Shown one piece after another: positions 1 through 64,000 of a stretch of DNA of 64,000 nt. This stretch comes from Thermoleptolyngbya sichuanensis A183. GTDB taxonomy: Bacteria > Cyanobacteriota > Cyanobacteriia > Elainellales > Elainellaceae. The position numbers and the translations under genes were made by a program. The notes below the pieces were generated by a model that had not been told where the DNA came from, made no database searches, and worked only from the letters and a program-made list of their open reading frames with translations. The DNA lies in assembly GCF_013177315.1 (NCBI RefSeq), contig NZ_CP053661.1:806001-870000 (forward strand). Direction: 5' to 3'. Within the stretch, counting starts at the first letter, position 1. Each line of letters starts with the position of its first letter.

Positions 1-150
1 AGGGGGTTTGTAACGCTGTGTCGCAATTTCGCAAAATTGGCGATCGCCCCTGCCAAACTGGGCACTCTCAGCGAGTAGGCAAGTTGGGCCAGCAAAACCC
101 CCGACGATTTGCGCCCATTCGCTTCCAGTGGCCCTGTTTCCCCGCGCATC

Positions 151-897
151 ATGGCATACGGTTTTTATCTCTACGGCATCTTCCCCACCCCCGGCCCTGT
201 CGGGCTGGCCCTCGAAGGTCTGGACGCGCAGCCCGTTCATTCCCACGCCATTGGCGATTTCGTATTTCTCTATTCCGAGGCGCAGCAAAAGCGCTATCTC
301 TCTAGCCGCAAAAACCTGCTGGGCCATGAGCGCGTGCTGGAGCAAGCGATGGAGAAGGGCTATCGTACCCTGCTGCCACTTCAGTTTGGCCTGGTGATTA
401 AGAACTGGACCAGCGTCGAGGAGCAACTCATCGTGCCCAAGGGAGAGGCGCTGCGGCAGTTGTTTCAGCGGCTAGACGGTCGCCGGGAGGTAGGCATCAA
501 GCTGGTGTGGAACCAGGAGGCGGAGCTAGAGGCGCTGATGCAGGAAAACGATCTGTTAAGAGCAGAGCGCGATCGCCTCGAAGGAAAAACCCTCAGCATG
601 GACGAAATCGTTCGCATTGGGCAATCCATCGAACATGCTATGACCGTCCGCAAAGACGCGATTATTCAAACCTGCCGCGATCGCCTCAACACCCATGCCG
701 TTGAAATTGCCGAAAACGATCCCCTGCCCAGCGTTCCCGGCATGATCTACAACGCCGCTTACCTGATTCCCTGGGATGCCGAACCCGCCTTCGGGCAGCA
801 GGTCGATCAACTGGACACGCAGTTCAGCGGCCGCCTGACCATCCGCTACAACAACTTCACCGCACCCTACAACTTTGCCCAGCTAGAAGCAGAGTAA
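151..897 (+). CDS. gvpF: Gas vesicle protein GvpF/GvpL family
   Basis: This is a 248-residue GvpF/GvpL-family protein. Family members are accessory proteins that bind the GvpA shell protein and help start or assemble gas vesicles in the cytoplasm. The opening MAYGFYLYGIF and the block LLPLQFGLVIKNW at about residues 74-86 are typical, followed by a charged helical stretch and a C-terminal half with conserved aromatic residues. I start at the ATG at 151 because the 14 residues an upstream start would add do not look like the family. gvpG follows 42 bp downstream on the same strand. Cyanobacterial clusters commonly run K-F-G, so the name gvpF is chosen from gene order; GvpL is the alternative. 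The rest of the cluster should lie left of the window. Confidence 0.9.
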   Translation: MAYGFYLYGIFPTPGPVGLALEGLDAQPVHSHAIGDFVFLYSEAQQKRYLSSRKNLLGHERVLEQAMEKGYRTLLPLQFGLVIKNWTSVEEQLIVPKGEALRQLFQRLDGRREVGIKLVWNQEAELEALMQENDLLRAERDRLEGKTLSMDEIVRIGQSIEHAMTVRKDAIIQTCRDRLNTHAVEIAENDPLPSVPGMIYNAAYLIPWDAEPAFGQQVDQLDTQFSGRLTIRYNNFTAPYNFAQLEAE

Positions 898-939
898 GAT
901 AGCACCCGCCTTTATTACCTTTTCACTCCCAACCCCGCT

Positions 940-1194
940 ATGATCTTTGACCTCCTCCTCGCCCCCGTCACCGCGCCCATCAACGGCATGAACTGGATTG
1001 CCAGCAAGATCTTGGAGCAGGCAGAGCCGCTGCTGGATGAAAAAGAAAATCTGAAAAAGGAACTGCTGGCGCTGCAACTCGCCTTTGATATGGGCGAACT
1101 GTCCGAAGACGAGTTTGAGGAGCGGGAAGAGGCGCTGCTGCTGGCGATTCAGGCGCTCGAAGACGAGGATCTGGACACAGAAGACGAAGATTAG
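940..1194 (+). CDS. gvpG: Gas vesicle protein GvpG
   Basis: This 84-residue protein matches GvpG, a small accessory protein needed for gas vesicle formation. It has the family start MIFDLLLAPVTAPINGM, a helical middle with the segment LLALQLAFDMGELSEDEFE, and a strongly acidic tail (EDEDLDTEDED). It lies 42 bp after gvpF on the same strand and is probably co-transcribed with it. A perfect 16-bp palindrome begins two bases after its stop codon and may mark the end of the transcript. No further gas-vesicle gene follows, so this is the right-hand end of the cluster. Confidence 0.92.
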   Translation: MIFDLLLAPVTAPINGMNWIASKILEQAEPLLDEKENLKKELLALQLAFDMGELSEDEFEEREEALLLAIQALEDEDLDTEDED

Positions 1195-1195
1195 T

Positions 1196-1211
1196 CGTTG
1201 ATTAATCAACG
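1196..1211. other. Perfect palindrome after gvpG
   Basis: CGTTGATTAATCAACG is its own reverse complement and starts two bases after the gvpG stop codon. The right half is repeated once more directly after it. There is no T-run, so it is a weak terminator candidate and could be a protein-binding site. Confidence 0.45.
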
Positions 1212-1281
1212 ATTAATCAACGCCCCTAGTGGCAATTCTCCTGAGGGCTGCTGCGAATGAAATTTTGAGACGCTCCGCAGG

Positions 1282-1321
1282 TGCTTGACTGGCAATCTAA
1301 AATCGCAAATCCAAAATCAGC
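1282..1321. repeat. Dispersed repeat with TGACTGGCAATC and AAATCCAAAATC
   Basis: The stretch reads TGCTTGACTGGCAATC followed by AAAATCGCAAATCCAAAATC. Nearly the same text is found inverted at about 4149-4197 and direct at about 7473-7520, and shorter AAATCCAAAATC forms occur near 9155, 12570, 46195 and 60480. The stop codon of the ATP-grasp gene lies inside this copy. Confidence 0.7.
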
Positions 1322-2612
1322 CCAGCATTAGCCCCTTGGACTGGAGTTTTTGCTCAATTTGCTGCATCTCCTCCAGGGTTTCGCCCGCGACGATGCCGTA
1401 AAGTTCGGTGTAGATCTTGCCGTACTTTACTTTTTCTAGGGCGGAGAGGATCAGGAAATCCTTACGCGCCAGCTCGGGCCTAAGTTCCACCAAGATCGAA
1501 TCGAGCGTGCCGTCCATGCGGTAATCGGTGGAATATTTGGCGATCGCCTTTCCTTCCTTCAGCAAGGGTTGCCGTTGCAAGCACAGCGGAGTAGAGCCAT
1601 TGACCCGAAAGTTGGCATCGATGGCGTGGAGTTGTCCGTCGTTGTCTTCCAGCACGTCGCAGCCGATGATGCCGAAATAGCCCTGCTGGTGGGCATAGCG
1701 GGCGATCGCCAGAATATGCGGCGCGAACCGTTCCACGGGCGTATTTTGGTAGTCAATCAGCCCGCCCAGGTAGCCGCCTTCCTCTGTGACCAACTGCCCC
1801 GTCACGCCGATCAGTTCCACCGCGCCCGTCTTACTCACGTAGAACTGCATACAGTAGTTTTGCACTGCATTTTTCACAAAATCCGACACCACAATGCTGC
1901 GAAGCAAATTGATTTCTCGATATTTGCGGATTTCCCGCAGGCAATAGTCCAGGTCGCTGGAGTTCTGAATAATATAGGTTCCCTCACCCGATAGCCCGTG
2001 GGTGGTCTTAATTAGGTAAGGAAACTCGGCGGGCAGCGGCACGTCCTCTAGGGGCGTTTCGTCTAGGTGATAGGTGACGTAGTGTGGGCAGGGCACGCCC
2101 AGTTCGGACAGAGTTTCTTTGCTCAGCAGGCGATAGTGGGTGTCGGGTGGGACGGCGTGCTTTTCGGGCGCGAGGTGGTCAAAGGGAAACAGCGTCAGCA
2201 CTTTGGCAAAGCGATCGCTCTGGCTTAGGTAGTCCAGATACACCGACCGTTGCAGCACCTCCAGATTCTCGTAGCGAAAGCCAAAATGCTCCCGCCAGTA
2301 GTCAATCAAAATATTGCGTGGTGGGCGGATGACAATACCCGCGAGGCGATCGCCCAGCACCGCCAGGTTTTTCCACGGCTCCTGCTGCACGATCTTGTCA
2401 TAGCTGACTTTGGTAGCTTCGTCGCTGCCGTCTTGCAGAAAATACTTCTCGGTATTGGGATAGGCGGCCCAGCTTGCGGTGGCCGGATAGTTGAGGATAA
2501 AGGCGTGGGGCGCGTCGGCGGTATCTGCTGAAAACAGGTCAGAAAGGCTGGTCGCCTGAGTGTATTGCAAGTCGGTTTGCAGGTTGGTCTGAACATCGGA
2601 ATCTAAGGCCAT
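1317..2612 (-). CDS. ATP-grasp domain protein
   Basis: The product has 431 residues and looks like an ATP-grasp enzyme, a family that uses ATP to join a carboxylate to an amine or thiol through an acyl-phosphate. The nucleotide-binding loop is visible as KTTHGLSGEGTYII (about residues 203-216), and the metal-binding end of the fold as HAIDANFRVNGSTP (about 330-343). The N-terminal 150 residues contain no domain I recognise. The substrate cannot be read from sequence or neighbours: gvpG lies upstream on the other strand and chrA is divergent. Related cyanobacterial proteins are annotated only as ATP-grasp. The fold is well supported; the reaction is unknown. Confidence 0.8.
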   Translation of the reverse strand: MALDSDVQTNLQTDLQYTQATSLSDLFSADTADAPHAFILNYPATASWAAYPNTEKYFLQDGSDEATKVSYDKIVQQEPWKNLAVLGDRLAGIVIRPPRNILIDYWREHFGFRYENLEVLQRSVYLDYLSQSDRFAKVLTLFPFDHLAPEKHAVPPDTHYRLLSKETLSELGVPCPHYVTYHLDETPLEDVPLPAEFPYLIKTTHGLSGEGTYIIQNSSDLDYCLREIRKYREINLLRSIVVSDFVKNAVQNYCMQFYVSKTGAVELIGVTGQLVTEEGGYLGGLIDYQNTPVERFAPHILAIARYAHQQGYFGIIGCDVLEDNDGQLHAIDANFRVNGSTPLCLQRQPLLKEGKAIAKYSTDYRMDGTLDSILVELRPELARKDFLILSALEKVKYGKIYTELYGIVAGETLEEMQQIEQKLQSKGLMLG

Positions 2613-2835
2613 AGCCGCATTAAACCAGGGTGGAGTTCGGAGATTTCAAAAGTCTTTTGCCAAAGTCTTTTGCCAAATCGTAGTTTACGCTGGATGGTAA
2701 GCGGAGGGGATGCGCTCAAATTGCACTCCGTGATACCAAGTCTACCTAGCGCAAAACCGTCTTTGGGCTGAGCAGAATGTAACTCGTTGGGCTAGCGTTA
2801 AATCGAATTTGATTGATATGTTAAAGACGCGATGA

Positions 2836-2851
2836 TGCCAGGAGCCTGGCA
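2836..2851. promoter_or_regulatory. Palindrome upstream of chrA
   Basis: TGCCAGG-AG-CCTGGCA is a perfect inverted repeat with 7-bp arms and a 2-bp centre, ending 42 bp before the chrA start codon. The position suits an operator for a chromate-responsive or other regulator. No such regulator gene lies next to it, so the role is inferred. Confidence 0.4.
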
Positions 2852-2893
2852 TTCAAAAGGATTCAACTTTAGCCACGTCAGACTCTCAGCGCT

Positions 2894-4135
2894 ATGTCCC
2901 AGCCCTCTCAGCCCTCTCAGCCTTTAGACAACCTCAGCGACGAAACCCTTCCCTACGACACATTGAGTTCGGCGGCCCAGCGACAACGCCTGGGGGAACT
3001 GGCGGGCGTGTTTCTGAAACTGGGGGCGATCGCCTTTGGCGGGCCCGCTGCTCACATTGCCATGATGGACGACGAAATCGTTACCCGTCGCCGCTGGCTC
3101 AGCCGCGAAAAGCTGCTTGATTTCCTCGGCATCACCAACCTGATTCCTGGGCCAAACTCGACGGAACTAGCGATCTACCTGGGCTACGACCGAGCAGGCT
3201 GGCGCGGGCTGGTTTTGGCGGGCACCTGCTTTATCTTGCCTGCAATGCTGATTGTGTGGGCGCTGGCGGCAGTTTACGTCCGCTATCGAACCATTCCCCA
3301 AGTAGAATGGCTGCTCTACGGCATCAAGGCAGTGGTGATTGCCATTGTGGTGCAAGCGCTGTGGAAGCTAGGGAAAAAGGCGCTCAAGGATTGGCCAACC
3401 TGGGCAGTGGCGATCGCCGTCATTGCGCTCTTTGCCACCGGGCTAAACGAAATTGCGCTGCTGCTCTTGGGCGGCGCTGCGGTAATGCTGATCAAAAACC
3501 TGGGACAGCGAGAACCTGGTTCACCGCTGCTATTGTTTCCTCTATCAGTTCTCGCGCAAACCAGTCTGGCGCAAACGGGCGTGGCTCCAGCCCCTCCACC
3601 CGCCAATGCACCGACCTGGGGCAGCGTGTTTCTTATTTTTCTAAAAATTGGCGCAGTCCTTTACGGCAGCGGCTATGTGCTGCTGGCGTTTATGGAGCGC
3701 GAGTTTGTGCAGCGCACGGGCTGGCTTTCGTCGCAGCAAATTCTGGATGCGGTGGCTGTGGGGCAGGTCACACCAGGGCCCGTGTTCACTACCGCCACCT
3801 TTATCGGCTACCTGCTGGCGGGCAATGCCGGAGCCGTAGCCGCCACCATCGCTATTTTCCTACCCGCCTTTGCCCTGGTGCTCATCATCAACCCGTTTTT
3901 GCCCAAGCTGCGCCAGTCGCGCTGGGTCAGCGGCTTTCTGGATGGGGTCAACGCAGCCTCCCTCGGACTCATGGCTGTCGTCACCTGGACGCTGACCCGC
4001 GCCGCCGTGGTGGACTGGGTGACGGCCTTTCTCGCGGTGCTGTCGCTGATTGCCGTGTTTCGGCTCAAGGTAAACTCGGCCTGGCTAGTGCTAGGCGGGG
4101 CAATCGTGGGTCTGCTGGCTAAGAGCTTGACCTGA
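2894..4135 (+). CDS. chrA: Chromate efflux transporter ChrA
   Basis: This 413-residue inner-membrane protein belongs to the CHR family, which exports chromate and lowers its toxicity. It is the long form with two homologous CHR halves. The first begins around residue 35 (FLKLGAIAFGGPAAHIAMM) and contains NLIPGPNSTE; the second begins around residue 245 (FLKIGAVLYGSGYVLLAFM) and contains VTPGPVFTTATFIGY. Both halves carry the characteristic PGP motif, and about ten hydrophobic segments are visible. A linker with many Pro and Ala residues joins the halves near residues 220-240. It is transcribed alone. Some CHR proteins in freshwater bacteria may move other oxyanions, so substrate identity is by family. 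Confidence 0.92.
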   Translation: MSQPSQPSQPLDNLSDETLPYDTLSSAAQRQRLGELAGVFLKLGAIAFGGPAAHIAMMDDEIVTRRRWLSREKLLDFLGITNLIPGPNSTELAIYLGYDRAGWRGLVLAGTCFILPAMLIVWALAAVYVRYRTIPQVEWLLYGIKAVVIAIVVQALWKLGKKALKDWPTWAVAIAVIALFATGLNEIALLLLGGAAVMLIKNLGQREPGSPLLLFPLSVLAQTSLAQTGVAPAPPPANAPTWGSVFLIFLKIGAVLYGSGYVLLAFMEREFVQRTGWLSSQQILDAVAVGQVTPGPVFTTATFIGYLLAGNAGAVAATIAIFLPAFALVLIINPFLPKLRQSRWVSGFLDGVNAASLGLMAVVTWTLTRAAVVDWVTAFLAVLSLIAVFRLKVNSAWLVLGGAIVGLLAKSLT

Positions 4136-4148
4136 TGTCCGAATCATG

Positions 4149-4197
4149 TCGATTTTGGATTGGCGATTTTGGATTGCCAGTCAAGCACCTGCGGGAC
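4149..4197. repeat. Inverted copy of the AAATCCAAAATC repeat
   Basis: GATTTTGGATTGGCGATTTT and the following GGATTGCCAGTCAAGCACCT are the reverse complement of the repeats at 1282-1321 and 7473-7520. The copy sits directly after chrA. Confidence 0.65.
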
Positions 4198-4262
4198 TTC
4201 CAGTAATCCTATTCGTGCGCCACTCAGAAGAATTGAGATTCAAGTAAGATATTCCAAACAAA

Positions 4263-4299
4263 ATGAATCGTTGTGCAGATTCACCACACAACGATTCAT
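4263..4299 (-). terminator. Terminator-like hairpin after the protease gene
   Basis: ATGAATCGTTGTG (4263-4275) and CACAACGATTCAT (4287-4299) form a perfect 13-bp stem with an 11-base loop. Read on the minus strand, the stem is followed by TTTGTTTGG, a short U-rich tail. It lies about 60 bp past the stop of the protease gene and would terminate that transcript. Confidence 0.55.
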
Positions 4300-4356
4300 C
4301 TGGAATGGAACTTTATGGAATGAAACTCTAGCCGAATCGAATCTCGCTTTGGCTGA

Positions 4357-6261
4357 CTACACCATCACGGTGTTTTCTTCCGCAAGCCCACGCGCCGGAG
4401 TGGCGATGCGGGTGCCCTGAGAAGTGACGCGCACGCTCAGGTCATAGGGCCCTGCTTCTCCTGCGCCATAGCTGCCTGCGAACACCACATAGGTTCCCGC
4501 CGGAAGGTTAGCGCGAATGGCAGCATCCCGCGTGTTGGCATTGGCATCGTCATTCTCTGTGACCGGTTCTAGCGCCGTCTGATCATTGAAGCGCGACACG
4601 TCTCGTCTCAGGGCGAGGAACGAGTCGATGAACGCACTCCGCATCTGAATCGACACCTGGGCAGGCGTGGGAAGCTGGAAGGAAAACGTCTCAAACCGAC
4701 GCCCGTTGTCAGACAGGCGATCGCCCTCGTCAATCCGTCCTTCGGCTCTGGCAACAAAGCCGTGGGAATCTTGCCCAAAGGACAGCGGCGTGGCATTGGT
4801 GACCCGCGACAGCGGCGCAGTCGAGGCGAGGTGGCCCGTATGGGCGCTGGCCAGGAGGTGACGCACGCGATCGCTGCTGATGGCGCTGCTGAGGCCGCGA
4901 TTGCCGCCCCGCGAAAAGGACAAGGCCACAACGCCAATCACGTTGCCGTGCTGGTCAAGCACCGGCCCGCCCGAATTGCCAGGGTTAATCTGGGCATCGG
5001 TCAGCACTTCATCGGGGTTGATCTTACTCACCACGCCGCTGGTCAGCGCATTGCGAAACCGCTCTTGCCCAAAGGGCGTGCCAATGACATAGGCCGGGTC
5101 ACCCGGCTGCACCGAGCGAGCATCGGCCAGGCGCAACGGCTGCCCCGTGGAGGTCGGCTTTTGCCTGCTAAGCCGATCTAGGTTGGGATAGCGAGACGGC
5201 TCCAGGGTCAGCAGCGCTAGGTCTGTGCCGCTGGGGTCAAAGCCCACTAGACGAGCGCGACGGTTGCTGTTGTCTGCCAGGGTGACTGTAGAAACTTGCC
5301 CTTGCTGGAGGTTTTCCACCACATGGGCATTGGTCACAATCAGGGTGTTGGGGTTCCCGCCAGGGCCGCTGGCGGGTTCAACGAAAAAACCGCTGCCCGA
5401 AAAGCGATTGCGAATCGTCACCACGCTCTCGTTGGCTCTGGCATAAACGGGGGCGGCGGTGCGGCTGCTGCTGGGGGCGATCGCCACGGCCGCAGTACCC
5501 GTCGAAACGGAGAGCGTGGGCATCTCTGCGGGTGCTGCCGCCTCTACCGTCTCTTCAAACCGATGGGTGGTTCCGCCAAGTCCCTCGGTTTCCAGTCCAG
5601 GCTGGCTCAGGGAGGGGTCTGCATTCTCCTCCCGCAGCCCAATGGAGTAGGGCCAGCCGCCATAAGCCAGATGTGGATAGTAGTAGGGATAGTGATAATG
5701 CACCAGGCGATAGGGATGGCGACGCAGCGCTCGGCGGGTGTGCCGGTCATAGCGGATTTCTAGCACGGGTAAATGGGGCAGCAGAATGGGAGCGGGACGC
5801 TCGACCACGATGGGCACTGGACGCTCGACCACCACGGGCACTGGGCGCTCGATTACCACTGGACGGGGACGTTCTACGACGACAGTTACAGGACGCTCAA
5901 CCACCACCGGGCGTGGATAAGACACCACCACTGGCGGATAGTAGGGGGTATAGCCATAGTAGTAGCGGTGGCGGCGGTGCGAAGTGCCTTCCGTCACGAC
6001 TTCTGCCTCGACGGGGGCGATCGCCACGGGAGCCTCTGCGGGCGAAACGGCAGCCTGCACACCGGGAGTCGTTTCTACCGTCTGCGCCACAGGTGCCGCG
6101 CCGGGGCATACCAGCCGTCCATCTGTGCCGCGAGCAATGCGACCGGGCTGTCCGTTGTAAAGCACCTGCTGAAGAAAGCGCCCTTCCTCCCGCTCTACCA
6201 AACGGAACAGGTTGGGATTTTCGCTCAGGCACGACCGCGCGATCGCTCCGAGACTCTGCCG
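4357..6261 (-). CDS. Trypsin-like serine protease module (C-terminal part of a frameshifted gene)
   Basis: This frame is open from 6261 and encodes the protease part of a secreted S1-type serine protease. Its first recognisable text is CLSENPNLFRLVEREEGRF, which has no natural start codon and must continue from the frame upstream. A Pro/Val-rich section with tandem VVVERP-type repeats (5790-5930) leads into the catalytic domain. The triad is visible as His in IVTNAHVVENL, Asp in PSGTDLALLTLE and Ser in INPGNSGGPVLD. The last 130 residues resemble a pre-peptidase C-terminal (PPC) domain. A shift of one base near 6240-6261 would join it to the signal-peptide frame upstream. A sequencing error, a real mutation or programmed shifting are all possible. 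Confidence 0.75.
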   Translation of the reverse strand, partial: RQSLGAIARSCLSENPNLFRLVEREEGRFLQQVLYNGQPGRIARGTDGRLVCPGAAPVAQTVETTPGVQAAVSPAEAPVAIAPVEAEVVTEGTSHRRHRYYYGYTPYYPPVVVSYPRPVVVERPVTVVVERPRPVVIERPVPVVVERPVPIVVERPAPILLPHLPVLEIRYDRHTRRALRRHPYRLVHYHYPYYYPHLAYGGWPYSIGLREENADPSLSQPGLETEGLGGTTHRFEETVEAAAPAEMPTLSVSTGTAAVAIAPSSSRTAAPVYARANESVVTIRNRFSGSGFFVEPASGPGGNPNTLIVTNAHVVENLQQGQVSTVTLADNSNRRARLVGFDPSGTDLALLTLEPSRYPNLDRLSRQKPTSTGQPLRLADARSVQPGDPAYVIGTPFGQERFRNALTSGVVSKINPDEVLTDAQINPGNSGGPVLDQHGNVIGVVALSFSRGGNRGLSSAISSDRVRHLLASAHTGHLASTAPLSRVTNATPLSFGQDSHGFVARAEGRIDEGDRLSDNGRRFETFSFQLPTPAQVSIQMRSAFIDSFLALRRDVSRFNDQTALEPVTENDDANANTRDAAIRANLPAGTYVVFAGSYGAGEAGPYDLSVRVTSQGTRIATPARGLAEENTVMV

Positions 6262-7261
6262 CTAGGCGAGTATCTGGCAGGCTAGGCGTAGTCGCATCAG
6301 CAGTCAGGCTGGACTCGGTCACGAGGCTGGGGCCAGTGGACGGAGACTCGACCACGGGCAGCGTTTCCATGTGCATCGAGCCGGGGCGGAACTCTCGCGG
6401 ATCGTTCAGCGGATCATCCTTGAGCAGCGGAATCAGACCACTGTAGGAAATGCGGGGTGTGGTCGGCTCCACAAAGGTAACAGGAACCGCCGGAGCCACG
6501 ATGACGTTCGTGACCTCAGCCGGAGCGCTCACTTCGACTGGCGTAGAGGGCAAAGGGGCAGACCGCTCGACGGTTGCATCTGCCACGACCGCTGCGACAG
6601 GCAACGGGGCGGAGCGGCCAGCCGTAGCGTCAGAGGTCATGGCGGCTGTTGGAACCGTCTGCTTTTCTGCAAGCCGAGGGGCGATCGCCCGCACAGGCGG
6701 GGTTGACTCCTGGCTGGACAATGCCGCAGGCTTCGACTCGGCCACTGCCGCCACTGCGACCACCAGAGCCTCGCGCTCGACCCGCTGTGCCACAGGCTGC
6801 GCGACTGCACCAGAAGCATTTTCAGGCTGAGCAATGGCCACCGGACGAGACACAGGCGGCGCGGCCAGATCGGGGGCTGCGGTCGCAGGAGCCGCGGGAG
6901 CCGGGGCCTTGGCAATGGGAGCCGGGGTCGCCGCAGGTGCAGAAACGGCAATTCTCTCCGGAGCGGGCGCAGGCGGCGGCGTAACCTGTGAACTAAGAGC
7001 CGATGCAGCAACTTTTTCAGCCTTTTGCGCGGCCTTTTCGATTGGACGAGGGGCAGTGGAACGGGCTTGAGGAGCGGTCTGGATTGGTTCTGGTGGAGCG
7101 ATCGCTGCTTTTGGCTGGGGCACAGCCGGAGCAGCGGTTTCCACTGGCGCAATCGGTTCTACGGATTCTTCTTCAGAAAAGGAGTTGGCCTCGGCCCGGC
7201 GATTTGCTTCCAAAAAGCCAAGCATCGCCAGCGCAGAAAGAGCGATGGGAGCTAAACGCAT
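6250..7261 (-). CDS. Signal peptide and Ala/Pro-rich N-terminal part of the frameshifted protease
   Basis: From the ATG at 7261 this frame encodes MRLAPIALSALAMLGFLEA, a signal peptide, then some 300 residues rich in Ala, Pro, Val and Glu with no folded domain I recognise. The text stays protein-like to about PSLPDTRLAAES (near 6255). Beyond that the same frame becomes arginine- and glycine-rich nonsense, while the frame offset by one base continues as a normal protease. A stop codon in the protease frame at 6262-6264 limits the shift point to about 6240-6261. The upstream in-frame extension to 7372 is rejected because it places 37 non-hydrophobic residues before the signal peptide. Together with 4357-6261 this would make one secreted protease of about 970 residues. 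Confidence 0.65.
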
Positions 7262-7472
7262 AATGGTTCGTGAGTTGTGATGAGTATGAATTGAATAAAC
7301 CGTCGTTCGTCTTTCGGATCTCGAAACCAGACTCCGCAAGCGAGAATCGATGCCTGCCCATGTCCAGCCCAAACCAGCACAGCCCAGAACATCGCTCGAC
7401 TGTCCGAAATGCTCGGACTAATATCAATTCTTTTAAGTGGAGCTATGAATGAAATTGCTAGAAGCCTTGCAA

Positions 7473-7520
7473 GCGCTTGACTGGCAATCCAAAATCGCAA
7501 ATCCAAAATCGAGAATTGAT
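7473..7520. repeat. Direct copy of the AAATCCAAAATC repeat
   Basis: CGCTTGACTGGCAATCCAAA continues with ATCGCAAATCCAAAATCGAG, matching the repeat at 1282-1321. It lies in the 1-kb gene-free stretch upstream of the protease gene. Confidence 0.65.
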
Positions 7521-7648
7521 ATAAGGCAAGCGAAATGGGTGCGCCGGGTTTTTCCAACCCTGCGTGATGGCAGCCGTTGACTATCGCATCCCTCGGCAGA
7601 GCTTTGGGCATGTGCCGTGCCCAGAGAGGGGCGATCGCCAACGCTGCG

Positions 7649-7696
7649 ATGCTTAGAAACCTTGAACGGTCAATGCTTAGAAACCTTGAACGGTCA
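7649..7696. repeat. Perfect 24-bp tandem duplication
   Basis: The 24-mer starting ATGCTTAGAAACCTTGAACG is present twice head to tail (7649-7672, 7673-7696). About 60 bp downstream CGTCATCAAACCT is also doubled. The surrounding stretch 7262-8315 holds no credible gene, only this and the mobile repeat at 7822. Confidence 0.8.
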
Positions 7697-7821
7697 ATGT
7701 CTCAACGCAAGAGAGTTTCCTGGAAAACATCTGAACCTGTAGGGCTGAAATTTCTGGTTCGTCATCAAACCTCGTCATCAAACCTGAAGTTTTAACCTGA
7801 ACCAGAGTAGAGCAGGTTTTA

Positions 7822-7987
7822 GAGGGTGTTTGAAAAGGTATCGCCTGTAATGTTAAGCACTCAGAGATCCCCCCTTAAGCCCCCCTTAAAAAGGGGGGGA
7901 AACCGCCTTAAAGTCCCCCTTTTTAAGGGGGATTTAGGGGGATCTTGCACGCTTTTCTACAAACAGTGGGACTTTTCAAACATCCTC
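7822..7987. mobile_element. MITE, 166 bp, with TTA target duplication
   Basis: The ends GAGGGTGTTTGAAAAG and CTTTTCAAACATCCTC are near-perfect terminal inverted repeats flanked by TTA on both sides (7819-7821, 7988-7990). The interior carries a large imperfect palindrome of CCCCCTTAAAAAGGGGG type. A second copy, inverted, lies at 10862-11022. There is no room for a transposase. A 3-bp T-N-A duplication is what IS5-family (IS427-type) elements make, so a relative of that group is the likely mobiliser. Confidence 0.85.
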
Positions 7988-8259
7988 TTAGGCAATCTTT
8001 GGCAAAAAGCCTGCTTAGCGTTCATCAGAGTCGCTGAAAGTCTGGTTATGCAACCCTGGCTTTGACAGACGAGGCAAAACGTGAACCAACCTGTCTGTTA
8101 CTCCCTTAAACAGCCCCGCTGAAAACAATCCGTTCAGGAAGGTAAAACTTTATAAATTCTTCACACGAATCAAGAACGCCTATGACGAGCAACGCCAGCG
8201 GCTTGTTCCCGGATCGGTTCAACTTCTGGCTTGATCCCAGCTTGATTTGCACTGTCCTT

Positions 8260-8313
8260 GATTTGCAAGGTCACGATTTGCAAGGTCACGATTTGCAAGG
8301 TCACGATTTGCAC
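8260..8313. repeat. 15-bp tandem repeat, three full units and a partial
   Basis: GATTTGCAAGGTCAC occurs at 8260-8274, 8275-8289 and 8290-8304, followed by a partial unit GATTTGCAC. It ends directly at the 3' end of the DUF3318 gene. Confidence 0.85.
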
Positions 8314-8315
8314 GA

Positions 8316-8927
8316 TCACCGCTGGTCGCGCAGGCGTTCGGGGACGGGCGTGTTGGAGAGTCCGGCGATCGCCCGCAAGTTCTGACAGCGCAGCAGTTCG
8401 GTAAAATCCAGCGAAAACCGTCCTTCAATTTGCGCCACCGCCTCGATTGCGCTCAGCAGACTGCGGGCAGCCTCTTGTTCCGTATAGCCCCGCTGTCGGG
8501 CAAAATTAATGGCTCGCTCGTCCGCTTCTAGCTCGATTTGTGAACTGCGGCTATTTTTCCAGATGCGATAGCCCGAAAAGGCCGTCAGCCCTGCGGCGGC
8601 AACGGTTCCCATTGCATCGCCCTGTGCCAGTTCCACGACGGTTCCCAGCGTGCCCGCTGCCAAGAGCAACTGCGGCCAACCGGGCTGAAACCATCGCGTC
8701 GCGTTCACCCATGCCACGGTTCGCAGCAGCAGCAAATCCCGCTGAGAACGACTCAGTTCCTCCCACAGGTCAAAGTTCAGGTAAATTGGGCGGCTCTGCT
8801 GCCAGGGCAAGGGCAGGTTTGCCGTAATTACCTGCGGCTGGGCAGGGCGGTCAATCAGCTTCACATACATCCGCCCAGAGGCAGGCATGATTTCAACCAG
8901 GCGGCTAATTTCGTCATCGGGATTCAT
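8316..8927 (-). CDS. DUF3318 domain protein
   Basis: This 203-residue protein matches the cyanobacterial DUF3318 family, whose function is unknown. The family opening is clear: MNPDDEISRLVEIMPASGRM. Conserved text continues with PIYLNFDLWEELSRSQRDLL. Two hydrophobic stretches near residues 95-135 may be membrane segments. The Glu/Asp- and Arg-rich ELEADERAINFARQRGY segment near 145-160 recalls the region after a metalloprotease helix, but no HExxH motif is present. I use the ATG at 8927 because the eight residues before it are not part of the family. The gene's 3' end abuts a tandem repeat. Confidence 0.82.
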   Translation of the reverse strand: MNPDDEISRLVEIMPASGRMYVKLIDRPAQPQVITANLPLPWQQSRPIYLNFDLWEELSRSQRDLLLLRTVAWVNATRWFQPGWPQLLLAAGTLGTVVELAQGDAMGTVAAAGLTAFSGYRIWKNSRSSQIELEADERAINFARQRGYTEQEAARSLLSAIEAVAQIEGRFSLDFTELLRCQNLRAIAGLSNTPVPERLRDQR

Positions 8928-9057
8928 GAAAACCGTGCCTTTTGCAACCAATGCAGAAGTCTGGCTTCCAGCCTATCAGGTTTACAAGCACGCGGCCGAT
9001 GCCGCCCGATCACAGCCCGCCAAAACGCCCCAAGCCGTCCAAAAACCCAAAACCTAT

Positions 9058-9147
9058 AGGACTGGCGCAGTTGGACAATTTCTCGCGGGCTGTGCCCGCA
9101 AGAAATTGTCCAAAACCCAAAGCGCTTATCGCAAGTGCATCGGTCCT
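9058..9147. repeat. 90-bp palindromic element, copy 1
   Basis: The core TTGGACAATTTCTCGCGGG / CCCGCAAGAAATTGTCCAA (9071-9089 with 9095-9113) is a long hairpin. The outer ends AGGACTGGCGCA and TGCATCGGTCCT are degenerate inverted repeats. Related copies lie at 26950, 57786 and 63089. Confidence 0.8.
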
Positions 9148-9231
9148 GACCTAAAATCCAAAATCCAAATGCCCCGCTGATATAGTATAAATGCTCTATA
9201 CACTTGTACTGCAACCCCTGGGGCGATCGCC

Positions 9232-10551
9232 ATGATTCGACTGCTGCACCTGTCAGACATTCACCTCGGCAGTGGCCTGCTGCACGGGCGCGTGAACCCA
9301 GAGACGGGCGCAAACACGCGGCTGGAAGACTTTGGGCGATCGCTGGAGCGGTGTATCGATCGGGCGATCGCCGAATCTGTTGACCTAGTGCTGTTTGGCG
9401 GGGATGCCTTTCCCGATGCCACGCCGCCGCCCAAGGTGCAAGAAGTCTTTGCTCAGCAGTTTCGCCGCCTGGTGGATGCCGACATTCCCACGGTGCTGCT
9501 GGTGGGCAACCACGACCAGCATACGCAGGGTCAGGGCGGCGCGAGTTTGTGCATTTACCGGACGCTGGGCGTGCCGGGGTTTGTGGTGGGCGATCGCCTG
9601 GAAACGCATCGCATTGCCACCCGCAGCGGCGAGGTTCAGGTCATCACGCTGCCCTGGCTAACCCGCTCTACCCTGCTCAGCCGCCCCGACACCGAAGGGC
9701 GATCGCTGGCAGAGGTCGATAACTTACTCTTAGAGCGGCTGCGGGTAGCGCTGGAGGGCGAAATTCGGCGGCTCGACCCAGATTTGCCCACCATCCTGCT
9801 GGCGCACCTGATGACCGACACCGCCCGCTTTGGCGCAGAGCGCTTCCTCGCCGCCAGCAAGGGATTCACCGTGCCGATGGCGCTGCTGACCCGTCCCTGC
9901 TTTGACTACGTGGCGCTGGGTCACGTTCATCGCCACCAGATTCTCTGCGACCAGCCGCCCGTGGTCTATCCGGGCAGCATCGAGCGGGTAGACTTTAGCG
10001 AAGAAGCCGAAGACAAGGGCTATGTGCTGGTCTCCCTAGAGCGCGGCAGAGCAGTAGTGGAATTTTGCCCGCTGCCTGTGCGCCCTTTTCAGACCATCAG
10101 CGTGGATCTGACGGATGCAGCAGACCCACAGGCAACGCTCCTGAGCCATCTCCAGCAAACCCTGATGGCCGATGCGGTGGTGCGCCTAGTCTACAAAATT
10201 CTGCCAGAGCAGGCTGAAGAAATTGACCAGGCCGCCTTGCACGCAGACCTGAAATCTGCCCATACCTACAGCATCTATCCCGAAGTGCAGAGCCAGCTTG
10301 CCCGACCGCGCCTGCCAGAGTTGGGTGCAGGCAACGAGCTAGACCCAATTGAAGCCCTGAAAACTTACCTGGAGCATCACCCCCACCTGAGCGGGCTAGC
10401 AGACGACATGCTGGCTGCTGCGAAAAACTTGCTGGCAGGGGACTGTCCTGAGGATCTTGCGCTCAGCGACGCGCCGCTGGAAATCGATTCAAGTGATGCC
10501 ACTGCCACCGCATTAGAAGAGCCTGCAAACGCCCAGTTGCGCTTGCTCTGA
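9232..10551 (+). CDS. sbcD: DNA double-strand-break nuclease SbcD (Mre11 family)
   Basis: The product is a 439-residue calcineurin-like metallophosphoesterase of the SbcD/Mre11 family. With SbcC it cuts hairpins and processes DNA ends during repair. The metal-binding motifs stand in order: LSDIHLGS (about residues 7-14), LFGGDAFPD (about 53-61), LVGNHDQH (about 93-100), an ILLAHLMTD histidine near 190 and YVALGHVHRHQ near 228-238. The C-terminal 150 residues form the capping and SbcC-interaction region. No sbcC gene lies in the window. The start ATG immediately follows a HIP1 site. The hairpin-rich elements nearby (90-bp palindrome, MITE) are the kind of structure this nuclease attacks, but that is only a remark. 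Confidence 0.88.
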   Translation: MIRLLHLSDIHLGSGLLHGRVNPETGANTRLEDFGRSLERCIDRAIAESVDLVLFGGDAFPDATPPPKVQEVFAQQFRRLVDADIPTVLLVGNHDQHTQGQGGASLCIYRTLGVPGFVVGDRLETHRIATRSGEVQVITLPWLTRSTLLSRPDTEGRSLAEVDNLLLERLRVALEGEIRRLDPDLPTILLAHLMTDTARFGAERFLAASKGFTVPMALLTRPCFDYVALGHVHRHQILCDQPPVVYPGSIERVDFSEEAEDKGYVLVSLERGRAVVEFCPLPVRPFQTISVDLTDAADPQATLLSHLQQTLMADAVVRLVYKILPEQAEEIDQAALHADLKSAHTYSIYPEVQSQLARPRLPELGAGNELDPIEALKTYLEHHPHLSGLADDMLAAAKNLLAGDCPEDLALSDAPLEIDSSDATATALEEPANAQLRLL

Positions 10552-10629
10552 CCAAAGGCTTGCTCTGACTAAAGTTAGAAAACTATTGACCCAGCAACTT
10601 TTGTTACTACATCTGTCACTACATCTGCC

Positions 10630-10762
10630 CTCACCCTGAATCCCTCTCCCAGAGGGCGAGGGACTTCCGATCCGGCTCCCCTTCTCCTTTCCCAGAGAGC
10701 GAGGGACTTCCGATCCGGCTCCCCTTCTCCTGTTCTGGGAGAAGGGGCCGGGGGATGAGGGC
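10630..10762. repeat. Direct repeats downstream of sbcD
   Basis: A unit containing GAGGGACTTCCGATCCGGCT occurs twice in tandem within text of CTCACCCTGAATCCCTCTCC type, which ends in a partly complementary GGAGAAGGGGCCGGGGGATG. This is dispersed, hairpin-forming intergenic DNA without a gene. Confidence 0.65.
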
Positions 10763-10805
10763 GGTTCGGAATGCAAGCTCAAATATTGCCAGGTTAAGTA
10801 AGAAC

Positions 10806-10839
10806 AAAAAAGAAGCATGGCATCTTGTTCCATGCTTCT
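10806..10839 (-). terminator. Rho-independent terminator, probably of psb32
   Basis: AGAAGCATGG (10811-10820) pairs perfectly with CCATGCTTCT (10830-10839) across a 9-base loop. On the minus strand the stem is followed by six T residues. It is separated from the psb32 stop codon by the MITE at 10862-11022, so the original spacing was probably only about 50 bp. Confidence 0.75.
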
Positions 10840-10861
10840 CAAATTGTTTCTCAAATGCTTA

Positions 10862-11022
10862 GAGGATGTTTGAAAAGTCCTACTGTTTGTAGCAAAGTGT
10901 ACATGATTCCCCTAAATCTCCCTTAAAAAGGGGGACTTTAAGGCGGTTTCCCCCTTTTAAGGAGAGCTAGGGGGGATCTCTGAGTGCTTAACATTACAGG
11001 CGATACCTTTTCAAACACCCTC
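10862..11022. mobile_element. MITE, 161 bp, inverted copy of the element at 7822
   Basis: Ends GAGGATGTTTGAAAAG and CTTTTCAAACACCCTC with TTA on each side (10859-10861, 11023-11025). The interior matches the 7822 element in inverse order, including GGGGATCTCTGAGTGCTTAA. It lies between the psb32 stop and its likely terminator. Confidence 0.87.
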
Positions 11023-11049
11023 TTAGGTTGAATGGTCAGGCTGCTGCGA

Positions 11050-11784
11050 CTATCGCATCTGATACCAATAATAGGTCGCCATAGGAATCACCGTCGCGGC
11101 AAAGAGCAGCCCGATGACCCAAACGGTGGCATTGCTCTCAGCCGTCTCTTCGGGTGTGGCGAAAGTTCCCTCGCTCTGATCGACTTCGACCACGACAGGC
11201 GGGCCGGGGTCAGGATTGCCTGCTAGCACTTCCGACAGGCGCGTGGCCACGTCGAGAAATGCCTGGTTGTAGCGATCGCCCTGGCGCAGAGGCACAGCCA
11301 GCGTTTCATCCACAACACTGGTGGCAATGTCGTCGCTCAGCAGTTCCTTTGCGGCTTCGCCCACGCGAATGGCGGCGTTATTCGTCACCGTATCTAGCAC
11401 CAGCAGCACCTCATTAGCCTGATCGGCTGGTTCGGGAAACCACTGCTCAAACAACTGGTCAGCAAAGCTTTGGACGGTTTCGCCATAGTCCAATCGATGA
11501 ATCGTCACCAAGCGCACGTCGTTGCCCGTCTTCTTGGATAAGCTGCTCAGCTTGCCATTGATATTGCTTTCATTCAAGCGGCTCAGCACGTCGCCCTCGT
11601 CCACCACCCACTCCGTCGGACTGACGGCGGGCATCTCATACACGCCAGTCGCCAGGGCAGGGGCCGCGCCGCCCAGCCACAGCAAGACTCCCAAGGCTAG
11701 GGCGATCGCACCCATCCGGCTATGGAGCGATCGCAACAGTTGACCCACTCGTTTCCGATCTGTTTGCTTAAAGAAATGTGTCAT
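11050..11784 (-). CDS. psb32: TPM domain protein, photosystem II repair protein Psb32 family
   Basis: This 244-residue protein has the architecture of Psb32, a thylakoid lumen-facing TPM-domain protein that speeds photosystem II repair after light damage. An N-terminal hydrophobic segment (about residues 27-46, ending APALA) serves as a signal. The TPM domain follows, with VVDEGDVLSRLNESNING, VRLVTIHRLDYGE and NEVLLVLDTVTNNAAIRVG. A C-terminal membrane helix (about 220-240) anchors it. It is monocistronic on the minus strand with a candidate terminator near 10806. TLP18.3 is the plant relative. The family is clear; the exact cyanobacterial orthology is likely. Confidence 0.85.
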   Translation of the reverse strand: MTHFFKQTDRKRVGQLLRSLHSRMGAIALALGVLLWLGGAAPALATGVYEMPAVSPTEWVVDEGDVLSRLNESNINGKLSSLSKKTGNDVRLVTIHRLDYGETVQSFADQLFEQWFPEPADQANEVLLVLDTVTNNAAIRVGEAAKELLSDDIATSVVDETLAVPLRQGDRYNQAFLDVATRLSEVLAGNPDPGPPVVVEVDQSEGTFATPEETAESNATVWVIGLLFAATVIPMATYYWYQMR

Positions 11785-11848
11785 TTCTGAAAATTCCTAA
11801 CCCTCATTACAAAAATACACCAGGTTGGAGGGCGCGGGGAGAGATGGA

Positions 11849-11940
11849 GGGATAGGGCAAGCCTAGAAAAAGTTTAGCGAGTTGGCTGGATATGGAAGGA
11901 TAGGGCAAGCCTAGAGAAAGTTTAGCGAGTTGGCTGGATG
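11849..11940. repeat. Tandem duplication across the end of the sufR-like gene
   Basis: A unit of about 43 bp beginning GGATAGGGCAAGCCTAGA is present twice with a 6-bp gap, the copies differing at one or two positions. The second copy contains the last codons and stop of the sufR-like gene, so the first is a duplicated gene end lying downstream of the stop. Confidence 0.75.
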
Positions 11941-12557
11941 CGGTAAGCACAGCGGCGATCGCCCTGCATCAGATGCTCCACCCGTTCGACCACCACGCTC
12001 GTTCCCAAAACAGAACGAAAAACCTCCAGTTCTGCGGTGCAAAGCCCCGGACAGGTCTGGGCGGCGGCGCAGATGGGGCAGTGGTTTTCCACCAGCAATA
12101 GCCCGTCGGGTTGTTCCAAAACCTCGGCCATGTATCCTTCCTGGCTGCGGAAGTGGGCGATCGCCCTGACCTGCGCCTGCCAGGACTCCACCCCAGCCAG
12201 TTGCGCCCGATAGGTCTGAACCTGGCGGCGGCTGCGTTCCGAAATCACCCGCTCCAGCCCCTCCGCACCAAACACCGTCTCCACCCCCCGCAACACGTCC
12301 AGCATCAGGTCAGCGTGGCTATCGGGAAAGCGACTGATGGAATGCTCGGTCAACTGCCACAGCTTCACCGGGCGACCCGTGGGGCGGCGCTCTTGGCGAT
12401 AGGTCACCCACTGCTCTGCCTTCAGCGTTTGGAGATGCTGCCGCACTGCCATCGGGGAAATCGCAAGCTGCTCTGCCAAGGCCGCAGCCGTCTGTGCCCC
12501 CCGCATTTTCAGCAGGTGCAGGATCTGATCTTTGGCTCTGGGCTTGGTGTCCTCCAT
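11922..12557 (-). CDS. sufR: SufR-like iron-sulfur transcriptional regulator
   Basis: The product is a 211-residue DeoR/ArsR-type regulator of the SufR kind, which in cyanobacteria represses the suf iron-sulfur assembly genes when it carries a cluster. An N-terminal winged helix is clear: ILHLLKMRGAQTAAALAEQL then ISPMAVRQHLQTLKAEQWV and the wing text RPTGRPVKLWQLT. The C-terminal half carries a cysteine group, NHCPICAAAQTCPGLCTAEL, plus a later Cys in GDRRCAYRI, suited to binding a cluster or metal. The spacing differs from the best-known SufR, so it may be a paralogue. I start at the ATG at 12557; upstream text is AAATCCAAAA-type repeat. No suf genes lie in the window. Confidence 0.72.
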   Translation of the reverse strand: MEDTKPRAKDQILHLLKMRGAQTAAALAEQLAISPMAVRQHLQTLKAEQWVTYRQERRPTGRPVKLWQLTEHSISRFPDSHADLMLDVLRGVETVFGAEGLERVISERSRRQVQTYRAQLAGVESWQAQVRAIAHFRSQEGYMAEVLEQPDGLLLVENHCPICAAAQTCPGLCTAELEVFRSVLGTSVVVERVEHLMQGDRRCAYRIQPTR

Positions 12558-12765
12558 TGAGGGGGTGGATTTTCGCTTTTGGATTTTTGCTTTTCGATCT
12601 TGGATTGCCCCTAATGCTGGGTGAGCGCAATGGGCAAAGGCAAACCCCATACTTCAGTGTGCCGTGTGCGGAGGGCGCTTGTCTTTAATTTTGGGAATTT
12701 TTGGACTGGCGACGGTTGTTACGACGTTTTTACCCAGGCGCAATTGCTCACAGCCTTGACCGTCC

Positions 12766-13473
12766 TCAAAACTGATAGGGCTGGTCGGCGAGCCACATTC
12801 GGGTCAGCACGGCTTCGCCATTGCCCCCGACCTTGGCTTCCATAACAAAATTGGGAGACTGTGGATTGGCCTGTTGCAGTTCAGCGATGCGGTTGTTGAT
12901 GTGGAGTCGCTCGGCTTCGGGCATGTAGTATCGCTCCAACCCATAGTTCACCCAGCCGTTGCGATAGATGCCCTTCAGCGCAACCTGATTAGTGGGCAGG
13001 TTGGTGGGGCGATCGCCCGACACAGCAACAGGCTTCCAGGGCTTGGGCGGCTGGCTGCCCATGTCTTCCGGTGCTTCCAGAATGACGTAGATTGGACGAG
13101 CCGCAAAGCGCGATCGCCGCTGCTGTGCCGCTGCCTCAAACGCCCTCCAGCCCGGCAGTTTCTCCAGTTCGCCCGGCTGGGAAATGTCGTAGCCCAGCGT
13201 CACATAATAGCCGCGCAGGGGATGATACGGGTCAACGGGCCCCGTCTGCAAAATCACGGTCTGTCCCGTTGCCTGAGTATAGGTGGCTTGCAGGGGAATC
13301 ACCAAAATCAGCGCTGCCTGAATCGCCAAGGGCAACCAGAAGCGCCAGCGGGCAGCCGAGACAGGGGCGAGGGGGGGCGGGGGAGCAGGCGGGAGGGGAT
13401 GCTGCGGAGTGGGTGCGTCTGGAGGAGCGGGGACGAGGGGGTAGCGGTTGGAGGGACGAGATTCGGAATTCAT
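12766..13473 (-). CDS. GDYXXLXY domain membrane-anchored protein
   Basis: The 235-residue product belongs to the family named after its GDYxxLxY signature, seen here as the variant RGYYVTLGYDIS at about residues 87-98. A Pro-rich cytoplasmic N-terminus (residues 15-40) is followed by one membrane helix (about 47-62), then a soluble domain outside the membrane. The function of the family is unknown. The gene lies about 140 bp downstream of the DUF2157 gene on the same strand. The two families are often neighbours, which suggests that the products work together, perhaps in the cell envelope. Gly to Tyr at the second signature position is a minor variation. Confidence 0.83.
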   Translation of the reverse strand: MNSESRPSNRYPLVPAPPDAPTPQHPLPPAPPPPLAPVSAARWRFWLPLAIQAALILVIPLQATYTQATGQTVILQTGPVDPYHPLRGYYVTLGYDISQPGELEKLPGWRAFEAAAQQRRSRFAARPIYVILEAPEDMGSQPPKPWKPVAVSGDRPTNLPTNQVALKGIYRNGWVNYGLERYYMPEAERLHINNRIAELQQANPQSPNFVMEAKVGGNGEAVLTRMWLADQPYQF

Positions 13474-13614
13474 AGGACGCTCGACAAGGAAAAGCTAGAG
13501 GACATCGAAATCAGGCCGCGAAATCAAGCAGTGAAATCAGGCAACGAAATCAGGCAAATACTGCACGAATCCTGCCCTGGCTGGATTGGAAGCGAGAGGT
13601 ACGCCTAAACCCCG

Positions 13615-15090
13615 CTAAACCGTTTCTTCCTGAGAGGCGGGGGTGAGCGTGGCGGCGGGGGCGAGGGTGCGGACGTAGCGCTCGAACCAGAGTCCGACAA
13701 ATAGCACAGCCAGCCCGCAGAGGACGAAGACGGCAGACTTCAGCAGCAGTCCGGTTTCGTATTCCAACATGCGGCTGATGATTTGCAGGACCAGCATCAC
13801 CATGCCGTACCAAAACAGGCTGCGGCTGCCCTGGGCGAGTCCCTGCCGGATAAAGGCGGCCGACAGGAGGAACAGCAGCACATTAAACAGATAGGTGGCG
13901 ATCGCCTGAATGGGCGCAACGCCCCAGTGCCAGAGCGGAATCAGCCCCACAGCCAGCAAGAAAACCAGAATCACTGCGTCGTGCTGTGACAGTCTCCAGC
14001 GCTGCCCCCGGTGGCGTGGATAGGCCAGGTAGAACCAGCCGATGAGCATCAGCGCAGTGTAGACAAACAGGTTGGGGTTCAGCAGCAAATCGCCGCTGTG
14101 GCTGAGCAAAATCCGAAGCTGCTGGGAAAAGCTGGGCTGGTCGGAAATAGGAGTCCAAATGCTGCGAAACGAAAATCCGTAGCAGGTTGCCGTGAGAAAA
14201 ATCAGGGCGATCGCCTGGGCAACGGGACGAAATGGACGAGTTAACGGCAGCGGCGCGTTTCTCAGTCGCCACCATAGCGCGTCGTCATAGCTCCATAGTA
14301 GGGCTGGGGGCAGGGTGCAGGCGATCGCCACCAAAAAGCCAGGAGTCGCAGGGCCGCTAAACTGGTTCCCCACATCCGCCAGGGTGACGAGCAGCGCCGA
14401 AATCGTGGCGATCGCCCCCAGCGCAAAAATCACCTTCGAGCGACACTGATAGGCCAGCAGCGTAAACAGTCCACCCGCCACCAGCGGCATCAGGTTCATC
14501 AGGCCATTCAAGCCTGAGAGCGCCTGCATCTGGGTGGCTTCCCACATCCCCGACCAATAGCCCACGCCCATCAGCAAAATGGATAGCAGCGCGAGCGATC
14601 GCAGCCGCAGCCCAAACGCCATCGCCAGCACGCCCAAGCCCCACACCAGGCACAGTTCATAAAACGCGCCGCTGCGGTGAAACAATTGCCCCGCCAGCGC
14701 CAGGTTTGCCCCCAGCACCAGCGCCCCCAGCAGCAGCAGTCCGTGTCCCAGGCGGTGCTGCCAGCGTTCGCGTCCGTGTAGCTTGGGTCGCCGCCACAGG
14801 TAAAAGCCCGCTGCATTGGCGGCAACGAACAGGCTAAACAACAGCGCCATTTTGCCCATGCGGGGAATCGCCTGCCAGTTTGCCGCGACGAAGGTAATCA
14901 CCCCCAGCCCCAGCAAAATGCAGCCCAGCCCCAGCAAAATGACCACGAAGCGATCGCGTGCGCCTGTCTCTAACGCATCAAAGTCATACTGTGCGGCCAG
15001 TTGCTCATACTGGCCCGGCTCAATTAGCCCGTCAATCCGCCACTGCTCGGCTTCGCGCCGGAGTTGCCGCCGAAATTGTTCGCTTGCCAT
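13615..15090 (-). CDS. DUF2157 multi-pass membrane protein
   Basis: This protein of about 491 residues starts with a soluble DUF2157 helix-turn segment (FRRQLRREAEQWRIDGLIEPGQ) and continues with about 12 to 14 hydrophobic segments, many containing LLGLGVITFVAANW-like text typical of the family. It sits in the inner or thylakoid membrane. The partner gene encoding the GDYXXLXY protein follows on the same strand, and the two probably form an operon. I prefer the ATG at 15090 (MASEQFRRQL) to one 14 codons upstream because the domain starts there; the longer form cannot be excluded. Its role is unknown. Confidence 0.82.
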   Translation of the reverse strand: MASEQFRRQLRREAEQWRIDGLIEPGQYEQLAAQYDFDALETGARDRFVVILLGLGCILLGLGVITFVAANWQAIPRMGKMALLFSLFVAANAAGFYLWRRPKLHGRERWQHRLGHGLLLLGALVLGANLALAGQLFHRSGAFYELCLVWGLGVLAMAFGLRLRSLALLSILLMGVGYWSGMWEATQMQALSGLNGLMNLMPLVAGGLFTLLAYQCRSKVIFALGAIATISALLVTLADVGNQFSGPATPGFLVAIACTLPPALLWSYDDALWWRLRNAPLPLTRPFRPVAQAIALIFLTATCYGFSFRSIWTPISDQPSFSQQLRILLSHSGDLLLNPNLFVYTALMLIGWFYLAYPRHRGQRWRLSQHDAVILVFLLAVGLIPLWHWGVAPIQAIATYLFNVLLFLLSAAFIRQGLAQGSRSLFWYGMVMLVLQIISRMLEYETGLLLKSAVFVLCGLAVLFVGLWFERYVRTLAPAATLTPASQEETV

Positions 15091-15219
15091 AGGAATTATC
15101 CTGCTGTGGGTTGATGCAACGTTTGCATTCATACCATCGGTGTCGCATAAATCCCCCGGAAAGGTCTAGACCGCTATGCCAGAACCTAAAGCGTACTGAA
15201 AGAAAGCGACATTCTCTAA

Positions 15220-15261
15220 TTAGCGCAAACTGATCCGCAGTTAGCGCAAACTGATCCGCAG
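15220..15261. repeat. Perfect 21-bp tandem duplication
   Basis: TTAGCGCAAACTGATCCGCA plus one G occurs twice head to tail at 15220-15240 and 15241-15261. It lies in the divergent region between the DUF2157 and FAD-oxidase genes. Confidence 0.85.
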
Positions 15262-15399
15262 AAGTTAATCCGCACAAATCCGTAGCCCACTTCACCCAAC
15301 CGCAGGTTGCAATCTGGCTAGATTAAGACCACAGTAAGTAAAGAATTTTTAATTAACTGGGCGATCGCCCCACTGGGTAAATCTAAGCGGGCAAATCTC

Positions 15400-15407
15400 A
15401 AGGAGGA
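15400..15407 (+). promoter_or_regulatory. Strong Shine-Dalgarno sequence
   Basis: AAGGAGGA lies 6 bp before the ATG at 15414. It is an almost complete match to the 16S rRNA 3' end, rare among the genes in this window, and fixes the start of the FAD-oxidase gene. Confidence 0.8.
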
Positions 15408-15413
15408 TTTTGA

Positions 15414-16778
15414 ATGACGCTGACCGCACCGCGCACCATTGATTGGGATGCCATTGCCTCAGAACTAGCGGGGATAGAGGTGATTCGCGATGCCGCGCAA
15501 GTCGCCAAGCTGTCAAAGGACTATTACACCTACAGTCCTATCCTGCGGCCGCTGCTGGATGACAAAGTAGCGGATCTAGTGGTGCGGTCCGTCAGCGAAG
15601 CAGAGGTCTTGCAGGTAGCTCAGGTCTGCGTTCGGCATCGCATTCCGCTGACCGTGCGCGGTGCTGGCACTGGCAACTACGGTCAGTGTGTACCGCTTGA
15701 AGGGGGTGTCATTCTGGATCTGACCCAGATGCAGGCCGTGAAATGGGTCAAGCCAGGGCTAGCCTGCGTAGAACCGGGCGCAAAGCTGGTTAATATCGAC
15801 AAGCAAACGCGAGAACTGGGCTGGGAGATTCGTATGGCTCCCTCCACCTACCGCACGGCGACGATTGGCGGCTTTATTGGCGGCGGCAGCGGCGGCATTG
15901 GCTCGGTTACCTATGGACAATTGCGCGATCGCGGCAATCTCCACGCCGTGCGCGTCGTCACGATGGAAGATACGCCCCGCATCATCGAACTGCGGGGGGA
16001 TGAGGTGCAAAAGGTGAACCATGCCTACGGCACCAACGGCATCATCACCGAACTCGAAATTCCTCTAGCCCCCGCCTATCCCTGGGCCGAGCTAATTATT
16101 GCCTTTGATGACTTTATGACCGCTGCCCGCTTTGGTCAGGCGCTCAGCGACTCCGACGGCATCACCAAAAAGCTTGTCACCGTCTTTGCCCATCCAGTCC
16201 CGACCTACTTCGCCGCCCTGCGAAACAGTATTCCCGACGGCAAGCACTGCGCCTTTGTAATGGTGGCAGAACCCAGCCTGGAGCCATTTGCCGATTTAGT
16301 AAAGGAGTTTGGCGGCGCAGTGTGCTATCAAAAATCTGCCCAGGAAGCCGGCAAGGGCACACTGCTGATGGAATTCACCTGGAACCACACGACGCTCCAT
16401 GCCCGCAGCGTTGATCCAACTTTGACCTACTTGCAAACGCTGTTTCCGGCTGACAAACATCTCACGCTCGTCGAGCATATGTATCATCATTTTGGTGATG
16501 AGGTGATGATGCACTTGGAGTTTCTGCGGACGGGCGGCACGGCAGTTCCAGCAGCGCTCCAGTTGGTACGCTATTCTACCCCAGAGCGGCTGAGGGAGAT
16601 TATCCAGTATCACGAAGAGCAGGGCGCGTTTATTGCCAATCCCCACACCTACATCCTGGAGGACGGCGGTCGCAAAACCATTGACCCGGTACAGCTTGCG
16701 TTTAAGGAAGAGATAGATCCCTACGGACTGCTGAATCCAGGTAAGATGCGGGCCTGGCTGGAGCGCGGTTCAATTTGA
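15414..16778 (+). CDS. FAD-linked oxidase (FAD_binding_4 / glycolate oxidase-like)
   Basis: The product has 454 residues and belongs to the vanillyl-alcohol-oxidase / GlcD type of FAD enzymes, which oxidise hydroxy acids or similar substrates. The FAD-binding half includes TVRGAGTGNYGQCVPLEGG (about residues 81-99), the pyrophosphate loop region IGGFIGGGSGGIGSVTYGQL (about 151-170) and AYGTNGIITELEI (about 204-216). The C-terminal half lacks an obvious iron-sulfur motif, so it is a single-chain flavoprotein. The ATG at 15414 is set by a strong ribosome-binding site. The substrate cannot be assigned. Glycolate dehydrogenase GlcD is a relative, but this protein lacks the close GlcD signature, and no glcE or glcF lies nearby. 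Confidence 0.83.
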   Translation: MTLTAPRTIDWDAIASELAGIEVIRDAAQVAKLSKDYYTYSPILRPLLDDKVADLVVRSVSEAEVLQVAQVCVRHRIPLTVRGAGTGNYGQCVPLEGGVILDLTQMQAVKWVKPGLACVEPGAKLVNIDKQTRELGWEIRMAPSTYRTATIGGFIGGGSGGIGSVTYGQLRDRGNLHAVRVVTMEDTPRIIELRGDEVQKVNHAYGTNGIITELEIPLAPAYPWAELIIAFDDFMTAARFGQALSDSDGITKKLVTVFAHPVPTYFAALRNSIPDGKHCAFVMVAEPSLEPFADLVKEFGGAVCYQKSAQEAGKGTLLMEFTWNHTTLHARSVDPTLTYLQTLFPADKHLTLVEHMYHHFGDEVMMHLEFLRTGGTAVPAALQLVRYSTPERLREIIQYHEEQGAFIANPHTYILEDGGRKTIDPVQLAFKEEIDPYGLLNPGKMRAWLERGSI

Positions 16779-16824
16779 GCCGTCTTTTTGAGCCGTCTTT
16801 TGAGCTTTCTTTGACTAAAACCTG

Positions 16825-17121
16825 ATGTTTCTGGATCGCTACCGGTTGCACTGGAGGCTGCTGCGAGCAGAAATCAATCGCGTTGGCGCTGAGGTAGAGC
16901 AATGGTCGTATGAGCAACTTGACCGGGATGCGGAAGATCAGCCCCCGATTGAACGACAGGTCGAAGCAGTACCAGTGGTATTGCAAGTTGACCGCTGCGA
17001 TCGCCTCCAAAATCAAAACCTGTGCATTTGTATCAACGCGAAAAGCAAGCTGCTGACGTGGTTTGGAATTAAGCCGCCCTATCGCTTTTTCAAGCGACGA
17101 GATGGCTCGGTCTATTACTGA
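16825..17121 (+). CDS. Small conserved cyanobacterial hypothetical protein
   Basis: This 98-residue protein starts MFLDRYRLHWRLLRAEINRV and ends YRFFKRRDGSVYY, a C-terminus I associate with small conserved cyanobacterial proteins of unknown function. It is basic, soluble and has two Cys residues at CICINAKSK. It follows the FAD-oxidase gene by 46 bp on the same strand and may be co-transcribed. No function is known to me. Codon usage looks normal for the neighbourhood. Confidence 0.65.
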   Translation: MFLDRYRLHWRLLRAEINRVGAEVEQWSYEQLDRDAEDQPPIERQVEAVPVVLQVDRCDRLQNQNLCICINAKSKLLTWFGIKPPYRFFKRRDGSVYY

Positions 17122-17266
17122 AAGTCCTGAAAGACCCCTCCCCAGCTTACTCTTCACAGCAGAACGTCCCCCGGAGTTGCAGGATAGCCCGCCGCTTCAG
17201 GAGACGCTAGTTTCGTATGAGTATCTCTGGCTATGAGTATTTGGTCTGGGTATGCAGAAGGGCTGC

Positions 17267-18004
17267 TTAGCAAGCGCCACTCTTGTTCAGCACAGCTTGA
17301 ATCGTCTTGAGAATGAGCTGGATGTCGTAGCCAACGGACCACTTCTTCTGATAGGCCAGATCCATTTTGACGATTTCTTCAAAGTCTTTGACCGTGGAGC
17401 GCCCGTTTGCTTGCCATTCTCCGGTGATTCCGGGTTTTACGGCGAGGCGCTGGAAGTGGTGGGGGCTGTATTTCGACACTTCATCCTGGGTGGGGGGACG
17501 GGTTCCAACCAGGCTCATCTGGCCCATCAAGACGTTCCAAAACTGGGGCAGTTCGTCGAGGCTGGTTCGGCGGAGAAATCGCCCGACGCGAGTGATTCTG
17601 GGGTCTTTTTCGTTCTTGAAAATGAGTCCTTGAGCTTCGTTTTTAACTAGGTGCTTGACCTTATCGGCATCGACGACCATTGAGCGGAACTTCCAGATGC
17701 GGAAAAACTGACCGTTAAGTCCGCAGCGGATTTGGCTGTAGAAGATGGGCCCGGGGTCGTCTACCCAGATGGCGATCGCCACTGGAATCAGGATTACGCC
17801 TGTAATCGCCAGCCCCACCAGTGCGCCCAGAACATCAATCAAGCGCTTTGCCTTACTGGTCACCGAGGGATGCACTTCCTTCAATTCGGCTCGTCGCTCA
17901 GCGATTTGCATCAGTCTTGAGGAGTAGTTCATGACGGAAGAAGGTTGGCTGGAGGTGACTATCACGGTTTGCTTGCGCTCCTTCACGGTGAGTGGACTGG
18001 ACAA
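17267..18004 (-). CDS. Bacterial sugar transferase (polyprenyl-phosphate glycosyl-1-phosphate transferase)
   Basis: The 245-residue product is a WbaP/CpsE-type sugar transferase that moves a sugar-1-phosphate from an NDP-sugar to undecaprenyl phosphate, the first step of exopolysaccharide or O-antigen synthesis. It has one membrane anchor (about residues 55-80), then the family blocks [48 protein letters not shown] and [11 protein letters not shown], and near the end [14 protein letters not shown]. It is the short form without the extra N-terminal helices. The start at 18004 is possible; an internal ATG at 17932 is the alternative. No other polysaccharide genes adjoin it, although an NDP-sugar pyrophosphorylase lies 3 kb away. 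Confidence 0.88.
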
Positions 18005-19147
18005 GGAGAATGATTTGAGAATTCATCAGTTCTGGTTAGCTCCTGGTATCTATGCTATGAAGTCGCCCCCAAGCCTGGATAGAACCGTATGCCAAGGTTG
18101 CCCGAAGCTTTAATTTGTTCGAGGCTTTTTTAAAGTTCCGGTAGGGAAGCAACGTATCAGGTTCTGCTCACAAAGATCGGAACGTTTTGACATAGGAAAC
18201 AGTCCCCGAAATGCCATTTGTTTCAGGGTTTGCTCAGTAAATACTGAACAGATGTGACTTTTTCTTGCTACTCGAACAAACTCCTTAATACTGAGGAGGA
18301 TATTCCTGTCCTCAGTGATTCGATCAGGACAACCGTGGATTTTCTGAAGCTATCTTCTGGGGCATTTTGTGGTCTTGAAATCGCAGATTAAATGAACAAT
18401 TGCAAGAGCAGCCCTAGTCAGCGCGATCGCCCAGTCAATGTGATGCAGGTCTAGATGATGCAGGTCTGCCAGTCTATATCAGGGAGACATTATTAGGGAG
18501 ACATCACAAAGAGAGACGCTCGACTCGCTGACCCCGACTCAAGCGGTTCAGGGAAAAAAGACCAGTCTGTCACCCTGTGGCTGTTTGTAGCGCTTCTCGT
18601 AGATCCTCGATCGGTACACCCTTACGTGGATAAGTGATATCCAAACACGCTATCTCAGTATTCGTGAAACGACGTTGTGATCCGGAGGGTGGCTAATCTT
18701 TTACACTTAAAGTTCTCCTTTTCTCGGTAGAAATTCTGAGAGCGGTTCTTGCTTGCCCCTACCTTGCCCCTACCTGGGTCGGAACAATTTGTTCTCCGAC
18801 CCAGGCGCTTTAGCCCAAGCTTTAGCCCAATCAGTAGGGGCGATCGCCAAAGCAGGTATAGATTGCCAGCGCCCTCAAGCGCCAGCAGCATCAAGTGCCA
18901 AGGCGACCTGGTATTCGTTTGCCTGATAAACCTCAAGGCGTTCGCAGACACAGCCCCGTTTGCTGGCAACCTGTAATCAAATCTTGCTCTAAGCCTTGCT
19001 CTAAACGTCCTTTAAGATGGGCATCCCAGACAACAGGTGACCTCTGGCAGGACAGATCAGCCAGGCTCCGAACTCCATCTGTCGCAAGAAAGTTTGTAAG
19101 ATTGTTGGGTGTCTGCTGTGTGAGTGAAAGATTGAGGGACAACATCC
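18005..19147. other. 1.1-kb stretch without a credible gene
   Basis: No open frame here has a convincing product. The stretch holds two short direct repeats (GATGCAGGTCT near 18442 and 18457; AGGGAGACAT near 18481 and 18496), the strong palindrome at 18773, and HIP1 sites. It is the longest empty stretch in the window and could hide an RNA gene or decayed DNA. Confidence 0.5.
18773..18805. repeat. Long palindrome, 11-bp outer arms
   Basis: CCTGGGTCGGA (18773-18783) and TCCGACCCAGG (18795-18805) pair exactly, and the inner ACAA/TTGT adds more pairs. No T-run follows on either strand, so it is not a plain terminator. Confidence 0.7.
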
Positions 19148-19513
19148 ATGCGCCAAATCAACTTTGTCGTCATCTTTGTGATTTGTCTGGCCCTAGTGCT
19201 GTTTGGCATCGAAAATACTGAGCCTGCGGTCATTCATGTGGTGGAGGGGCTAGATCTTCAGGCTCCGCTGTCGATCGAGCTTTTGCTGGCAATGGGCATT
19301 GGCGCAGTCTTGGCTTGGGTCTTTAGCGTGTGGAATCAAATTCAAAATTTGCTGGAGTCCGGGCGCGAGTTGCGGCAGCGAGATGTGCGGATTCAGGAAT
19401 TGGAACAAGACATCCAGCGCTACAAGGTGGAGTTGGAAGAACAGCAGCGCCTGCTGCCCGCTTCGCAGCCTGCCCCTCAAGACGTGGAAGTGACCGAGGT
19501 CTTTGCCAAGTAG
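19148..19513 (+). CDS. LapA / DUF1049 family membrane protein
   Basis: This 121-residue protein matches the LapA-type DUF1049 family. Two membrane helices are visible (about residues 5-21 and 42-62), including the common text VICLALVLFGIENTEPAVIH, followed by a coiled-coil tail rich in Glu and Gln (about 68-103). Enterobacterial LapA helps control lipopolysaccharide assembly with LapB; what the cyanobacterial version does is not established. A 30-codon membrane peptide gene and scpA follow closely on the same strand and may form one transcript. Confidence 0.78.
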   Translation: MRQINFVVIFVICLALVLFGIENTEPAVIHVVEGLDLQAPLSIELLLAMGIGAVLAWVFSVWNQIQNLLESGRELRQRDVRIQELEQDIQRYKVELEEQQRLLPASQPAPQDVEVTEVFAK

Positions 19514-19553
19514 GTGTCCTCCCTGGCGCAGGAATAGCCGCAGGGTCAATCGC

Positions 19554-19646
19554 ATGGTCAACATTGCCAGTCTGTGGGTGCCGCTATTATTGCTGGGTCT
19601 GATTGGGTTGATGGCTGGTTATTTCGTCTACATTAGTACCCAATAG
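19554..19646 (+). CDS. Possible 30-residue single-helix membrane peptide
   Basis: An ATG at 19554 opens a 30-codon frame ending TAG at 19644-19646. The product is MVNIASLWVP, then an unbroken hydrophobic helix (LLLLGLIGLMAGYFVYI), then STQ. It lies 40 bp after the lapA-like gene and 36 bp before scpA on the same strand. The form recalls the small one-helix subunits of photosynthetic complexes, but I do not recognise it as any named subunit. It could also be a chance frame. Conservation in related genomes would decide. Confidence 0.4.
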   Translation: MVNIASLWVPLLLLGLIGLMAGYFVYISTQ

Positions 19647-19682
19647 AGATTAGTCCTTAGGGAAACTGGGGCTGCCTGGCAA

Positions 19683-20528
19683 ATGTCTCTTTCGCTAGCG
19701 CAAAATGCGATCGCCCTGCTGATCGACCTGTCTGAACGGGGCGAAATTGACCCCTGGGATGTCAAGGTTATCGACGTTATTGACCGATTTCTCAGCCAGC
19801 TTAAACCCTTGCAAGCGGTGGAGGCCGGCCGTGCCCCCTATGAGGCTGACTTGTCCGAGTCGGGTCAGGCATTTCTCTATGCCTCTATGCTGGTGCTGCT
19901 CAAGGCTGACACACTCGCCCGCACCACTCAAGACGAAGCGCCGTTAGAAGACGAGTTTCTGGAAGAATCTGACGGGACTGCGGGTGCGCCCTTGCCCCTC
20001 AGCCTGGAGCGGCGGTTGCGGCGGAGAGCGGTGGCCCGACCGATGCAAAGTCGCCAAGTGACGCTGCAAGAGCTCATTTCTCAGCTAGAGATGATGGCGG
20101 CGGCGGTGTCCGACCCCCGCCCTCGACAGCGCGTTCGTCGTCCCCGTCCTCAGTCGCGTAGTCAGGCGGTGCGCGTCATTACCCAACTGGCTCACCAGGA
20201 AAACCTGTCTGAGATTGCCGCTGCGCTGGAGCAGTTTTTGCAAGAGCATTGGGACGCGATGAGCCAGGGCGATGAGTGGATGGAGTTTGAGCAGTTGCTA
20301 GAACTGTGGGTCGCGTCGGACGCAGCAGCAGAGACCCGACAAGAGGGACACCATGCAACGCCTCAGGGCGATCGGGTGGGGGTTTTTTGGGCGCTCCTTT
20401 ATCTCTCTGCCCAATCTAAGGTAGAACTGCTCCAGGAAGAGTTCTATCAGGATTTGCGGGTGCGGAGTCTGGCGGAATCTGAGACGGATTCCCTGGAAAA
20501 CTCTGCTGTGTCCAACTTGCTGGATTAG
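19683..20528 (+). CDS. scpA: Segregation and condensation protein A (ScpA)
   Basis: The 281-residue product belongs to the ScpA kleisin family, which bridges the heads of SMC together with ScpB to organise and segregate the chromosome. The N-terminal family block is clear: LAQNAIALLIDLSERGEIDP, DVKVIDVIDRFLSQL and a following helix FLYASMLVLLKADTLAR. An acidic, Arg-rich middle (about 85-160) is variable in the family, and the C-terminal winged-helix region reads RVGVFWALLYLSAQSKVELLQ. No smc or scpB gene is in the window. A 26-bp tandem duplication covers the stop codon. Confidence 0.87.
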   Translation: MSLSLAQNAIALLIDLSERGEIDPWDVKVIDVIDRFLSQLKPLQAVEAGRAPYEADLSESGQAFLYASMLVLLKADTLARTTQDEAPLEDEFLEESDGTAGAPLPLSLERRLRRRAVARPMQSRQVTLQELISQLEMMAAAVSDPRPRQRVRRPRPQSRSQAVRVITQLAHQENLSEIAAALEQFLQEHWDAMSQGDEWMEFEQLLELWVASDAAAETRQEGHHATPQGDRVGVFWALLYLSAQSKVELLQEEFYQDLRVRSLAESETDSLENSAVSNLLD

Positions 20529-20554
20529 CTGCTGTGTCCAACTTGCTGGATTAG
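20503..20554. repeat. Perfect 26-bp tandem duplication across the scpA stop codon
   Basis: CTGCTGTGTCCAACTTGCTG and the following GATTAG occur twice head to tail (20503-20528, 20529-20554). The first copy ends exactly with the scpA stop codon; the second lies downstream. The remaining gene-free stretch to 20924 shows nothing else that I can name. Confidence 0.88.
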
Positions 20555-20924
20555 ATAGAGGGAGGCTAGGGTATGGAAGGGGTTTCGTCCCGTTACGGTT
20601 TCGTTCCGTCACGACTGAATCAATTTCTGAATTGGTCTAGTGGGTTTGGAAATTGGTTTAGATCACGCATAGTCTCAGGAGGAGTCATTTCAGGATGAGC
20701 GCGGCTAGAACCGGTTTCTGTGAAGGGATACTCAAGGCTTAACTAGAGTTTCTTCCAACCTGTTTTGCTGGCAAAGATTCTGTGAATTCCGTAGCCGCTG
20801 CTCGGGCCGATTCCTAAAATCAGGGAACACTAAGTTAGATTACGTAGAGTTAACTTTCTTCTGTCTGTAGTAAATTATTCCACGCCAACCCAAGCAAATT
20901 GCCCCAAAGGTTAGAGCAAACGCT

Positions 20925-22091
20925 ATGAAAGCCATGATCCTCGCTGCTGGTAAGGGAACTCGTGTGCGTCCCATCACCTACACGATTCCCAAGCCGATGA
21001 TTCCCATTCTGCAAAAGCCCGTGATGGAGTTCCTGCTAGAGCTGCTGCGGCAGCACGGCTTCGATGAAATCATGGTGAACGTGAGTCACCTGGCTTACGA
21101 AATCGAGAGCTATTTCCGTGATGGACAGCGCTTTGGCGTGCAAATTGCCTATTCCTTTGAAGGGCGGATTGTGGATGGTCAACTCGAAGGTCAGGCTATC
21201 GGTTCTGCGGGCGGAATGCGGAAGATTCAGGACTTTGCGCCGTTTTTTGACGATACGTTCGTGGTGCTGTGTGGTGACGCGCTGATCGACCTGAATTTGA
21301 CCGAGGCGGTGCGCTGGCATCGAGAAAAGGGGGCGATCGCCACCATTATTATGAAAGACGTGCCCCGCGAAGAGGTGTCGAGCTATGGGGTCGTGGTGAC
21401 GGACGAGTCGGGCCGCATCCAAACCTTCCAAGAAAAGCCCTCGGTCGAAGAAGCCCTCAGCACCACAATCAACACCGGGATTTATATCTTTGAGCCAGAA
21501 ATTTTCGACTACATTCCTTCCGGTGTGGAATATGACATTGGCAGTGAGCTATTCCCCAAGCTGGTTGAAAAGGGCGCACCCTTCTACGGCATTTCGATGG
21601 ATTTTGAGTGGGTGGATATTGGCAAAGTGCCTGACTACTGGCACGCTATTCGCAGCGTGTTGCGGGGCGAAGTCAAGAATGTCGAAATTCCTGGACGAGA
21701 AGTGCGCCCCGGCATCTATACGGGCATCAATGTCGCAGTGAATTGGGACAAGGTAGACATCCAGGGCCCGGTATACATTGGCGGCATGACCAAGATCGAG
21801 GACGGCGCACGCATTGTCGGCCCGTCGATGATTGGCCCAAACTGCCACATTTGCAGCGGCGCAACGGTTGATAACAGCGTGATTTTTGAATATTCGCGCC
21901 TGGGGCCGGGCGTGCGCTTGGTCGATAAGCTCGTGTTTGGTCGCTATTGCGTGGACAAGACAGGCGCATCCATTGATGTGCAGGCGGCCGCGCTCGACTG
22001 GCTGATCGCTGACACACGGGGCGACATTCCTGCCGAAACGCCAATCGAGCATCAGGCGATTACGGAACTGCTGAGCGCTGAGACTCGATAG
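20925..22091 (+). CDS. NDP-sugar pyrophosphorylase (mannose-1-phosphate guanylyltransferase-like)
   Basis: The 388-residue enzyme has an N-terminal nucleotidyltransferase domain that makes NDP-sugars from NTP and sugar-1-phosphate, and a C-terminal left-handed beta-helix. The signature MKAMILAAGKGTRVRPITY with KPMIPI gives the nucleotide-binding loop. The catalytic region contains VVLCGDALIDLNL and FQEKPS, and sugar binding involves NTGIYIFEPE. The hexapeptide repeats lie around residues 260-340 (for example GPVYIGGMTKIEDGARIVGPS). The nucleotide and sugar cannot be fixed from sequence; GDP-mannose or dTDP/UDP-glucose are likely. It fits with envelope or exopolysaccharide synthesis. Confidence 0.85.
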   Translation: MKAMILAAGKGTRVRPITYTIPKPMIPILQKPVMEFLLELLRQHGFDEIMVNVSHLAYEIESYFRDGQRFGVQIAYSFEGRIVDGQLEGQAIGSAGGMRKIQDFAPFFDDTFVVLCGDALIDLNLTEAVRWHREKGAIATIIMKDVPREEVSSYGVVVTDESGRIQTFQEKPSVEEALSTTINTGIYIFEPEIFDYIPSGVEYDIGSELFPKLVEKGAPFYGISMDFEWVDIGKVPDYWHAIRSVLRGEVKNVEIPGREVRPGIYTGINVAVNWDKVDIQGPVYIGGMTKIEDGARIVGPSMIGPNCHICSGATVDNSVIFEYSRLGPGVRLVDKLVFGRYCVDKTGASIDVQAAALDWLIADTRGDIPAETPIEHQAITELLSAETR

Positions 22092-22229
22092 ATCAGCAGA
22101 CTTGAGGGGGCGATCGCGCGTCTTCGGCAACCCAAAAGGGCGATCGCGCTGACACGGCTCCCATACAGCTCACACAGGCTCACATAATCTGTAAATAATC
22201 TGTAAATCGAACGAAATCAAACGAATTAG

Positions 22230-22258
22230 GCGGGACGTTCTGGTACGGAGCGTCCCGC
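22230..22258 (+). terminator. Hairpin between the pyrophosphorylase and ffh genes
   Basis: GCGGGACG and CGTCCCGC form a perfect 8-bp stem with a 13-base loop, followed by TTGCTCTATT. The T-content is modest, so termination is plausible but not certain. It splits a 310-bp gene-free stretch. Confidence 0.5.
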
Positions 22259-22401
22259 TTGCTCTATTCCGCTTTCGGTATCCCGCTTTTTGTGTACACG
22301 CCCAATAACGCTAGGATAGAGATCCAAAAGACTTCACATCGCCAGTCACAAATCCACCTCCAATTCACCCCTGATTTCACTTACGACTCATACGATTCAC
22401 T

Positions 22402-23874
22402 ATGTTTGAAGCCCTAGCCGATCGCCTTGAAGGAGCCTGGAAAAAACTTCGCGGCCAAGATAAAATCTCCGAAGCTAATATCCAAGAGGCCTTGCGCGAA
22501 GTGCGGCGGGCCCTGCTGGAGGCGGACGTAAACCTCCAGGTGGTGAAAGATTTCGTCGCAGAGGTGCAGGAAAAGGCGCTGGGGGCTGAGGTTATTTCTG
22601 GCGTTCGTCCCGACCAGCAGTTCATCAAAATCGTCCATGACCAGCTTGTAGAGGTTATGGGAGAAACCAACGTTCCCCTCGCCGAGGCGGAGTCTGCGCC
22701 GACCATCGTGCTGATGGCGGGTCTTCAGGGTACGGGTAAAACGACGGCTACAGCAAAGCTAGCGCTGCATCTCCGCAAGCAGAATCGCAGCACGCTGCTG
22801 GTGGCGACGGACGTGTATCGCCCCGCTGCGATCGACCAGCTCATTACGCTGGGTAAACAGATCAACGTGCCCGTGTTTGAGCTAGGCACGGATGCTAACC
22901 CGGTAGAAATTGCTCGACAGGGCGTTGCCAAAGCCAGAGAAGACGGCATTAACACAGTCATCATCGACACGGCAGGTCGCCTGCAAATCGATGAGGACAT
23001 GATGGACGAGCTAGCACAGATCAAAGACACCGTGCAGCCCCACGAAGTGCTGCTGGTGGTGGACGCGATGACAGGGCAAGAGGCGGCAAGCCTCACCCGC
23101 ACGTTTCACGACCGCATCGGCATTACGGGCGCAATTTTGACCAAGCTAGATGGCGACACGCGGGGCGGCGCGGCCCTGTCGGTACGGCAGATCTCGGGGC
23201 AGCCGATTAAGTTTGTGGGCGTGGGCGAAAAGGTGGAGGCGCTCCAGCCGTTCTATCCCGACCGGATGGCATCCCGCATTTTGGGTATGGGCGACGTGCT
23301 GACGCTGGTCGAAAAAGCCCAGGAAGAAGTCGGTATCGCCGAAGCCGAAAAGCTGCAAGAGAAAATCCTCAATGCCCAGTTTGACTTTGACGACTTTTTG
23401 AAGCAGACTCGCTTGCTGAAAGCGATGGGGTCGCTGGGCGGCATCATGAAAATGATCCCCGGCTTGAACAAGATTTCGAGCGAACAGCTAGAGCAGGGCG
23501 AGGTGCAGCTCAAGCGGGCAGAGGCAATGATCAACTCTATGACCCGCGAGGAGCGCAAAAACCCGGATTTGCTCTCTAGTTCCCCTAGCCGCCGCCGCCG
23601 CATTGCTAAGGGTGCAGGCTATGGACTAGACGACGTGAGCAAGCTGGTCAGCGACTTCCAAAAGATGCGATCGCTCATGCAGCAAATGGGCCAGGGACAG
23701 ATGCCGGGGATGGGGCTGCCGGGGATGGGCGGTGGCGGCCTCTTTGGTGGGGGCGCTCCTGCGATGGGCGGCCCGCGCAACGCCTCACCTCCCGGCTGGC
23801 GCGGCTATCCTGGTGGGCCACCCTCTAAGAAAAAGAAAAAGGACAAGAAAAAGAAGGGGTTTGGAACCCTCTAG
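22402..23874 (+). CDS. ffh: Signal recognition particle protein Ffh
   Basis: The 490-residue product is Ffh, the GTPase of the signal recognition particle that brings ribosomes making membrane proteins to FtsY. The N domain spans about residues 1-85. The G domain has the P-loop LQGTGKTTATAKL (about 109-121), DTAGRLQIDEDMMDELA and TKLDGDTRGGAALS. The M domain, which binds the SRP RNA and signal peptides, includes GGIMKMIPGLNK, ERKNPDLL and the RRRRIAKG motif. The C-terminus is extended, with a Gly/Met-rich stretch and a lysine-rich tail (KKKKKDKKKKG), as is common in cyanobacteria. A terminator follows. Confidence 0.96.
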   Translation: MFEALADRLEGAWKKLRGQDKISEANIQEALREVRRALLEADVNLQVVKDFVAEVQEKALGAEVISGVRPDQQFIKIVHDQLVEVMGETNVPLAEAESAPTIVLMAGLQGTGKTTATAKLALHLRKQNRSTLLVATDVYRPAAIDQLITLGKQINVPVFELGTDANPVEIARQGVAKAREDGINTVIIDTAGRLQIDEDMMDELAQIKDTVQPHEVLLVVDAMTGQEAASLTRTFHDRIGITGAILTKLDGDTRGGAALSVRQISGQPIKFVGVGEKVEALQPFYPDRMASRILGMGDVLTLVEKAQEEVGIAEAEKLQEKILNAQFDFDDFLKQTRLLKAMGSLGGIMKMIPGLNKISSEQLEQGEVQLKRAEAMINSMTREERKNPDLLSSSPSRRRRIAKGAGYGLDDVSKLVSDFQKMRSLMQQMGQGQMPGMGLPGMGGGGLFGGGAPAMGGPRNASPPGWRGYPGGPPSKKKKKDKKKKGFGTL

Positions 23875-23911
23875 ACTCGTTATCTTTCGCACAGATTTTT
23901 AACTCGCTATG

Positions 23912-23957
23912 AAAAGGGGGACTCTTCTTGACTCTTTCTAGAAGCTCCCCCTTTTTT
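23912..23957. terminator. Bidirectional terminator between ffh and htpG
   Basis: AAAAGGGGGA (from 23912) and CCCCCTTTTTT (23947-23957) form a hairpin with A-runs and T-runs on the outside, so it can stop transcription from ffh on the plus strand and from htpG on the minus strand. Confidence 0.75.
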
Positions 23958-23989
23958 GCTTGTGCATCTGCCATTCCAGCACCCAATGC

Positions 23990-25960
23990 CTAACGAGTCA
24001 GGCGGGTTAGCACCTGGTTCGAGCGCTCTACGAAGGCCTTCATGCCCTCTGCATCAAACCCCTTCTGGCTCATCAGCGCTAGGTCGTAGATGTGCTGGCA
24101 GAGCAGCGTTGAGAGATCGTCTGAGGCGGCCGAACCATCGGGCTGGAGAATCGTGCCCTGGCTGCGGGACAGCAAGTTTTGCACCAGCGGATGGGCCGTG
24201 TTGACTAGCAGAATGTGTTCCTCTGGGAACGCCATTTCCTGCTGTTGTAGCAGCGCGGTCATTTCCTGGAGGCGGCGCAGGCTTTCGGGCAGCAGCACCA
24301 TCGCGGGCGGCGCGGCTTCGGCATTGTCGGATTTGAGCGCTTCAGTGCGAATCGTCAGCTTGGGCTTGTTCAGCGCCTTTTCAAACAGTTCTTTAATCTG
24401 TTCGCTGCGGGTCTTGTTGGTGGTCGGGTCAATGATGTCGTTTGCCTGGTCTTTATCAATCAGCGTATCGTCAAGTTCCGAATCCACCCGCGAGAAGCGC
24501 ACTTCGGGATATTCTCGCTCCAAGAAGCTGACAAAGTGCGAATCGATGAAGGAATCTAGGAACAGCACCTCTAGCCCCTGGCTCTTGTGCAACTCCACAT
24601 AGGTCGCCTGACCCGACTCATCGTTGCAATAGAAGACGCGGTTTTCGTGGCGCTCTTTCACCCGCTCTAGATAATCCTTGAGCGTGGTGTAGGTTTTGCC
24701 ATCGACCGTGTTGGATGGAGCGGCAGCACCCGACTCCCACACGTCGCCCTCGGCAGTCTGCACTTCTACAGCCGGTTTCTCGGCGGGTGGCTCCTGATAA
24801 GTCGTGCGGAAAATCAGGATATCTTCGACCTGCTTTTTGAACTTGTCGTCGTTCATCGAGCCGAATTTGACAAAGGTGCCCAGGTCTTGCCAACTGCGGA
24901 TGTAGGCTTCGCGGTCGTCGCGGTAGAGTTCCTTGAGGCGATCGCCCACCTTTTTCGCAATATAGTCCGCAATGCGGCGCACTGTGCGATCGTTCTGCAA
25001 GAAGCTGCGCGACACGTTCAGCGGAATGTCGGAGCTATCAATCACGCCCCGCAGCGGCATCAGGAATCGGGGAATCACCTCTTCGCAGTTGTCGCTGACG
25101 AAGACCTGATTGCAGAACAGCTTGATTTGCCCCTTGGTCACGTCCACATCGGGGCGCAGCTTGGGAAAGTAGAGAATGCCGTTTACGACAAAGGGATAAT
25201 CGGTATTCAAATGCACCCACAGCAGCGGGTCTTCCTGGAACGGATAGAGATAGCGATAAAACTCCAGGTAGTCATCCTTGGTCAGCGAACTGGGCGATTC
25301 TTTCCAGGGTGCTTTCTGGCGGTTGATTTGCTCGCCGTCTAGGTAGATCGGCACGGGCATAAAGTCGCAATACTTCCGCACCAACTGCTGAATGCGGGCG
25401 GTTTCCAGGTATTCCTCTTCTTCGTCCTGCAACGTCAGCGTAATTGTGGTGCCCCGCGTCGTGCGATCGGACTCGGACAACTGAAACTCCGTAGACCCGT
25501 CACAATCCCACCGGACGGGCTGAGCGCCATCTTTGTAGGACAGCGTATCGATGCGGACATGCTTCGCCACCATAAAGGACGAATAAAAACCCAGCCCAAA
25601 GTGGCCAATAATCTGCTGATCGCTGCTGGCTTTGTACTTTTCGACAAACTCTTCGGCGCTAGAAAACGCCACCTGATTGATGTACTTTTTTACTTCGTCG
25701 GCGGTCATGCCGATGCCGTTGTCGGACACCGACAGCGTTTTTGCGTCCTTGTCGATTTTGATTTCAATTAGCGGATCGCCCAAATCGCCGGAATATTCGC
25801 CGGAGTGCGACACCATTCGCAGCTTTTGGATCGCGTCTACGGCGTTGGATATCAGCTCCCGCAAGAAGATTTCGTGGTCGGAATAGAGCCACTTCTTGAT
25901 AATCGGGAAAATATTCTCGGTATGAATGGAAATATTGCCCTGTTCCAGAATCGTCGTCAT
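23990..25960 (-). CDS. htpG: Chaperone protein HtpG (Hsp90)
   Basis: This 656-residue protein is bacterial Hsp90. The N-terminal ATPase domain shows the GHKL motifs: LISNAVDAIQKLR (about residues 35-47), VSDNGIGMTADEV (about 79-91) and GHFGLGFYSSFMVA (about 122-135). The middle domain contains VNGILYFPK and a clear SRSFLQNDR catalytic-loop segment, and the C-terminal dimerisation domain ends near LTRLTR. The start is the ATG at 25960 (MTTILEQGNI), since the 22 extra residues upstream are not homologous. In cyanobacteria HtpG helps in heat, cold and light stress and in phycobilisome and chlorophyll enzyme stability. It is a single gene, convergent with ffh. Confidence 0.95.
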   Translation of the reverse strand: MTTILEQGNISIHTENIFPIIKKWLYSDHEIFLRELISNAVDAIQKLRMVSHSGEYSGDLGDPLIEIKIDKDAKTLSVSDNGIGMTADEVKKYINQVAFSSAEEFVEKYKASSDQQIIGHFGLGFYSSFMVAKHVRIDTLSYKDGAQPVRWDCDGSTEFQLSESDRTTRGTTITLTLQDEEEEYLETARIQQLVRKYCDFMPVPIYLDGEQINRQKAPWKESPSSLTKDDYLEFYRYLYPFQEDPLLWVHLNTDYPFVVNGILYFPKLRPDVDVTKGQIKLFCNQVFVSDNCEEVIPRFLMPLRGVIDSSDIPLNVSRSFLQNDRTVRRIADYIAKKVGDRLKELYRDDREAYIRSWQDLGTFVKFGSMNDDKFKKQVEDILIFRTTYQEPPAEKPAVEVQTAEGDVWESGAAAPSNTVDGKTYTTLKDYLERVKERHENRVFYCNDESGQATYVELHKSQGLEVLFLDSFIDSHFVSFLEREYPEVRFSRVDSELDDTLIDKDQANDIIDPTTNKTRSEQIKELFEKALNKPKLTIRTEALKSDNAEAAPPAMVLLPESLRRLQEMTALLQQQEMAFPEEHILLVNTAHPLVQNLLSRSQGTILQPDGSAASDDLSTLLCQHIYDLALMSQKGFDAEGMKAFVERSNQVLTRLTR

Positions 25961-26143
25961 AGGTCTTGGAAGAGAGGGGGAAAGGTTAATGGAATGGAGG
26001 CAGCAGAAGGATGAATTTCGGTGCAATCCTTCGAGCAGGTGATCAATCCTGCGATCGCCTTCTAATTTTAGTCGGCCGGGGTTTCGGTTGCGCGAGTTCG
26101 GATTTCCCTACCAGCGCGAATTTGCAGCCCCATCCGGTTCCCA

Positions 26144-26887
26144 TCACACCTCCAGCGCGTGAAACTGCTGCGGCTCCCAGCAGAATTCTGCCCGCACTTC
26201 GCCCTGTTCAATTTCCACTTGCTCGGCTGCCAGCCGTTCCGCTTGGTCGGGCAAGTGCTGAGTCAGCAGCCGTCCGCCTGCACCCACGACGCGATGCACG
26301 GGCAGCCCTGCATCTGCCTTTTTCAACATTACGGGAATGGTGCGATAGTGGCTGGCCGTTAGCCCCAGCGCCACCAGCAATTCCGTCGTCCGCACCACGC
26401 GCCCCGGCGGAATTCGCGCTACAAACTCGTGCAGTTTGCCCCGCGTGTCGTTGGGCACGGCGGGAAAGGTCTGGGGGAGAGTGGTTGTGCGATCGCCCAC
26501 CTGCACCGCCCCATCCCGAATCACTATCGCCAGCATTCCCCGCCGTCCGTTAATCCGCTTTGCCAGCCCCGGCTGGAGTGTGTTCAGATAGGCGCAGGGT
26601 TCGCAGTCGCCCATGATCCGCACCTGCGCCGCCTTGCCAAGCTGCAACACCTGACCCGATACCAATGCTTCCACCACGCCGTCCAGCAGGATGTTTTCTC
26701 GCAAGTCGCCCGGCCGCAGCCCGTGTTCCATCAGCACCGGAGCGCTGGCCAGCAACACCTGTCGGGGACTGCCCGCCCGCGCATGGGCATCGCCCTCAAT
26801 GCCCAGCCCCCGCCGCAACCAGAGGCGATCGCACGACGTGGGCGGTTTGCCAGACGCGGTTTTGGTAAACAGGTGGAGAATCTGCAA
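26144..26887 (-). CDS. MOSC domain fused to an alkyltransferase-like (MGMT-type) domain
   Basis: The 247-residue product joins two domains. Residues 1 to about 135 form a MOSC domain, a fold that handles sulfur carried on cysteine or molybdenum cofactor; its likely cysteine motif is GDCEPCAYLN. Residues about 145-225 resemble the DNA-binding domain of O6-alkylguanine-DNA alkyltransferase: HEFVARIPPGRVVRTTELL and then LPVHRVVGAGGRL. In true alkyltransferases the second block reads PCHRV with the methyl-accepting Cys; here it is Val. The protein therefore cannot transfer alkyl groups by that mechanism and fits the alkyltransferase-like (ATL) proteins, which usually have PWHRV and flag damage for nucleotide excision repair. 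What the fusion does is unknown. Confidence 0.8.
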   Translation of the reverse strand: MQILHLFTKTASGKPPTSCDRLWLRRGLGIEGDAHARAGSPRQVLLASAPVLMEHGLRPGDLRENILLDGVVEALVSGQVLQLGKAAQVRIMGDCEPCAYLNTLQPGLAKRINGRRGMLAIVIRDGAVQVGDRTTTLPQTFPAVPNDTRGKLHEFVARIPPGRVVRTTELLVALGLTASHYRTIPVMLKKADAGLPVHRVVGAGGRLLTQHLPDQAERLAAEQVEIEQGEVRAEFCWEPQQFHALEV

Positions 26888-26949
26888 AGTCGAACGCCAA
26901 AAAGAGAGGGCAAAATCGAGGACTCTGGGAATTTCAAGATTTTACGTCC

Positions 26950-27039
26950 AGGACTTACGCAATTGCGATTGGCTCTTTGAATTTTGGACAATTTCTCGCG
27001 GGCGCAGCCCGCGAGAAATTGTCCAACTGCGTCAGTCCT
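26950..27039. repeat. 90-bp palindromic element, copy 2
   Basis: The core GGACAATTTCTCGCGGGC / GCCCGCGAGAAATTGTCC is a near-perfect hairpin. The ends AGGACTTACGCA and TGCGTCAGTCCT are inverted repeats of 12 bp with one mismatch. It lies upstream of the PspA-like gene. Confidence 0.85.
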
Positions 27040-27153
27040 AACGTCTTTGTGAAGAGGCTGCCAGAGCAATTTTCTATAGCTTGCTTGCCTGCCCCCCAAA
27101 CGCCGACTACGTTACGATGTAAGACAACTCGCCGTGCAAAAACCGGAGCCATC

Positions 27154-27906
27154 ATGGGACTGCTTGACCGAATCTGGCGCGTGATTCGAGCCAACCTGAA
27201 CAGCCTGATCAGCCAGGCCGAAGATCCAGAGAAAATTCTGGAACAGACCGTCATTGATATGCAGGAAGACCTGATCCGGCTGAGGCAGGCGGTGGCCCAG
27301 GCGATCGCCACCCAAAAGCGCACCGAGCGGCAGCAGGCCCAGGCAGAGGCCCAATCCCGCGAGTGGTATCAGCGGGCGCGACTGGCGCTGCAAAAGGGCG
27401 AAGAAGTCTTGGCACGGGAGGCGCTCACCCGCCGCAAGACCTATCAAGACACCGCAGAGGCGCTGAAGGGGCAAATCGAGCAGCAGGCTGGCATCGTCGC
27501 CCAGATGAAGAAAAACATGATCATGCTGGAAAGCAAGCTGGCGGAGGCAAAGACGAAGAAAGATCTCTATATCGCCCGCGCCCGCTCTGCCAAGGCTTCT
27601 GAGCGGCTGAACGAAATGATTGGCAAGTATAACCCTGAGGGCGCACTGGCTGCCTTCGAGCGAATGGAGCAAAAGGTGCTGGATCTGGAAGCGCGGTCGG
27701 AGGCGATCGCCGAACTGAATGCCGACAAGCTCGAAGAACGCTTTGCCCAGATCGAAAGCGGCGGCGACATCGACAGTGAACTGGCTGCGATGAAGGCAGA
27801 ACTAATCGGGAAGCCCGCCCATGAGCTAGCGTCTGGTGAGTCTGCCAGATCACTACCCGAAGCCGATGACTTGGCCCGCCTGCGATCGCAGCTTGAAGAG
27901 AGCTAG
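27154..27906 (+). CDS. pspA: PspA/IM30 (Vipp1) family membrane-remodelling protein
   Basis: The 250-residue product is an almost wholly helical ESCRT-III-like protein of the PspA/IM30 family. It starts MGLLDRIWRVIRANLNSLIS, the amphipathic helix that binds membranes, followed by QAEDPEKILEQTVIDMQEDL and long heptad-rich helices up to about residue 190 (for example MLESKLAEAKTKKDLYIARA). Such proteins form rods or rings that protect and repair the plasma or thylakoid membrane. It lacks the extended C-terminal helix expected of Vipp1, and the helix text is closer to cyanobacterial PspA as I remember it, so I choose pspA. I start at the ATG at 27154; the 59 residues before it are translated palindromic repeat. 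Confidence 0.82.
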   Translation: MGLLDRIWRVIRANLNSLISQAEDPEKILEQTVIDMQEDLIRLRQAVAQAIATQKRTERQQAQAEAQSREWYQRARLALQKGEEVLAREALTRRKTYQDTAEALKGQIEQQAGIVAQMKKNMIMLESKLAEAKTKKDLYIARARSAKASERLNEMIGKYNPEGALAAFERMEQKVLDLEARSEAIAELNADKLEERFAQIESGGDIDSELAAMKAELIGKPAHELASGESARSLPEADDLARLRSQLEES

Positions 27907-27936
27907 CCGAGCGCCGCTTTGTGGTTGCATCAGCCG

Positions 27937-28893
27937 CTATGCCTCTTCGCCTGCGTGGTACGAACTCCGCACCAGCGGGCCCGACCGCACATGGCTAAAG
28001 CCCATCTCGCGGGCGATCGCCCCTAGCTGCTCAAACGCTTCGGGAGTCCAATACCGCTGCACGGGCAGATGGTCGAGCGACGGCTGCATATATTGACCCA
28101 GCGTGAGGCGATCGCAGCCCACAGCACGTAGATCCCGCAGGGTTTCCAGCACCTCTGCCTCGGTTTCGCCATGCCCCAGCATCAGCCCCGACTTGGTGGG
28201 AATCTGGGGGTTCAAGACCTTGACCTGCTGCAACACAAAGAGCGATCGCTCATACTTTGCGCCTCGCCGCACGGGCCCTTGCAGCCGCCGCACCGTTTCC
28301 ACATTGTGGTTGTAGCAGGCAGGTTGGGCATTCACCACGGTCTGGATGCGCTCGATCTGGGCGGCTTCGCCCCCAGGGCCACCCCAAAAATCTGGAGTCA
28401 GCACTTCGATCTGGGTATCGGGGTTTCGCAGCCGAATTGCCGCCATCGTCTCGGCAAACCTGCCCGCGCCGCCGTCGGGCAGGTCGTCCCGTGCTACCGC
28501 AGTCAGCACCACGTAGCGCAAGCCCAAAAGCTGCACCGCTTCCGCCACTTTTTGCGGCTCTTCTGGATCGAGCGGCATCGGGGCGTGCCCCTTATCCACC
28601 TGGCAAAAGGCACAACTGCGCGTGCAGGTCGGCCCCATCAGCAAAAACGTCGCGGTCTTCTGGCCATAGCACTCGCCCCGGTTAGGACAGCGCCCCTCTT
28701 CGCAAATCGTGTGGATCTGCCGCTTTTTGATGATTTGCTGAACTGTGGACAGGTCGCGGGCGTTGCCAATCGGTCGCCGCAGCCAGTCGGGCAGGCTGGG
28801 TCGAGGGATGGCCGCAGGGGGCACCCTTTCGGGCTGTGGCAGAGAAAATTCCTGCGTAAATTCTAGAGGCAACTGTTCGACAGGTTGGCTCAT
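27937..28893 (-). CDS. lipA: Lipoyl synthase (LipA), copy 1
   Basis: The 318-residue radical-SAM enzyme inserts two sulfur atoms into octanoyl groups on lipoyl domains of pyruvate dehydrogenase, the glycine cleavage H protein and similar proteins. Both iron-sulfur binding motifs are present: the auxiliary cluster [12 protein letters not shown] (about residues 67-78) and the radical-SAM CTRSCAFC (about 93-100). The C-terminal part has [15 protein letters not shown] and a final [10 protein letters not shown] that includes the conserved Arg-Ser-Ser. I start at 28893 ([12 protein letters not shown]); the first 50 residues are a variable extension. A second lipA lies at 47973. Cyanobacteria and plants commonly keep two types. 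Confidence 0.92.
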
Positions 28894-29307
28894 GGGGGCA
28901 CAATAACGAAGAAGAGGGGGCGATCGCCCTTCCCTTGATTCTAGAGGGATTTCTAGAAGAACTCGCCGCAGACGCGAATTGAGTTGAGGAAACACAGTTT
29001 CGGAGCAAAGCGCAGGGAGGATGACGGTTTCGGGCGAATCTTGACGGGGGATCGCGCGATTTCAAGCATGAGCCGCTAAACTGAATCGTATTACCATTGA
29101 ATAGTATTGAGTATTAGTATCAAAAAGTCAGTCCCAAAAAGCTGTATCCGTTATTCTGAAGCAAGCGCGTTTTTAATACGCTGCTTTTCTTTGCTTTAAT
29201 ACGCTGCTCTTCCTAGTCCCCGCCTGCTCCCCGCTTGATTTAGAATTCTAGATTCGCTGCTTTTCCCGCTCGCTACTACCTTCCAGTCACTACCGCAGGA
29301 GTCCACC
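28894..29307. other. Gene-free stretch upstream of the response regulator
   Basis: No credible gene. The motif TTAATACGCTGC occurs twice (near 29174 and 29203), and AT-rich text around 29090-29130 (GAATAGTATTGAGTATTAGT) may contain the promoter of the downstream response regulator gene. Confidence 0.4.
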
Positions 29308-29856
29308 GTGGCAAGTCACAAAATCCTGGTTATCGACGACAGCCGAGTCATCCGCAACATGGTGCGCGACATGCTGCCCAAGGGAAATTTTGAGGTGTTG
29401 GAAGCCAAAGATGGGGTGGAGGGCATCAACCTGATTCACCAAGAGCATCCCAACCTGATCATGCTGGACTTCTTGCTGCCCCGCATGAGCGGCTGGGAGG
29501 TGTTTCAGGAAATTCAGGCAAAACCCGAACTGCGTGCGCCACTGGTGCTGATGTCGGGCCGCCGCGAAGAGGTGACGGAAAAACTTCCGGAACCGTTCGA
29601 GTATTTCGAGTTCATTGAAAAGCCCTTCGAGCAAAAGGATCTGGTCGAAGCGATCAAATCCGCCATGGCCAAGTTCAAGAAATGGCCCCAGCCTGTGGGC
29701 GTAGGCGCGGCTGCGGCAGCCCCAGCAAGCACCGCCTCCAGCAGCGCAGAGGTAGCCGCGCTGAACCAGAAGATTGACAAAATGCAGGCCGAAATCGACA
29801 CGCTCAAAAAGCAGATGGCCCAACTGCTTACGTTTATCAAGCAAAAGCTGAAGTAA
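29308..29856 (+). CDS. Response regulator receiver protein with coiled-coil tail
   Basis: From the GTG at 29308 this 182-residue protein has one receiver domain (residues 1-125) and no DNA-binding domain. Receiver residues are visible: VIDDSR (acidic pocket), IMLDFLLPRM with the phospho-accepting Asp, LVLMSGR, and EFIEKPFE with the conserved Lys. An Ala-rich linker (about 133-147) leads to a coiled coil (about 148-182, EVAALNQKIDKMQAEIDTLK). Such proteins usually act by binding a partner. No histidine kinase lies nearby, and I cannot name the pathway. A run of 15-bp repeats follows the gene. Confidence 0.82.
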   Translation: MASHKILVIDDSRVIRNMVRDMLPKGNFEVLEAKDGVEGINLIHQEHPNLIMLDFLLPRMSGWEVFQEIQAKPELRAPLVLMSGRREEVTEKLPEPFEYFEFIEKPFEQKDLVEAIKSAMAKFKKWPQPVGVGAAAAAPASTASSSAEVAALNQKIDKMQAEIDTLKKQMAQLLTFIKQKLK

Positions 29857-29930
29857 CGGCTCGAAGCCTTGTGGGGTGGTGCATTGTGGCCGCACTGAAT
29901 CGCCCCACAAGCCAATTGCCCACGGCTAAT

Positions 29931-29981
29931 CGCCCAACAGCCAGTCGCCCAACAGCCAGTCCCCAACAGCCGGTCGCTCAA
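29931..29981. repeat. 15-bp tandem repeat downstream of the response regulator
   Basis: CGCCCAACAGCCAGT occurs at 29931-29945 and 29946-29960, followed by the variant CCCCAACAGCCGGTCGCTCA. The rest of the 29857-30174 stretch holds no gene that I can support. Confidence 0.75.
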
Positions 29982-30174
29982 CAAGGTGTCGTGCGATCGC
30001 CCTGACAACACAAATTCAGGCGCAAGAGCAGTATCTCACGCCTGGGTTTAATTTTGAAACTTTGATTGAAACCCTGAAGTCACGAAGGGGCGTGAGGCTC
30101 TAAAACTGCTAGGAAGCCGCCCAGCGTTTCAAGCTGACCGCTTCATTCTCACAGTTTCATGCTCATCAGCTTCA

Positions 30175-30411
30175 TTACATCTTGTTCAGGTCAATGCCCG
30201 CAGCTTTAGCCATTGCGTCAATCCCCTTCTTTTCGAGGGTCTTGATCGCCTTGGTAGACAGGCGCAGCGTCACAAACCGCTTGCCCTGCGGCCACCAAAC
30301 TCGCTTTTCTTGCAGGTTCACCTGTTGCAGCTTTTTCGTGCGGCGGTGCGAGTGGGAAACGGCGTAGCCATTGTTGGCCTTCTTGCCCGTGAGTTCACAA
30401 GTGCGGCTCAT
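30175..30411 (-). CDS. rpmB: 50S ribosomal protein L28
   Basis: This 78-residue basic protein is L28, part of the large ribosomal subunit. It begins [20 protein letters not shown] and contains the family text [20 protein letters not shown] and [18 protein letters not shown]. It has the normal family length. It is transcribed alone on the minus strand. The Cys pairs of zinc-binding L28 variants are absent. Confidence 0.96.
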
Positions 30412-30531
30412 AGCGGTTTTCTCAAGTCATTAATTGGCATAAGCAATCATTATACAGTGTTTCTGAAGCCATTGAGGAGGTAGCAGGGGTCAAAAAAACT
30501 CTGTCTCTTGAGAACAGCGCGAACAGCAATC

Positions 30532-31335
30532 CTACGCCGCCACGGAGGGAGTTTCCGGAGAGGAGGCTGGGGCAATCGAAAGGCAATCGCCCGGTTTGGG
30601 TTCCAGTACTTCCGTCGCCAAGCCCGCCTGCGCCAACAGCGCTCGACACTCCGCCGGGCCACCCTCCCCCTTCAGCAGCGACGGCAGCAGCCCAGCATAG
30701 TCCACCGCCTGGCCCGCCCCCGTCGGCAGCAGGTATCGCAGACAGAGCGATCGCGCCAAATCCACCGCGCTCTCCTGACCTTGGATAATCGCGCCCACCA
30801 GCGGCAGTTTCACCGTCATCAGCGGGGCGATCGCGACATCTACTGGCGCGAGGTCTGCCAGCGCGGGCGCATGAAAGCCGTGTGGCTCGTAGTAGAGCCG
30901 TGTCCCCTCGGTTTGCCCCGTCAGCACATAGGCATTTTCCGTCAAAAACGGGCCAATGGGTGACCCCGGAAACGCTTGAATCGAAACGCCCTTGTGGGTA
31001 TACGTTTCGTGGGTATACGTTTCGCCGTGCGCCAGCGCCGTCACCGAGCCATAGCCCAGCCCCGTCACAAGGCTGACCGCATTTGGCGAACACACCACCG
31101 GAATCGCCTTGTCCAGCGCCTTCAGCGTCTCCACATGGGCATGATCCTCTAGCCCCTGCGACAGCAGGATCAGATCCACCCTATCGGGGATGGCGGGCGG
31201 CGTGCGATGCGTCACCTTCAATAGCCACTCCTGGTTGCCCACCGTCAGCGGCCCCACCAGCCACGGATCGAGCAAAATCCGCACCTCGTCTAGGTCGATG
31301 AGCCAAGAGTTATTGTCTAGCCAGGTGAGATACAT
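30532..31335 (-). CDS. Divergent metallo-beta-lactamase-fold protein
   Basis: The 267-residue product resembles a conserved cyanobacterial (and, from memory, plant) branch of the metallo-beta-lactamase fold. It opens MYLTWLDNNSWLIDLDEVRI, the first two strands of the fold. Where hydrolases have the HxHxDH motif this protein has SQGLEDHAHVETLKAL, so the first two metal ligands are missing and the final Asp-His is kept. Later text YEPHGFHAP and VAPLMTVKLP may supply other ligands. An internal repeat (THETYTHK, from a tandem DNA duplication at about 31000) is visible. A single frame runs on upstream into transposase sequence, giving an apparent 746-residue protein; I reject this because the family start is at 31335. 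Confidence 0.72.
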   Translation of the reverse strand: MYLTWLDNNSWLIDLDEVRILLDPWLVGPLTVGNQEWLLKVTHRTPPAIPDRVDLILLSQGLEDHAHVETLKALDKAIPVVCSPNAVSLVTGLGYGSVTALAHGETYTHETYTHKGVSIQAFPGSPIGPFLTENAYVLTGQTEGTRLYYEPHGFHAPALADLAPVDVAIAPLMTVKLPLVGAIIQGQESAVDLARSLCLRYLLPTGAGQAVDYAGLLPSLLKGEGGPAECRALLAQAGLATEVLEPKPGDCLSIAPASSPETPSVAA

Positions 31336-31521
31336 GGCAACTGTCCCTATAGAATCCAGATGCTTAACATTTCGACATCTTGATCTTATCGCTCCCTTGC
31401 CGGAGCGGTAAGGCTTTACCTTAGACCTCCTGCATGAATGGGAGGGAATGTGCCAGTTAGGGATAAAAGCTTGCAAAGATGGGTAGGCGCATGGCAGAGC
31501 TAAATCCAAGGAGGAAATGCC

Positions 31522-31704
31522 ATGCCTTATCAAGCCTTGCAAAGCCTGTCTGCTGGAGAGTTTAAGCGATTCTGCGGTGTCAACCGCATCATCAGGAAAG
31601 TGGAAGACATCTTGATCAAGTGCGGCAAGTTTCGCTTGCCCAGCCAACGGCAGTGGTACCAGCCTGGATGGGAATGGAAAGTGTTTATCGTAGACGCAGG
31701 TGAA
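31522..31704 (+). pseudogene. IS5-family transposase remnant
   Basis: A ribosome-binding site (AAGGAGG) and the start MPYQALQSLSAGEFKRFCGV match the first 20 residues of a cyanobacterial IS5-type transposase. The text then jumps to RIIRKVEDILIKCGKFRLP and WEWKVFIVDAGEV, which belongs further into such a protein, so an internal piece is missing. At 31705 it runs into the next insertion sequence and ends. It is a dead fragment that served as a landing site. Confidence 0.65.
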
Positions 31705-32772
31705 GTCAGTACAGTCCTTTCGCGCTAACCACAACTGCCAACTGAGCAACGGCATCAGGCTGCTCCACTGTTCGGTTGCCGATACAGAACTGAACTGGGG
31801 ATGTGTCCAATATAGCCTCTGCTTGGCAAAGCGATACCAGTGTTCAATGGCAAAGCGACGGAGGTAGTGCAACCACAGGGTTTCTAACGGAGGCATCTGC
31901 TCACCCAGCCAAACTAACCACAAAGGAGCCAAGCGTCGCGTGCTGCTCTGTGTCTCCAGCACCTCCACGCGCAACACTTCCATTGCCCGTTTGGGGGATT
32001 TGCGGAAATGGTATGCACTCCAACGACTGACCCGCACTCGTCCCCAGTTGGGATCATCGACTTCAACGGTTTCGACCGGGACACTCCAAGTGTCAGGGTC
32101 ATTGAGTTTCATCTTATGTCCATGCTTGGCAGGTGCGCCTCGCCCTCGATACGCTGGGGGCGCGCCATAGACACATCGATTGGATGTAACCCGCAGCAGC
32201 AAGTCTGCCTCAATCCCTGCCGTTTGGTTGACAAAACTGGCATTGCCGTACCCTCGGTCGTAGATCGCCAACGGACGCACCGCTAACTGCCGAGTCACTT
32301 GTTTGAGTTGGAATGCCGCTTTACTGGCGGGTGTTTCAAAGCTGGTGATGCGCTCATGCCGCAATGGTAATGCCCAACTGCCCCTGTCTTCAGCAATCCA
32401 GGCTAAGGTACTGTAGTTTTGTCCGGCTATCGGGGCATGTCCTGTTCTGCCTGATAAGGTGCGGTCTTTCAAACGCCTGGCAGCAGGACGGTTCCACCGA
32501 CTCGCATCACCTGCCAACAACGGTTGCTGCTGAGTCGGTATCTGCTGCACCAACAGCTTCAGCACCTTTGATCGGGGTAGGCGGCTATCGCGCAACGCTT
32601 CATAGGTGCTCGACCACTGGCGACGAAAGACAGGACTCTGCGATAGCCTCACAAACGACACGATGCACGCACTCACTAACACGGCATCCATCAGATCAAA
32701 CAGGGCATCTCTGGCGTTTCCCAAGCTGGCATACAACGTTTGGCGAAATTGCTGAAGTTCGTTGAAAATCAT
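31705..32772 (-). pseudogene. Transposase body (inverted part, lacks its C-terminus)
   Basis: From the ATG at 32772 (MIFNELQQFRQTLYASLGNA) some 356 residues of a DDE transposase can be read. The three catalytic acids are plausible in LLAGDASRWNRP, LAIYDRGYGNAS and AIEHWYRFAKQRLYW. At LARKDCTD the family sequence stops at the octamer GTCAGTAC and the frame continues into unrelated DNA and then the neighbouring metallo-beta-lactamase gene. The missing C-terminus is found at 32863-33116 on the other strand. In its present state it should be inactive, although a fused product could be made. Confidence 0.78.
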
Positions 32773-32862
32773 GGGGTCAATGTTGGTTGTACTTCATTGA
32801 CCTTACGGCAGTCGGTGCTTCTCATTGACTGCCTTCCTCTTCACCATTAGTCCAAACTAAAG

Positions 32863-33116
32863 GTACTGACCACCCCTTGCCCTGGCAGGCACCGCAAGAA
32901 ACGTTGACTCCGGGTCGGGTCGCACAAGCGTTTGCAGGCATTTTGGCAGCGATTGGCACCCCTGCTCCTGCGCCTAAACCTCGTGGTAAATCGCCAGGAC
33001 GAGGCAAGGGGCACAAGCCAACTCCTCGTCCCTGCTATCCGATGGTCAAAAAACGAGCCTCGAAACGCAAGACATCCGAACAATCCCTGAACAGTCCGGT
33101 TGCAACAGCAGCTTAA
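32863..33116 (+). pseudogene. C-terminal part of the same transposase, opposite strand
   Basis: The frame reads TDHPLPWQAPQETLTPGRVA, then a Pro/Lys/Arg-rich tail (KPRGKSPGRGKGHKPTPRP, MVKKRASKRK) and ends at TAA 33114-33116. This is the basic C-terminal tail of the DDE transposase whose body lies at 31705-32772. No start codon of its own is needed or likely. The fit to the body is in frame across the shared octamer. Confidence 0.7.
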
Positions 33117-33286
33117 CTGCGAGCAGGATTGTATCCAATTCCTTAAGTTCAACTGTTATGAACGGTTGAGCAGATTCTTTATGGCATCCTGTTGAGCATT
33201 ATTGTGATGCCAGTTAGTCCAAACTAAAGCTCATAATGTCAACCATTAGGACGTTTTAGCAATCATAAACGACCTTTTGGATGACA

Positions 33287-33330
33287 ATCAACCATTAGGT
33301 TGTTTGATGCGTTACTGTTCTCTGACAGTA
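33287..33330 (+). promoter_or_regulatory. Operator-like palindromes before the HTH gene
   Basis: AACCATTAGGTT (33290-33301; 4-bp arms) has a partial direct copy TCAACCATTAGG at 33239-33250. TACTGT-TCTCTG-ACAGTA (33313-33330) has perfect 6-bp arms and ends 7 bp before the ATG at 33338. The placement suits self-regulation by the small HTH protein. Confidence 0.5.
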
Positions 33331-33337
33331 TGGGCGC

Positions 33338-33568
33338 ATGGGAAAAGCTGGACAAGCACTCAAGCAGGTGCTAGAAACTTACAACATTAGCCAATACAGC
33401 CTGTCGGTTGAAATGAATGTGGAGCGCAACAACATTTACCGATGGGTCAATGAGAAGCGCGATCCAACCGCAGAAACCGTAATTGAAATTGTGCGGGCAC
33501 TGAAAACACTCAATCCAGAAGCAGCAAAAGCGTTTGCGAAGCTGTATTTGATGGATGAGGTCGATTAG
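33338..33568 (+). CDS. XRE-family helix-turn-helix protein
   Basis: This 76-residue protein is a single Cro/XRE-type HTH domain. The helices read ALKQVLETYNISQYSLSVEM and NVERNNIYRWVNEKRDPTAE, the latter being the recognition helix, followed by TVIEIVRALKTLNPEAAKAF. It has the size of a phage-like repressor or an antitoxin, but no toxin gene adjoins it. It is convergent with the interrupted HNH endonuclease gene and overlaps its 3' end by 4 bp. Palindromes just upstream suggest autoregulation. It may control the restriction-type operon on the other strand, which is inference from position only. Confidence 0.8.
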   Translation: MGKAGQALKQVLETYNISQYSLSVEMNVERNNIYRWVNEKRDPTAETVIEIVRALKTLNPEAAKAFAKLYLMDEVD

Positions 33569-34412
33569 GAGACTTTCCAAAAGGAGCGATGCCATTGAAG
33601 CGCTTCGACTCTGGGCTGATGTTGCTCCGGAAGTAAGATTAGCTCTTGATGGAAGTCTTTGAGCGATCGCAATCCTGGGGGTGATTCTTCTTCAAATCGG
33701 TCTGAGCAAACAATCACCCGATAATTATCATCAATGCTAAACCAGCCGCGATCGAAGGCCCAATGGTGGTTTTTGCAAAGCGATAGACCATTATCAAACC
33801 TGTCATCTCGAAACTCGGCAAACGGTTTGATGTGCGCCCCATCTACAATCGTCTGATTGTTAGAGCCGACGATTTTCAATCGACATAAGGCACATTGATG
33901 TTGATAAAGACGAACCACAATTCGCCGAAAAGCAGCATCCCTAACAAAAACTCTATCTTGATCTTTTAATTCTGAAACATCATAAATCTCACCGCCCTTT
34001 TCAAGGAGTCGAAGCTGAATATCTTCTAACTCGTCCTTTTCTTGAATGCCCTCAAACTGCTGAGCCTCATTTGGAAAGTAAGTCTGAATCAATACCTCAC
34101 TCAATCTTAGCCGATTGGCTGGTTCCTGAAGATATTCAAATAATTCTTCGTCTAAATAAGCATATTTGACAACATCTCTCAGAGCAGTCAAACCTTTAAT
34201 TTTTACCTTTCTAGCAATAGTTGCTTCAAATCCAGGATTCGCCATTAGACGCCAGAATTCGTCTCCCTTTAGATGAAAGAAAGGGAGAGAAATATCGGAG
34301 TGATATTTGGGATTCTTTACCAAGCTTCCCCAATATTTAAGAAATGCTGCTACCAACTCTGGAGACAAATAGATCGGGTGCATCCCAGTTATGCAATGAG
34401 TAGAAGTGCTTA

Positions 34413-35533
34413 GTGCAGATTAAGGGCAGACGCCGTAGGCTCAGAGCAGTTGCTCTAAGGATAGTTGAAGCGATGGATGCCACCAAGGAAGCCCAAATCA
34501 AAGCCCATGCACTGGCGTTAGCGGAGTTGCTTTACGACGAGACAGACCCTGAACAAGTCAAAACATTGGCCGGGATCGAAGTCGCCGTTCGTGACCACCT
34601 ACTGGAGTATGTGGGGCCTGAGATCGGAAATTTTTTATCTGCACAAGCAGCGGCACAAGCTCTGGGCGAAAGCGGCACATCCAGAGTATCGTCGGACGCT
34701 TAAGTCTGAGTCAGCGCCAGAGCCAGCGGCTTAAGGTCAAGGCCCGCACCCAGTGGAGTCCTCAGGTTGAGACGTGCTGCTTGCTGCTGAGTGCCAACGA
34801 AGCCTATGCGCGAGCTGCCGACGATATCGCTGTGCTCACCGGGGTGTGCGTGTCAGGGAGTACCCAGCAACGGCTGGTGCATCGTCAAGACCTAGAGCCA
34901 CCAGCGGTGGACAGCGGGGTTAAGGAAATGAGCTTAGACGGGGGCAAAGTCCGTCTGCGGACTCCTCAGGGGCAGCCCTGCCAGTGGCGCGATTACAAGG
35001 GGGTAAACCTGCATCAGTGCAGCATTAGCGCCTTCTACAAAGACAACGACAGCTTGGTCAACTGGCTCAACCAGCAGCCCTTAGCGCATCCCCTCGTTTG
35101 TCTTGGGGATGGTCACGACGGCATCTGGAACCTGTTTTCACAGATCGGGCATCGCAGCGAGCGCCTTGAGATCTTGGACTGGTACCACCTGATGGAGAAT
35201 TTGGGTAACGTGGGTGGGTCTCAACAGCGTCTTGATGCCGTCGAAGCCTGCTTGTGGCAAGGGGATGTGGATGGGGCGGTTAGGCTATTCGACGACTGGT
35301 CCCATGAGCGGGTAGACCAGTTTATCGGCTATCTGGCTAAGCATCGGCTCCGTATCGTTAACTACAGCTACTACCAAGCTGAGGGGATTTCAATTGGCTC
35401 GGGTGCCGTGGAGTCGACTATCAAGCAAATTGGTAGGCGGGTGAAAATTTCAGGCGCTCAGTGGAAGGAAGACAACGTTCCACAAGTCCTTCGCCATCGC
35501 TGCGCTTATCTCAATGGTCAATTCTCATCCTGA
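34413..35533 (+). CDS. ISKra4-family transposase, made by -1 frameshifting
   Basis: The first frame (34413-34703; the ATG at 34473 is an alternative start) has text such as ELLYDETDPEQVKTLAGIEV and a stop at 34701-34703. The second frame, offset by -1, is open from the overlap to 35533 and carries the catalytic part: VKEMSLDGGKVRLRTP, LVCLGDGHDGIWNLF, EILDWYHLMENLG and the C-terminal GSGAVESTIKQIGRRVKISG, all typical of ISKra4 DDE transposases. The frames meet at T TTT TTA (34631-34637), giving IGNFFICTSS and then RQSQRLKVKARTQWSP without a stop. I read it as one protein of about 370 residues produced by programmed shifting. Confidence 0.82.
34631..34637 (+). promoter_or_regulatory. Slippery heptamer T TTT TTA (programmed -1 frameshift site)
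   Basis: The zero-frame codons are TTT TTA with a T before them, the classic U UUU UUA slip site. A -1 shift here links the two transposase frames exactly. A downstream stimulatory structure was not worked out. Confidence 0.65.
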
Positions 35534-35565
35534 GTCTTGTAAGACTGGGATGCACCCAATAGATC

Positions 35566-35730
35566 AGAAGTGTTGAATCTTGATGGTAAAACTTTACAAA
35601 AAGCACTCTCAAGAGGCGGATTATTGAGAATGGAAGCAATAAGTAGGTCATTACAGGCAGAATTATAGATCTTTTGTACTGGATTCAGCTATGAACTTGC
35701 CCTGCTAACATTGCGTTCAACACTTCTGCC
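35566..35730. mobile_element. MITE-like element, 165 bp, sharing the AATAGATC target
   Basis: The ends AGAAGTGTTGAA (35566-35577) and TTCAACACTTCT (35716-35727, then GCC) are inverted repeats. AATAGATC stands on both sides (35558-35565 and 35731-35738); the left copy is also the right-hand duplication of the ISKra4-like element. It has no coding capacity. Confidence 0.7.
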
Positions 35731-35865
35731 AATAGATCTGATTGTGCTGAATTTGTCCACGATCAATCAACTCAAGTACAGCGATTAATAGGATTGGCTT
35801 GTGTGGAGCATCCTTATCTCTCCGGAGCTTGGCAATTTTTTGGACGTAATCGCTGAATGGCTTAC

Positions 35866-36411
35866 TCATTGAGGTCTGTAGAACTCTGAAAAGTCTTCGG
35901 GAAGGTAAGCAGGAGGTTCTCTGAATCGGTCTGTTTGTGAAATCTCTTCAATCAGTGCGTACTGACCTGGAAACCATCGAGAGATCAAAACTGCGGTTAG
36001 GCTACCTCTGATATCTGGTTGACATAAAAATTCAAATAGATCCTCGTCAAGATAGGCATACCTGATTGCGCGGTTCACTTCGGCAAAGGTCTTAAGCTTC
36101 ACACCTGATGAAATGAGGTGTTCATAACTAGAGTTTGCCCAAAAATGCCAGAACTTACCACTTCTCATGTGAAAGAATGGTCGAGAAATATCTGGGCGAT
36201 GATTCAGTGATCCTAGATAGCTCCAATACTTTAGAAATGTTTGAATTAGTTTAGACTCTAAGTAGATCTGATTTTTTGTAATAATTCTACGCTGGATGTG
36301 CTCGATCACTGACAGGAGCAAAATGGGTTTGTGTGGTGCAACTCCATGAGCGCGATCGACCCTCAATCGCTGAAACTTCTTAGCATAATAGTCAAGTGCT
36401 TCAATCTTCAA
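35866..36411 (-). CDS. Stand-alone N-terminal domain of COG3440-type endonucleases (putative modified-DNA reader)
   Basis: This 181-residue protein is homologous to the N-terminal domain of the HNH endonuclease encoded next to it, with no nuclease part. Shared text includes RVDRAHGVAPHKPILLLSVI, IYLESKLIQTFLKYW, DISRPFFHMRSGKFWHF and IRYAYLDEDLFEFL. From memory this domain type resembles the sulfur-binding domain of ScoMcrA-like enzymes that read phosphorothioated DNA; that link is inference. The probable start is TTG at 36411, with no good ATG upstream. Its stop overlaps the start of the endonuclease gene (ATGA), so the two are translationally coupled. It may be a specificity partner or a decayed duplicate. 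The DNA is richer in A and T than its surroundings. Confidence 0.75.
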   Translation of the reverse strand: MKIEALDYYAKKFQRLRVDRAHGVAPHKPILLLSVIEHIQRRIITKNQIYLESKLIQTFLKYWSYLGSLNHRPDISRPFFHMRSGKFWHFWANSSYEHLISSGVKLKTFAEVNRAIRYAYLDEDLFEFLCQPDIRGSLTAVLISRWFPGQYALIEEISQTDRFREPPAYLPEDFSEFYRPQ

Positions 36412-36450
36412 AGGACTATTTAGATCCCAATAAATTTATAATTCTCGTTT

Positions 36451-37047
36451 CTATAAAAACTTTGTTAAATCAAATTCTTCAAAATTTGAATCTTTGGTTT
36501 CTCTCAAGGATTCTAAAAATAAGAGTATCTGCTCTCCGTAACTTAAACTGCCACGAAGTTGCTCTTGAAGAATCTCAAGTCCACCATTTGCATATTCCTA
36601 AAAAATTCTAGCTTTTTGTTGATCACTTTCTTCATCCTGAGATAAGATTCGAGCGTTTTGGGTTTCGGCAAAAGCAAGTAGTCCGATTATCGATTTATCT
36701 CTAATCTGCTCCTGAAGGACAGGATCAGGATCTTTCCGAGATGCTTTTTCAGAGCTAATTTATGAAGCAAATCTTAAGAAGCCTGAAACTCTTGGCATGT
36801 GTGGCTTTGAGGTCATGTTTGCCCAGGAAAAGCGGTTTCTCGGAAATCCTTGATTAACAAGGCTTTCAGGCTCCTTTACAAATTAGCTCTCAAAGGGAAC
36901 TCGTTTTTTGTAATGAAATCCTAGCGCGGCTGCGAAAGATAAGATATCCCCGTAGGTGAGGAACACGCCTTCATCTCCTTCTTTGGCGTGAAGTGATCTA
37001 ACGAACTCGTCCTTATCTGCTGCGATTTGAATTCTAGCGAGCGCCAT
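36451..37047 (-). pseudogene. dnd system-associated protein 4 (TIGR04062-like), broken
   Basis: From the ATG at 37047 the protein reads MALARIQIAADKDEFVRSLH, LTYGDILSFAAALGFHYKKR and VPFE, then a 140-bp element interrupts. After it the same frame continues with KASRKDPDPVLQEQIRDKSI, GLLAFAETQNARILS and KARIF, then a TAG where the family has Glu, then EYANGGLEILQEQLRGSLSY and FDLTKFL to the stop at 36451. This is the pattern I know from proteins annotated as dnd system-associated protein 4, found with DNA phosphorothioation genes. The reconstructed length is about 152 residues. It lies 40 bp upstream of the reader-domain gene on the same strand, so the three genes look like one operon. Confidence 0.75.
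36751..36890. mobile_element. MITE-like element, 140 bp, inside the dnd-associated gene
   Basis: Ends AGAGCTAATTTATGAAGC and TTTACAAATTAGCTCT form inverted repeats of about 16 bp (11 bp perfect), with second inner arms AGAAGCCTGAAA and TTTCAGGCTCC. Cutting it out restores the frame VPFEKASRKDP. No clear target duplication beyond one base is visible. Confidence 0.75.
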
Positions 37048-37151
37048 ACTGGTGAGTCAGAAAATCGGTTGATTTTAGGGTTCCCAGGTTAGGTAGGGAG
37101 TTTACACAATATTATCCACAAAGAAACGGGCGATACTTGACCAGACTTGCT

Positions 37152-37260
37152 TCACGTTGAGTTGCCTGCCCGCAGAATCTCTGCCACCGTCAAGTCTAGC
37201 CCCGGCAACAGGGCAGACTCAAGCCGCTGATTGGGGTCGTGGGTGGTGTCGTCATGGTTA
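37152..37260 (-). pseudogene. C-terminal fragment of an unidentified protein
   Basis: A frame on the minus strand reads NHDDTTHDPNQRLESALLPG and LDLTVAEILRAG, ending at TGA 37152-37154. This looks like the C-terminus of a cyanobacterial protein, possibly Uma2-like, but nothing convincing precedes it. It lies just beyond the intact Uma2 gene and may be the tail of a lost neighbour. Confidence 0.3.
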
Positions 37261-37322
37261 ACCTTGCCTCCGGGTGTAGTTTAGTTGCCCCCACCCCATC
37301 CGCCCCTCTTGTACGTCAGCCA

Positions 37323-38012
37323 TCAGTCTTGTCCTTCACGCTCTTGTCCTGCATTTTGCGGTTGGCTATGAAACATCTGGAGCAACCAGCGGCTAATCTC
37401 ACCGTCTTCCTGCGTCTGGCTGCGCTTGAGGGCTTCTTCCACAAGGGCGATCGCCAGTCCTGGCAGCACCTCCGACTCGCGGATTTGCCGACTGCCCCCA
37501 TCCGCCACCGCAAAGGCAATCACCTCACCCTGCTCCACATCCACCACCCAGTATTCCTGCACCCCCAACCGCTCGTAGAGCAGGCGCTTGCGTCCAAGGT
37601 CATCGCTGAGGATTGTAGAGGCAACTTCGATGACCAACTGCGGCGCACCAAACTCGTTTACATCAATGGGCTGAGAAGACTTGGGTGGAATGCGGAACGC
37701 GGCACCAATGTAATATGCCAGGTCAGGCTGACACTCGCGCACGCCTGGTTTGCGAAAACTGCCGTTGGTAAAGCCTTTGAGGCGAATATTTTTGACCGTG
37801 CCGTAGAGACTGACCGTTTGGGCAAGAATCGTATTATCCTGGCTATGCCCAGATCCAATCGGCATCGTCTCAATCCTCATCGAGTCAGTGTCGTAGTAGA
37901 ACCGGGCTTGTTCTAGTTCAGGGCGATCGCCCAGTGCCAGAAAGGTCTCCCAACTCGCTTTGACCCACGCATCGGTGACCAGATTTTGCGGTGCGGGTAA
38001 GGTATTCACCAT
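37323..38012 (-). CDS. Uma2 family endonuclease (DUF820)
   Basis: The 229-residue product belongs to the Uma2/DUF820 family, which is greatly expanded in cyanobacteria and has a restriction-endonuclease-like fold. The catalytic PD-(D/E)xK arrangement can be seen as CQPDLAYYIG (Asp), APQLVIEVAS (Glu-x-x) and LGRKRLLYERLGVQEYWVVD (Lys). Family text also includes MPIGSGHSQDN near the N-terminus. Their biological role is poorly known. The gene is a single unit, upstream of the accessory island. Its start ATG at 38012 is well placed. Confidence 0.88.
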   Translation of the reverse strand: MVNTLPAPQNLVTDAWVKASWETFLALGDRPELEQARFYYDTDSMRIETMPIGSGHSQDNTILAQTVSLYGTVKNIRLKGFTNGSFRKPGVRECQPDLAYYIGAAFRIPPKSSQPIDVNEFGAPQLVIEVASTILSDDLGRKRLLYERLGVQEYWVVDVEQGEVIAFAVADGGSRQIRESEVLPGLAIALVEEALKRSQTQEDGEISRWLLQMFHSQPQNAGQEREGQD

Positions 38013-38224
38013 TGGCTAAGGCTCCTTTGCAGGGCGACTCTGACCCGCCAGTCTACCCTTTGACTGCGATGATCTCAGTGTACTCAAACTCGTTGGGGCT
38101 GCGGCAGGGAGATTAGGATGCTGGTGGTGAATTCATTGCGAATCTGGGCACTACTCTTGCAAAGGCTTGATCGCAATCAGAAGGGATTTGTCAGTTAATC
38201 TGCCTCTCACGCTTGAAGCAGGCC

Positions 38225-39097
38225 CTAATCTGCCACCAGAACGGTGAGTGCTTGGGGGATGACACGAAAGGTGGCGGGGGTTGCCGTGGTGATCTCGCCA
38301 TCGGTGTTAATCGCGTGGGGTTCGCGGGTGTAAATTTCAATTTCCTGACCATGCAGACCGCGCACCCAGGGAAGGCTGGCCTGCTGGCCCCGGCGCATCT
38401 TCCAGAGCAGGGGAATGAACTGCCACAGGTGCTTCACCTCTAGGCTGTAGAGGTCGAGCCGCTGATCATCGATCGCCGCATCCTCAGCGATCGCCATCCC
38501 TCCGCCATAGTAGCGACCATTGCCGACTGCGATTTGGAGCGTTTTGACGGCGATTGTCTCCCCATCTACCCGGATCTCGGCTCGGAAGGGGTGCAGTTGG
38601 GTGAGGGCTTGAACAGCGGAAATGGCATAGGCCAATAGGCCCCAGCGCTGCTTCATGCCCTGGGAGAGGCGACGGGTAATTTTGACGCTGAGGCCAAGGC
38701 TGGCCACATTGAAGAAATACTTGCCATTGACCCAACCCAGATCGATAGAGCGACGCTTGCCCTGGGCGATCGCGCGACAGGCATCTGGGATACTTTGCGG
38801 TAGTCCAAGGGTACGCGCCAGGTCATTGGCCGTACCCAGGGGCAAAATTCCCAGCGGCAACTGAGTCTCCACTAACACATCAACCACTCGATTAAGGGTG
38901 CCATCGCCGCCGCCGATAATCACCAAGTCCAGCTCATCTCGGTGCTTGCGGATCAGATCTGCGAGTTCGCCCGATCGTTTGGAGGGCACCAGCACCAACT
39001 CAAACTCTAGTTCATCCAAGATGTCAACCGCTTGAGCCAGGCGCTTCTTCCCGCTGCGGGCATTGCGATTCACAAAGATGAGGGCACGTTTGCTCAT
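38225..39097 (-). CDS. Diacylglycerol/lipid kinase family protein (YegS-like)
   Basis: This 290-residue protein is a DAGK-catalytic-domain lipid kinase that phosphorylates diacylglycerol or a related lipid. Family motifs are complete: FVNRNARSGKKRL (phosphate-binding start), VIIGGGDGTLNRVVD (the GGGDGT nucleotide motif), LPLGTANDLARTLGLP, and near the C-terminus REPHAINTDGEITTATP. The length is normal. YegS/BmrU is a more distant relative, and the exact lipid cannot be given. The gene lies divergent from the GH116 gene, with HIP1-based tandem repeats between them. Confidence 0.87.
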   Translation of the reverse strand: MSKRALIFVNRNARSGKKRLAQAVDILDELEFELVLVPSKRSGELADLIRKHRDELDLVIIGGGDGTLNRVVDVLVETQLPLGILPLGTANDLARTLGLPQSIPDACRAIAQGKRRSIDLGWVNGKYFFNVASLGLSVKITRRLSQGMKQRWGLLAYAISAVQALTQLHPFRAEIRVDGETIAVKTLQIAVGNGRYYGGGMAIAEDAAIDDQRLDLYSLEVKHLWQFIPLLWKMRRGQQASLPWVRGLHGQEIEIYTREPHAINTDGEITTATPATFRVIPQALTVLVAD

Positions 39098-39180
39098 GGT
39101 AGGACTGGAAGATGCGCGATGCTGCTTGCAGGATAGCGAAGTCGGAGCGATCGCCCAAAGGTGCAGGGACTTGCAGAATC

Positions 39181-39245
39181 AGGGCGATCGCCCTGACCCC
39201 GATCGCCCTGCCCCCGATCGCCCTGACCCCGATCGTCCCGACCGC
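39181..39245. repeat. HIP1-derived tandem repeat, about four 16-bp units
   Basis: Units of the form GATCGCCCTGACCCC are repeated four times with small changes between the divergent lipid-kinase and GH116 genes. Each unit contains the CGATCG core, so the HIP1 octamer half-site has been multiplied in tandem. Confidence 0.8.
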
Positions 39246-39262
39246 AGGTGTAGAATCGGGAA

Positions 39263-41704
39263 ATGAAAAATTTCCCCGGTTCCCCCAACATCCCTGCTGC
39301 TGCCTGGACGCGCCCCATTGGGCAAGGCTGGGACAAGCCCTACACCGTCCGCTATGCCAGCAACCTAGACGACGGCCCGTGGCACGGGATGCCGTTGGGG
39401 GGCTTTGGGGCGGGTTGCATTGGGCGATCGCACCGAGGCGACTTTAACCTGTGGCATATCGACGGCGGCGAACACTGGTTTCAATCCATGCCCGCCTGCC
39501 AGTTCAGCGTGTTCGAGCAGTCGGCCCAGGGCACCCGGGCCTATGCGCTCGTAAAGGAAGCAGATGAGCGCGGGCTATGCCCTCCGTTCGTCGCGCCGCT
39601 GCCCGAAAATCCTGGCACGTATCACGCGCTATATCCGCGCAGTTGGTTTGCCTACGATGGCGGGCTTCAGGCAAATTTGGTCTGCGAACAGTTTTCGCCA
39701 ATCTGGGCCCACAACTACCAGGAACCGAGCTATCCGGTGGCGGTGTTTGTGTGGACGGCGCACAACCCAACAGACGCGCCGATCACGCTGAGCCTGATGC
39801 TGAGTTGGGAAAACATGACGGGCTGGTTTACCAACACGCTGAAGTCGCCGGATGTGAAGGTGCGGGATGATGGCAGCCCGGTTTACGAATATCAGCCCCG
39901 CATTGGCGAAAGCGAGGGGAACTTTAACCAGTGGCGCATCGAGGGAGATGCCGCAGGCTGCGTGCTGGGGCGAAGGCTGGAAGCACCACCCGCCGAGGGG
40001 GATGGGCAGTGGGCGATCGCGCTGTTGCGGAGTGATATTGCTGACCAGACCTCCCAGACGGAAGTCTTCTATCACACCCGTTGGAATCCGACGGGTGACG
40101 GCGGCGACCTGTGGGCGACTTTTTCAAAAGATGGCTCGCTGCCCAATGTGTGCGACGAAACCCCCGCCATAGCAGGAGAAAGAATTGCGGCGGCGATCGC
40201 CCTCCGGGTTACCCTGGCTCCGGGCGAAACGCGGGAGATGCCGATGGCGCTGGCGTGGGATTTTCCAGTGACGGAGTTTGCCGAAGGCGTAACTTACCTG
40301 CGACGCTACACCGACTTTTTTGGCGCAACAGGGCAAAACGCCTGGGCGATCGCCCGCACTGCGCTGGCGCAGTATCGCACCTGGCAAGCGCAGATTCAGC
40401 AGTGGCAGCAGCCGATTCTCGACCGGGGCGACCTGCCCGACTGGTTCAAGATGGCCCTGTTTAACGAACTCTACGCCCTGACGGACGGGGCAACGCTGTG
40501 GAGTGCGGCGACGGAGCGCGATCCGGTCGGTCAGTTTGCCGTGGTGGAATGCCTGGACTACCGCTGGTACGAGAGCCTGGACGTGCGGCTATACGGCTCC
40601 TTTGCGCTGCTGATGCTGTTTCCAGAACTGGATAAGGCCGTGCTGCGAGCCTTTGCCCGCGCTATTCCGGCCGCAGACCCCACGCTTCGCAAAATCGGCT
40701 ACTACGCCACTCAGGGAACGGAAAGTCCGCTGGTTCCCCGCAAGCTGGCCGGAGCCACGCCCCACGACCTTGGCGCACCCAACGAACACCCCTGGGAAAA
40801 GACCAACTACACCAGCTATCAGGATTGCAACCTCTGGAAAGACCTGGGAGCCGATTTTGTCCTCCAAGTTTATCGAGATTTTGTGCTGACGGGCAGCACC
40901 GATACGCAGTTTCTTGAAGACTGCTGGCCCGCCGTCGTGTCCACCCTCGCCTACCTGAAAACCTTCGACCTAGACCACGACGGCATTCCCGAAAACTCCG
41001 GCGCACCCGACCAGACCTTCGACGATTGGCGCTTGCAGGGCATCAGCGCCTACTGCGGCGGGCTGTGGATTGCGGCGCTGGAAGGGGCGATCGCCCTTGC
41101 AAAGTCCAGAGGTCAGCACTCCAACCCAAACGCCCCCCCTCCCACAGATTCCCCCGAAACCCGATGGCAAGAATGGCTCACCCAATCTCGCGCCATCTTC
41201 CACCCGACGCTGTGGAACGGGCAATACTATCGGCTCGACAGCGGCAGCGGTTCGGACGTGGTAATGGCAGATCAGTTGTGTGGGCAGTTTTATGCGCGGC
41301 TGCTGGGGCTGCCGGATGTAGTGCCGGAGGACTGTGCCCGGTCGGCGCTGAAGACGGTGTATGAAGCGTGCTTCCTCCAGTTTCACGGTGGTCAGTTTGG
41401 CGCGGCCAACGGGTTGCGGCCGGATGGATCGCCCGCGAACCCGAAGGATACGCACCCGCTAGAGGTGTGGACGGGCATCAACTTTGGGCTGGCGGCGTTT
41501 CTGTGGCAGATGGGGTTGCCAGATGAAGCCCTGCGGCTGGCGGAAGCCGTGGTGTGTCAGATCTACAGCAACGGCTTGCAGTTTCGCACGCCAGAGGCGA
41601 TTACGGCAGTGGGCACGTTTCGCGCCAGCCACTATCTGCGGGCAATGGCGATTTGGGGAATCTACGGCGTAATGACAGATTTTGCTACGCTGCGATCGCC
41701 CTAG
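39263..41704 (+). CDS. GH116 family beta-glucosidase / glucosylceramidase-like (GBA2 family)
   Basis: The 813-residue product is a GH116 glycoside hydrolase, related to human GBA2 and to bacterial TxGH116, which split beta-linked glucose. The N-terminal beta-sandwich begins GMPLGGFGAGCIGRSHRGDF. The C-terminal barrel holds the nucleophile Glu in VECLDYRWYESLDVRLYG (about residue 427) and the acid/base Asp in NSGAPDQTFDDW (about 580). There is no signal peptide, so it acts in the cytoplasm. The true substrate in cyanobacteria is not settled; glucosyl glycerol, glucolipids and cello-oligosaccharides are possible. Its 3' end overlaps the convergent rhodanese-like gene by 20 bp. Confidence 0.92.
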   Translation: MKNFPGSPNIPAAAWTRPIGQGWDKPYTVRYASNLDDGPWHGMPLGGFGAGCIGRSHRGDFNLWHIDGGEHWFQSMPACQFSVFEQSAQGTRAYALVKEADERGLCPPFVAPLPENPGTYHALYPRSWFAYDGGLQANLVCEQFSPIWAHNYQEPSYPVAVFVWTAHNPTDAPITLSLMLSWENMTGWFTNTLKSPDVKVRDDGSPVYEYQPRIGESEGNFNQWRIEGDAAGCVLGRRLEAPPAEGDGQWAIALLRSDIADQTSQTEVFYHTRWNPTGDGGDLWATFSKDGSLPNVCDETPAIAGERIAAAIALRVTLAPGETREMPMALAWDFPVTEFAEGVTYLRRYTDFFGATGQNAWAIARTALAQYRTWQAQIQQWQQPILDRGDLPDWFKMALFNELYALTDGATLWSAATERDPVGQFAVVECLDYRWYESLDVRLYGSFALLMLFPELDKAVLRAFARAIPAADPTLRKIGYYATQGTESPLVPRKLAGATPHDLGAPNEHPWEKTNYTSYQDCNLWKDLGADFVLQVYRDFVLTGSTDTQFLEDCWPAVVSTLAYLKTFDLDHDGIPENSGAPDQTFDDWRLQGISAYCGGLWIAALEGAIALAKSRGQHSNPNAPPPTDSPETRWQEWLTQSRAIFHPTLWNGQYYRLDSGSGSDVVMADQLCGQFYARLLGLPDVVPEDCARSALKTVYEACFLQFHGGQFGAANGLRPDGSPANPKDTHPLEVWTGINFGLAAFLWQMGLPDEALRLAEAVVCQIYSNGLQFRTPEAITAVGTFRASHYLRAMAIWGIYGVMTDFATLRSP

Positions 41705-42059
41705 CGGTTTCTACCGGAAAACCAACCGCCTTCCATGCTGGCATCCCGCCGCGCAGTTCCGACACGTTGAGGAACCCAGCGGTGCGGAGTTGGGCAGCGG
41801 CGATCGCCGTTTCCTCGTCTGTATAGCCATAGACGTAGAGATCGCGCTCCAACTCCAGATAAATCAGCGCCGTGTCCACTAGCTCAGCCGTTGGCATCGA
41901 GACTGCGCCCTCGATATGGGCAGCGTTGAACTCTGGGCGATCGCGCACGTCGATAATCGTCAGCGCGGGTTCGCCCCAGTCCAGTCGGGCCTTTAGGTCA
42001 TACACGTTGGACTTCGGACGGAGCGGCGGCGGTGTGGGAATCAGTCCAAAAAGTCGCAT
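41685..42059 (-). CDS. Rhodanese-like domain protein without catalytic cysteine
   Basis: From the ATG at 42059 (MRLFGLIPTPPPLRPKSNVY) this 124-residue protein is a single rhodanese domain. The family blocks TIIDVRDRPEFNAAHIEGAV and LRGGMPAWKAVGFPV are clear. The active-site loop reads YVYGYTDEET, where active sulfurtransferases have Cys at the Gly/Tyr positions, so it should not transfer sulfur; such forms act as binding modules. It overlaps the end of the GH116 gene by 20 bp in convergent orientation. The longer frame from 42122 is rejected, as the family begins at 42059. Confidence 0.85.
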   Translation of the reverse strand: MRLFGLIPTPPPLRPKSNVYDLKARLDWGEPALTIIDVRDRPEFNAAHIEGAVSMPTAELVDTALIYLELERDLYVYGYTDEETAIAAAQLRTAGFLNVSELRGGMPAWKAVGFPVETARAIAA

Positions 42060-42288
42060 GGCGCAGTGCAGGTGTGTGAGGTGAGCAGGAGGAACAGAAA
42101 GGCAGTCATCAGGAAGAACCAAGAGGAACCGGAGTCAGGCGACAAACCCGCTGTCATGCGGATTCCCCCCAAAACCCTAATTCCTAACCCCCGACCCCTT
42201 CTATACCTGCACTGTAGCAACATTGCCCAGGATTTACAAACTTTTGTATCCGAACCTTGACGAACGATCCGCAGCGTGGCACGCCTAC

Positions 42289-43083
42289 TCACGAATCCAG
42301 GGGGATTTCGGCGATCGCGCTTAGGTCTGGCAGCGGCAGCGACGGGCTGGCGGTGGATTGGGAATCGCCCCAACAGCGGATGCCCGGCCCACAGAGGGCG
42401 CAGTCGTTTCGCAAATCCTGCTGGCGGGGGAATGGCTCGCCTTGGTCGTAGCGCTCTAGCCAGAGGGACAGGCGTTGCAGTCGTTCGCTCAGGTCTTGAC
42501 GAGTTTGCTCATGGGCCGCCTGACTATAGGGAAACGCCAACCGCTGCGGCTGTGGGGTCGATGCGCCCGGTGGCGTTGCCCGCACAAACCAGTAGGTCAT
42601 CGTGATTTGCTCTGGCTCATAGTCGCTCGTTTCCGCCAGCACAAAGGGATAGAGCCGCGTTTGCCAGTGTTGTGCCAGCCATTGCGGCTGCTTGGGTTTG
42701 CCGTAGGTCTTCCAGTCTAGGATTTCAGCCTTGTCCGGCTGCTGCACTAGCAGGTCATACACCACCGTCAGCAGATAGCCCTGAAACAGCAGGCTGCGGC
42801 GGTGTTCGCTCTGACGCTGCTGGTCGGAATTGGGCGCAAACACGTCTGGCGCAGCTTCCACAAATTCCCACACGCACCGCTGCAAGTCCGGATCGGCCGG
42901 AGTCAGCGCGGCGATGGGCAGCCCCAACTCTCGCTGCTGCATCAGCAGGTGAAACTGGCTACCCCAGTCGAGGTTTTCCTGCTGGTCGGGGTTGGGTGGC
43001 GCGGCAAGCTGATCGAGATAGACGTGCTGAAACTGGCGTGGACACAGATCAAGCAGGTTAAGCTGTCCCTGAGAAATCCGCAT
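42289..43083 (-). CDS. PD-(D/E)XK nuclease with a Cas4/AddB-like iron-sulfur cysteine set
   Basis: The 264-residue protein resembles the RecB-family PD-(D/E)xK nucleases of the Cas4 type. The catalytic core is visible as YLLTVVYDLLVQQ (Asp) followed by AEILDWKTYGKP (Asp-x-Lys). One Cys sits near the N-terminus (LDLCPRQFQHVYL), and three at the C-terminus (DCALCGPGIRC), the pattern that holds a 4Fe-4S cluster in Cas4 and AddB. There is no CRISPR array or cas gene in the window, so it is a stand-alone nuclease, probably for DNA repair. I start at the ATG at 43083 (MRISQGQLNLLDL). Confidence 0.8.
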   Translation of the reverse strand: MRISQGQLNLLDLCPRQFQHVYLDQLAAPPNPDQQENLDWGSQFHLLMQQRELGLPIAALTPADPDLQRCVWEFVEAAPDVFAPNSDQQRQSEHRRSLLFQGYLLTVVYDLLVQQPDKAEILDWKTYGKPKQPQWLAQHWQTRLYPFVLAETSDYEPEQITMTYWFVRATPPGASTPQPQRLAFPYSQAAHEQTRQDLSERLQRLSLWLERYDQGEPFPRQQDLRNDCALCGPGIRCWGDSQSTASPSLPLPDLSAIAEIPLDS

Positions 43084-43146
43084 GACGGGCGATCGCCCCA
43101 TAGTGCCTCCCTCCAATCCCTGGCGACCCGCTAACCTGACAAACCT

Positions 43147-43734
43147 CTAAACTCGGGTCAGCACAAACACACTGCCCTCGTTGCCCCGCCCAATCCGCAG
43201 GTCGTCGTCTAGGTAGGTAATGTCCAACCAGCCTTTGCGATTGCCGGGGTCTATCCGAAAATCGGCGGCGGCGAAGCGTTTGCCGCTCTGGATGTCCTGA
43301 ATGAACTGGCTGGGGTTGCGATAGCCGATTAGCCGCTGTAGCCCAAAGATGCCCCGCTCAAAGCCCACATCCACGCGGCGATCGCTCACAGGCTCAAACC
43401 GCGCCGCAACACTGACCAAGCCCTCCAGCAGCGGCAGACTGGTGACTTCGGCAATGTTAAACACCTGCTGCGTCTTGACGCGGATGCACTGATAAATTTG
43501 CCCCAGCGTTAGGACGGGGAAGCGCCCAATGCCCAACAGTTCAGTGCTGGTAGTGTAAAGCAAGCGCCAGTTGCCGTCGAGCTTTTCTGCGGCTTCGAGC
43601 GGTCGCGGCGTGGGGTTAAATTCTTCCAGTCGAGCCACTGCCGCCAGGATCGCCAGGTTGTCGGCTTCGGAGGCCAACAAGCCCCGATTTTTTCCAGCGA
43701 TCGCCTGCAAGAGTTCCGCTTTGCCGAGGGTCAT
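43147..43734 (-). CDS. PAP/fibrillin family protein
   Basis: The 195-residue product belongs to the plastid lipid-associated protein (PAP/fibrillin) family, lipocalin-like proteins that associate with thylakoids and lipid bodies. Family blocks include KLDGNWRLLYTTSTELLGIG, ARFEPVSDRRVDVGFERGIF and DITYLDDDLRIGRGNEGSVF at the C-terminus. The protein is soluble without a signal peptide. In plants members protect photosystem II and tie in with lipid storage; the cyanobacterial role is less known. It lies 63 bp upstream of the PD-(D/E)XK nuclease gene on the same strand, perhaps in one transcript. Confidence 0.88.
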   Translation of the reverse strand: MTLGKAELLQAIAGKNRGLLASEADNLAILAAVARLEEFNPTPRPLEAAEKLDGNWRLLYTTSTELLGIGRFPVLTLGQIYQCIRVKTQQVFNIAEVTSLPLLEGLVSVAARFEPVSDRRVDVGFERGIFGLQRLIGYRNPSQFIQDIQSGKRFAAADFRIDPGNRKGWLDITYLDDDLRIGRGNEGSVFVLTRV

Positions 43735-43895
43735 GGGTGCGCCTGCTGAGTAAACGCTTTGATGCTGAAAGGCTGATGGAGAAAGGGACGAGGGCGATCG
43801 CCTAAGCTATCCAGAACTCATCGTTTTAGCCAAGTTCCATCCGTCTCATCCGTGACGGATTACACTAAAGAGTATATAGAGATTTGAAAAGGACA

Positions 43896-44132
43896 ATGCG
43901 TAACCCTGCTCTGCGTGAAATTCCCCGCAACCAACCGGCCGAAGTGATTCCCCTCCAGCGCGATGCGTCTATTTTGGACTGGCTGGAAGGAACAGGGCGG
44001 CTGCTGGCTCGCGAAAGCGGCGACTTCGACTTCTCAGACGACGAAGAAGAAATTAACGAGCTGATGGCGGGCGAAGACAACAGCTACGACCTGGATGATG
44101 ATGACGACGACGTGCTAGATCTGGACGACTAG
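43896..44132 (+). CDS. DUF3134 family protein
   Basis: The 78-residue product matches the small cyanobacterial DUF3134 family, function unknown. Family text is MRNPALREIPRNQPAEVIPL and DASILDWLEGTGRLLARES. The second half is extremely acidic, ending in a run of Asp (DDDDDDVLDLDD). I use the ATG at 43896 over the TTG at 43884 because the family starts MxNPxLRE. Confidence 0.82.
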   Translation: MRNPALREIPRNQPAEVIPLQRDASILDWLEGTGRLLARESGDFDFSDDEEEINELMAGEDNSYDLDDDDDDVLDLDD

Positions 44133-44172
44133 TGCTTTGTCAAAGCCTGATTTTAGGGTTGATCCTTAGTTC

Positions 44173-44292
44173 GTAGTCGGCGCTTTAGCGCTAGAGCGCT
44201 CACTACAAACCCTGATTTATAACGTTGACGCAGCACTAGGACGGCGTTTTGCGCCAGCCCGAGGGTCGGCCCTAGCAGGGTCGGCCCTAGCA
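44173..44292. repeat. Palindrome and 15-bp tandem duplication after DUF3134
   Basis: GTAGT...ACTAC (44173-44206) encloses the palindromic core TAGCGCTA and flanking CGCTTT/AGAGCG, a dense hairpin. At 44263-44292 GGGTCGGCCCTAGCA is present twice head to tail. The remaining stretch to 44609 holds nothing I can name. Confidence 0.6.
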
Positions 44293-44609
44293 TTAACCAG
44301 ACTCGTCGCAGCTTGTCTCGTTCTGCAATGAACTAGCGGCTCAGTATCTTACAGCTTGTCGAGCGTGCAGGATTCAGCTTGTGCGCTCGTTTTGGTGGGC
44401 CCAAGCGAGAAAAATTTCTTGCGATCAAAACTTTTCCTCAGGTGGCACCATAGACCTGATGCAGCATTTTTGAAGCTTTTGAAACTGTTGAGGTTCGCAG
44501 AAAGCTGGGAAACTTTCGTCTTTGCAGGACAGCGCGATCTCGCCCTGCAAGAAATGCTGTAGAGTTTGCAGAATCGTCCGTTCCTTAAATAACTCCGCCC
44601 CCACTTCCC

Positions 44610-46013
44610 ATGAACGTTTGGAACCAACTCACGCTGACGACCACGCCCCTGCCGACTTGGATTCGCTCTAGCCTGCTGCACAGTTGGGTCGGGGCGCTGC
44701 GGGGCTGGCGTAGAGGAAGCTGGCTCATGCAGTGGGCAGACCCAATCGGGGCAGTGCTGGCGGCGATTGTGTTTGGGTTGGCTCCGTTTGTGTCTACGGC
44801 GCTGATTGGCGTGCTGCTGATTGCCTGTGGCGGCTACTGGCTGCTGCTCACGCTGTCGGATGATAAAGGACTGGGTTTAACGCCGATTCATCTGCTGGTG
44901 CTGCTGTATTGGCTGGTGTCGGTGGCGGCGACGGCGCTTTCGCCCGTGCGGACAGCGGCCATTTCAGGGCTGATCAAGCTGACGCTGTATATGCTGCTGT
45001 TTGCGCTGCTGGCGCGAGTGCTGCGATCGCCCCGCATTCGGGCTGGAGTCATCGCAGTGTATTTGCTCACGGCGCTGGCAGTGAGCGTCGAGGGTATCCG
45101 ACAGTGGTTCTTTGGCGCTCCTGCCCTGGCCACCTGGGTGGATGCGGGGTCCACCCTGGCAAAAACGACCCGCGTCTATAGCTACTTGGGCAACCCCAAC
45201 CTGCTGGCGGCCTACATTTTGCCAGCGGTAATGCTGAGCGCGGCGGCGGTGTTTGCGTGGCGGCGCTGGCTCCCCAAGGTGCTGGCGCTGCTGATGACGG
45301 GACTGAATGCTGCCTGCCTAGTGCTGACCTTTAGCCGGGGCGGCTGGATTGGCTTTGTGATGGCAGGGTTTGCGCTGGTGCTGCTGCTGGCGCACTGGTT
45401 TAGCCGCTATTTGCCGCAGTTTTGGCGACGCTGGGCTATCCCGTTGGTGTTGGGAGTGTCGGCGGCGTTCGTCGTGCTGGCTGTGGCGGCGGTTGCCCCA
45501 CTGCGCGATCGCGTCCTGAGTATGTTCATGGGGCGGCAAGACAGCAGCAACAATTTCCGGCTCAATGTGTGGGCTGCGGTGCAAGACATGATTCGCGATC
45601 GCCCCATTTTGGGCATTGGCCCCGGCAACGATGCCTTTAACCAGGTCTATCCACGCTATCAGCGGGCGGGCTTTTCGGCGCTCAGCGCCTACTCTATCCT
45701 GCTGGAAATTTTGGTGGAAACGGGAGTCATTGGGTTAACCGTGTTTCTCTGGCTCCTGTTGGTCACGTTTCACCAAGCCTGGACGCAACTCCAGCGCCTC
45801 CGCGCCGCCGCAAACCCGGATGGATTCTGGCTAATGGGGGCGATCGCCACCGTGGTCGGAATGCTCTTCCACGGACTCGTAGACACAGTATGGTATCGCC
45901 CCCAGGTCAGCACGCTCTGGTGGCTCATGCTGGCGATCGTTGCAAGTTACTACGTACCCGCTTGGGGCTGGAAGCCAATAGATAGCTATCAAGCAACCGA
46001 AATAACGGAGTAA
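44610..46013 (+). CDS. ictB: IctB family membrane protein (putative bicarbonate transporter / O-antigen ligase-like)
   Basis: The 467-residue protein has about 10 to 12 membrane helices and belongs to the Wzy/WaaL-like superfamily. Its text matches cyanobacterial IctB: YSYLGNPNLLAAYILPA, LVLTFSRGGWIGFV, RQDSSNNFRLNVWAAV, RPILGIGPGNDAFNQVYP and MLFHGLVDTVWYRPQV. IctB was named after inorganic carbon accumulation, but direct bicarbonate transport has not been shown for it, and the superfamily suggests ligase-type activity on glycans. It is transcribed alone from 44610. Confidence 0.87.
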   Translation: MNVWNQLTLTTTPLPTWIRSSLLHSWVGALRGWRRGSWLMQWADPIGAVLAAIVFGLAPFVSTALIGVLLIACGGYWLLLTLSDDKGLGLTPIHLLVLLYWLVSVAATALSPVRTAAISGLIKLTLYMLLFALLARVLRSPRIRAGVIAVYLLTALAVSVEGIRQWFFGAPALATWVDAGSTLAKTTRVYSYLGNPNLLAAYILPAVMLSAAAVFAWRRWLPKVLALLMTGLNAACLVLTFSRGGWIGFVMAGFALVLLLAHWFSRYLPQFWRRWAIPLVLGVSAAFVVLAVAAVAPLRDRVLSMFMGRQDSSNNFRLNVWAAVQDMIRDRPILGIGPGNDAFNQVYPRYQRAGFSALSAYSILLEILVETGVIGLTVFLWLLLVTFHQAWTQLQRLRAAANPDGFWLMGAIATVVGMLFHGLVDTVWYRPQVSTLWWLMLAIVASYYVPAWGWKPIDSYQATEITE

Positions 46014-46089
46014 TGGAGTAAGGGGGAAATGTCAGGGTAGGCAAGGGAGGGATTTAAGGAATTGCTGCAAGCTTCGCAGATGCTTGACT

Positions 46090-46182
46090 GAGTAGGTGGA
46101 CATTAATAAACATAAAACTCAAAGATCCTGCGCCGCCCGCGCAGGGTTCAGGATCTGTTTTTTAATCTGGGTTATCTCCTTA
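46090..46182. repeat. Hairpin element, copy 1 (AGTAGGTGGACATTAAT end)
   Basis: AGTAGGTGGACATTAATAAA, a hairpin GATCCTGCGCC...CAGGATC and then TTTTTTAATCTGG. The same sequence is found inverted at 62721-62828. It lies upstream of the STAS gene. The inner hairpin with T6 also makes a good rho-independent terminator for ictB. Confidence 0.75.
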
Positions 46183-46399
46183 GTAATCCAAGGTCGAAAA
46201 TCCAAAATCAACCCAGCCTCCCGCTCCAGCGCAATAAACTCTGCTGAAATCTAAATCCGCTGTCGGCTATTGTTAACCTGGTGGCGTTTCCTGGCCGAGT
46301 CGAGTTTTCTCGTAGATTGTTTGGCGGGGGGCGCTTCTTGGGAACACTGGTAGAAACTTTTACAAACCTTTCGGACAAAGGGGAGACTGAAGCAACACT

Positions 46400-46762
46400 A
46401 TGGAGCAGCGGACACACACCACTCCAGACGGGAAAACGGTCATCGTCCTGATGCCCACCGGACGCTTGGATATCACAACGGCCTGGCAGTTTCGCCTGAA
46501 GCTGCAAGAGTCGATTTCCCGACTCAGCCCCCACATTGTCGTGAATTTGTCGCAGGTGAACTTTATCGACAGTTCTGGCCTCACGTCGTTGGTGGCTGGG
46601 ATGCGCGATGCCGACAAAGTAAAGGGCAGCTTCCGCATTTGCAATGTCCACCCCGAAGCCAAGCTGGTGTTTGAGGTGACAATGATGGATTCAGTATTTG
46701 AAATTTTTGAGACCGAGGAAGAGGCGCTAGAAGGCGTGCCCCGGAGTGTGGCCACGGGCTGA
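46400..46762 (+). CDS. STAS domain anti-sigma factor antagonist-like protein
   Basis: The 120-residue product is a single STAS domain, the fold of SpoIIAA-type anti-sigma factor antagonists. The conserved phospho-acceptor serine lies in NFIDSSGLTSLVAGMRDA, and the N-terminal part reads VIVLMPTGRLDITTAW. The protein should switch a partner kinase or sigma factor by its phosphorylation state. No partner kinase or phosphatase adjoins it. Cyanobacterial versions of this kind are often linked to stress or motility circuits; nothing here allows a closer call. Confidence 0.87.
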   Translation: MEQRTHTTPDGKTVIVLMPTGRLDITTAWQFRLKLQESISRLSPHIVVNLSQVNFIDSSGLTSLVAGMRDADKVKGSFRICNVHPEAKLVFEVTMMDSVFEIFETEEEALEGVPRSVATG

Positions 46763-46884
46763 TGAGCCGGGAAACGCGGCCAGGAACTGGGCGATCGCCC
46801 CAAGAATTCCGCCGCCTCATGTCCCATCGCGCCCCATTCCTCCGTGATGTGGGATAATGGGATCACAATAATTTAAGACTTCCC

Positions 46885-47613
46885 GTGAGCGACGTTCGCA
46901 CTGTTTCAGATACTAAGCGTGCCTTCTACAGCCTCCACACGCGCCCGATTAACTCGATCTATCGGCGCGTAGTGGAGGAGTTGATGGTAGAAACGCATTT
47001 GCTCCTGGTCAACGCTAACTTTCGCTATGACCCGGTATATGCCTTGGGCGTGGTGACGACCTACGATCGCTTTATGCAGGGGTATCGTCCTGAAAAAGAT
47101 CAGGAGTCGATTTTTAACGCTCTGTGTCAGGCGGTTGGCGGCGATCCCCAAGCCTATCGGCAGGATGCAGAACGATTGTTGGCAGAGGCGGCGCATCTCT
47201 CACCAGAGGATGTGGTGTCCAAGGTGCGAGAATCAACGGAACCGACGGATGGGTTGGTCGGCGTGCTGCGCGGCGTGGCGAGCAATCCAAACTTTAAGTA
47301 CAGCCGCCTGTTTGCCATTGGGCTGTATACCCTGCTGGAGCACATGGACAGCGACATGATGAAGGACGAGGCTCGCCGAGCGGCAGCGCTCCAGTCCCTC
47401 GGAGATGCGCTGAACCTATCTGCCGACAAAATGCAGAAAGACCTAGAACTCTATTGCAGCAACTTGGACAAGATGACCCAAGCGCGGGCTGTATTGGAGG
47501 ACATCCTGAAGGCAGACCGCAAGAAAAAAGAGGAACGCGCTAAGGCGAAAAAGGGAAAGGTGGAAGATGGGGCGATCGCCACTCCACCCAGTTCTCCGTC
47601 TGAGCCTAGCTGA
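46885..47613 (+). CDS. thf1: Photosystem II biogenesis protein Psb29 / Thf1
   Basis: The 242-residue product is Thf1 (Psb29, THYLAKOID FORMATION 1), which helps photosystem II repair and stabilises FtsH in cyanobacteria and plants. Family text: VSDTKRAFYSLHTRPINSIY, VEELMVETHLLLVN, YDPVYALGVVTTYDRFMQGY and KYSRLFAIGLYTLLE. The last 50 residues form a charged coiled coil rich in Lys and Glu (ILKADRKKKEERAKAKKGKV). The start is GTG at 46885. A hairpin with a T-run follows the gene, then a tRNA-Pro gene on the other strand. Confidence 0.94.
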   Translation: MSDVRTVSDTKRAFYSLHTRPINSIYRRVVEELMVETHLLLVNANFRYDPVYALGVVTTYDRFMQGYRPEKDQESIFNALCQAVGGDPQAYRQDAERLLAEAAHLSPEDVVSKVRESTEPTDGLVGVLRGVASNPNFKYSRLFAIGLYTLLEHMDSDMMKDEARRAAALQSLGDALNLSADKMQKDLELYCSNLDKMTQARAVLEDILKADRKKKEERAKAKKGKVEDGAIATPPSSPSEPS

Positions 47614-47644
47614 GTCCGAGGGTTGTCGTAAAATTTTTGGAAAG

Positions 47645-47678
47645 GCGGTGCTGGCCTGCAAATCCAGTGCCGCTTTTT
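47645..47678 (+). terminator. Rho-independent terminator after thf1
   Basis: GCGGTGCTGG (47645-47654) pairs with CCAGTGCCGC (47664-47673), allowing two G-U pairs, and five T residues follow. It lies about 30 bp after the thf1 stop. Confidence 0.7.
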
Positions 47679-47791
47679 AGTTGGAGGCTTGATGCCAAGG
47701 GGCGATCGCGCTCGATCATCACTCCTAAATGGGACAAGTTGGGCGCTATCTTGGCTTAATCCAGCCAACATGCTTAGGATCAATCTAAAAA

Positions 47792-47865
47792 TCGGGATGA
47801 AAGGATTTGAACCTTCGGCCCCCTCGTCCCGAACGAGGTGCGCTACCAAGCTGCGCTACATCCCG
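47792..47865 (-). tRNA. trnP-CGG: tRNA-Pro (anticodon CGG)
   Basis: The minus strand reads CGGGATGTAGCGCAGCTTGG, then GTAGCGCAC and the anticodon arm CCTCGTTCGGGACGAGG with loop TTCGGGA, giving anticodon CGG. The variable loop is followed by a T arm with GGTTCAAATCC and the acceptor end CATCCCG plus discriminator A. All four stems pair. No CCA is encoded. The gene stands alone between thf1 and lipA. Confidence 0.97.
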
Positions 47866-47972
47866 GTGGTGAAATCTAAGACTTAGAAGTCTACCTCAGA
47901 TATTCTAGCCTATCACACGTTGCAATCAGCCTAGCCTTTATAATTCAAACAGTGTGATTTGGGCAACAGCGC

Positions 47973-48851
47973 GTGACGGTCAAGCCAACGAAACCAGACT
48001 GGCTGCGGGTAAAAGCGCCGCAGTGGGAGCGAGTCGGAACAGTCAAAGAAATCCTGCGGGATTTGGGGCTAAACACGGTCTGCGAGGAGGCCTCCTGCCC
48101 CAATATTGGCGAGTGTTTTAATGCGGGCACAGCGACGTTTCTGATCATGGGCCCCGCCTGCACCCGCGCCTGTCCCTATTGCGATATCGACTTCGAGAAA
48201 AAGCCAAAAGCGCTCGACCCGCAAGAGCCAGAGAACCTGGCAGAGGCTGTGCGCCGCATGACGCTGAACCATGTGGTGATTACCTCGGTGAACCGGGATG
48301 ACCTGCCCGATGGCGGCGCGGCCCAGTTTGTGCGCTGCATCGAAGCCGTGCGGCGGGTATCGCCTCAGACGACTATTGAGGTGCTGATTCCTGACCTCTG
48401 CGGCAACTGGGACGCGCTGGCGCAAATTCTCGACGCTCGTCCTGAAGTGCTGAATCACAATACGGAAACGGTTCCCCGGCTGTATCGGCGGGTGCGTCCG
48501 CAGGGCGATTATGCCCGCACGCTGGAGTTATTAAGGCGATCGCGCAAACTCGCTCCCTCGGTCTACACCAAGTCGGGCATTATGGTGGGTCTGGGCGAGA
48601 CGGATGAGGAAGTGCGCCAAGTGATGCAGGACTTGCGCTCGGTGGATTGCGACATCCTCACCATCGGGCAATATCTCCAGCCCAGCCCCAAACACTTGCC
48701 ATTGCAGGCATTTGTCACGCCGGAGCAGTTCGATGCGTGGCGCGTGGCGGGCGAGGCGATGGGCTTTTTGCAGGTCGTGTCTTCGCCGCTGACGCGCAGT
48801 TCTTATCACGCCGAGCAGGTGCGGGCGTTGATGCAGCAGAATCCGCGTTGA
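47973..48851 (+). CDS. lipA: Lipoyl synthase (LipA), copy 2
   Basis: The 292-residue radical-SAM enzyme inserts sulfur into octanoylated lipoyl domains. Motifs: auxiliary cluster [12 protein letters not shown] (about residues 36-47), radical-SAM [11 protein letters not shown] (about 62-72), and [17 protein letters not shown] near 200. The end [13 protein letters not shown] has the conserved Arg-Ser-Ser. The start is GTG at 47973. The other LipA (27937-28893) differs by a long N-terminal extension and in much of the sequence, so the two are distinct paralogues and not a recent duplicate. This copy is closer to the usual bacterial length. Confidence 0.92.
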
Positions 48852-48959
48852 TTGGGGGTTAGGGGTGGGGCGAGGCTTGAGGCAGACGGTTGGACAAGGC
48901 TTATTCAGCGCCACAGCATTTGGGATAATGGCCAGATGTCTCGTCTTACAGGATTCCCC

Positions 48960-49601
48960 ATGCAGACCCGCGAACCCGTAACGGTTACTCCGAATTCCTC
49001 CAGTGTCACGAGCGATCGCACTGCCGCCATCAGCCGCACCACCAAAGAAACCGACGTGCAGGTGAGTCTGAACCTAGACGGGCAGGGGCGCTGCGTGGCG
49101 CAAACGGGCGTGCCGTTCCTCGACCACATGCTGGATCAGATTGCCTCTCACGGGCTGATCGACCTGGACGTGCGGGCGACGGGCGATGTGCAGATCGACG
49201 ACCACCACACGAATGAAGACGTGGGCATTACGCTGGGCATGGCGCTGGCCAAAGCGCTGGGCGATCGCAAAGGGATTCATCGCTTTGGGCACTTCGTCGC
49301 GCCGCTGGATGAGGCGCTGGTGCAGGTAGCACTGGACTTTTCGGGTCGGCCGCACCTCAGCTATGGGCTGCAAATTCCCACCCAGCGCGTCGGCACCTAC
49401 GACACCCAACTGGTGCGCGAGTTTTTTGTCGCCGTGGTGAACCACGCCCAGATCACGCTGCACATCCGCCAGCTTGACGGCATCAACTCTCACCATATTA
49501 TTGAGGCGACGTTCAAAGCTTTTGCCCGTGCCCTGCGGATGGCGGTGGAAGTGGACCCGCGCCGGGGCGGGGCGATTCCTAGCTCGAAGGGCGTGCTGTA
49601 G
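48960..49601 (+). CDS. hisB: Imidazoleglycerol-phosphate dehydratase HisB
   Basis: This enzyme of about 213 residues removes water from imidazole glycerol phosphate in histidine synthesis. The metal-binding motifs are clear: [27 protein letters not shown], the Arg/Glu stretch [35 protein letters not shown] and [19 protein letters not shown]. It is the single-domain form without the phosphatase. I use the ATG at 48960 ([10 protein letters not shown]); the ATG at 48936 is possible. The 3' end overlaps the convergent alr gene by 23 bp. Confidence 0.94.
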
Positions 49602-50793
49602 GCTGCTGGGCGCTGCGGGCGGGCTGCGGTTGGTTGATGGTCAGCCGGGGCAGGCGATGCTTGAAGCTACACAGGATTTCCCAGGAAATCGTGCCCAGCG
49701 TCTCGGCCCAGTCGTCGGCGGAGATCCGCGCCTGTCCGTCTTGCCCCAATAGCGTCACCACTTCGCCCTCTTGCAGGTTGGGAATGGTGCTGACATCTAG
49801 CATCATTTGATCCATCGTGATTGCGCCGATTTGGGGAACATGCTGCCCCCGCACCAGCCCCGTCATCCGGTTCGACAGGTTGCGCGGCACGCCGTCGGCG
49901 TAGCCGATCGCCACGGTGGCAATGGTCATGTCTCGGTCGGCGATGAAGCGATAGCCGTAGCTGACCCCCGTACCAGGGGCGATCGCCTTGACCTGGGTCA
50001 CTCGCGCCTTGATCTGCATCACTGGGCGCAGGTCAATTCCCTGGGCCAGGTGGGGCGCAGGGTATAGCCCGTACATTGCCAGCCCCACACGCACCCGGTC
50101 GTAGTGCAGTGCCGAGTCTGCCAGCGTTGCCGCCGAATTTGCTAGGTGCAGCTTCGGTGGATTCACCCCTGCCTGCCGCATTTGGGCGATCGCCGCTTCA
50201 AACCGTCGCTGCTGGAGCCGCATCACGGTTTCATCGGGTTCATCCGCCGTCGCCAGATGAGAATAGGCGCTGGCAATGTGCAAGTGCGGCAACCCCTGCA
50301 CTAGTTGCCCAAACGCCGCCGCGTCTTGCCAGGGCGCACCCAGCCGAGACATCCCCGTATCCAGCTTCAGATGAACCGGAAGCGGCTGCCGCAGGGTTAG
50401 CTTGCCTGCCGTTTCCGAAAAAACCAGCGCTTGCCGGGGGGTGCAGAGCGTCGGCTGGAGCCGCCAGCGGGCGATCGCCTGCACCTGCTCTGCTGTATTC
50501 GTCGCGCCCAGCAGCAGAATCGGAGCCTGAATGCCGGCCTCGCGTAGCTCAATGCCTTCGGGAATCGTCGCCACGCCCAGCCAAGTCGCCCCAGCTTGTA
50601 AAGCAGACTGGGCGATCGCCACGGCCCCATGCCCATAGGCATCCGCCTTTACCACCGCCATCAGTTCCGTCCCTGCTGCCAGCCGCATCTGCAACTGCTG
50701 GACATTGTGGGCCAGCGCCGATAGGTCAATCTCCACCCAGGCCCGCTCCCGCTGCATCGGGATCAGGCTTGGCGTGTGTTCCCAGCTCAACAT
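49579..50793 (-). CDS. alr: Alanine racemase
   Basis: The product of about 404 residues is a PLP-dependent alanine racemase, which provides D-alanine for peptidoglycan. The PLP lysine lies in [17 protein letters not shown] (about residues 43-59), and the opposing catalytic Tyr in [15 protein letters not shown]. Other family text includes [13 protein letters not shown] and [14 protein letters not shown] use the ATG at 50793 since GAGGAG lies 7 bp upstream of it; an internal ATG at 50757 would start at the domain itself. It overlaps hisB at the 3' ends. Confidence 0.94.
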
Positions 50794-50884
50794 ACCCCAC
50801 TCCTCACACACTCTCTGGTCAAGTGCTAACTATGCTAGTATGCGTGTTAACATCCTTTAAACCTTTTTATAAATCCAGCCATCA

Positions 50885-51382
50885 ATGGGCAAGGTTCTGG
50901 TTCTCAACGCCTCGTATGAACCGCTCAACATTACTAGTTGGCGACGGGCAGTGATCCTGCTGATTAAGGGAAAGGCGGAGCAAGTCGAGCATAACGGCAA
51001 GCTTGTGTATGACAAATTTCCCCTGCCGACGGTGATTCGGTTGCGCCACTACGTCCGCGTTCCCTACAAAGAAATTCCGCTGACTCGCCGCAATATCCTC
51101 CACCGAGACAGCCATTCCTGCCAATACTGCGGCTATACGGGCGACGAGCTAACGCTGGATCACGTCTTGCCCCGATCGCGCGGGGGCGAAGACACCTGGG
51201 AAAACATTGTGACCGCCTGCGTCCGCTGCAACGTTAAAAAAGGAAGCCGCACGCCCAAAGAAGCCAACATGATTTTACGCCGTCCACCCCATCGCCCCCA
51301 TAGCGGGCTATATTTTGAAGTCACCAAGCACATAAAAAGCGGTGTGCATCAAGAGTGGCAGAAGTATGTCATCGGCATATGA
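50885..51382 (+). CDS. HNH endonuclease family protein
   Basis: The 165-residue protein is a widely conserved cyanobacterial HNH protein. The first 75 residues (MGKVLVLNASYEPLNITSWR, AVILLIKGKAEQVE) form a fixed N-terminal extension. The HNH domain holds a zinc-type Cys set: CQYCGYTGDELTLDHVLPRS and ENIVTACVRCNVKKGSRTP. The Asp-His in LDHVLP is the catalytic histidine region. The cellular job of this group is not known; its broad conservation suggests a housekeeping role in DNA or RNA processing, not restriction. It ends in a strong terminator. Confidence 0.9.
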   Translation: MGKVLVLNASYEPLNITSWRRAVILLIKGKAEQVEHNGKLVYDKFPLPTVIRLRHYVRVPYKEIPLTRRNILHRDSHSCQYCGYTGDELTLDHVLPRSRGGEDTWENIVTACVRCNVKKGSRTPKEANMILRRPPHRPHSGLYFEVTKHIKSGVHQEWQKYVIGI

Positions 51383-51413
51383 CCCCTGTGCGGCGATCGC
51401 ACGGGGGTTTTTG
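51383..51413 (+). terminator. Rho-independent terminator after the HNH gene
   Basis: CCCCTGTGCG pairs with CGCACGGGGG around a GCGAT loop, and five T residues follow. The loop and stem top contain a HIP1 octamer GCGATCGC, so HIP1 has been built into a terminator. Confidence 0.85.
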
Positions 51414-51878
51414 CTTGGGCGATCGCCCAACTCCCTTTCCACAAGGGTTTTCGGTTCTGGGGCTACGTCTGGCGAAGGGTCGGGAAACTGGCCCCTGGGT
51501 GGACTGCGAAGCGCTGTTTTTTTGTCATGATCGCAGTAGGGGAATGCAGCGAACCTCGACTTGGACGCAAAACGCCTTGAAATTGCTAGACAAAGCGGGT
51601 TTGGCAGAGCGCACAGTTTAGAGGGCTGTGTGGAACGGGGACTGTAAAAAGAAAAAGGATTGATGAGCGATCGCCCACTCGGTTGACTGGGGATGCTGCC
51701 CTCCCCTACGGTGGATTTAAGCTTTGCAAGTGATCGTTGCACCCCGTGAATGCAACTCGTAAACGCAACCCGTGAACGCAACGCAGTAGAAGCAGCCTAT
51801 AAGCAACCTAGAAGCAGCCTGTAAGCGCAACGTGCAAGCGTAACTTAGTATCCGTTTTTGACATCAATTTCCAACGCT
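51414..51878. other. Gene-free stretch with degenerate repeats
   Basis: No credible gene. From about 51740 to 51845 there are many degenerate repeats of the type CGTGAATGCAAC / CGTAAACGCAAC / GAAGCAGCCT. Nothing else is recognisable. Confidence 0.45.
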
Positions 51879-53147
51879 ATGCAATTGAATTCAGTTCCTT
51901 CTCTAGATGTACTGCCGACGGATATAGGGTCTGGTTCGGTTGCCCTTGGTGCGGGCGATCGCCCCCCCGCAGACGGCGACGACCCCTTTCAACGGCGAGC
52001 CGACTGGACGCTTTCGACCCCCCAAGGACGACGGCTAACGGAGCAAAAGACTGCCGCTTTGCGACAGTTGTTGGAACAGCATCGGGGCGATCGCCAACTG
52101 ATCATTCTGCAAGACTTTCCCGACCCCGATGCCCTCTCTAGCGCCTGGGTCTACAAGCTAATCGCTGACCAATTCAACATTCGCTGCGATATTGTCTACG
52201 CAGGCACCCTCAGCCACCAGGAAAACATTGCCTTGGTGCGGCTGACGGGGCTGCCGGTGCAGCGCTGGAGCTATCAAGCCGCTAAGGAAAAAGACCTGTC
52301 CGTCTATGGTGGCGCGGTGTTTGTCGATAACCAAGGCACGACCACCCAGCTGCTGTCGCTGATCGAGCAACTCAAGATTCCCGTGGCGGTTGTCATTGAC
52401 CACCACAGCTTGCAGGGCGATCTGCACGCCGAATTTTCCGACATTCGCCCCCAAAGCCGCGCCACAGCCACCATCCTGACGCAATATATCCAGGCAGGCA
52501 TGGTGCGGCTAGACAGCAGCAACAATGAGCATGTGAAGTGTGCCACGGCGCTGATGCACGGGCTACGCTGCGATACCAATCGGCTGATGCAGGCTCAAGA
52601 AGAAGACTTTCTGGCGGCCGCCTACCTCAGCCGCTACGCCGACGCACAACTGCTCAACGCAGTGCTGCAATCCTCTCGCTCAAAGCGGGTGATGGATGTA
52701 ATCGAGCGATCGCTCCGCAACCGCATTATTCGCAACAACTTCTCTATCGCCGGGGTCGGCTATCTGCGCTACGACGACCGGGATGCCATTCCCCAAGCAG
52801 CCGATTTTCTGGTTACAGAAGAAAACGTCCACACGGCCGTAGTCTATGGCATCGTCCACGATGAAGACGAAGACTTGGAAATCGTCATCGGCTCCCTGCG
52901 AACCAACAAGCTGACCCTCGACCCCGATGAATTCATCAAAGAAGCCTTCGGGCAAGATGCTCAGGGACGATACTTTGGCGGCGGGCGATCGATGGCAGGT
53001 GGCTTCGAGATTCCGATGGGCTTTCTCTCTGGTTTCAACGAAAATAGCGACTACACCCGCCTCAAATGGGAAGTGTTTGACTCTCAACTCAAGCAAAAAC
53101 TGCTGCGGCTGGTCAACCCCGAAGACGAAGTGATTCGCACCTCATAG
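51879..53147 (+). CDS. DHH family phosphoesterase (NrnA-like)
   Basis: The 422-residue protein is a DHH/DHHA1 phosphoesterase like NrnA, which degrades short RNA pieces, pAp or cyclic-dinucleotide products. Motifs stand in order: LQDFPDPDALSSAW (motif I, about residues 82-95), VFVDNQGTT, VVIDHHSLQGD (DHH) and TALMHGLRCDTNRL. The C-terminal DHHA1 domain has GRYFGGGRSMAGGFEIP with the GGG substrate motif. The motif I has FPDPDA where many have HxxPDGDA. I start at the ATG at 51879; the upstream TTG is not needed. A stem-loop follows the stop. Confidence 0.87.
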   Translation: MQLNSVPSLDVLPTDIGSGSVALGAGDRPPADGDDPFQRRADWTLSTPQGRRLTEQKTAALRQLLEQHRGDRQLIILQDFPDPDALSSAWVYKLIADQFNIRCDIVYAGTLSHQENIALVRLTGLPVQRWSYQAAKEKDLSVYGGAVFVDNQGTTTQLLSLIEQLKIPVAVVIDHHSLQGDLHAEFSDIRPQSRATATILTQYIQAGMVRLDSSNNEHVKCATALMHGLRCDTNRLMQAQEEDFLAAAYLSRYADAQLLNAVLQSSRSKRVMDVIERSLRNRIIRNNFSIAGVGYLRYDDRDAIPQAADFLVTEENVHTAVVYGIVHDEDEDLEIVIGSLRTNKLTLDPDEFIKEAFGQDAQGRYFGGGRSMAGGFEIPMGFLSGFNENSDYTRLKWEVFDSQLKQKLLRLVNPEDEVIRTS

Positions 53148-53151
53148 GTAC

Positions 53152-53170
53152 CCCATAGCTTAGCTATGGG
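53152..53170 (+). terminator. Hairpin after the DHH gene
   Basis: CCCATAGC-TTA-GCTATGGG is a perfect 8-bp stem with a 3-base loop, five bases after the stop codon region. The T content after it is low, so it may be an RNA-stability hairpin more than a terminator. Confidence 0.5.
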
Positions 53171-53394
53171 TCTGTCCCTGAGAGCTTAAGTTTTCATGCA
53201 GAGGGCTGGCGAGGGCGATCGCCTCCGGCCCCTATGCACCAACAGATTCTGGAACTGCCCTGAATTAGGCACCAGGGCAGACCTGGAGTATGCTTGACTC
53301 ATCCTTCTCCCAAATCTTTGCGGTACTGGGTCTGGGTCTCGTTTCCGCCCGCGTTCAGCCATACCCGCCAGATCTCAACGCTCAGGACTAGACT

Positions 53395-54636
53395 ATGGCA
53401 GCTAAACCCTCCAGTTCTAACGCCAAGCAGGCCCAAAACAAACAGGTTCATAACAAAATAGAGCAGTTCACCTCCGAGGCGCTCTCCAAAGCCTTTTTCA
53501 TAGACGGGTTAACCGACGAAGAAGAAGACGATAACCCCTACCTAGAATATTCCTACCATGAGCCGGGTGCCCTGCCAGGAACGCTCACCATTGAGGACGA
53601 CGCGCCGCCCCCCGTCATTACCCTGATTGACTATTGCGAAGACAGTGCAACTCGGATTCCTATCAACGAGCCGGAAGAAGCCATTCCCTACCTGGATGCC
53701 GAGTCGGTTTCCTGGGTAGATGTCAAAGGCCTCGGCAGCGAAGACGTACTCAAGCGCTTGGGCAATATTTTTAACCTGCATCCACTGGTTCTAGAAGATA
53801 TCGTCAACGTGCCCCAGCGCCCAAAAGTCGAAGAATACGGCGACCAACTGCTGCTCATCACCCGCATGGTGACGCTGAAGGACAGCGGCCGCGGCTTTTT
53901 CACCGAGCAGGTAAGCTTTATTCTGGGAAAAAACTATCTGCTGACGGTGCAAGAAGAACCCGAATACGACTCCTTTGGGCCCGTGCGCGAGCGCATTCGC
54001 TTGGGCAAAGGCACAATTCGCAGCCGTGGAGCCGACTATTTGGCCTACTGTTTGCTCGACTCGATTGTGGACGGCTTCTTTCCGGTACTAGAAACCTACG
54101 GCGAGGAGCTAGAGGAACTGGAAGATGAAGTGGTAGCGAAGCCTGTCCGCACCACTCTCGAAAAAATCCACACCATCAAGCGAGAACTGCTCAACCTGCG
54201 GCGATCGATCTGGCCAATGCGGGATGCCATCAGCGCCCTCATCCGCGATGGCGAAGACCTGCTTCAGGACGAAGCGCGGATGTATCTGCGGGACTGCTAC
54301 GACCACGCGGTGCAGGTGCTGGACATGGTAGAAACCTACCGGGAGGTGGCTTCTAGCCTGATGGATGTCTATGTCTCCTCTGTGGGCAACCGCATGAACG
54401 AGTTGATGAAGCAGCTCACGCTGATTTCCTCCATCTTCATCCCGCTGACGTTTATTGCCGGAGTCTATGGCATGAACTTCAACCCCGATGCATCCCCCTG
54501 GAATATGCCTGAACTGAACTGGTATTGGGGCTATCCATTGTGTTGGGCAGTGATGCTGCTGACTTCGGCAGGGCTGCTGTTTTATTTTTGGAAGCGCGGC
54601 TGGTTTGAAAATTATTCGGGAATTCGGGAAGACTAG
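53395..54636 (+). CDS. corA: Magnesium/cobalt transporter CorA
   Basis: The 413-residue protein is CorA, a pentameric membrane channel for Mg2+ (also Co2+ and Ni2+). A long cytoplasmic N-terminal domain (about 1-330) is followed by two membrane helices. The selectivity motif is GVYGMNFNPD (about 356-365), the normal GMN loop, and the family Leu/Ile helix SIFIPLTFIAGVYG precedes it. The acidic stretch DEEEDDNPY (about 41-49) is unusual in strength. A magnesium P-type ATPase lies at the right end of the window. The gene is transcribed alone. Confidence 0.94.
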   Translation: MAAKPSSSNAKQAQNKQVHNKIEQFTSEALSKAFFIDGLTDEEEDDNPYLEYSYHEPGALPGTLTIEDDAPPPVITLIDYCEDSATRIPINEPEEAIPYLDAESVSWVDVKGLGSEDVLKRLGNIFNLHPLVLEDIVNVPQRPKVEEYGDQLLLITRMVTLKDSGRGFFTEQVSFILGKNYLLTVQEEPEYDSFGPVRERIRLGKGTIRSRGADYLAYCLLDSIVDGFFPVLETYGEELEELEDEVVAKPVRTTLEKIHTIKRELLNLRRSIWPMRDAISALIRDGEDLLQDEARMYLRDCYDHAVQVLDMVETYREVASSLMDVYVSSVGNRMNELMKQLTLISSIFIPLTFIAGVYGMNFNPDASPWNMPELNWYWGYPLCWAVMLLTSAGLLFYFWKRGWFENYSGIRED

Positions 54637-54793
54637 CGCTGAATTGGTTCATGCGTTTATCCGTCTGGTTGAACTGCTGGGCAAACGGTTTACAATCTCT
54701 GCGTGTCCAGTTCTTCGAGCTAGAGGCTCTCCACAGACTTTGTAGATTTGCTTTGTAGATTGGAAACGTAGATTTGCCTTGTAGATTGAAAAT

Positions 54794-55306
54794 ATGGATT
54801 TGAAATCGCTGATTCGCGACATTCCCGATTTCCCTCAGCCGGGGATCTTGTTTCGAGATATTACAACCCTGCTGCGCGATCCTGAAGGACTGCGCTATAC
54901 GATTGACAGCATGGCCGAACGTTGCACCGATCTGTCGGTAGATTACATCATCGGCATGGAGTCTCGCGGGTTTATCTTTGGTGCGCCGCTGGCCTACAAG
55001 CTGGATGCAGGATTTATCCCCGTTCGCAAGCCAGGAAAGCTACCTGCTCCGGTTCACAGTGTTGAATATGAGCTGGAGTATGGCACTGACAAGCTGGAGA
55101 TTCACCGCGACGCAGCGGAACCGCCTGCCCGGATCTTGATTGTGGATGACGTGATTGCGACGGGGGGCACGGCCGCTGCAACGGCTAAGCTGGTGGAGCA
55201 AACGGGCTGTGAACTGGCGGGGTTTGGGTTCATTATTGAACTGACAGGACTAGAGGGGCGCAAGAAGCTGCCGGACGTTCCAGTTGTTACCCTGGTGGAA
55301 TACTAG
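54794..55306 (+). CDS. apt: Adenine phosphoribosyltransferase
   Basis: The 170-residue enzyme salvages adenine to AMP with PRPP. The PRPP-binding motif is [19 protein letters not shown] (about residues 115-133). Other family text: [20 protein letters not shown] at the N-terminus and [17 protein letters not shown]. The length is normal. Upstream, the phrase TTGTAGATT is repeated four times between 54738 and 54790, just before the start codon. The permease gene follows 31 bp later. Confidence 0.96.
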
Positions 55307-55337
55307 GCGGTTTCAGCTCAGATTGGGTAGGGCGGCT

Positions 55338-56402
55338 ATGACTTCTCGTGAGACAGCTTCAGCACAGCAGCGATTTTTGGACGGACTGGTTCAGGTTCAA
55401 CGGTTTTTGGCCAGTGAAACTGTGGGCTATGTGGTGAAACGGCTGCTGCAAGGGGCGCTGACGCTGCTGCTGGCTTCGGCGCTGAGCTTTTTCATCATTC
55501 AGCTTGCGCCAGGGGATTATCTGGACACACTGCGCCAGAATCCGCAGATTTCGGAAGACACGCTGAATGCCTTTCGGGAACAGTTTGGGCTAGACAGATC
55601 GCCGATCGAGCAATATTTTCTTTGGTTGCGGCAGATTTTCACGCGCGGCAACTTTGGCGTGAGCTTTATTTATTCTCAGCGTCCGGTGACCTCGCTGCTA
55701 TGGGAGCGAATTCCGGCAACGCTGCTGCTGTCGATCGCCTCTTTGGTGATTACCTGGGCGATCGCCCTTCCCCTGGGCATCATCGGCGCGGTCAACCAGA
55801 ACAAGCTAATCGACCGCATCTTTCGCGTGATCAGCTACATCGGTCAGGGGATGCCCGCGCTGATTATGGGGCTGCTGCTGCTGTTTTTGGCGCAGCAACT
55901 CTCACCGCTGGTGCCCGTGGGCGGCATGACTAGCATCAACCACGCCGATCTGACCCCAATTGGCAAGGTGCTGGATATCGGCTGGCACATGATTTTCCCG
56001 ACGCTGGCGCTGAGCCTAGTCGGGTTTGCTGGCCTCCAGCGGATCACGCGGGGCGAGCTGCTGGACGTGCTGCGGCAGGATTATATTCAAACCGCCCGCG
56101 CCAAGGGACTGCCAGAGAATCGCGTCATCTACGTCCACGCGCTGCGAAATGCCCTAAACCCGCTGGTGACGCTGCTGGGCTTCGAGTTTGCCAGCCTGCT
56201 GGGCGGCTCCTTCATTGTGGAGAACTTCTTTAATTGGCCAGGGCTGGGGCGGCTGGTGCTGGAGGCGATTACGGCGCAGGATTTGTATCTGGTGATGGCT
56301 AGCCTGATGATGGGCGCGGCGATGCTGATCATTGGCAATTTGCTGGCCGACCTGCTGCTGAAGGCGGTTGATCCCCGGATTAAGCTGAGCAGTATTCAGT
56401 AG
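55338..56402 (+). CDS. ABC transporter permease (DppB/OppB family)
   Basis: The 354-residue inner-membrane protein is the DppB/OppB type permease of peptide/nickel ABC importers. After an N-terminal extension (about 1-30) come six membrane helices, with LLLASALSFFIIQLAPGDYL at the start, and the ATPase-contacting loop ARAKGLPENRVIYVHALRNA. No ATPase, binding protein or partner permease lies nearby, so other subunits must be encoded elsewhere, as is usual in cyanobacteria. I start at the ATG at 55338. apt lies 31 bp upstream on the same strand; shared transcription is possible though the functions differ. Confidence 0.92.
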   Translation: MTSRETASAQQRFLDGLVQVQRFLASETVGYVVKRLLQGALTLLLASALSFFIIQLAPGDYLDTLRQNPQISEDTLNAFREQFGLDRSPIEQYFLWLRQIFTRGNFGVSFIYSQRPVTSLLWERIPATLLLSIASLVITWAIALPLGIIGAVNQNKLIDRIFRVISYIGQGMPALIMGLLLLFLAQQLSPLVPVGGMTSINHADLTPIGKVLDIGWHMIFPTLALSLVGFAGLQRITRGELLDVLRQDYIQTARAKGLPENRVIYVHALRNALNPLVTLLGFEFASLLGGSFIVENFFNWPGLGRLVLEAITAQDLYLVMASLMMGAAMLIIGNLLADLLLKAVDPRIKLSSIQ

Positions 56403-56409
56403 TGGGGGG

Positions 56410-57318
56410 CTAGCCTGTGGGTGTCAGCAGTTTTTCGGCCAGTTGCCCAATCTCCTCGCGCAGGGTGAGCGGTTCCAGCCAGCGGGCCGGAATGCCCGAC
56501 TCGCCATAGAATGCACCTGCGACCTGGCCGCAGATGGCGGCGGTAGTGTCCGCATCGTCGCCCAGATTCGCCGCGGCGAGAATCGCCTGCTCGTAAGTCT
56601 CCGTTGTCCAAAAGCACCAGAGGGCGGCTTCCAGGCTTTGAATCACATAACCCGTGCCGTGGATCTGGTCGAGGAGTTTGTGTCGATAGCTGCCCTGGGC
56701 GATCGCCCTTACCGCCTCTTCCGCAAACGATGCCGGGTCGCTTTGCAGCAGGATTTCGGCTTTGCTGGCTCCTGCCAGTGCCCGACGCAGAATCTCGCCA
56801 AACAGTTGGGAGGTTTCTACGCATTCCGCTGCGCCGTGGGTGGTGCGGGCACTCTCGCCAGAAAAATGCCGCGTGCGATCGCCATCGGGAAAGTAAAAAA
56901 TTGGCACTGGAGCCAGCCGCATCAGGCAGCCATTCCCCGCCGCTCTGGGATGCGTCGAGCCGCTAAAGGGGTTGCCAGAGGCTTTGTAAGCCTGCAATGC
57001 CTGTTGGGTCGTGTTGCCAATATCAAAACAGACCCCAGTGCTGCTGAGATAGCCCCGCTCGAACCAGGCCCGGTAGCGCTCCATCTGGTCGGCCGCGTCG
57101 AACGTGTCCCGTTCCACTAGGCTGGTCGCAAGGCAAAGCGCCATTGAGGTTTCGTCGGTTCACTGGCCCTTTGCCAGCCGGAACGGGCCGCCGCCCACCA
57201 TGTCGATGACTGGCGGAAAAGAGCCACGCGGCTGAAACTCGACCGTGGTGCCGACTGCATCCCCCACAGCCAGCCCTAGCAGACAGCCCCGCGCACGTTC
57301 CAGGAGAGAAATTGACAT
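56410..57318 (-). pseudogene. ADP-ribosylglycohydrolase (DraG family) with an in-frame UGA
   Basis: From the ATG at 57318 the protein reads [20 protein letters not shown] then [12 protein letters not shown] and ends at LAKGQ before TGA (57160-57162). The same frame continues TDETSMALCLATSL and runs to 56410. The family has G-Q-W-T-D-D-T here, so the stop replaces the conserved Trp (TGG to TGA), next to the metal-binding Thr-Asp. The C-terminal motif LGDDADTTAAICGQVAGAFY is intact. The reconstructed length is 302 residues. These enzymes remove ADP-ribose from proteins or small molecules. It may be a new pseudogene, a sequence error or read-through; an N-terminal loss would remove the active site. 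Confidence 0.85.
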
Positions 57319-57419
57319 TCTAAATTGACACTCTAACAAGCCAGACTAACCGGCTCAGAGGCGATCTGGGTCAAAAAGAGGAGACAACGTGAGATTCAGA
57401 GAGCCTAGTAGAAATGAGC

Positions 57420-57668
57420 CTAGTAGAAATCGACCTCTGGTTCGGGCTGCGGCTCAACGAAGCTGGAGGGGTCGTAAAGATAGCGAGTGGCTTCTTCTTC
57501 GAGCTGGTGAATCAGGTAAGGTTCGACGACGTTCGTATGCCGAAGGGCGGCCAGATATCCATCGAGGTATAGGCGCAGTTCGTCGAAGCGATAGCCCCGA
57601 TGCCACTGCTCATTCAGCGCGTCGGTCAGGCGCTGATAGAACCGGATAATTTGTGCGTCCTGAAGCAT
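57420..57668 (-). CDS. DUF6761 family protein
   Basis: This 82-residue protein matches the small cyanobacterial DUF6761 family of unknown function. Text: MLQDAQIIRFYQRLTDALNE, GYRFDELRLYLDGYLAALRH and VEPYLIHQLEEEATRYLYDP. It is all-helical and acidic at the end (EPQPEPEVDFY). I start at the ATG at 57668. The tail may be a coil. No neighbour suggests a role. Confidence 0.8.
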   Translation of the reverse strand: MLQDAQIIRFYQRLTDALNEQWHRGYRFDELRLYLDGYLAALRHTNVVEPYLIHQLEEEATRYLYDPSSFVEPQPEPEVDFY

Positions 57669-57785
57669 GGAGAGGTGGTGCAATGCTATGCCCTATTTTA
57701 CCTCGAAGACAGGGGTGACTAGGGGCGATCGCCCGATTCTGTCCAGACCGATAAGCATTCTGAATACCGAGTTTCTAGCAATGTT

Positions 57786-57875
57786 AAGACTTACGCAGTT
57801 GGACAATTTCTCGCGGGCGCAGCCCGCGAGAAATTGTCCAAAACCTGGGAAGCCTATCGCAAGTGCGTAAGTCCT
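57786..57875. repeat. 90-bp palindromic element, copy 3
   Basis: TTGGACAATTTCTCGCGGGC and GCCCGCGAGAAATTGTCCAA form a perfect 20-bp stem. Outer ends AAGACTTACGCA and TGCGTAAGTCCT are inverted repeats. It lies between the DUF6761 gene and the MITE at 57910. Confidence 0.87.
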
Positions 57876-57909
57876 GAATGTTTCCGATGTTTCTAACAGC
57901 GTTTCCTAA

Positions 57910-58079
57910 GGCATGTTTTAATACCCTTCGATCCCCCCTAGCCCCCCTTAAAAAAGGGGGGAACCGAGCCGAACCACTCCGGAAGTCCCCCTTAATCCCC
58001 CTAAGTCCCCCTTAATAAGGGGGATTTAGGGGGATCGACTCAAGGCAATCAACGACCTAGAAAGTTTTAAGACACTGCC
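57910..58079. mobile_element. MITE-like element, 170 bp, with TAA target duplication
   Basis: Ends GGCATGTTTTAATAC and GTTTTAAGACACTGCC are imperfect inverted repeats flanked by TAA (57907-57909, 58080-58082). The interior has CCCCCCTTAAAAAAGGGGGG type palindromes like those in the 7822 and 10862 elements, but the ends differ, so it is a second family with a shared interior. Confidence 0.75.
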
Positions 58080-58234
58080 TAATATCCCACAGCCACGCCA
58101 GCCCAATTCCCACAAACGGCCCATTTGTCAAGGCTTGAGTCGCCTAGCCCGTAGCAGTGGTTACAAAACCTTGACAAGCGCTCTGTTAGCTTTAGAAACA
58201 ATCCGTATCATCAGCTAAGTCGTAGCTGGGCATT

Positions 58235-58993
58235 GTGAGCGCTGTCTGCATTCAAATTGTCGAGGGAAATCCCCATTTGCGATCGCTTCTCGGGTGGCAC
58301 CTCCAGCAGGTCGGCTATTCGGTCTATCAATCTGCCAGCTTGCAGCAGGCCAAAGATGTCTACTTAAACCGCAAGCCCCAGCTTGTGGTGCTTGATTCAG
58401 ATTTGTCCGACGGAAGCGGGCTGGAGTTTTGTCGATGGCTGCGTCAGCAGAGCCAGCCGTTTGTGTTGATTCTCTCGGCCCGCAGCACCGAGTCCGATAT
58501 TGTAGCTGGCCTGCGAGCAGGCGCAGACGACTACCTCACTAAGCCCTTTGGGATGCAGGAGTTCCTGGCGCGGGTAGAAGCGCTGACCCGTCGCAGTCGC
58601 CCCATGGTTGCCCCGGCCATTCTGGACTATGGCGATTTGAAAATTGACCTAGTGCAGCGCCGCGTCCATCTGAAGCACGAGCTCATTGACCTGACTCCGC
58701 AAGAATTTAGCCTGCTCTATGTGCTGGCGCAGGCGGGTGGTTTGCCCCTCAGCCGTTCGGAACTGCTCCGCAAAGCTTGGCCCGATGCGATTGACAATCA
58801 CCGCACCGTGGATACGCACGTCCTTTCGCTGCGGAAAAAAATTGAGGTCGATCCGCGCCAGCCCAATTTAATCCAAACTGTTCGGAATGTCGGCTATCGC
58901 TTTAACACCGAGGTTGCCGGGCCCGGTCTGGTCGCTGCGTCCAACCCCAACCCAAACCACAATCATCGGGCCGCGATGCATTCCTTGTCCTAA
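58235..58993 (+). CDS. OmpR/PhoB-type response regulator
   Basis: From the GTG at 58235 the 252-residue product has a receiver domain (residues 1-120) and a winged-helix DNA-binding domain (about 135-230). The receiver is unusual: the N-terminal acidic pair is VEGNPHL, one Glu, where most have DD; the phospho-acceptor Asp lies in LVVLDSDLSDGSG and the Lys in YLTKPFG. The effector reads LTPQEFSLLYVLAQAGGLPL, TVDTHVLSLRKKIEVDP and RNVGYRF, complete for OmpR-type DNA binding. No kinase adjoins it. I cannot name the regulon. Confidence 0.88.
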   Translation: MSAVCIQIVEGNPHLRSLLGWHLQQVGYSVYQSASLQQAKDVYLNRKPQLVVLDSDLSDGSGLEFCRWLRQQSQPFVLILSARSTESDIVAGLRAGADDYLTKPFGMQEFLARVEALTRRSRPMVAPAILDYGDLKIDLVQRRVHLKHELIDLTPQEFSLLYVLAQAGGLPLSRSELLRKAWPDAIDNHRTVDTHVLSLRKKIEVDPRQPNLIQTVRNVGYRFNTEVAGPGLVAASNPNPNHNHRAAMHSLS

Positions 58994-59231
58994 ACCCAAA
59001 CCATAGCCCAAACTTTAGGGTTTGCTTTCACCTGCTTTCATTTCATCTGCTTTCATTACGGCGGAAAAGCCGGGGGTTGCGGTATGCTGCTGCTAGCTGC
59101 GCTCGTCTGCTGTTGCTATGGGTTTCGGGTTTTTCTTAGGGAGTTCTAGCGTTCAGCCGCCGCTGCGAGGGAATGGACTGCTCGTAGGGCTGCAAGTCGG
59201 GCTGCGAGTTTTGGCGCAGTGGCTCGGCAGA

Positions 59232-60416
59232 ATGTTGAATAGCAGAATGTTGAATAGCATGTTGAACGGACGAAGGGCGATCGCCCTTCCCGTTTTGTGC
59301 CTGCTGCTGTTGGGAATCACGGGCTGCACGCTGCCCCGCGTCAATGCCGAGGAGCGGCTGTTTTTGCCGCTAGCGGTGGATTTTCTGGGGGAATATCGGC
59401 TGCCACCGCAGGAGTTTGAAGGTGCGCCCGTGGGCGGTTTGTCGGGGCTGACCTACGACCGTCAGCGCGATCGCCTCTATGCCCTGTCAGACGACCGCAG
59501 CAACTTCGGCCCCGCCCGACTCTACACACTCCATCTCACGCTAGATCAGTCTGACCCAGCAAATCCCCGCATCGGCTCCGTTGAGGTGGAATCTGTCACG
59601 CCGCTGCTAGATGAAGACGGCCAGCCCTTTGCAGCGGGAACGGTCGATCCAGAGGCGATCGCCCTCACGCCCCGCCAAACCGTCTACATCGCCAGCGAGG
59701 GCATTCCCAGCCAGAACATTCCCCCCTTCATCGACGAGTTCGACCTGGAAACCGGCCGCCGAAAATCTCGTCTGAAACTTCCAGAGCGCTACTTGCCCGC
59801 CGCCGATGCCTCGCCCAGGGGAGTTCAGGAAAACCTGGGTTTTGAATCTCTCACCCCCGACCCCAGCGCCCTGGGCACAGCGGGCTATCTGGAACCCTTT
59901 CGCCTGTTTGCCGCCACCGAGTCTTCGCTGCTCCAAGATTTGGACGCTGGCCCGCCGGGGGAGTTGCCGCCCCTGCGCCTGCTGCACTACCTCATCGGCG
60001 AAGACCAGGCAACGCTCTTGGCAGAACATCTCTATTACCGAGACGCGCTGCCGCCAGAGCAGGGCGAACCTGGACTGACGGAACTCCTAGCGATCGACGC
60101 AGGCGGTCAGTTCCTCAGCCTAGAGCGGGCCTTTACCCCACAAACGGGCGTGACCGCGCAACTCTTCCAGATGGTGATGGGCAATGCCACCGACACCTCT
60201 GGGATGCCCCAACTCCAGGGCGACCTGAGCAGCATCCAGCCCGTCCGCAAACGCCGCCTGCTCAACCTAGGCGACCTGGGCATTCGGTTAGATAACCTAG
60301 AAGCCATGACCCTCGGTCCCCGCCTGCCGGACGGCTCCGCGACCCTGCTGCTGGTCAGCGACGACAACTTTAACCCACTCCAGGTGACGCAGTTTTTGCT
60401 ATTTCGCCTGCGGTAA
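59232..60416 (+). CDS. Lipoprotein with esterase-like phytase domain (PF13449 type)
   Basis: The protein starts near MLNSRMLNSMLNGRR (three alternative starts at 59232, 59247 and 59259, created by a small tandem duplication) and has a lipoprotein signal with lipobox LLGITGC. The mature part of about 360 residues resembles the 'esterase-like activity of phytase' family, with GGLSGLTYDRQRDRLYALSD, DPEAIALTPRQTVYIASEG, LGFESLTPDP and RLDNLEAMTLGPRLPDGS, a beta-propeller-like pattern. It should sit on the outer face of a membrane. Function and substrate are unknown. The frame is open up to 59118, but the longer N-terminus would bury the signal peptide. Confidence 0.75.
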   Translation: MLNSRMLNSMLNGRRAIALPVLCLLLLGITGCTLPRVNAEERLFLPLAVDFLGEYRLPPQEFEGAPVGGLSGLTYDRQRDRLYALSDDRSNFGPARLYTLHLTLDQSDPANPRIGSVEVESVTPLLDEDGQPFAAGTVDPEAIALTPRQTVYIASEGIPSQNIPPFIDEFDLETGRRKSRLKLPERYLPAADASPRGVQENLGFESLTPDPSALGTAGYLEPFRLFAATESSLLQDLDAGPPGELPPLRLLHYLIGEDQATLLAEHLYYRDALPPEQGEPGLTELLAIDAGGQFLSLERAFTPQTGVTAQLFQMVMGNATDTSGMPQLQGDLSSIQPVRKRRLLNLGDLGIRLDNLEAMTLGPRLPDGSATLLLVSDDNFNPLQVTQFLLFRLR

Positions 60417-60474
60417 AGAGCAGGCTTGAGCAAAAGGATCTTGGATCACAAGAGCAAGCCAAGGACGCTATCCA

Positions 60475-60585
60475 TCCAAAATCCAAAACCCAAAATCTAA
60501 AATCCCAAGCCGTCCCCTGCCAAGATCAACTCCATCCATCCAAAATCCAAAATCCCAAGCCGTCTCCTTCCGAAATCAACCCCGC
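60475..60585. repeat. CCAAAATCCAAAATC tandem repeat
   Basis: A unit of about 70 bp with ATCCAAAATCCAAAA, CCCAAGCCGTC and GAAATCAAC or AGATCAAC endings is present twice between the phytase-like and kinase genes. It belongs to the AAATCCAAAATC family seen at 1282, 4149 and 7473. Confidence 0.7.
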
Positions 60586-60661
60586 AATCAGTGTATTTAT
60601 AATGTTGAACTTGTTGAAATAAACTCCCCGTTCCCGACTCTTTCACCCCCCGCTCTTGAAC

Positions 60662-62710
60662 ATGCAACCTCCCCTGTCCGCTGGAACCGTTTTGCAAAAT
60701 CGCTATCGCCTGGTCAAGCTGCTTGGCCAGGGCGGGTTTGGGCGCACGTATCTGGCAGAAGACTTGGGGCGGTTTAGCGAGCGGTGTGCGCTGAAGGAGT
60801 TTATTCCCTCGCAGTCGGGGGACTATGCGCTGGAAAAGTCGAAGGAATTGTTTCAGCGAGAGGCGGCAATCCTGTATCAAATTCAGCACCCGCAAATTCC
60901 TCAGTTTCGCGCCACGTTTGAAGAAAATCAGCGTTTGTTTCTGGCGCAGGATTATGTAGAAGGCAAGTCCTACCGCGATTTGCTGACGGAGCGCAAGCTG
61001 AGCGGGCAGGCGTTTTCGGAGCCGGAGGTGGTGCAACTGCTGCGGCAACTGCTGCCTGTGTTGGCCCATATCCATGCCCGTGGCATTATTCACCGCGACA
61101 TTGCTCCAGATAACATCATGCTGCGGCAGGCCGATCAGCTTCCGGTGCTGATTGACTTTGGCGTGGTGAAAGAAATTGCCACGCGGCTGCAAACGGCGAC
61201 CCAATCCACGACCGTCGGCAAGCTGGGCTATGCGCCGAGCGAGCAAATGCAGACGGGACGCGCCTATCCCAACAGCGACCTCTACGCGCTGGCGGTGACG
61301 GCGGTGGTGCTGCTGACGGGGCGAGAGCCGCAGGAACTCTACGATGATATGAACCTAACCTGGCACTGGCAGCGCTACGCCAACGTCAGCCCCGGACTGG
61401 CGCAGGTGTTGAACAAGATGCTGAGCTATCGGCCGGGCGATCGCTATCAATCGGTAGCCGAAGTGGCCCAGGCGCTCCAGGCAGTGACCAATGCGGCGAC
61501 CTATCCCGCAACGCAGCCGCCCACCTACCAGCCGCCTGGCTACCAGCCGCCCACCTATCCCCAGCCCGGCTATCCCCAAGGGGGCTATCCGCAGCCGGGC
61601 TATTCGCAACCGGGCTATCCGGCCGCGCACCCGTCCCAAACGCCCCAGCCCGTCGCCAGCCCGCCGCCCGACCCCCTTTCGCAGATGCAGACGGTGGCCG
61701 TGGGCCGCCCCGTGCCGCCCAGCACCACGACAGCGCACACGCAGGCAGTGGGCAGTGCGGGTCGGCAAGCGAATCGCTCGATTCCTGCGCCGCGCCAAAC
61801 CTCGGTGTGGGACAATCCGCTGGCTGTGCTGGCGATTGGCATTGGGCTGGCAACGATTACAGGCATTGCGTCTTGGGCGGTGGTGAGTGCGCTGCTGAAC
61901 GGCAGTCCGCCTGTGGCAACGCCATCGCCGACCGTAACGGTTGCGCCCAGCCCGACGGTGTCGCCCTCGCCCAGCCCCATCTCAACGCCTTCGCCCTCGC
62001 CCAGCCCCTCGCCCAGCCAGCCCGTCGAGTTTGACCAGCGGCTCAATTTGCGGCCCGGTTCCAACACCACGGCACGGGGCAGTCTGCGAGATAATCAGAC
62101 GATTAACTACCTAATTTCGATGGAAGCGGGGGAGACGCTGACGGCGCGGCTGGATGGCGACGGCGTGATCATGACGGTGCTGAATCCCGATCGCCAGCCT
62201 GTGGACGGACAGGCTTCGCAGGTGTTGCAGTGGAGCGGCACGGCAGCCTATGCGGGGGATTACGTTGTGCAGGTGAAGCCGCTATCGGGCATTTCTCGAA
62301 CGGACTATGCGTTGACTCTGAGTTTAGAAGGCGTGCCGCCGAGTCCCACGCCGCCACCACCGCCGCCGCCTGATCCGTCACCCACGCCAGAGCCACCGCC
62401 GGAAGTCGATATCCGCACCGAAACGCTGAATCTGTCGCCGGGAGAGTCGCGGGAGGTAGACAACCAGGTGCGGGCGAATCGGATGCGTCGCTATCTGGTG
62501 GATTTGCAGAGCGATCAGGGGTTAATCGTCGATATTATCCAGGGCAATGTGCAGGTCGAGATCCGCGACCCGAATGGGCGATCGCTCTCTAGTGCGTCGG
62601 GCGGCACGCTGCAAATCGGGCCGGGGCTGTCGCAGTCGGGCCGCTACCAAATCGATGTCAGCGCCAACCAGACTGTGAACTACGTGCTGCGGGCGACAGC
62701 GATTAACTAG
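60662..62710 (+). CDS. Serine/threonine protein kinase with extracytoplasmic PPC-type domains
   Basis: The 682-residue product is a membrane Hanks-type kinase. The kinase domain (about 1-270) has LLGQGGFGRTYLAED (glycine loop), ALKEF (Lys), IIHRDIAPDNIM (catalytic loop) and VLIDFGVVKEI (DFG), then activation text TVGKLGYAPSEQMQ. A Pro/Gln/Tyr-rich linker (about 280-340, tandem YPQPGY-type repeats) leads to one membrane helix (about 386-410), a Pro/Ser/Thr-rich stalk, then two domains resembling the bacterial pre-peptidase C-terminal (PPC) fold (about 460-560 and 580-680). The layout suits a sensor that binds something outside the membrane. I use the ATG at 60662. A hairpin element follows. 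Confidence 0.9.
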   Translation: MQPPLSAGTVLQNRYRLVKLLGQGGFGRTYLAEDLGRFSERCALKEFIPSQSGDYALEKSKELFQREAAILYQIQHPQIPQFRATFEENQRLFLAQDYVEGKSYRDLLTERKLSGQAFSEPEVVQLLRQLLPVLAHIHARGIIHRDIAPDNIMLRQADQLPVLIDFGVVKEIATRLQTATQSTTVGKLGYAPSEQMQTGRAYPNSDLYALAVTAVVLLTGREPQELYDDMNLTWHWQRYANVSPGLAQVLNKMLSYRPGDRYQSVAEVAQALQAVTNAATYPATQPPTYQPPGYQPPTYPQPGYPQGGYPQPGYSQPGYPAAHPSQTPQPVASPPPDPLSQMQTVAVGRPVPPSTTTAHTQAVGSAGRQANRSIPAPRQTSVWDNPLAVLAIGIGLATITGIASWAVVSALLNGSPPVATPSPTVTVAPSPTVSPSPSPISTPSPSPSPSPSQPVEFDQRLNLRPGSNTTARGSLRDNQTINYLISMEAGETLTARLDGDGVIMTVLNPDRQPVDGQASQVLQWSGTAAYAGDYVVQVKPLSGISRTDYALTLSLEGVPPSPTPPPPPPPDPSPTPEPPPEVDIRTETLNLSPGESREVDNQVRANRMRRYLVDLQSDQGLIVDIIQGNVQVEIRDPNGRSLSSASGGTLQIGPGLSQSGRYQIDVSANQTVNYVLRATAIN

Positions 62711-62720
62711 AATCGATTAA

Positions 62721-62828
62721 CTAAGTAGATAGACCAGATTAAAAAACAGATCCCGAACCCTGCGCCGCCCGCTGCGCGGGCGGCGCAGGGTCTTTGGGTT
62801 TTATATTTATTAATGTCCACCTACTTAG
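62721..62828. repeat. Hairpin element, copy 2 (inverted relative to 46090)
   Basis: Ends CTAAGTAGATAGACC and GTCCACCTACTTAG are imperfect inverted repeats. The centre GCGCCGCCCGC...GCGGGCGGCGC is a perfect hairpin. The whole matches 46090-46182 on the other strand. It probably also ends the kinase transcript. Confidence 0.78.
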
Positions 62829-62854
62829 AACCATTAATCCTGATTTAGGCAGGC

Positions 62855-63049
62855 ATGAGAGATAGTTTGGGGCTATTGGCGAAGGTCATGGGCGGTTCTG
62901 CCCTGGGGGCGATCGCCATCAAATACTTTCCACCGCTGGCGCTCGTGCCTGACAAGGTTGGCATCGTCTGGGCGATCGTGCTGACCCCGACGGGGGTGAT
63001 GGCGGCGCTGCTGTGCTGGCTCACCTGGCGGCGGCGGACATCGGCATAG
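62855..63049 (+). CDS. Small two-helix membrane protein, hypothetical
   Basis: This 64-residue protein has two hydrophobic segments (about residues 14-28 and 36-56) with little between, and ends in a basic patch WRRRTSA. It begins MRDSLGLLAKVMGGSALGAI. It looks like a real small membrane protein by its clean start, hydrophobic pattern and HIP1-containing coding sequence, but I do not recognise a family. Confidence 0.5.
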   Translation: MRDSLGLLAKVMGGSALGAIAIKYFPPLALVPDKVGIVWAIVLTPTGVMAALLCWLTWRRRTSA

Positions 63050-63088
63050 GCGTGCAGAATGCTGGCACATCCAGCAGATGAATCCTTT

Positions 63089-63179
63089 AGGACTTACGCA
63101 TTTGCGATTAAGGTTTCTGGGTTTTGGACGATTTCTTGCGGGCTGCGCTTGCGAGAAATCGTCCAACTGCGTAAGTTCT
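63089..63179. repeat. 90-bp palindromic element, copy 4
   Basis: TTGGACGATTTCTTGCGGGC and the complement GCGAGAAATCGTCCAA form a long hairpin, bounded by AGGACTTACGCA and TGCGTAAGTTCT. It ends six bases before the stop of the P-type ATPase gene. Confidence 0.82.
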
Positions 63180-63185
63180 ATCCTT

Positions 63186-64000
63186 CTAAAGCCAGGTCTT
63201 GAAGCGGCGGATATAGGCAGCTTTGACCCCGCGAGTGACCAGCCAGTAGCCGAGGAGAATGGCAAACAGCCAGAGGAAATAGCGGGCCGGCAGCGGCACC
63301 AGCCCAATACTCGCATCCACAGACGTAAAGGGGAGCAGCAGGGCGATCGCCATTACCAGCCCCGTCATCCCCAGCACGGGCAAGGCAGCCGTACTCTCCG
63401 TAAACGGAGCCTTAGCCGTGCGAATTAGATGAATAATCAGGGTTTGGGACAGCAGCCCATAGACAAACCAGCCCGACTGAAACAGCGCCGCATCGGCGGG
63501 CACATTGAACCCCAGCACCCCCCACAGCACCGCAAACGTCACATAGTCAAACATGGAACTGACAGGCCCGAGGCACAGCATGAACCGTCGCAAATCCCCC
63601 ACAGACCAGCGCTGGGGCTGGGCTAGGTAGGACTCATCCACTCGGTCAAAGGGAATCGCCGTTTGGGACAGGTCGTACAGCAGGTTTTGCACCAGCAGTT
63701 GCAGCGGCTGCATGGGCAAGAAGGGCAACAGGGCGCTGGCCCCCATCACGCTCAGCACATTGCCAAAGTTGGAGCTGGTCGCCATCTTCAGATACTTGAT
63801 GATATTGCCAAAGGTGCGGCGACCTTCCACGATGCCCTGCTCCAGCACCAGCAGGCTCTTTTCAAGCAAGATTACATCGGCCGACTCCTTGGCCACATCC
63901 ACCGCCGACTCTACCGAAATGCCCACATCCGCCTCTCGCAGAGCCAACGCATCGTTGACCCCATCGCCCAAATAGCCCACCGTATGTCCCTGCTGTTTGA
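63186..64000 (-). CDS. mgtA: Magnesium-translocating P-type ATPase, C-terminal part (MgtA)
   Basis: The frame enters from the right edge of the window, so only the last 271 residues are seen. They begin KQQGHTVGYLGDGVNDALAL, the hinge motif (TGDGxND) of P-type ATPases, with the motif GISVESAVDVAKESADVILL typical of the MgtA group. The six C-terminal membrane helices follow; the text FMLCLGPVSSMFDYVTF and RTAKAPFTESTAALPVL is characteristic of MgtA. It imports Mg2+ at the expense of ATP. The window holds only part of it. Confidence 0.92.
   Translation of the reverse strand, partial: KQQGHTVGYLGDGVNDALALREADVGISVESAVDVAKESADVILLEKSLLVLEQGIVEGRRTFGNIIKYLKMATSSNFGNVLSVMGASALLPFLPMQPLQLLVQNLLYDLSQTAIPFDRVDESYLAQPQRWSVGDLRRFMLCLGPVSSMFDYVTFAVLWGVLGFNVPADAALFQSGWFVYGLLSQTLIIHLIRTAKAPFTESTAALPVLGMTGLVMAIALLLPFTSVDASIGLVPLPARYFLWLFAILLGYWLVTRGVKAAYIRRFKTWL

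What the first reader, a model, noticed from the sequence alone, without database searches (positions are those of the whole stretch)
26144..26887. MOSC domain fused to an alkyltransferase-like domain lacking the acceptor cysteine
The MGMT-type domain has PVHRV where active enzymes have PCHRV and typical ATL proteins PWHRV. The N-terminal MOSC domain keeps its Cys (GDCEPC). A sulfur-handling domain and a damaged-base reader in one chain is a surprising pair. Possible links are repair of thiolated bases or sulfur-modified DNA, an attractive but unproven idea given the phosphorothioation-type remnants in the same window.
Basis: partly seen in the sequence, partly recalled or inferred. Interest (0 to 1): 0.6.

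Follow-up and report, generated by a model that had tools for sequence, protein, structure and literature searches.

The report
Molybdenum-enzyme domain fused to DNA-repair relative
Some cyanobacteria carry one protein that joins a domain related to molybdenum enzymes that detoxify damaged DNA building blocks with a remodelled relative of a DNA-lesion-binding protein, a conserved and apparently undescribed pairing that may handle chemically damaged bases.

Summary
ORF 26144-26887 (minus strand, TTG start) encodes a MOSC domain (residues 1-140) followed by an alkyltransferase-like (ATL) domain (146-243) that reads PVHR. It is not a lost stop codon: 26 distinct cyanobacterial homologues share the architecture. 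In the closest pairs both halves are under purifying selection. The predicted fold matches YuaD, YiiM and mARC1 (best Z 18.5, 16.3, 15.6) and S. pombe Atl1 (Z 13.1).

The fused ATL domains group apart from the ordinary ATL, which this genome also has. They have Pro for Gly after the arginine finger (26 of 26 fused; 0 of 30 standalone), V/I/T/R for Trp, and usually Thr for the base-flipping Tyr (Tyr kept in 3 of 26). Arginine finger, P.HR and the MOSC C.PC are invariant in the 26.

The sulfur/phosphorothioate idea is not supported: none of 12 fusion genomes has DndC above cut-off, though numbers are small. MOSC proteins YiiM and YcbX are molybdenum-dependent reductases of N-hydroxylated purines. 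My best reading is a molybdenum-cofactor N-reductase whose ATL-derived domain provides a base pocket. DNA or free nucleotide as substrate is open; the Pro and Tyr changes argue against ordinary ATL-style DNA binding. My searches found no paper on this fusion.

The parts
26144..26887 (-). MOSC-ATL fusion gene, 247 aa, TTG start (no in-frame ATG upstream in the open frame; start uncertain by a few codons)
26468..26887 (-). MOSC domain, residues 1-140 (short, YuaD/YiiM type)
   Evidence: Pfam; fold match YuaD Z 18.5, YiiM 5yhh 16.3, mARC1 7p41 15.6
26594..26596 (-). codon of Cys98, the universal MOSC cysteine (aligned with the PC of E. coli YiiM); 26 of 26 homologues
26603..26605 (-). codon of Cys95, first Cys of the C.PC motif; 26 of 26 homologues (not shared by E. 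coli YiiM)
26159..26452 (-). ATL/MGMT-type domain, residues 146-243
   Evidence: Pfam; profile match to Atl1 E 8.7e-8; Atl1 fold Z 13.1
26342..26344 (-). codon of Arg182, arginine-finger position; 26 of 26
26333..26335 (-). codon of Pro185, replaces the Gly of the recognition helix; Pro in 26 of 26 fused, Gly in 30 of 30 standalone ATLs
26297..26299 (-). codon of Val197, the Cys (MGMT) / Trp (ATL) position; V 21, I 3, T 1, R 1 of 26
26387..26389 (-). codon of Thr167, position of the base-flipping Tyr; T 21, Y 3, S 1, M 1 of 26

Best explanation
The protein is most likely a molybdenum-cofactor-dependent reductase of the MOSC superfamily. Its N-terminal domain binds Moco through Cys98 and reduces N-oxygenated (N-hydroxylated) compounds, as YiiM and YcbX reduce 6-hydroxylaminopurine (HAP) to adenine. 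The C-terminal ATL-derived domain supplies a nucleobase-binding pocket beside that site and so restricts the enzyme to damaged bases, whether as nucleotides or in nucleic acid. Shown here: the fusion, its conservation, the predicted folds, the Cys98 alignment, selection on both domains in the closest pairs, and a Moco biosynthesis gene (moaC) in the host. Inferred: Moco binding, N-reductase activity, base substrates, and the role of the ATL domain.
For: Residues shared with E. coli YiiM are kept (G29, G32, D33, N65, P97 and C98 align). C95, P97, C98, R42, Q43, E64 and N65 are invariant in 26 of 26. The MOSC fold is predicted with confidence (pLDDT 91.3, pTM 0.85). The host has MoaC. MOSC proteins studied in vitro show N-reduction, and YiiM, YcbX and mARC protect against HAP (PMC10637980 passages). 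In the same E. coli defence, endonuclease V is the DNA-repair arm (PMC1173102 abstract and passages), and EndoV is the enzyme that archaea fuse to AGT/ATL domains (PMC10779285 passages). Both domains are constrained: dN/dS 0.10-0.23 (MOSC) and 0.09-0.28 (ATL) in the 4 closest pairs. In 7 of 12 genomes with the fusion, the gene lies divergently next to prxQ and a Nudix hydrolase (weak, see against).
Against: No direct evidence for Moco, activity or substrate. The review that reports N-reduction says it is uncertain whether that activity is the biological function of MOSC proteins. Sequence alone gives no significant PDB match for the MOSC half (YiiM 5yhh E 0.85). The prxQ-Nudix pair exists without the fusion too (29 of 30 loci, 18 of 19 from genomes without the fusion), and the window's own gene is not there (htpG follows it, a pspA-like gene precedes it). 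MoaC is in 24 of 25 fusion genomes but also in 338 of 388 overall, so it is uninformative; G015 (91% complete) has the fusion and no MoaC hit.
Confidence: 0.42

Rival explanations
1. The ATL-derived domain has lost nucleobase and DNA recognition and is only a lid or scaffold that closes the MOSC cavity, as the C-terminal helical bundle does in YiiM and MOSC_N in mARC. The enzyme then reduces some other N-oxygenated small molecule.
For: Tyr lost in 23 of 26, Trp lost in 26 of 26, invariant Pro in the recognition helix. The model's helix is broken just after Arg182 (helices 178-182 and 184-189; the same segment of Atl1 was not compared). In YiiM a helix of the C-terminal bundle helps wall the cavity (PMC5818509 passages) and in mARC1 Moco lies between the two domains (PMC10637980 passages).
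Against: Arginine finger and P.HR in 26 of 26 and the Glu in 25 of 26 (one gap) are kept, as expected if the pocket still binds something. The recognition segment is more positive than in standalone ATLs (net +2 to +5 against 0 to +3), though the window protein's whole ATL domain has net charge 0.
Confidence: 0.27
2. An ATL-type lesion sensor that flags O6-alkylguanine-like lesions for nucleotide excision repair, with MOSC as an accessory.
For: Profile best match is Atl1 (E 8.7e-8); arginine finger conserved 26 of 26; ATLs interact with UvrA and UvrC (PMC10779285 passages).
Against: The genome already has a canonical ATL (PWHR) and an AraC-type MGMT protein (PCHR). The fused group has lost Tyr (23 of 26) and Trp and gained Pro.
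Confidence: 0.13
3. One reading: a sulfur carrier acting on thiolated bases or phosphorothioate DNA.
For: Two conserved cysteines (C.PC) in the MOSC domain; phosphorothioate-restriction-like genes 7-9 kb away, below cut-off; a DndC-like match below cut-off in this genome (134 bits against 290).
Against: 0 of 12 fusion genomes have DndC above cut-off, against 6 of 48 others (small numbers). MOSC proteins studied in vitro are N-reductases. The C.PC motif also occurs in MOSC proteins without an ATL domain (L041, L057).
Confidence: 0.06
4. Artefact or decaying gene (lost stop codon, pseudogene).
For: TTG start; Pfam score for the ATL half barely above cut-off in this protein; one homologue (G144) has a broken C-terminus.
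Against: 26 homologues with the same architecture; dN/dS well under 1 in both domains of the closest pairs; group-specific invariant residues.
Confidence: 0.01

Closest known systems
YiiM / YuaD (short MOSC proteins; E. coli YiiM is annotated 6-hydroxyaminopurine reductase)
   Same: Same predicted fold over residues 1-140 (Z 16.3 / 18.5); G..GD, EN and the second Cys of C.PC align with E. coli YiiM
   Different: YiiM has a 3-helix C-terminal bundle; here an ATL domain takes that place in the chain. E. coli YiiM lacks the first Cys of C.PC
Alkyltransferase-like proteins (S. pombe Atl1, E. coli YbaZ, cyanobacterial ATL)
   Same: Same predicted fold (Atl1 Z 13.1), arginine finger, P.HR, no acceptor Cys
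   Different: Fused to MOSC; V/I/T/R instead of Trp; Tyr mostly lost; Gly to Pro in the recognition helix; separate group in the tree
AGT/ATL-endonuclease V fusions of archaea
   Same: An AGT/ATL domain fused to an enzyme that belongs to defence against abnormal purines (PMC10779285, PMC1173102 passages)
   Different: Partner is a MOSC domain, in cyanobacteria, and the ATL domain is more altered
PhnI-MOSC fusions (seen here in cyanobacteria)
   Same: MOSC fused to a protein that (recalled) handles a purine nucleotide
   Different: C-P lyase subunit, MOSC at the C-terminus, different chemistry

Membership tests
MOSC superfamily | Pfam MOSC match above curated cut-off | tested here: met
   43.2 bits against 22.7; 14 of 14 proteins of A3 match at E 0.01 or better
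MOSC superfamily | single universally conserved cysteine | tested here: met
   Cys98 aligns with the PC of E. coli YiiM; 26 of 26
MOSC superfamily | MOSC beta-barrel fold | tested here: met
   YuaD Z 18.5, rmsd 2.0 over 139; mARC1 7p41 Z 15.6; predicted model only
MOSC superfamily | Moco binding and N-reductase activity | not testable with these tools
   MoaC present in the host only suggests that Moco can be made
ATL proteins | AGT C-terminal fold without the acceptor cysteine | tested here: met
   V at the Cys position
ATL proteins | Trp at the Cys position (most ATLs, per PMC10779285 passages) | tested here: not met
   V 21, I 3, T 1, R 1 of 26; standalone controls W 30 of 30
ATL proteins | HTH with arginine finger | tested here: met
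   R 26 of 26; but Gly to Pro three residues on in 26 of 26
ATL proteins | base-flipping Tyr | tested here: not met
   T here; Y in 3 of 26 fused, 30 of 30 standalone
ATL proteins | binding of O6-alkylguanine DNA | not testable with these tools
   needs protein
MGMT/AGT | PCHR nucleophilic cysteine | tested here: not met
   PVHR
DNA phosphorothioation (dnd) systems | co-occurrence with DndC | tested here: not met
   0 of 12 fusion genomes above cut-off, 6 of 48 others; small numbers, only DndC searched

The most novel reading that the evidence does not exclude
A new direct-reversal DNA repair enzyme. The ATL-derived domain flips or presents an N-hydroxylated base (such as N6-hydroxyadenine/HAP or N4-hydroxycytosine) out of DNA or RNA, and the MOSC-bound molybdenum centre reduces it back to the normal base in place. 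That would be the first molybdenum-dependent DNA repair enzyme I know of.
Probability: 0.12. Interest if true: 0.9.

Novelty: new variant of a known kind. Interest (0 to 1): 0.52.

Why it matters
N-hydroxylated bases are strong mutagens, and the known role of MOSC enzymes against them is detoxification of the base analogues. A conserved chain that ties such an enzyme to a domain descended from a DNA-lesion reader makes it directly testable whether this chemistry also occurs on nucleic acid. It also gives a natural case of an ATL domain remodelled at positions (Trp, Tyr, recognition-helix Gly) that standalone ATLs keep, and a clue to the physiological substrates of MOSC proteins, which remain uncertain (PMC10637980 passages).

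Tried and rejected
Neighbourhood as proof of function: in 7 of 12 genomes with the fusion it is divergent to prxQ and a Nudix hydrolase (in an eighth, G022, prxQ is about 3.6 kb away). The control showed that the prxQ-Nudix pair is general (29 of 30 loci, 18 of 19 from genomes without the fusion), so I count it as weak.

Moco co-occurrence: 24 of 25 fusion genomes have MoaC, but so do 338 of 388 of all genomes; uninformative.

Phosphorothioation: no association seen. DndC-like matches below cut-off occur in G000, G009 and G050 (fusion genomes) and in several non-fusion genomes.

Sequence search of the MOSC half against the PDB gave chance-like hits (mostly fructose-bisphosphatase), with YiiM at E 0.85; the fold comparison was used instead. 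The one search hits (designed repeat proteins) I take as repeat artefacts.

Spread outside cyanobacteria: the one genome-contig scan matched 39 stretches, of which 15 encode relatives: 13 fusions, all cyanobacterial, and 2 with a match to the MOSC half only (Actinomycetota, Halosimplex). It used two MOSC peptide patterns, so more distant fusions elsewhere are not excluded. A search of another phylum failed.

Literature (open-access PMC only): 0 papers hold 'MOSC domain' with 'alkyltransferase-like', and 0 hold 'alkyltransferase-like' with 'MGMT' and 'cyanobacteria'. 'MOSC' with 'methylguanine' gave 63 papers; 15 listings were seen, none on MOSC domains by title or abstract start. 'MOSC domain' with 'DNA repair' and 'fusion' gave 3; I saw passages of two and the listing of one, and none describes this fusion there. 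'phnI' with 'MOSC' and 'phosphonate' gave 2 listings, not on such a fusion by title. 'alkyltransferase-like' with '2-aminopurine' gave 0.

The tree had not settled (bootstrap correlation 0.945) and long branches join the groups; that fused and standalone rows are two groups is well supported (99/96), the root is not. It held 27 standalone rows: my text filter asked for H or F after the Trp and so missed 3 of 30 loci (L069, L074, L092). A check shows that these three keep Trp, Tyr, arginine finger and Gly but read PWQR. So the standalone counts are 30 of 30 for those four residues and 27 of 30 for the His.

Full report
What is there. The window lies in a 5.5 Mb one-contig genome (G000). Its relatives are cyanobacteria, as the record titles show for contigs whose lengths match those. 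The ORF at 26144-26887, minus strand, has 247 codons from a TTG; there is no in-frame ATG before residue 53, which would cut the MOSC domain, so TTG or a codon near it is the likely start. htpG (23990-26026) follows on the same strand and a pspA-like gene (within 26977-27906) stands divergent. Pfam finds MOSC and the MGMT DNA-binding domain.

Is it real and conserved. The full-length fusion is found in 12 of 60 genomes, the own one included, and a match spanning both domains in 25 of 388 class genomes (four families, patchy), plus a Spirulinaceae genome from the contig scan (L055). These 26 distinct proteins were aligned. One of them (L037, G144) has a broken C-terminus and gives gaps at some positions. 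In the four closest pairs dN/dS is 0.10-0.23 for MOSC and 0.09-0.28 for the ATL half (the 0.28 comes from the pair with the broken L037). Most other pairs were too diverged for a reliable dS. Both halves look maintained.

MOSC half. The AlphaFold model is confident (pLDDT 91.3, pTM 0.85). Residues 1-140 match YuaD (Z 18.5), Geobacillus YiiM (16.3) and mARC1 (15.6). Alignment of four fusions with E. coli YiiM, a cyanobacterial MOSC (L041) and a haloarchaeal one (L057) shares G29, G32, D33, G39, N65, G84, A87, P97, C98, G117 and G126. YiiM's cavity Cys is C119 in the Geobacillus protein, described as conserved in the whole MOSC family (PMC5818509 passages); a conserved Cys is thought to be the Mo ligand in mARC and perhaps all MOSC proteins (PMC10637980 passages). 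The host has MoaC and a second MOSC protein that reads like YcbX (L062; by inspection).

ATL half. A profile of the family matches Atl1 of S. pombe best (E 8.7e-8) and a Vibrio ATL next (1.2e-5), well ahead of true MGMTs (0.041 and worse), so it looks descended from an ATL rather than an MGMT. The host also has a canonical ATL with PWHR and an AraC-type MGMT protein with PCHR; a standalone ATL relative is present in 52 of 60 genomes. Thirty of those were read (27, 3). Cys/Trp position: W in 30 of 30 standalone; V 21, I 3, T 1, R 1 of 26 fused. Tyr: 30 of 30 standalone; 3 of 26 fused (T 21, S 1, M 1). Gly after the arginine finger: 30 of 30 standalone; Pro in 26 of 26 fused. Arginine finger: all of both. 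The His of P.HR: 26 of 26 fused, 27 of 30 standalone (Q in three). The three proteins that keep Tyr (L035-L037) lie at the base of the fused group as drawn (midpoint root, uncertain), so Pro and the Trp loss seem to precede the Tyr loss (inference). In the model the recognition helix is broken after Arg182 (helices 178-182 and 184-189). I recall that small residues there let the helix of MGMT pack into the minor groove; if so, the invariant Pro should change DNA binding. The segment is nonetheless more basic than in standalone ATLs (net +2 to +5 against 0 to +3), although the window protein's whole ATL domain has net charge 0.

How it most likely works. MOSC proteins studied in vitro reduce N-oxygenated compounds, and the bacterial ones were found through sensitivity to hydroxylaminopurine; the same review says the physiological substrates are uncertain (PMC10637980 passages). 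E. coli protects itself from that base with RdgB, endonuclease V and a Moco-dependent system (PMC1173102 abstract and passages). Archaea fuse AGT/ATL domains to endonuclease V (PMC10779285 passages). The cyanobacterial protein joins the ATL module to the other arm of that defence. I therefore propose a Moco-dependent N-reductase with an ATL-derived base pocket (0.42). Whether the substrate is a nucleotide or a base in DNA or RNA is open; the sequence changes make ordinary ATL-type duplex binding doubtful, so direct reversal in DNA is kept as the bold reading (0.12). A purely structural lid is the main rival (0.27).

Results against. The neighbourhood clue (prxQ, Nudix) is weak after its control; the MoaC test has no power and one fusion genome lacks a MoaC hit. 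Nothing here shows Moco, activity or substrate. A MOSC gene in a predicted operon with a Nudix hydrolase was noted in Deinococcus (PMC1274311 passages), which fits the housecleaning idea but is one case.

The sulfur and phosphorothioate link finds no support: none of 12 fusion genomes has DndC above cut-off, against 6 of 48 others, small numbers. The window's phosphorothioate-restriction-like genes match below cut-off and lie 7-9 kb away.

Novelty. Neither domain is new. The pairing and the remodelled ATL domain are, as far as my searches of the open-access library show, undescribed. Hence a new variant of known kinds, of solid but not extreme interest.

Noticed in passing
L124:1-1626(+), L125:3-1601(+), L126:43-1884(-), L127:1145-2800(-): PhnI (C-P lyase subunit) with a C-terminal MOSC domain in one open frame in four of four long-frame MOSC hits fetched (Pfam PhnI E 1e-148 or better, MOSC E 1e-10 or better). 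PhnJ follows in L124 (Pfam E 3.4e-148); similar ORFs stand beside it in L125 and L127 by inspection. A second MOSC fusion to a protein that (recalled) handles a purine nucleotide.
   Followed up: partly
window 33565-34383 and 35866-36411, minus strand: Two ORFs resembling parts of a phosphorothioated-DNA-binding restriction endonuclease (NF045808), both below cut-off (99.7 and 24 bits against 180); the first has an HNH domain.
   Followed up: partly
L094-L123: A prxQ-Nudix hydrolase gene pair is conserved in 29 of 30 cyanobacterial loci.
   Followed up: partly
L069, L074, L092: Three standalone cyanobacterial ATLs read PWQR instead of PWHR.
   Followed up: no
window 37323-38012, minus strand: Uma2-family putative restriction endonuclease (Pfam E 1.7e-22).
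   Followed up: no
window 27937-28995 (-) and 47973-48851 (+): Two radical-SAM ORFs that read like lipoyl synthases (LipA); Pfam Radical_SAM above cut-off in both, LIAS_N just below cut-off (20.4 and 26.8 bits against 27).
   Followed up: partly
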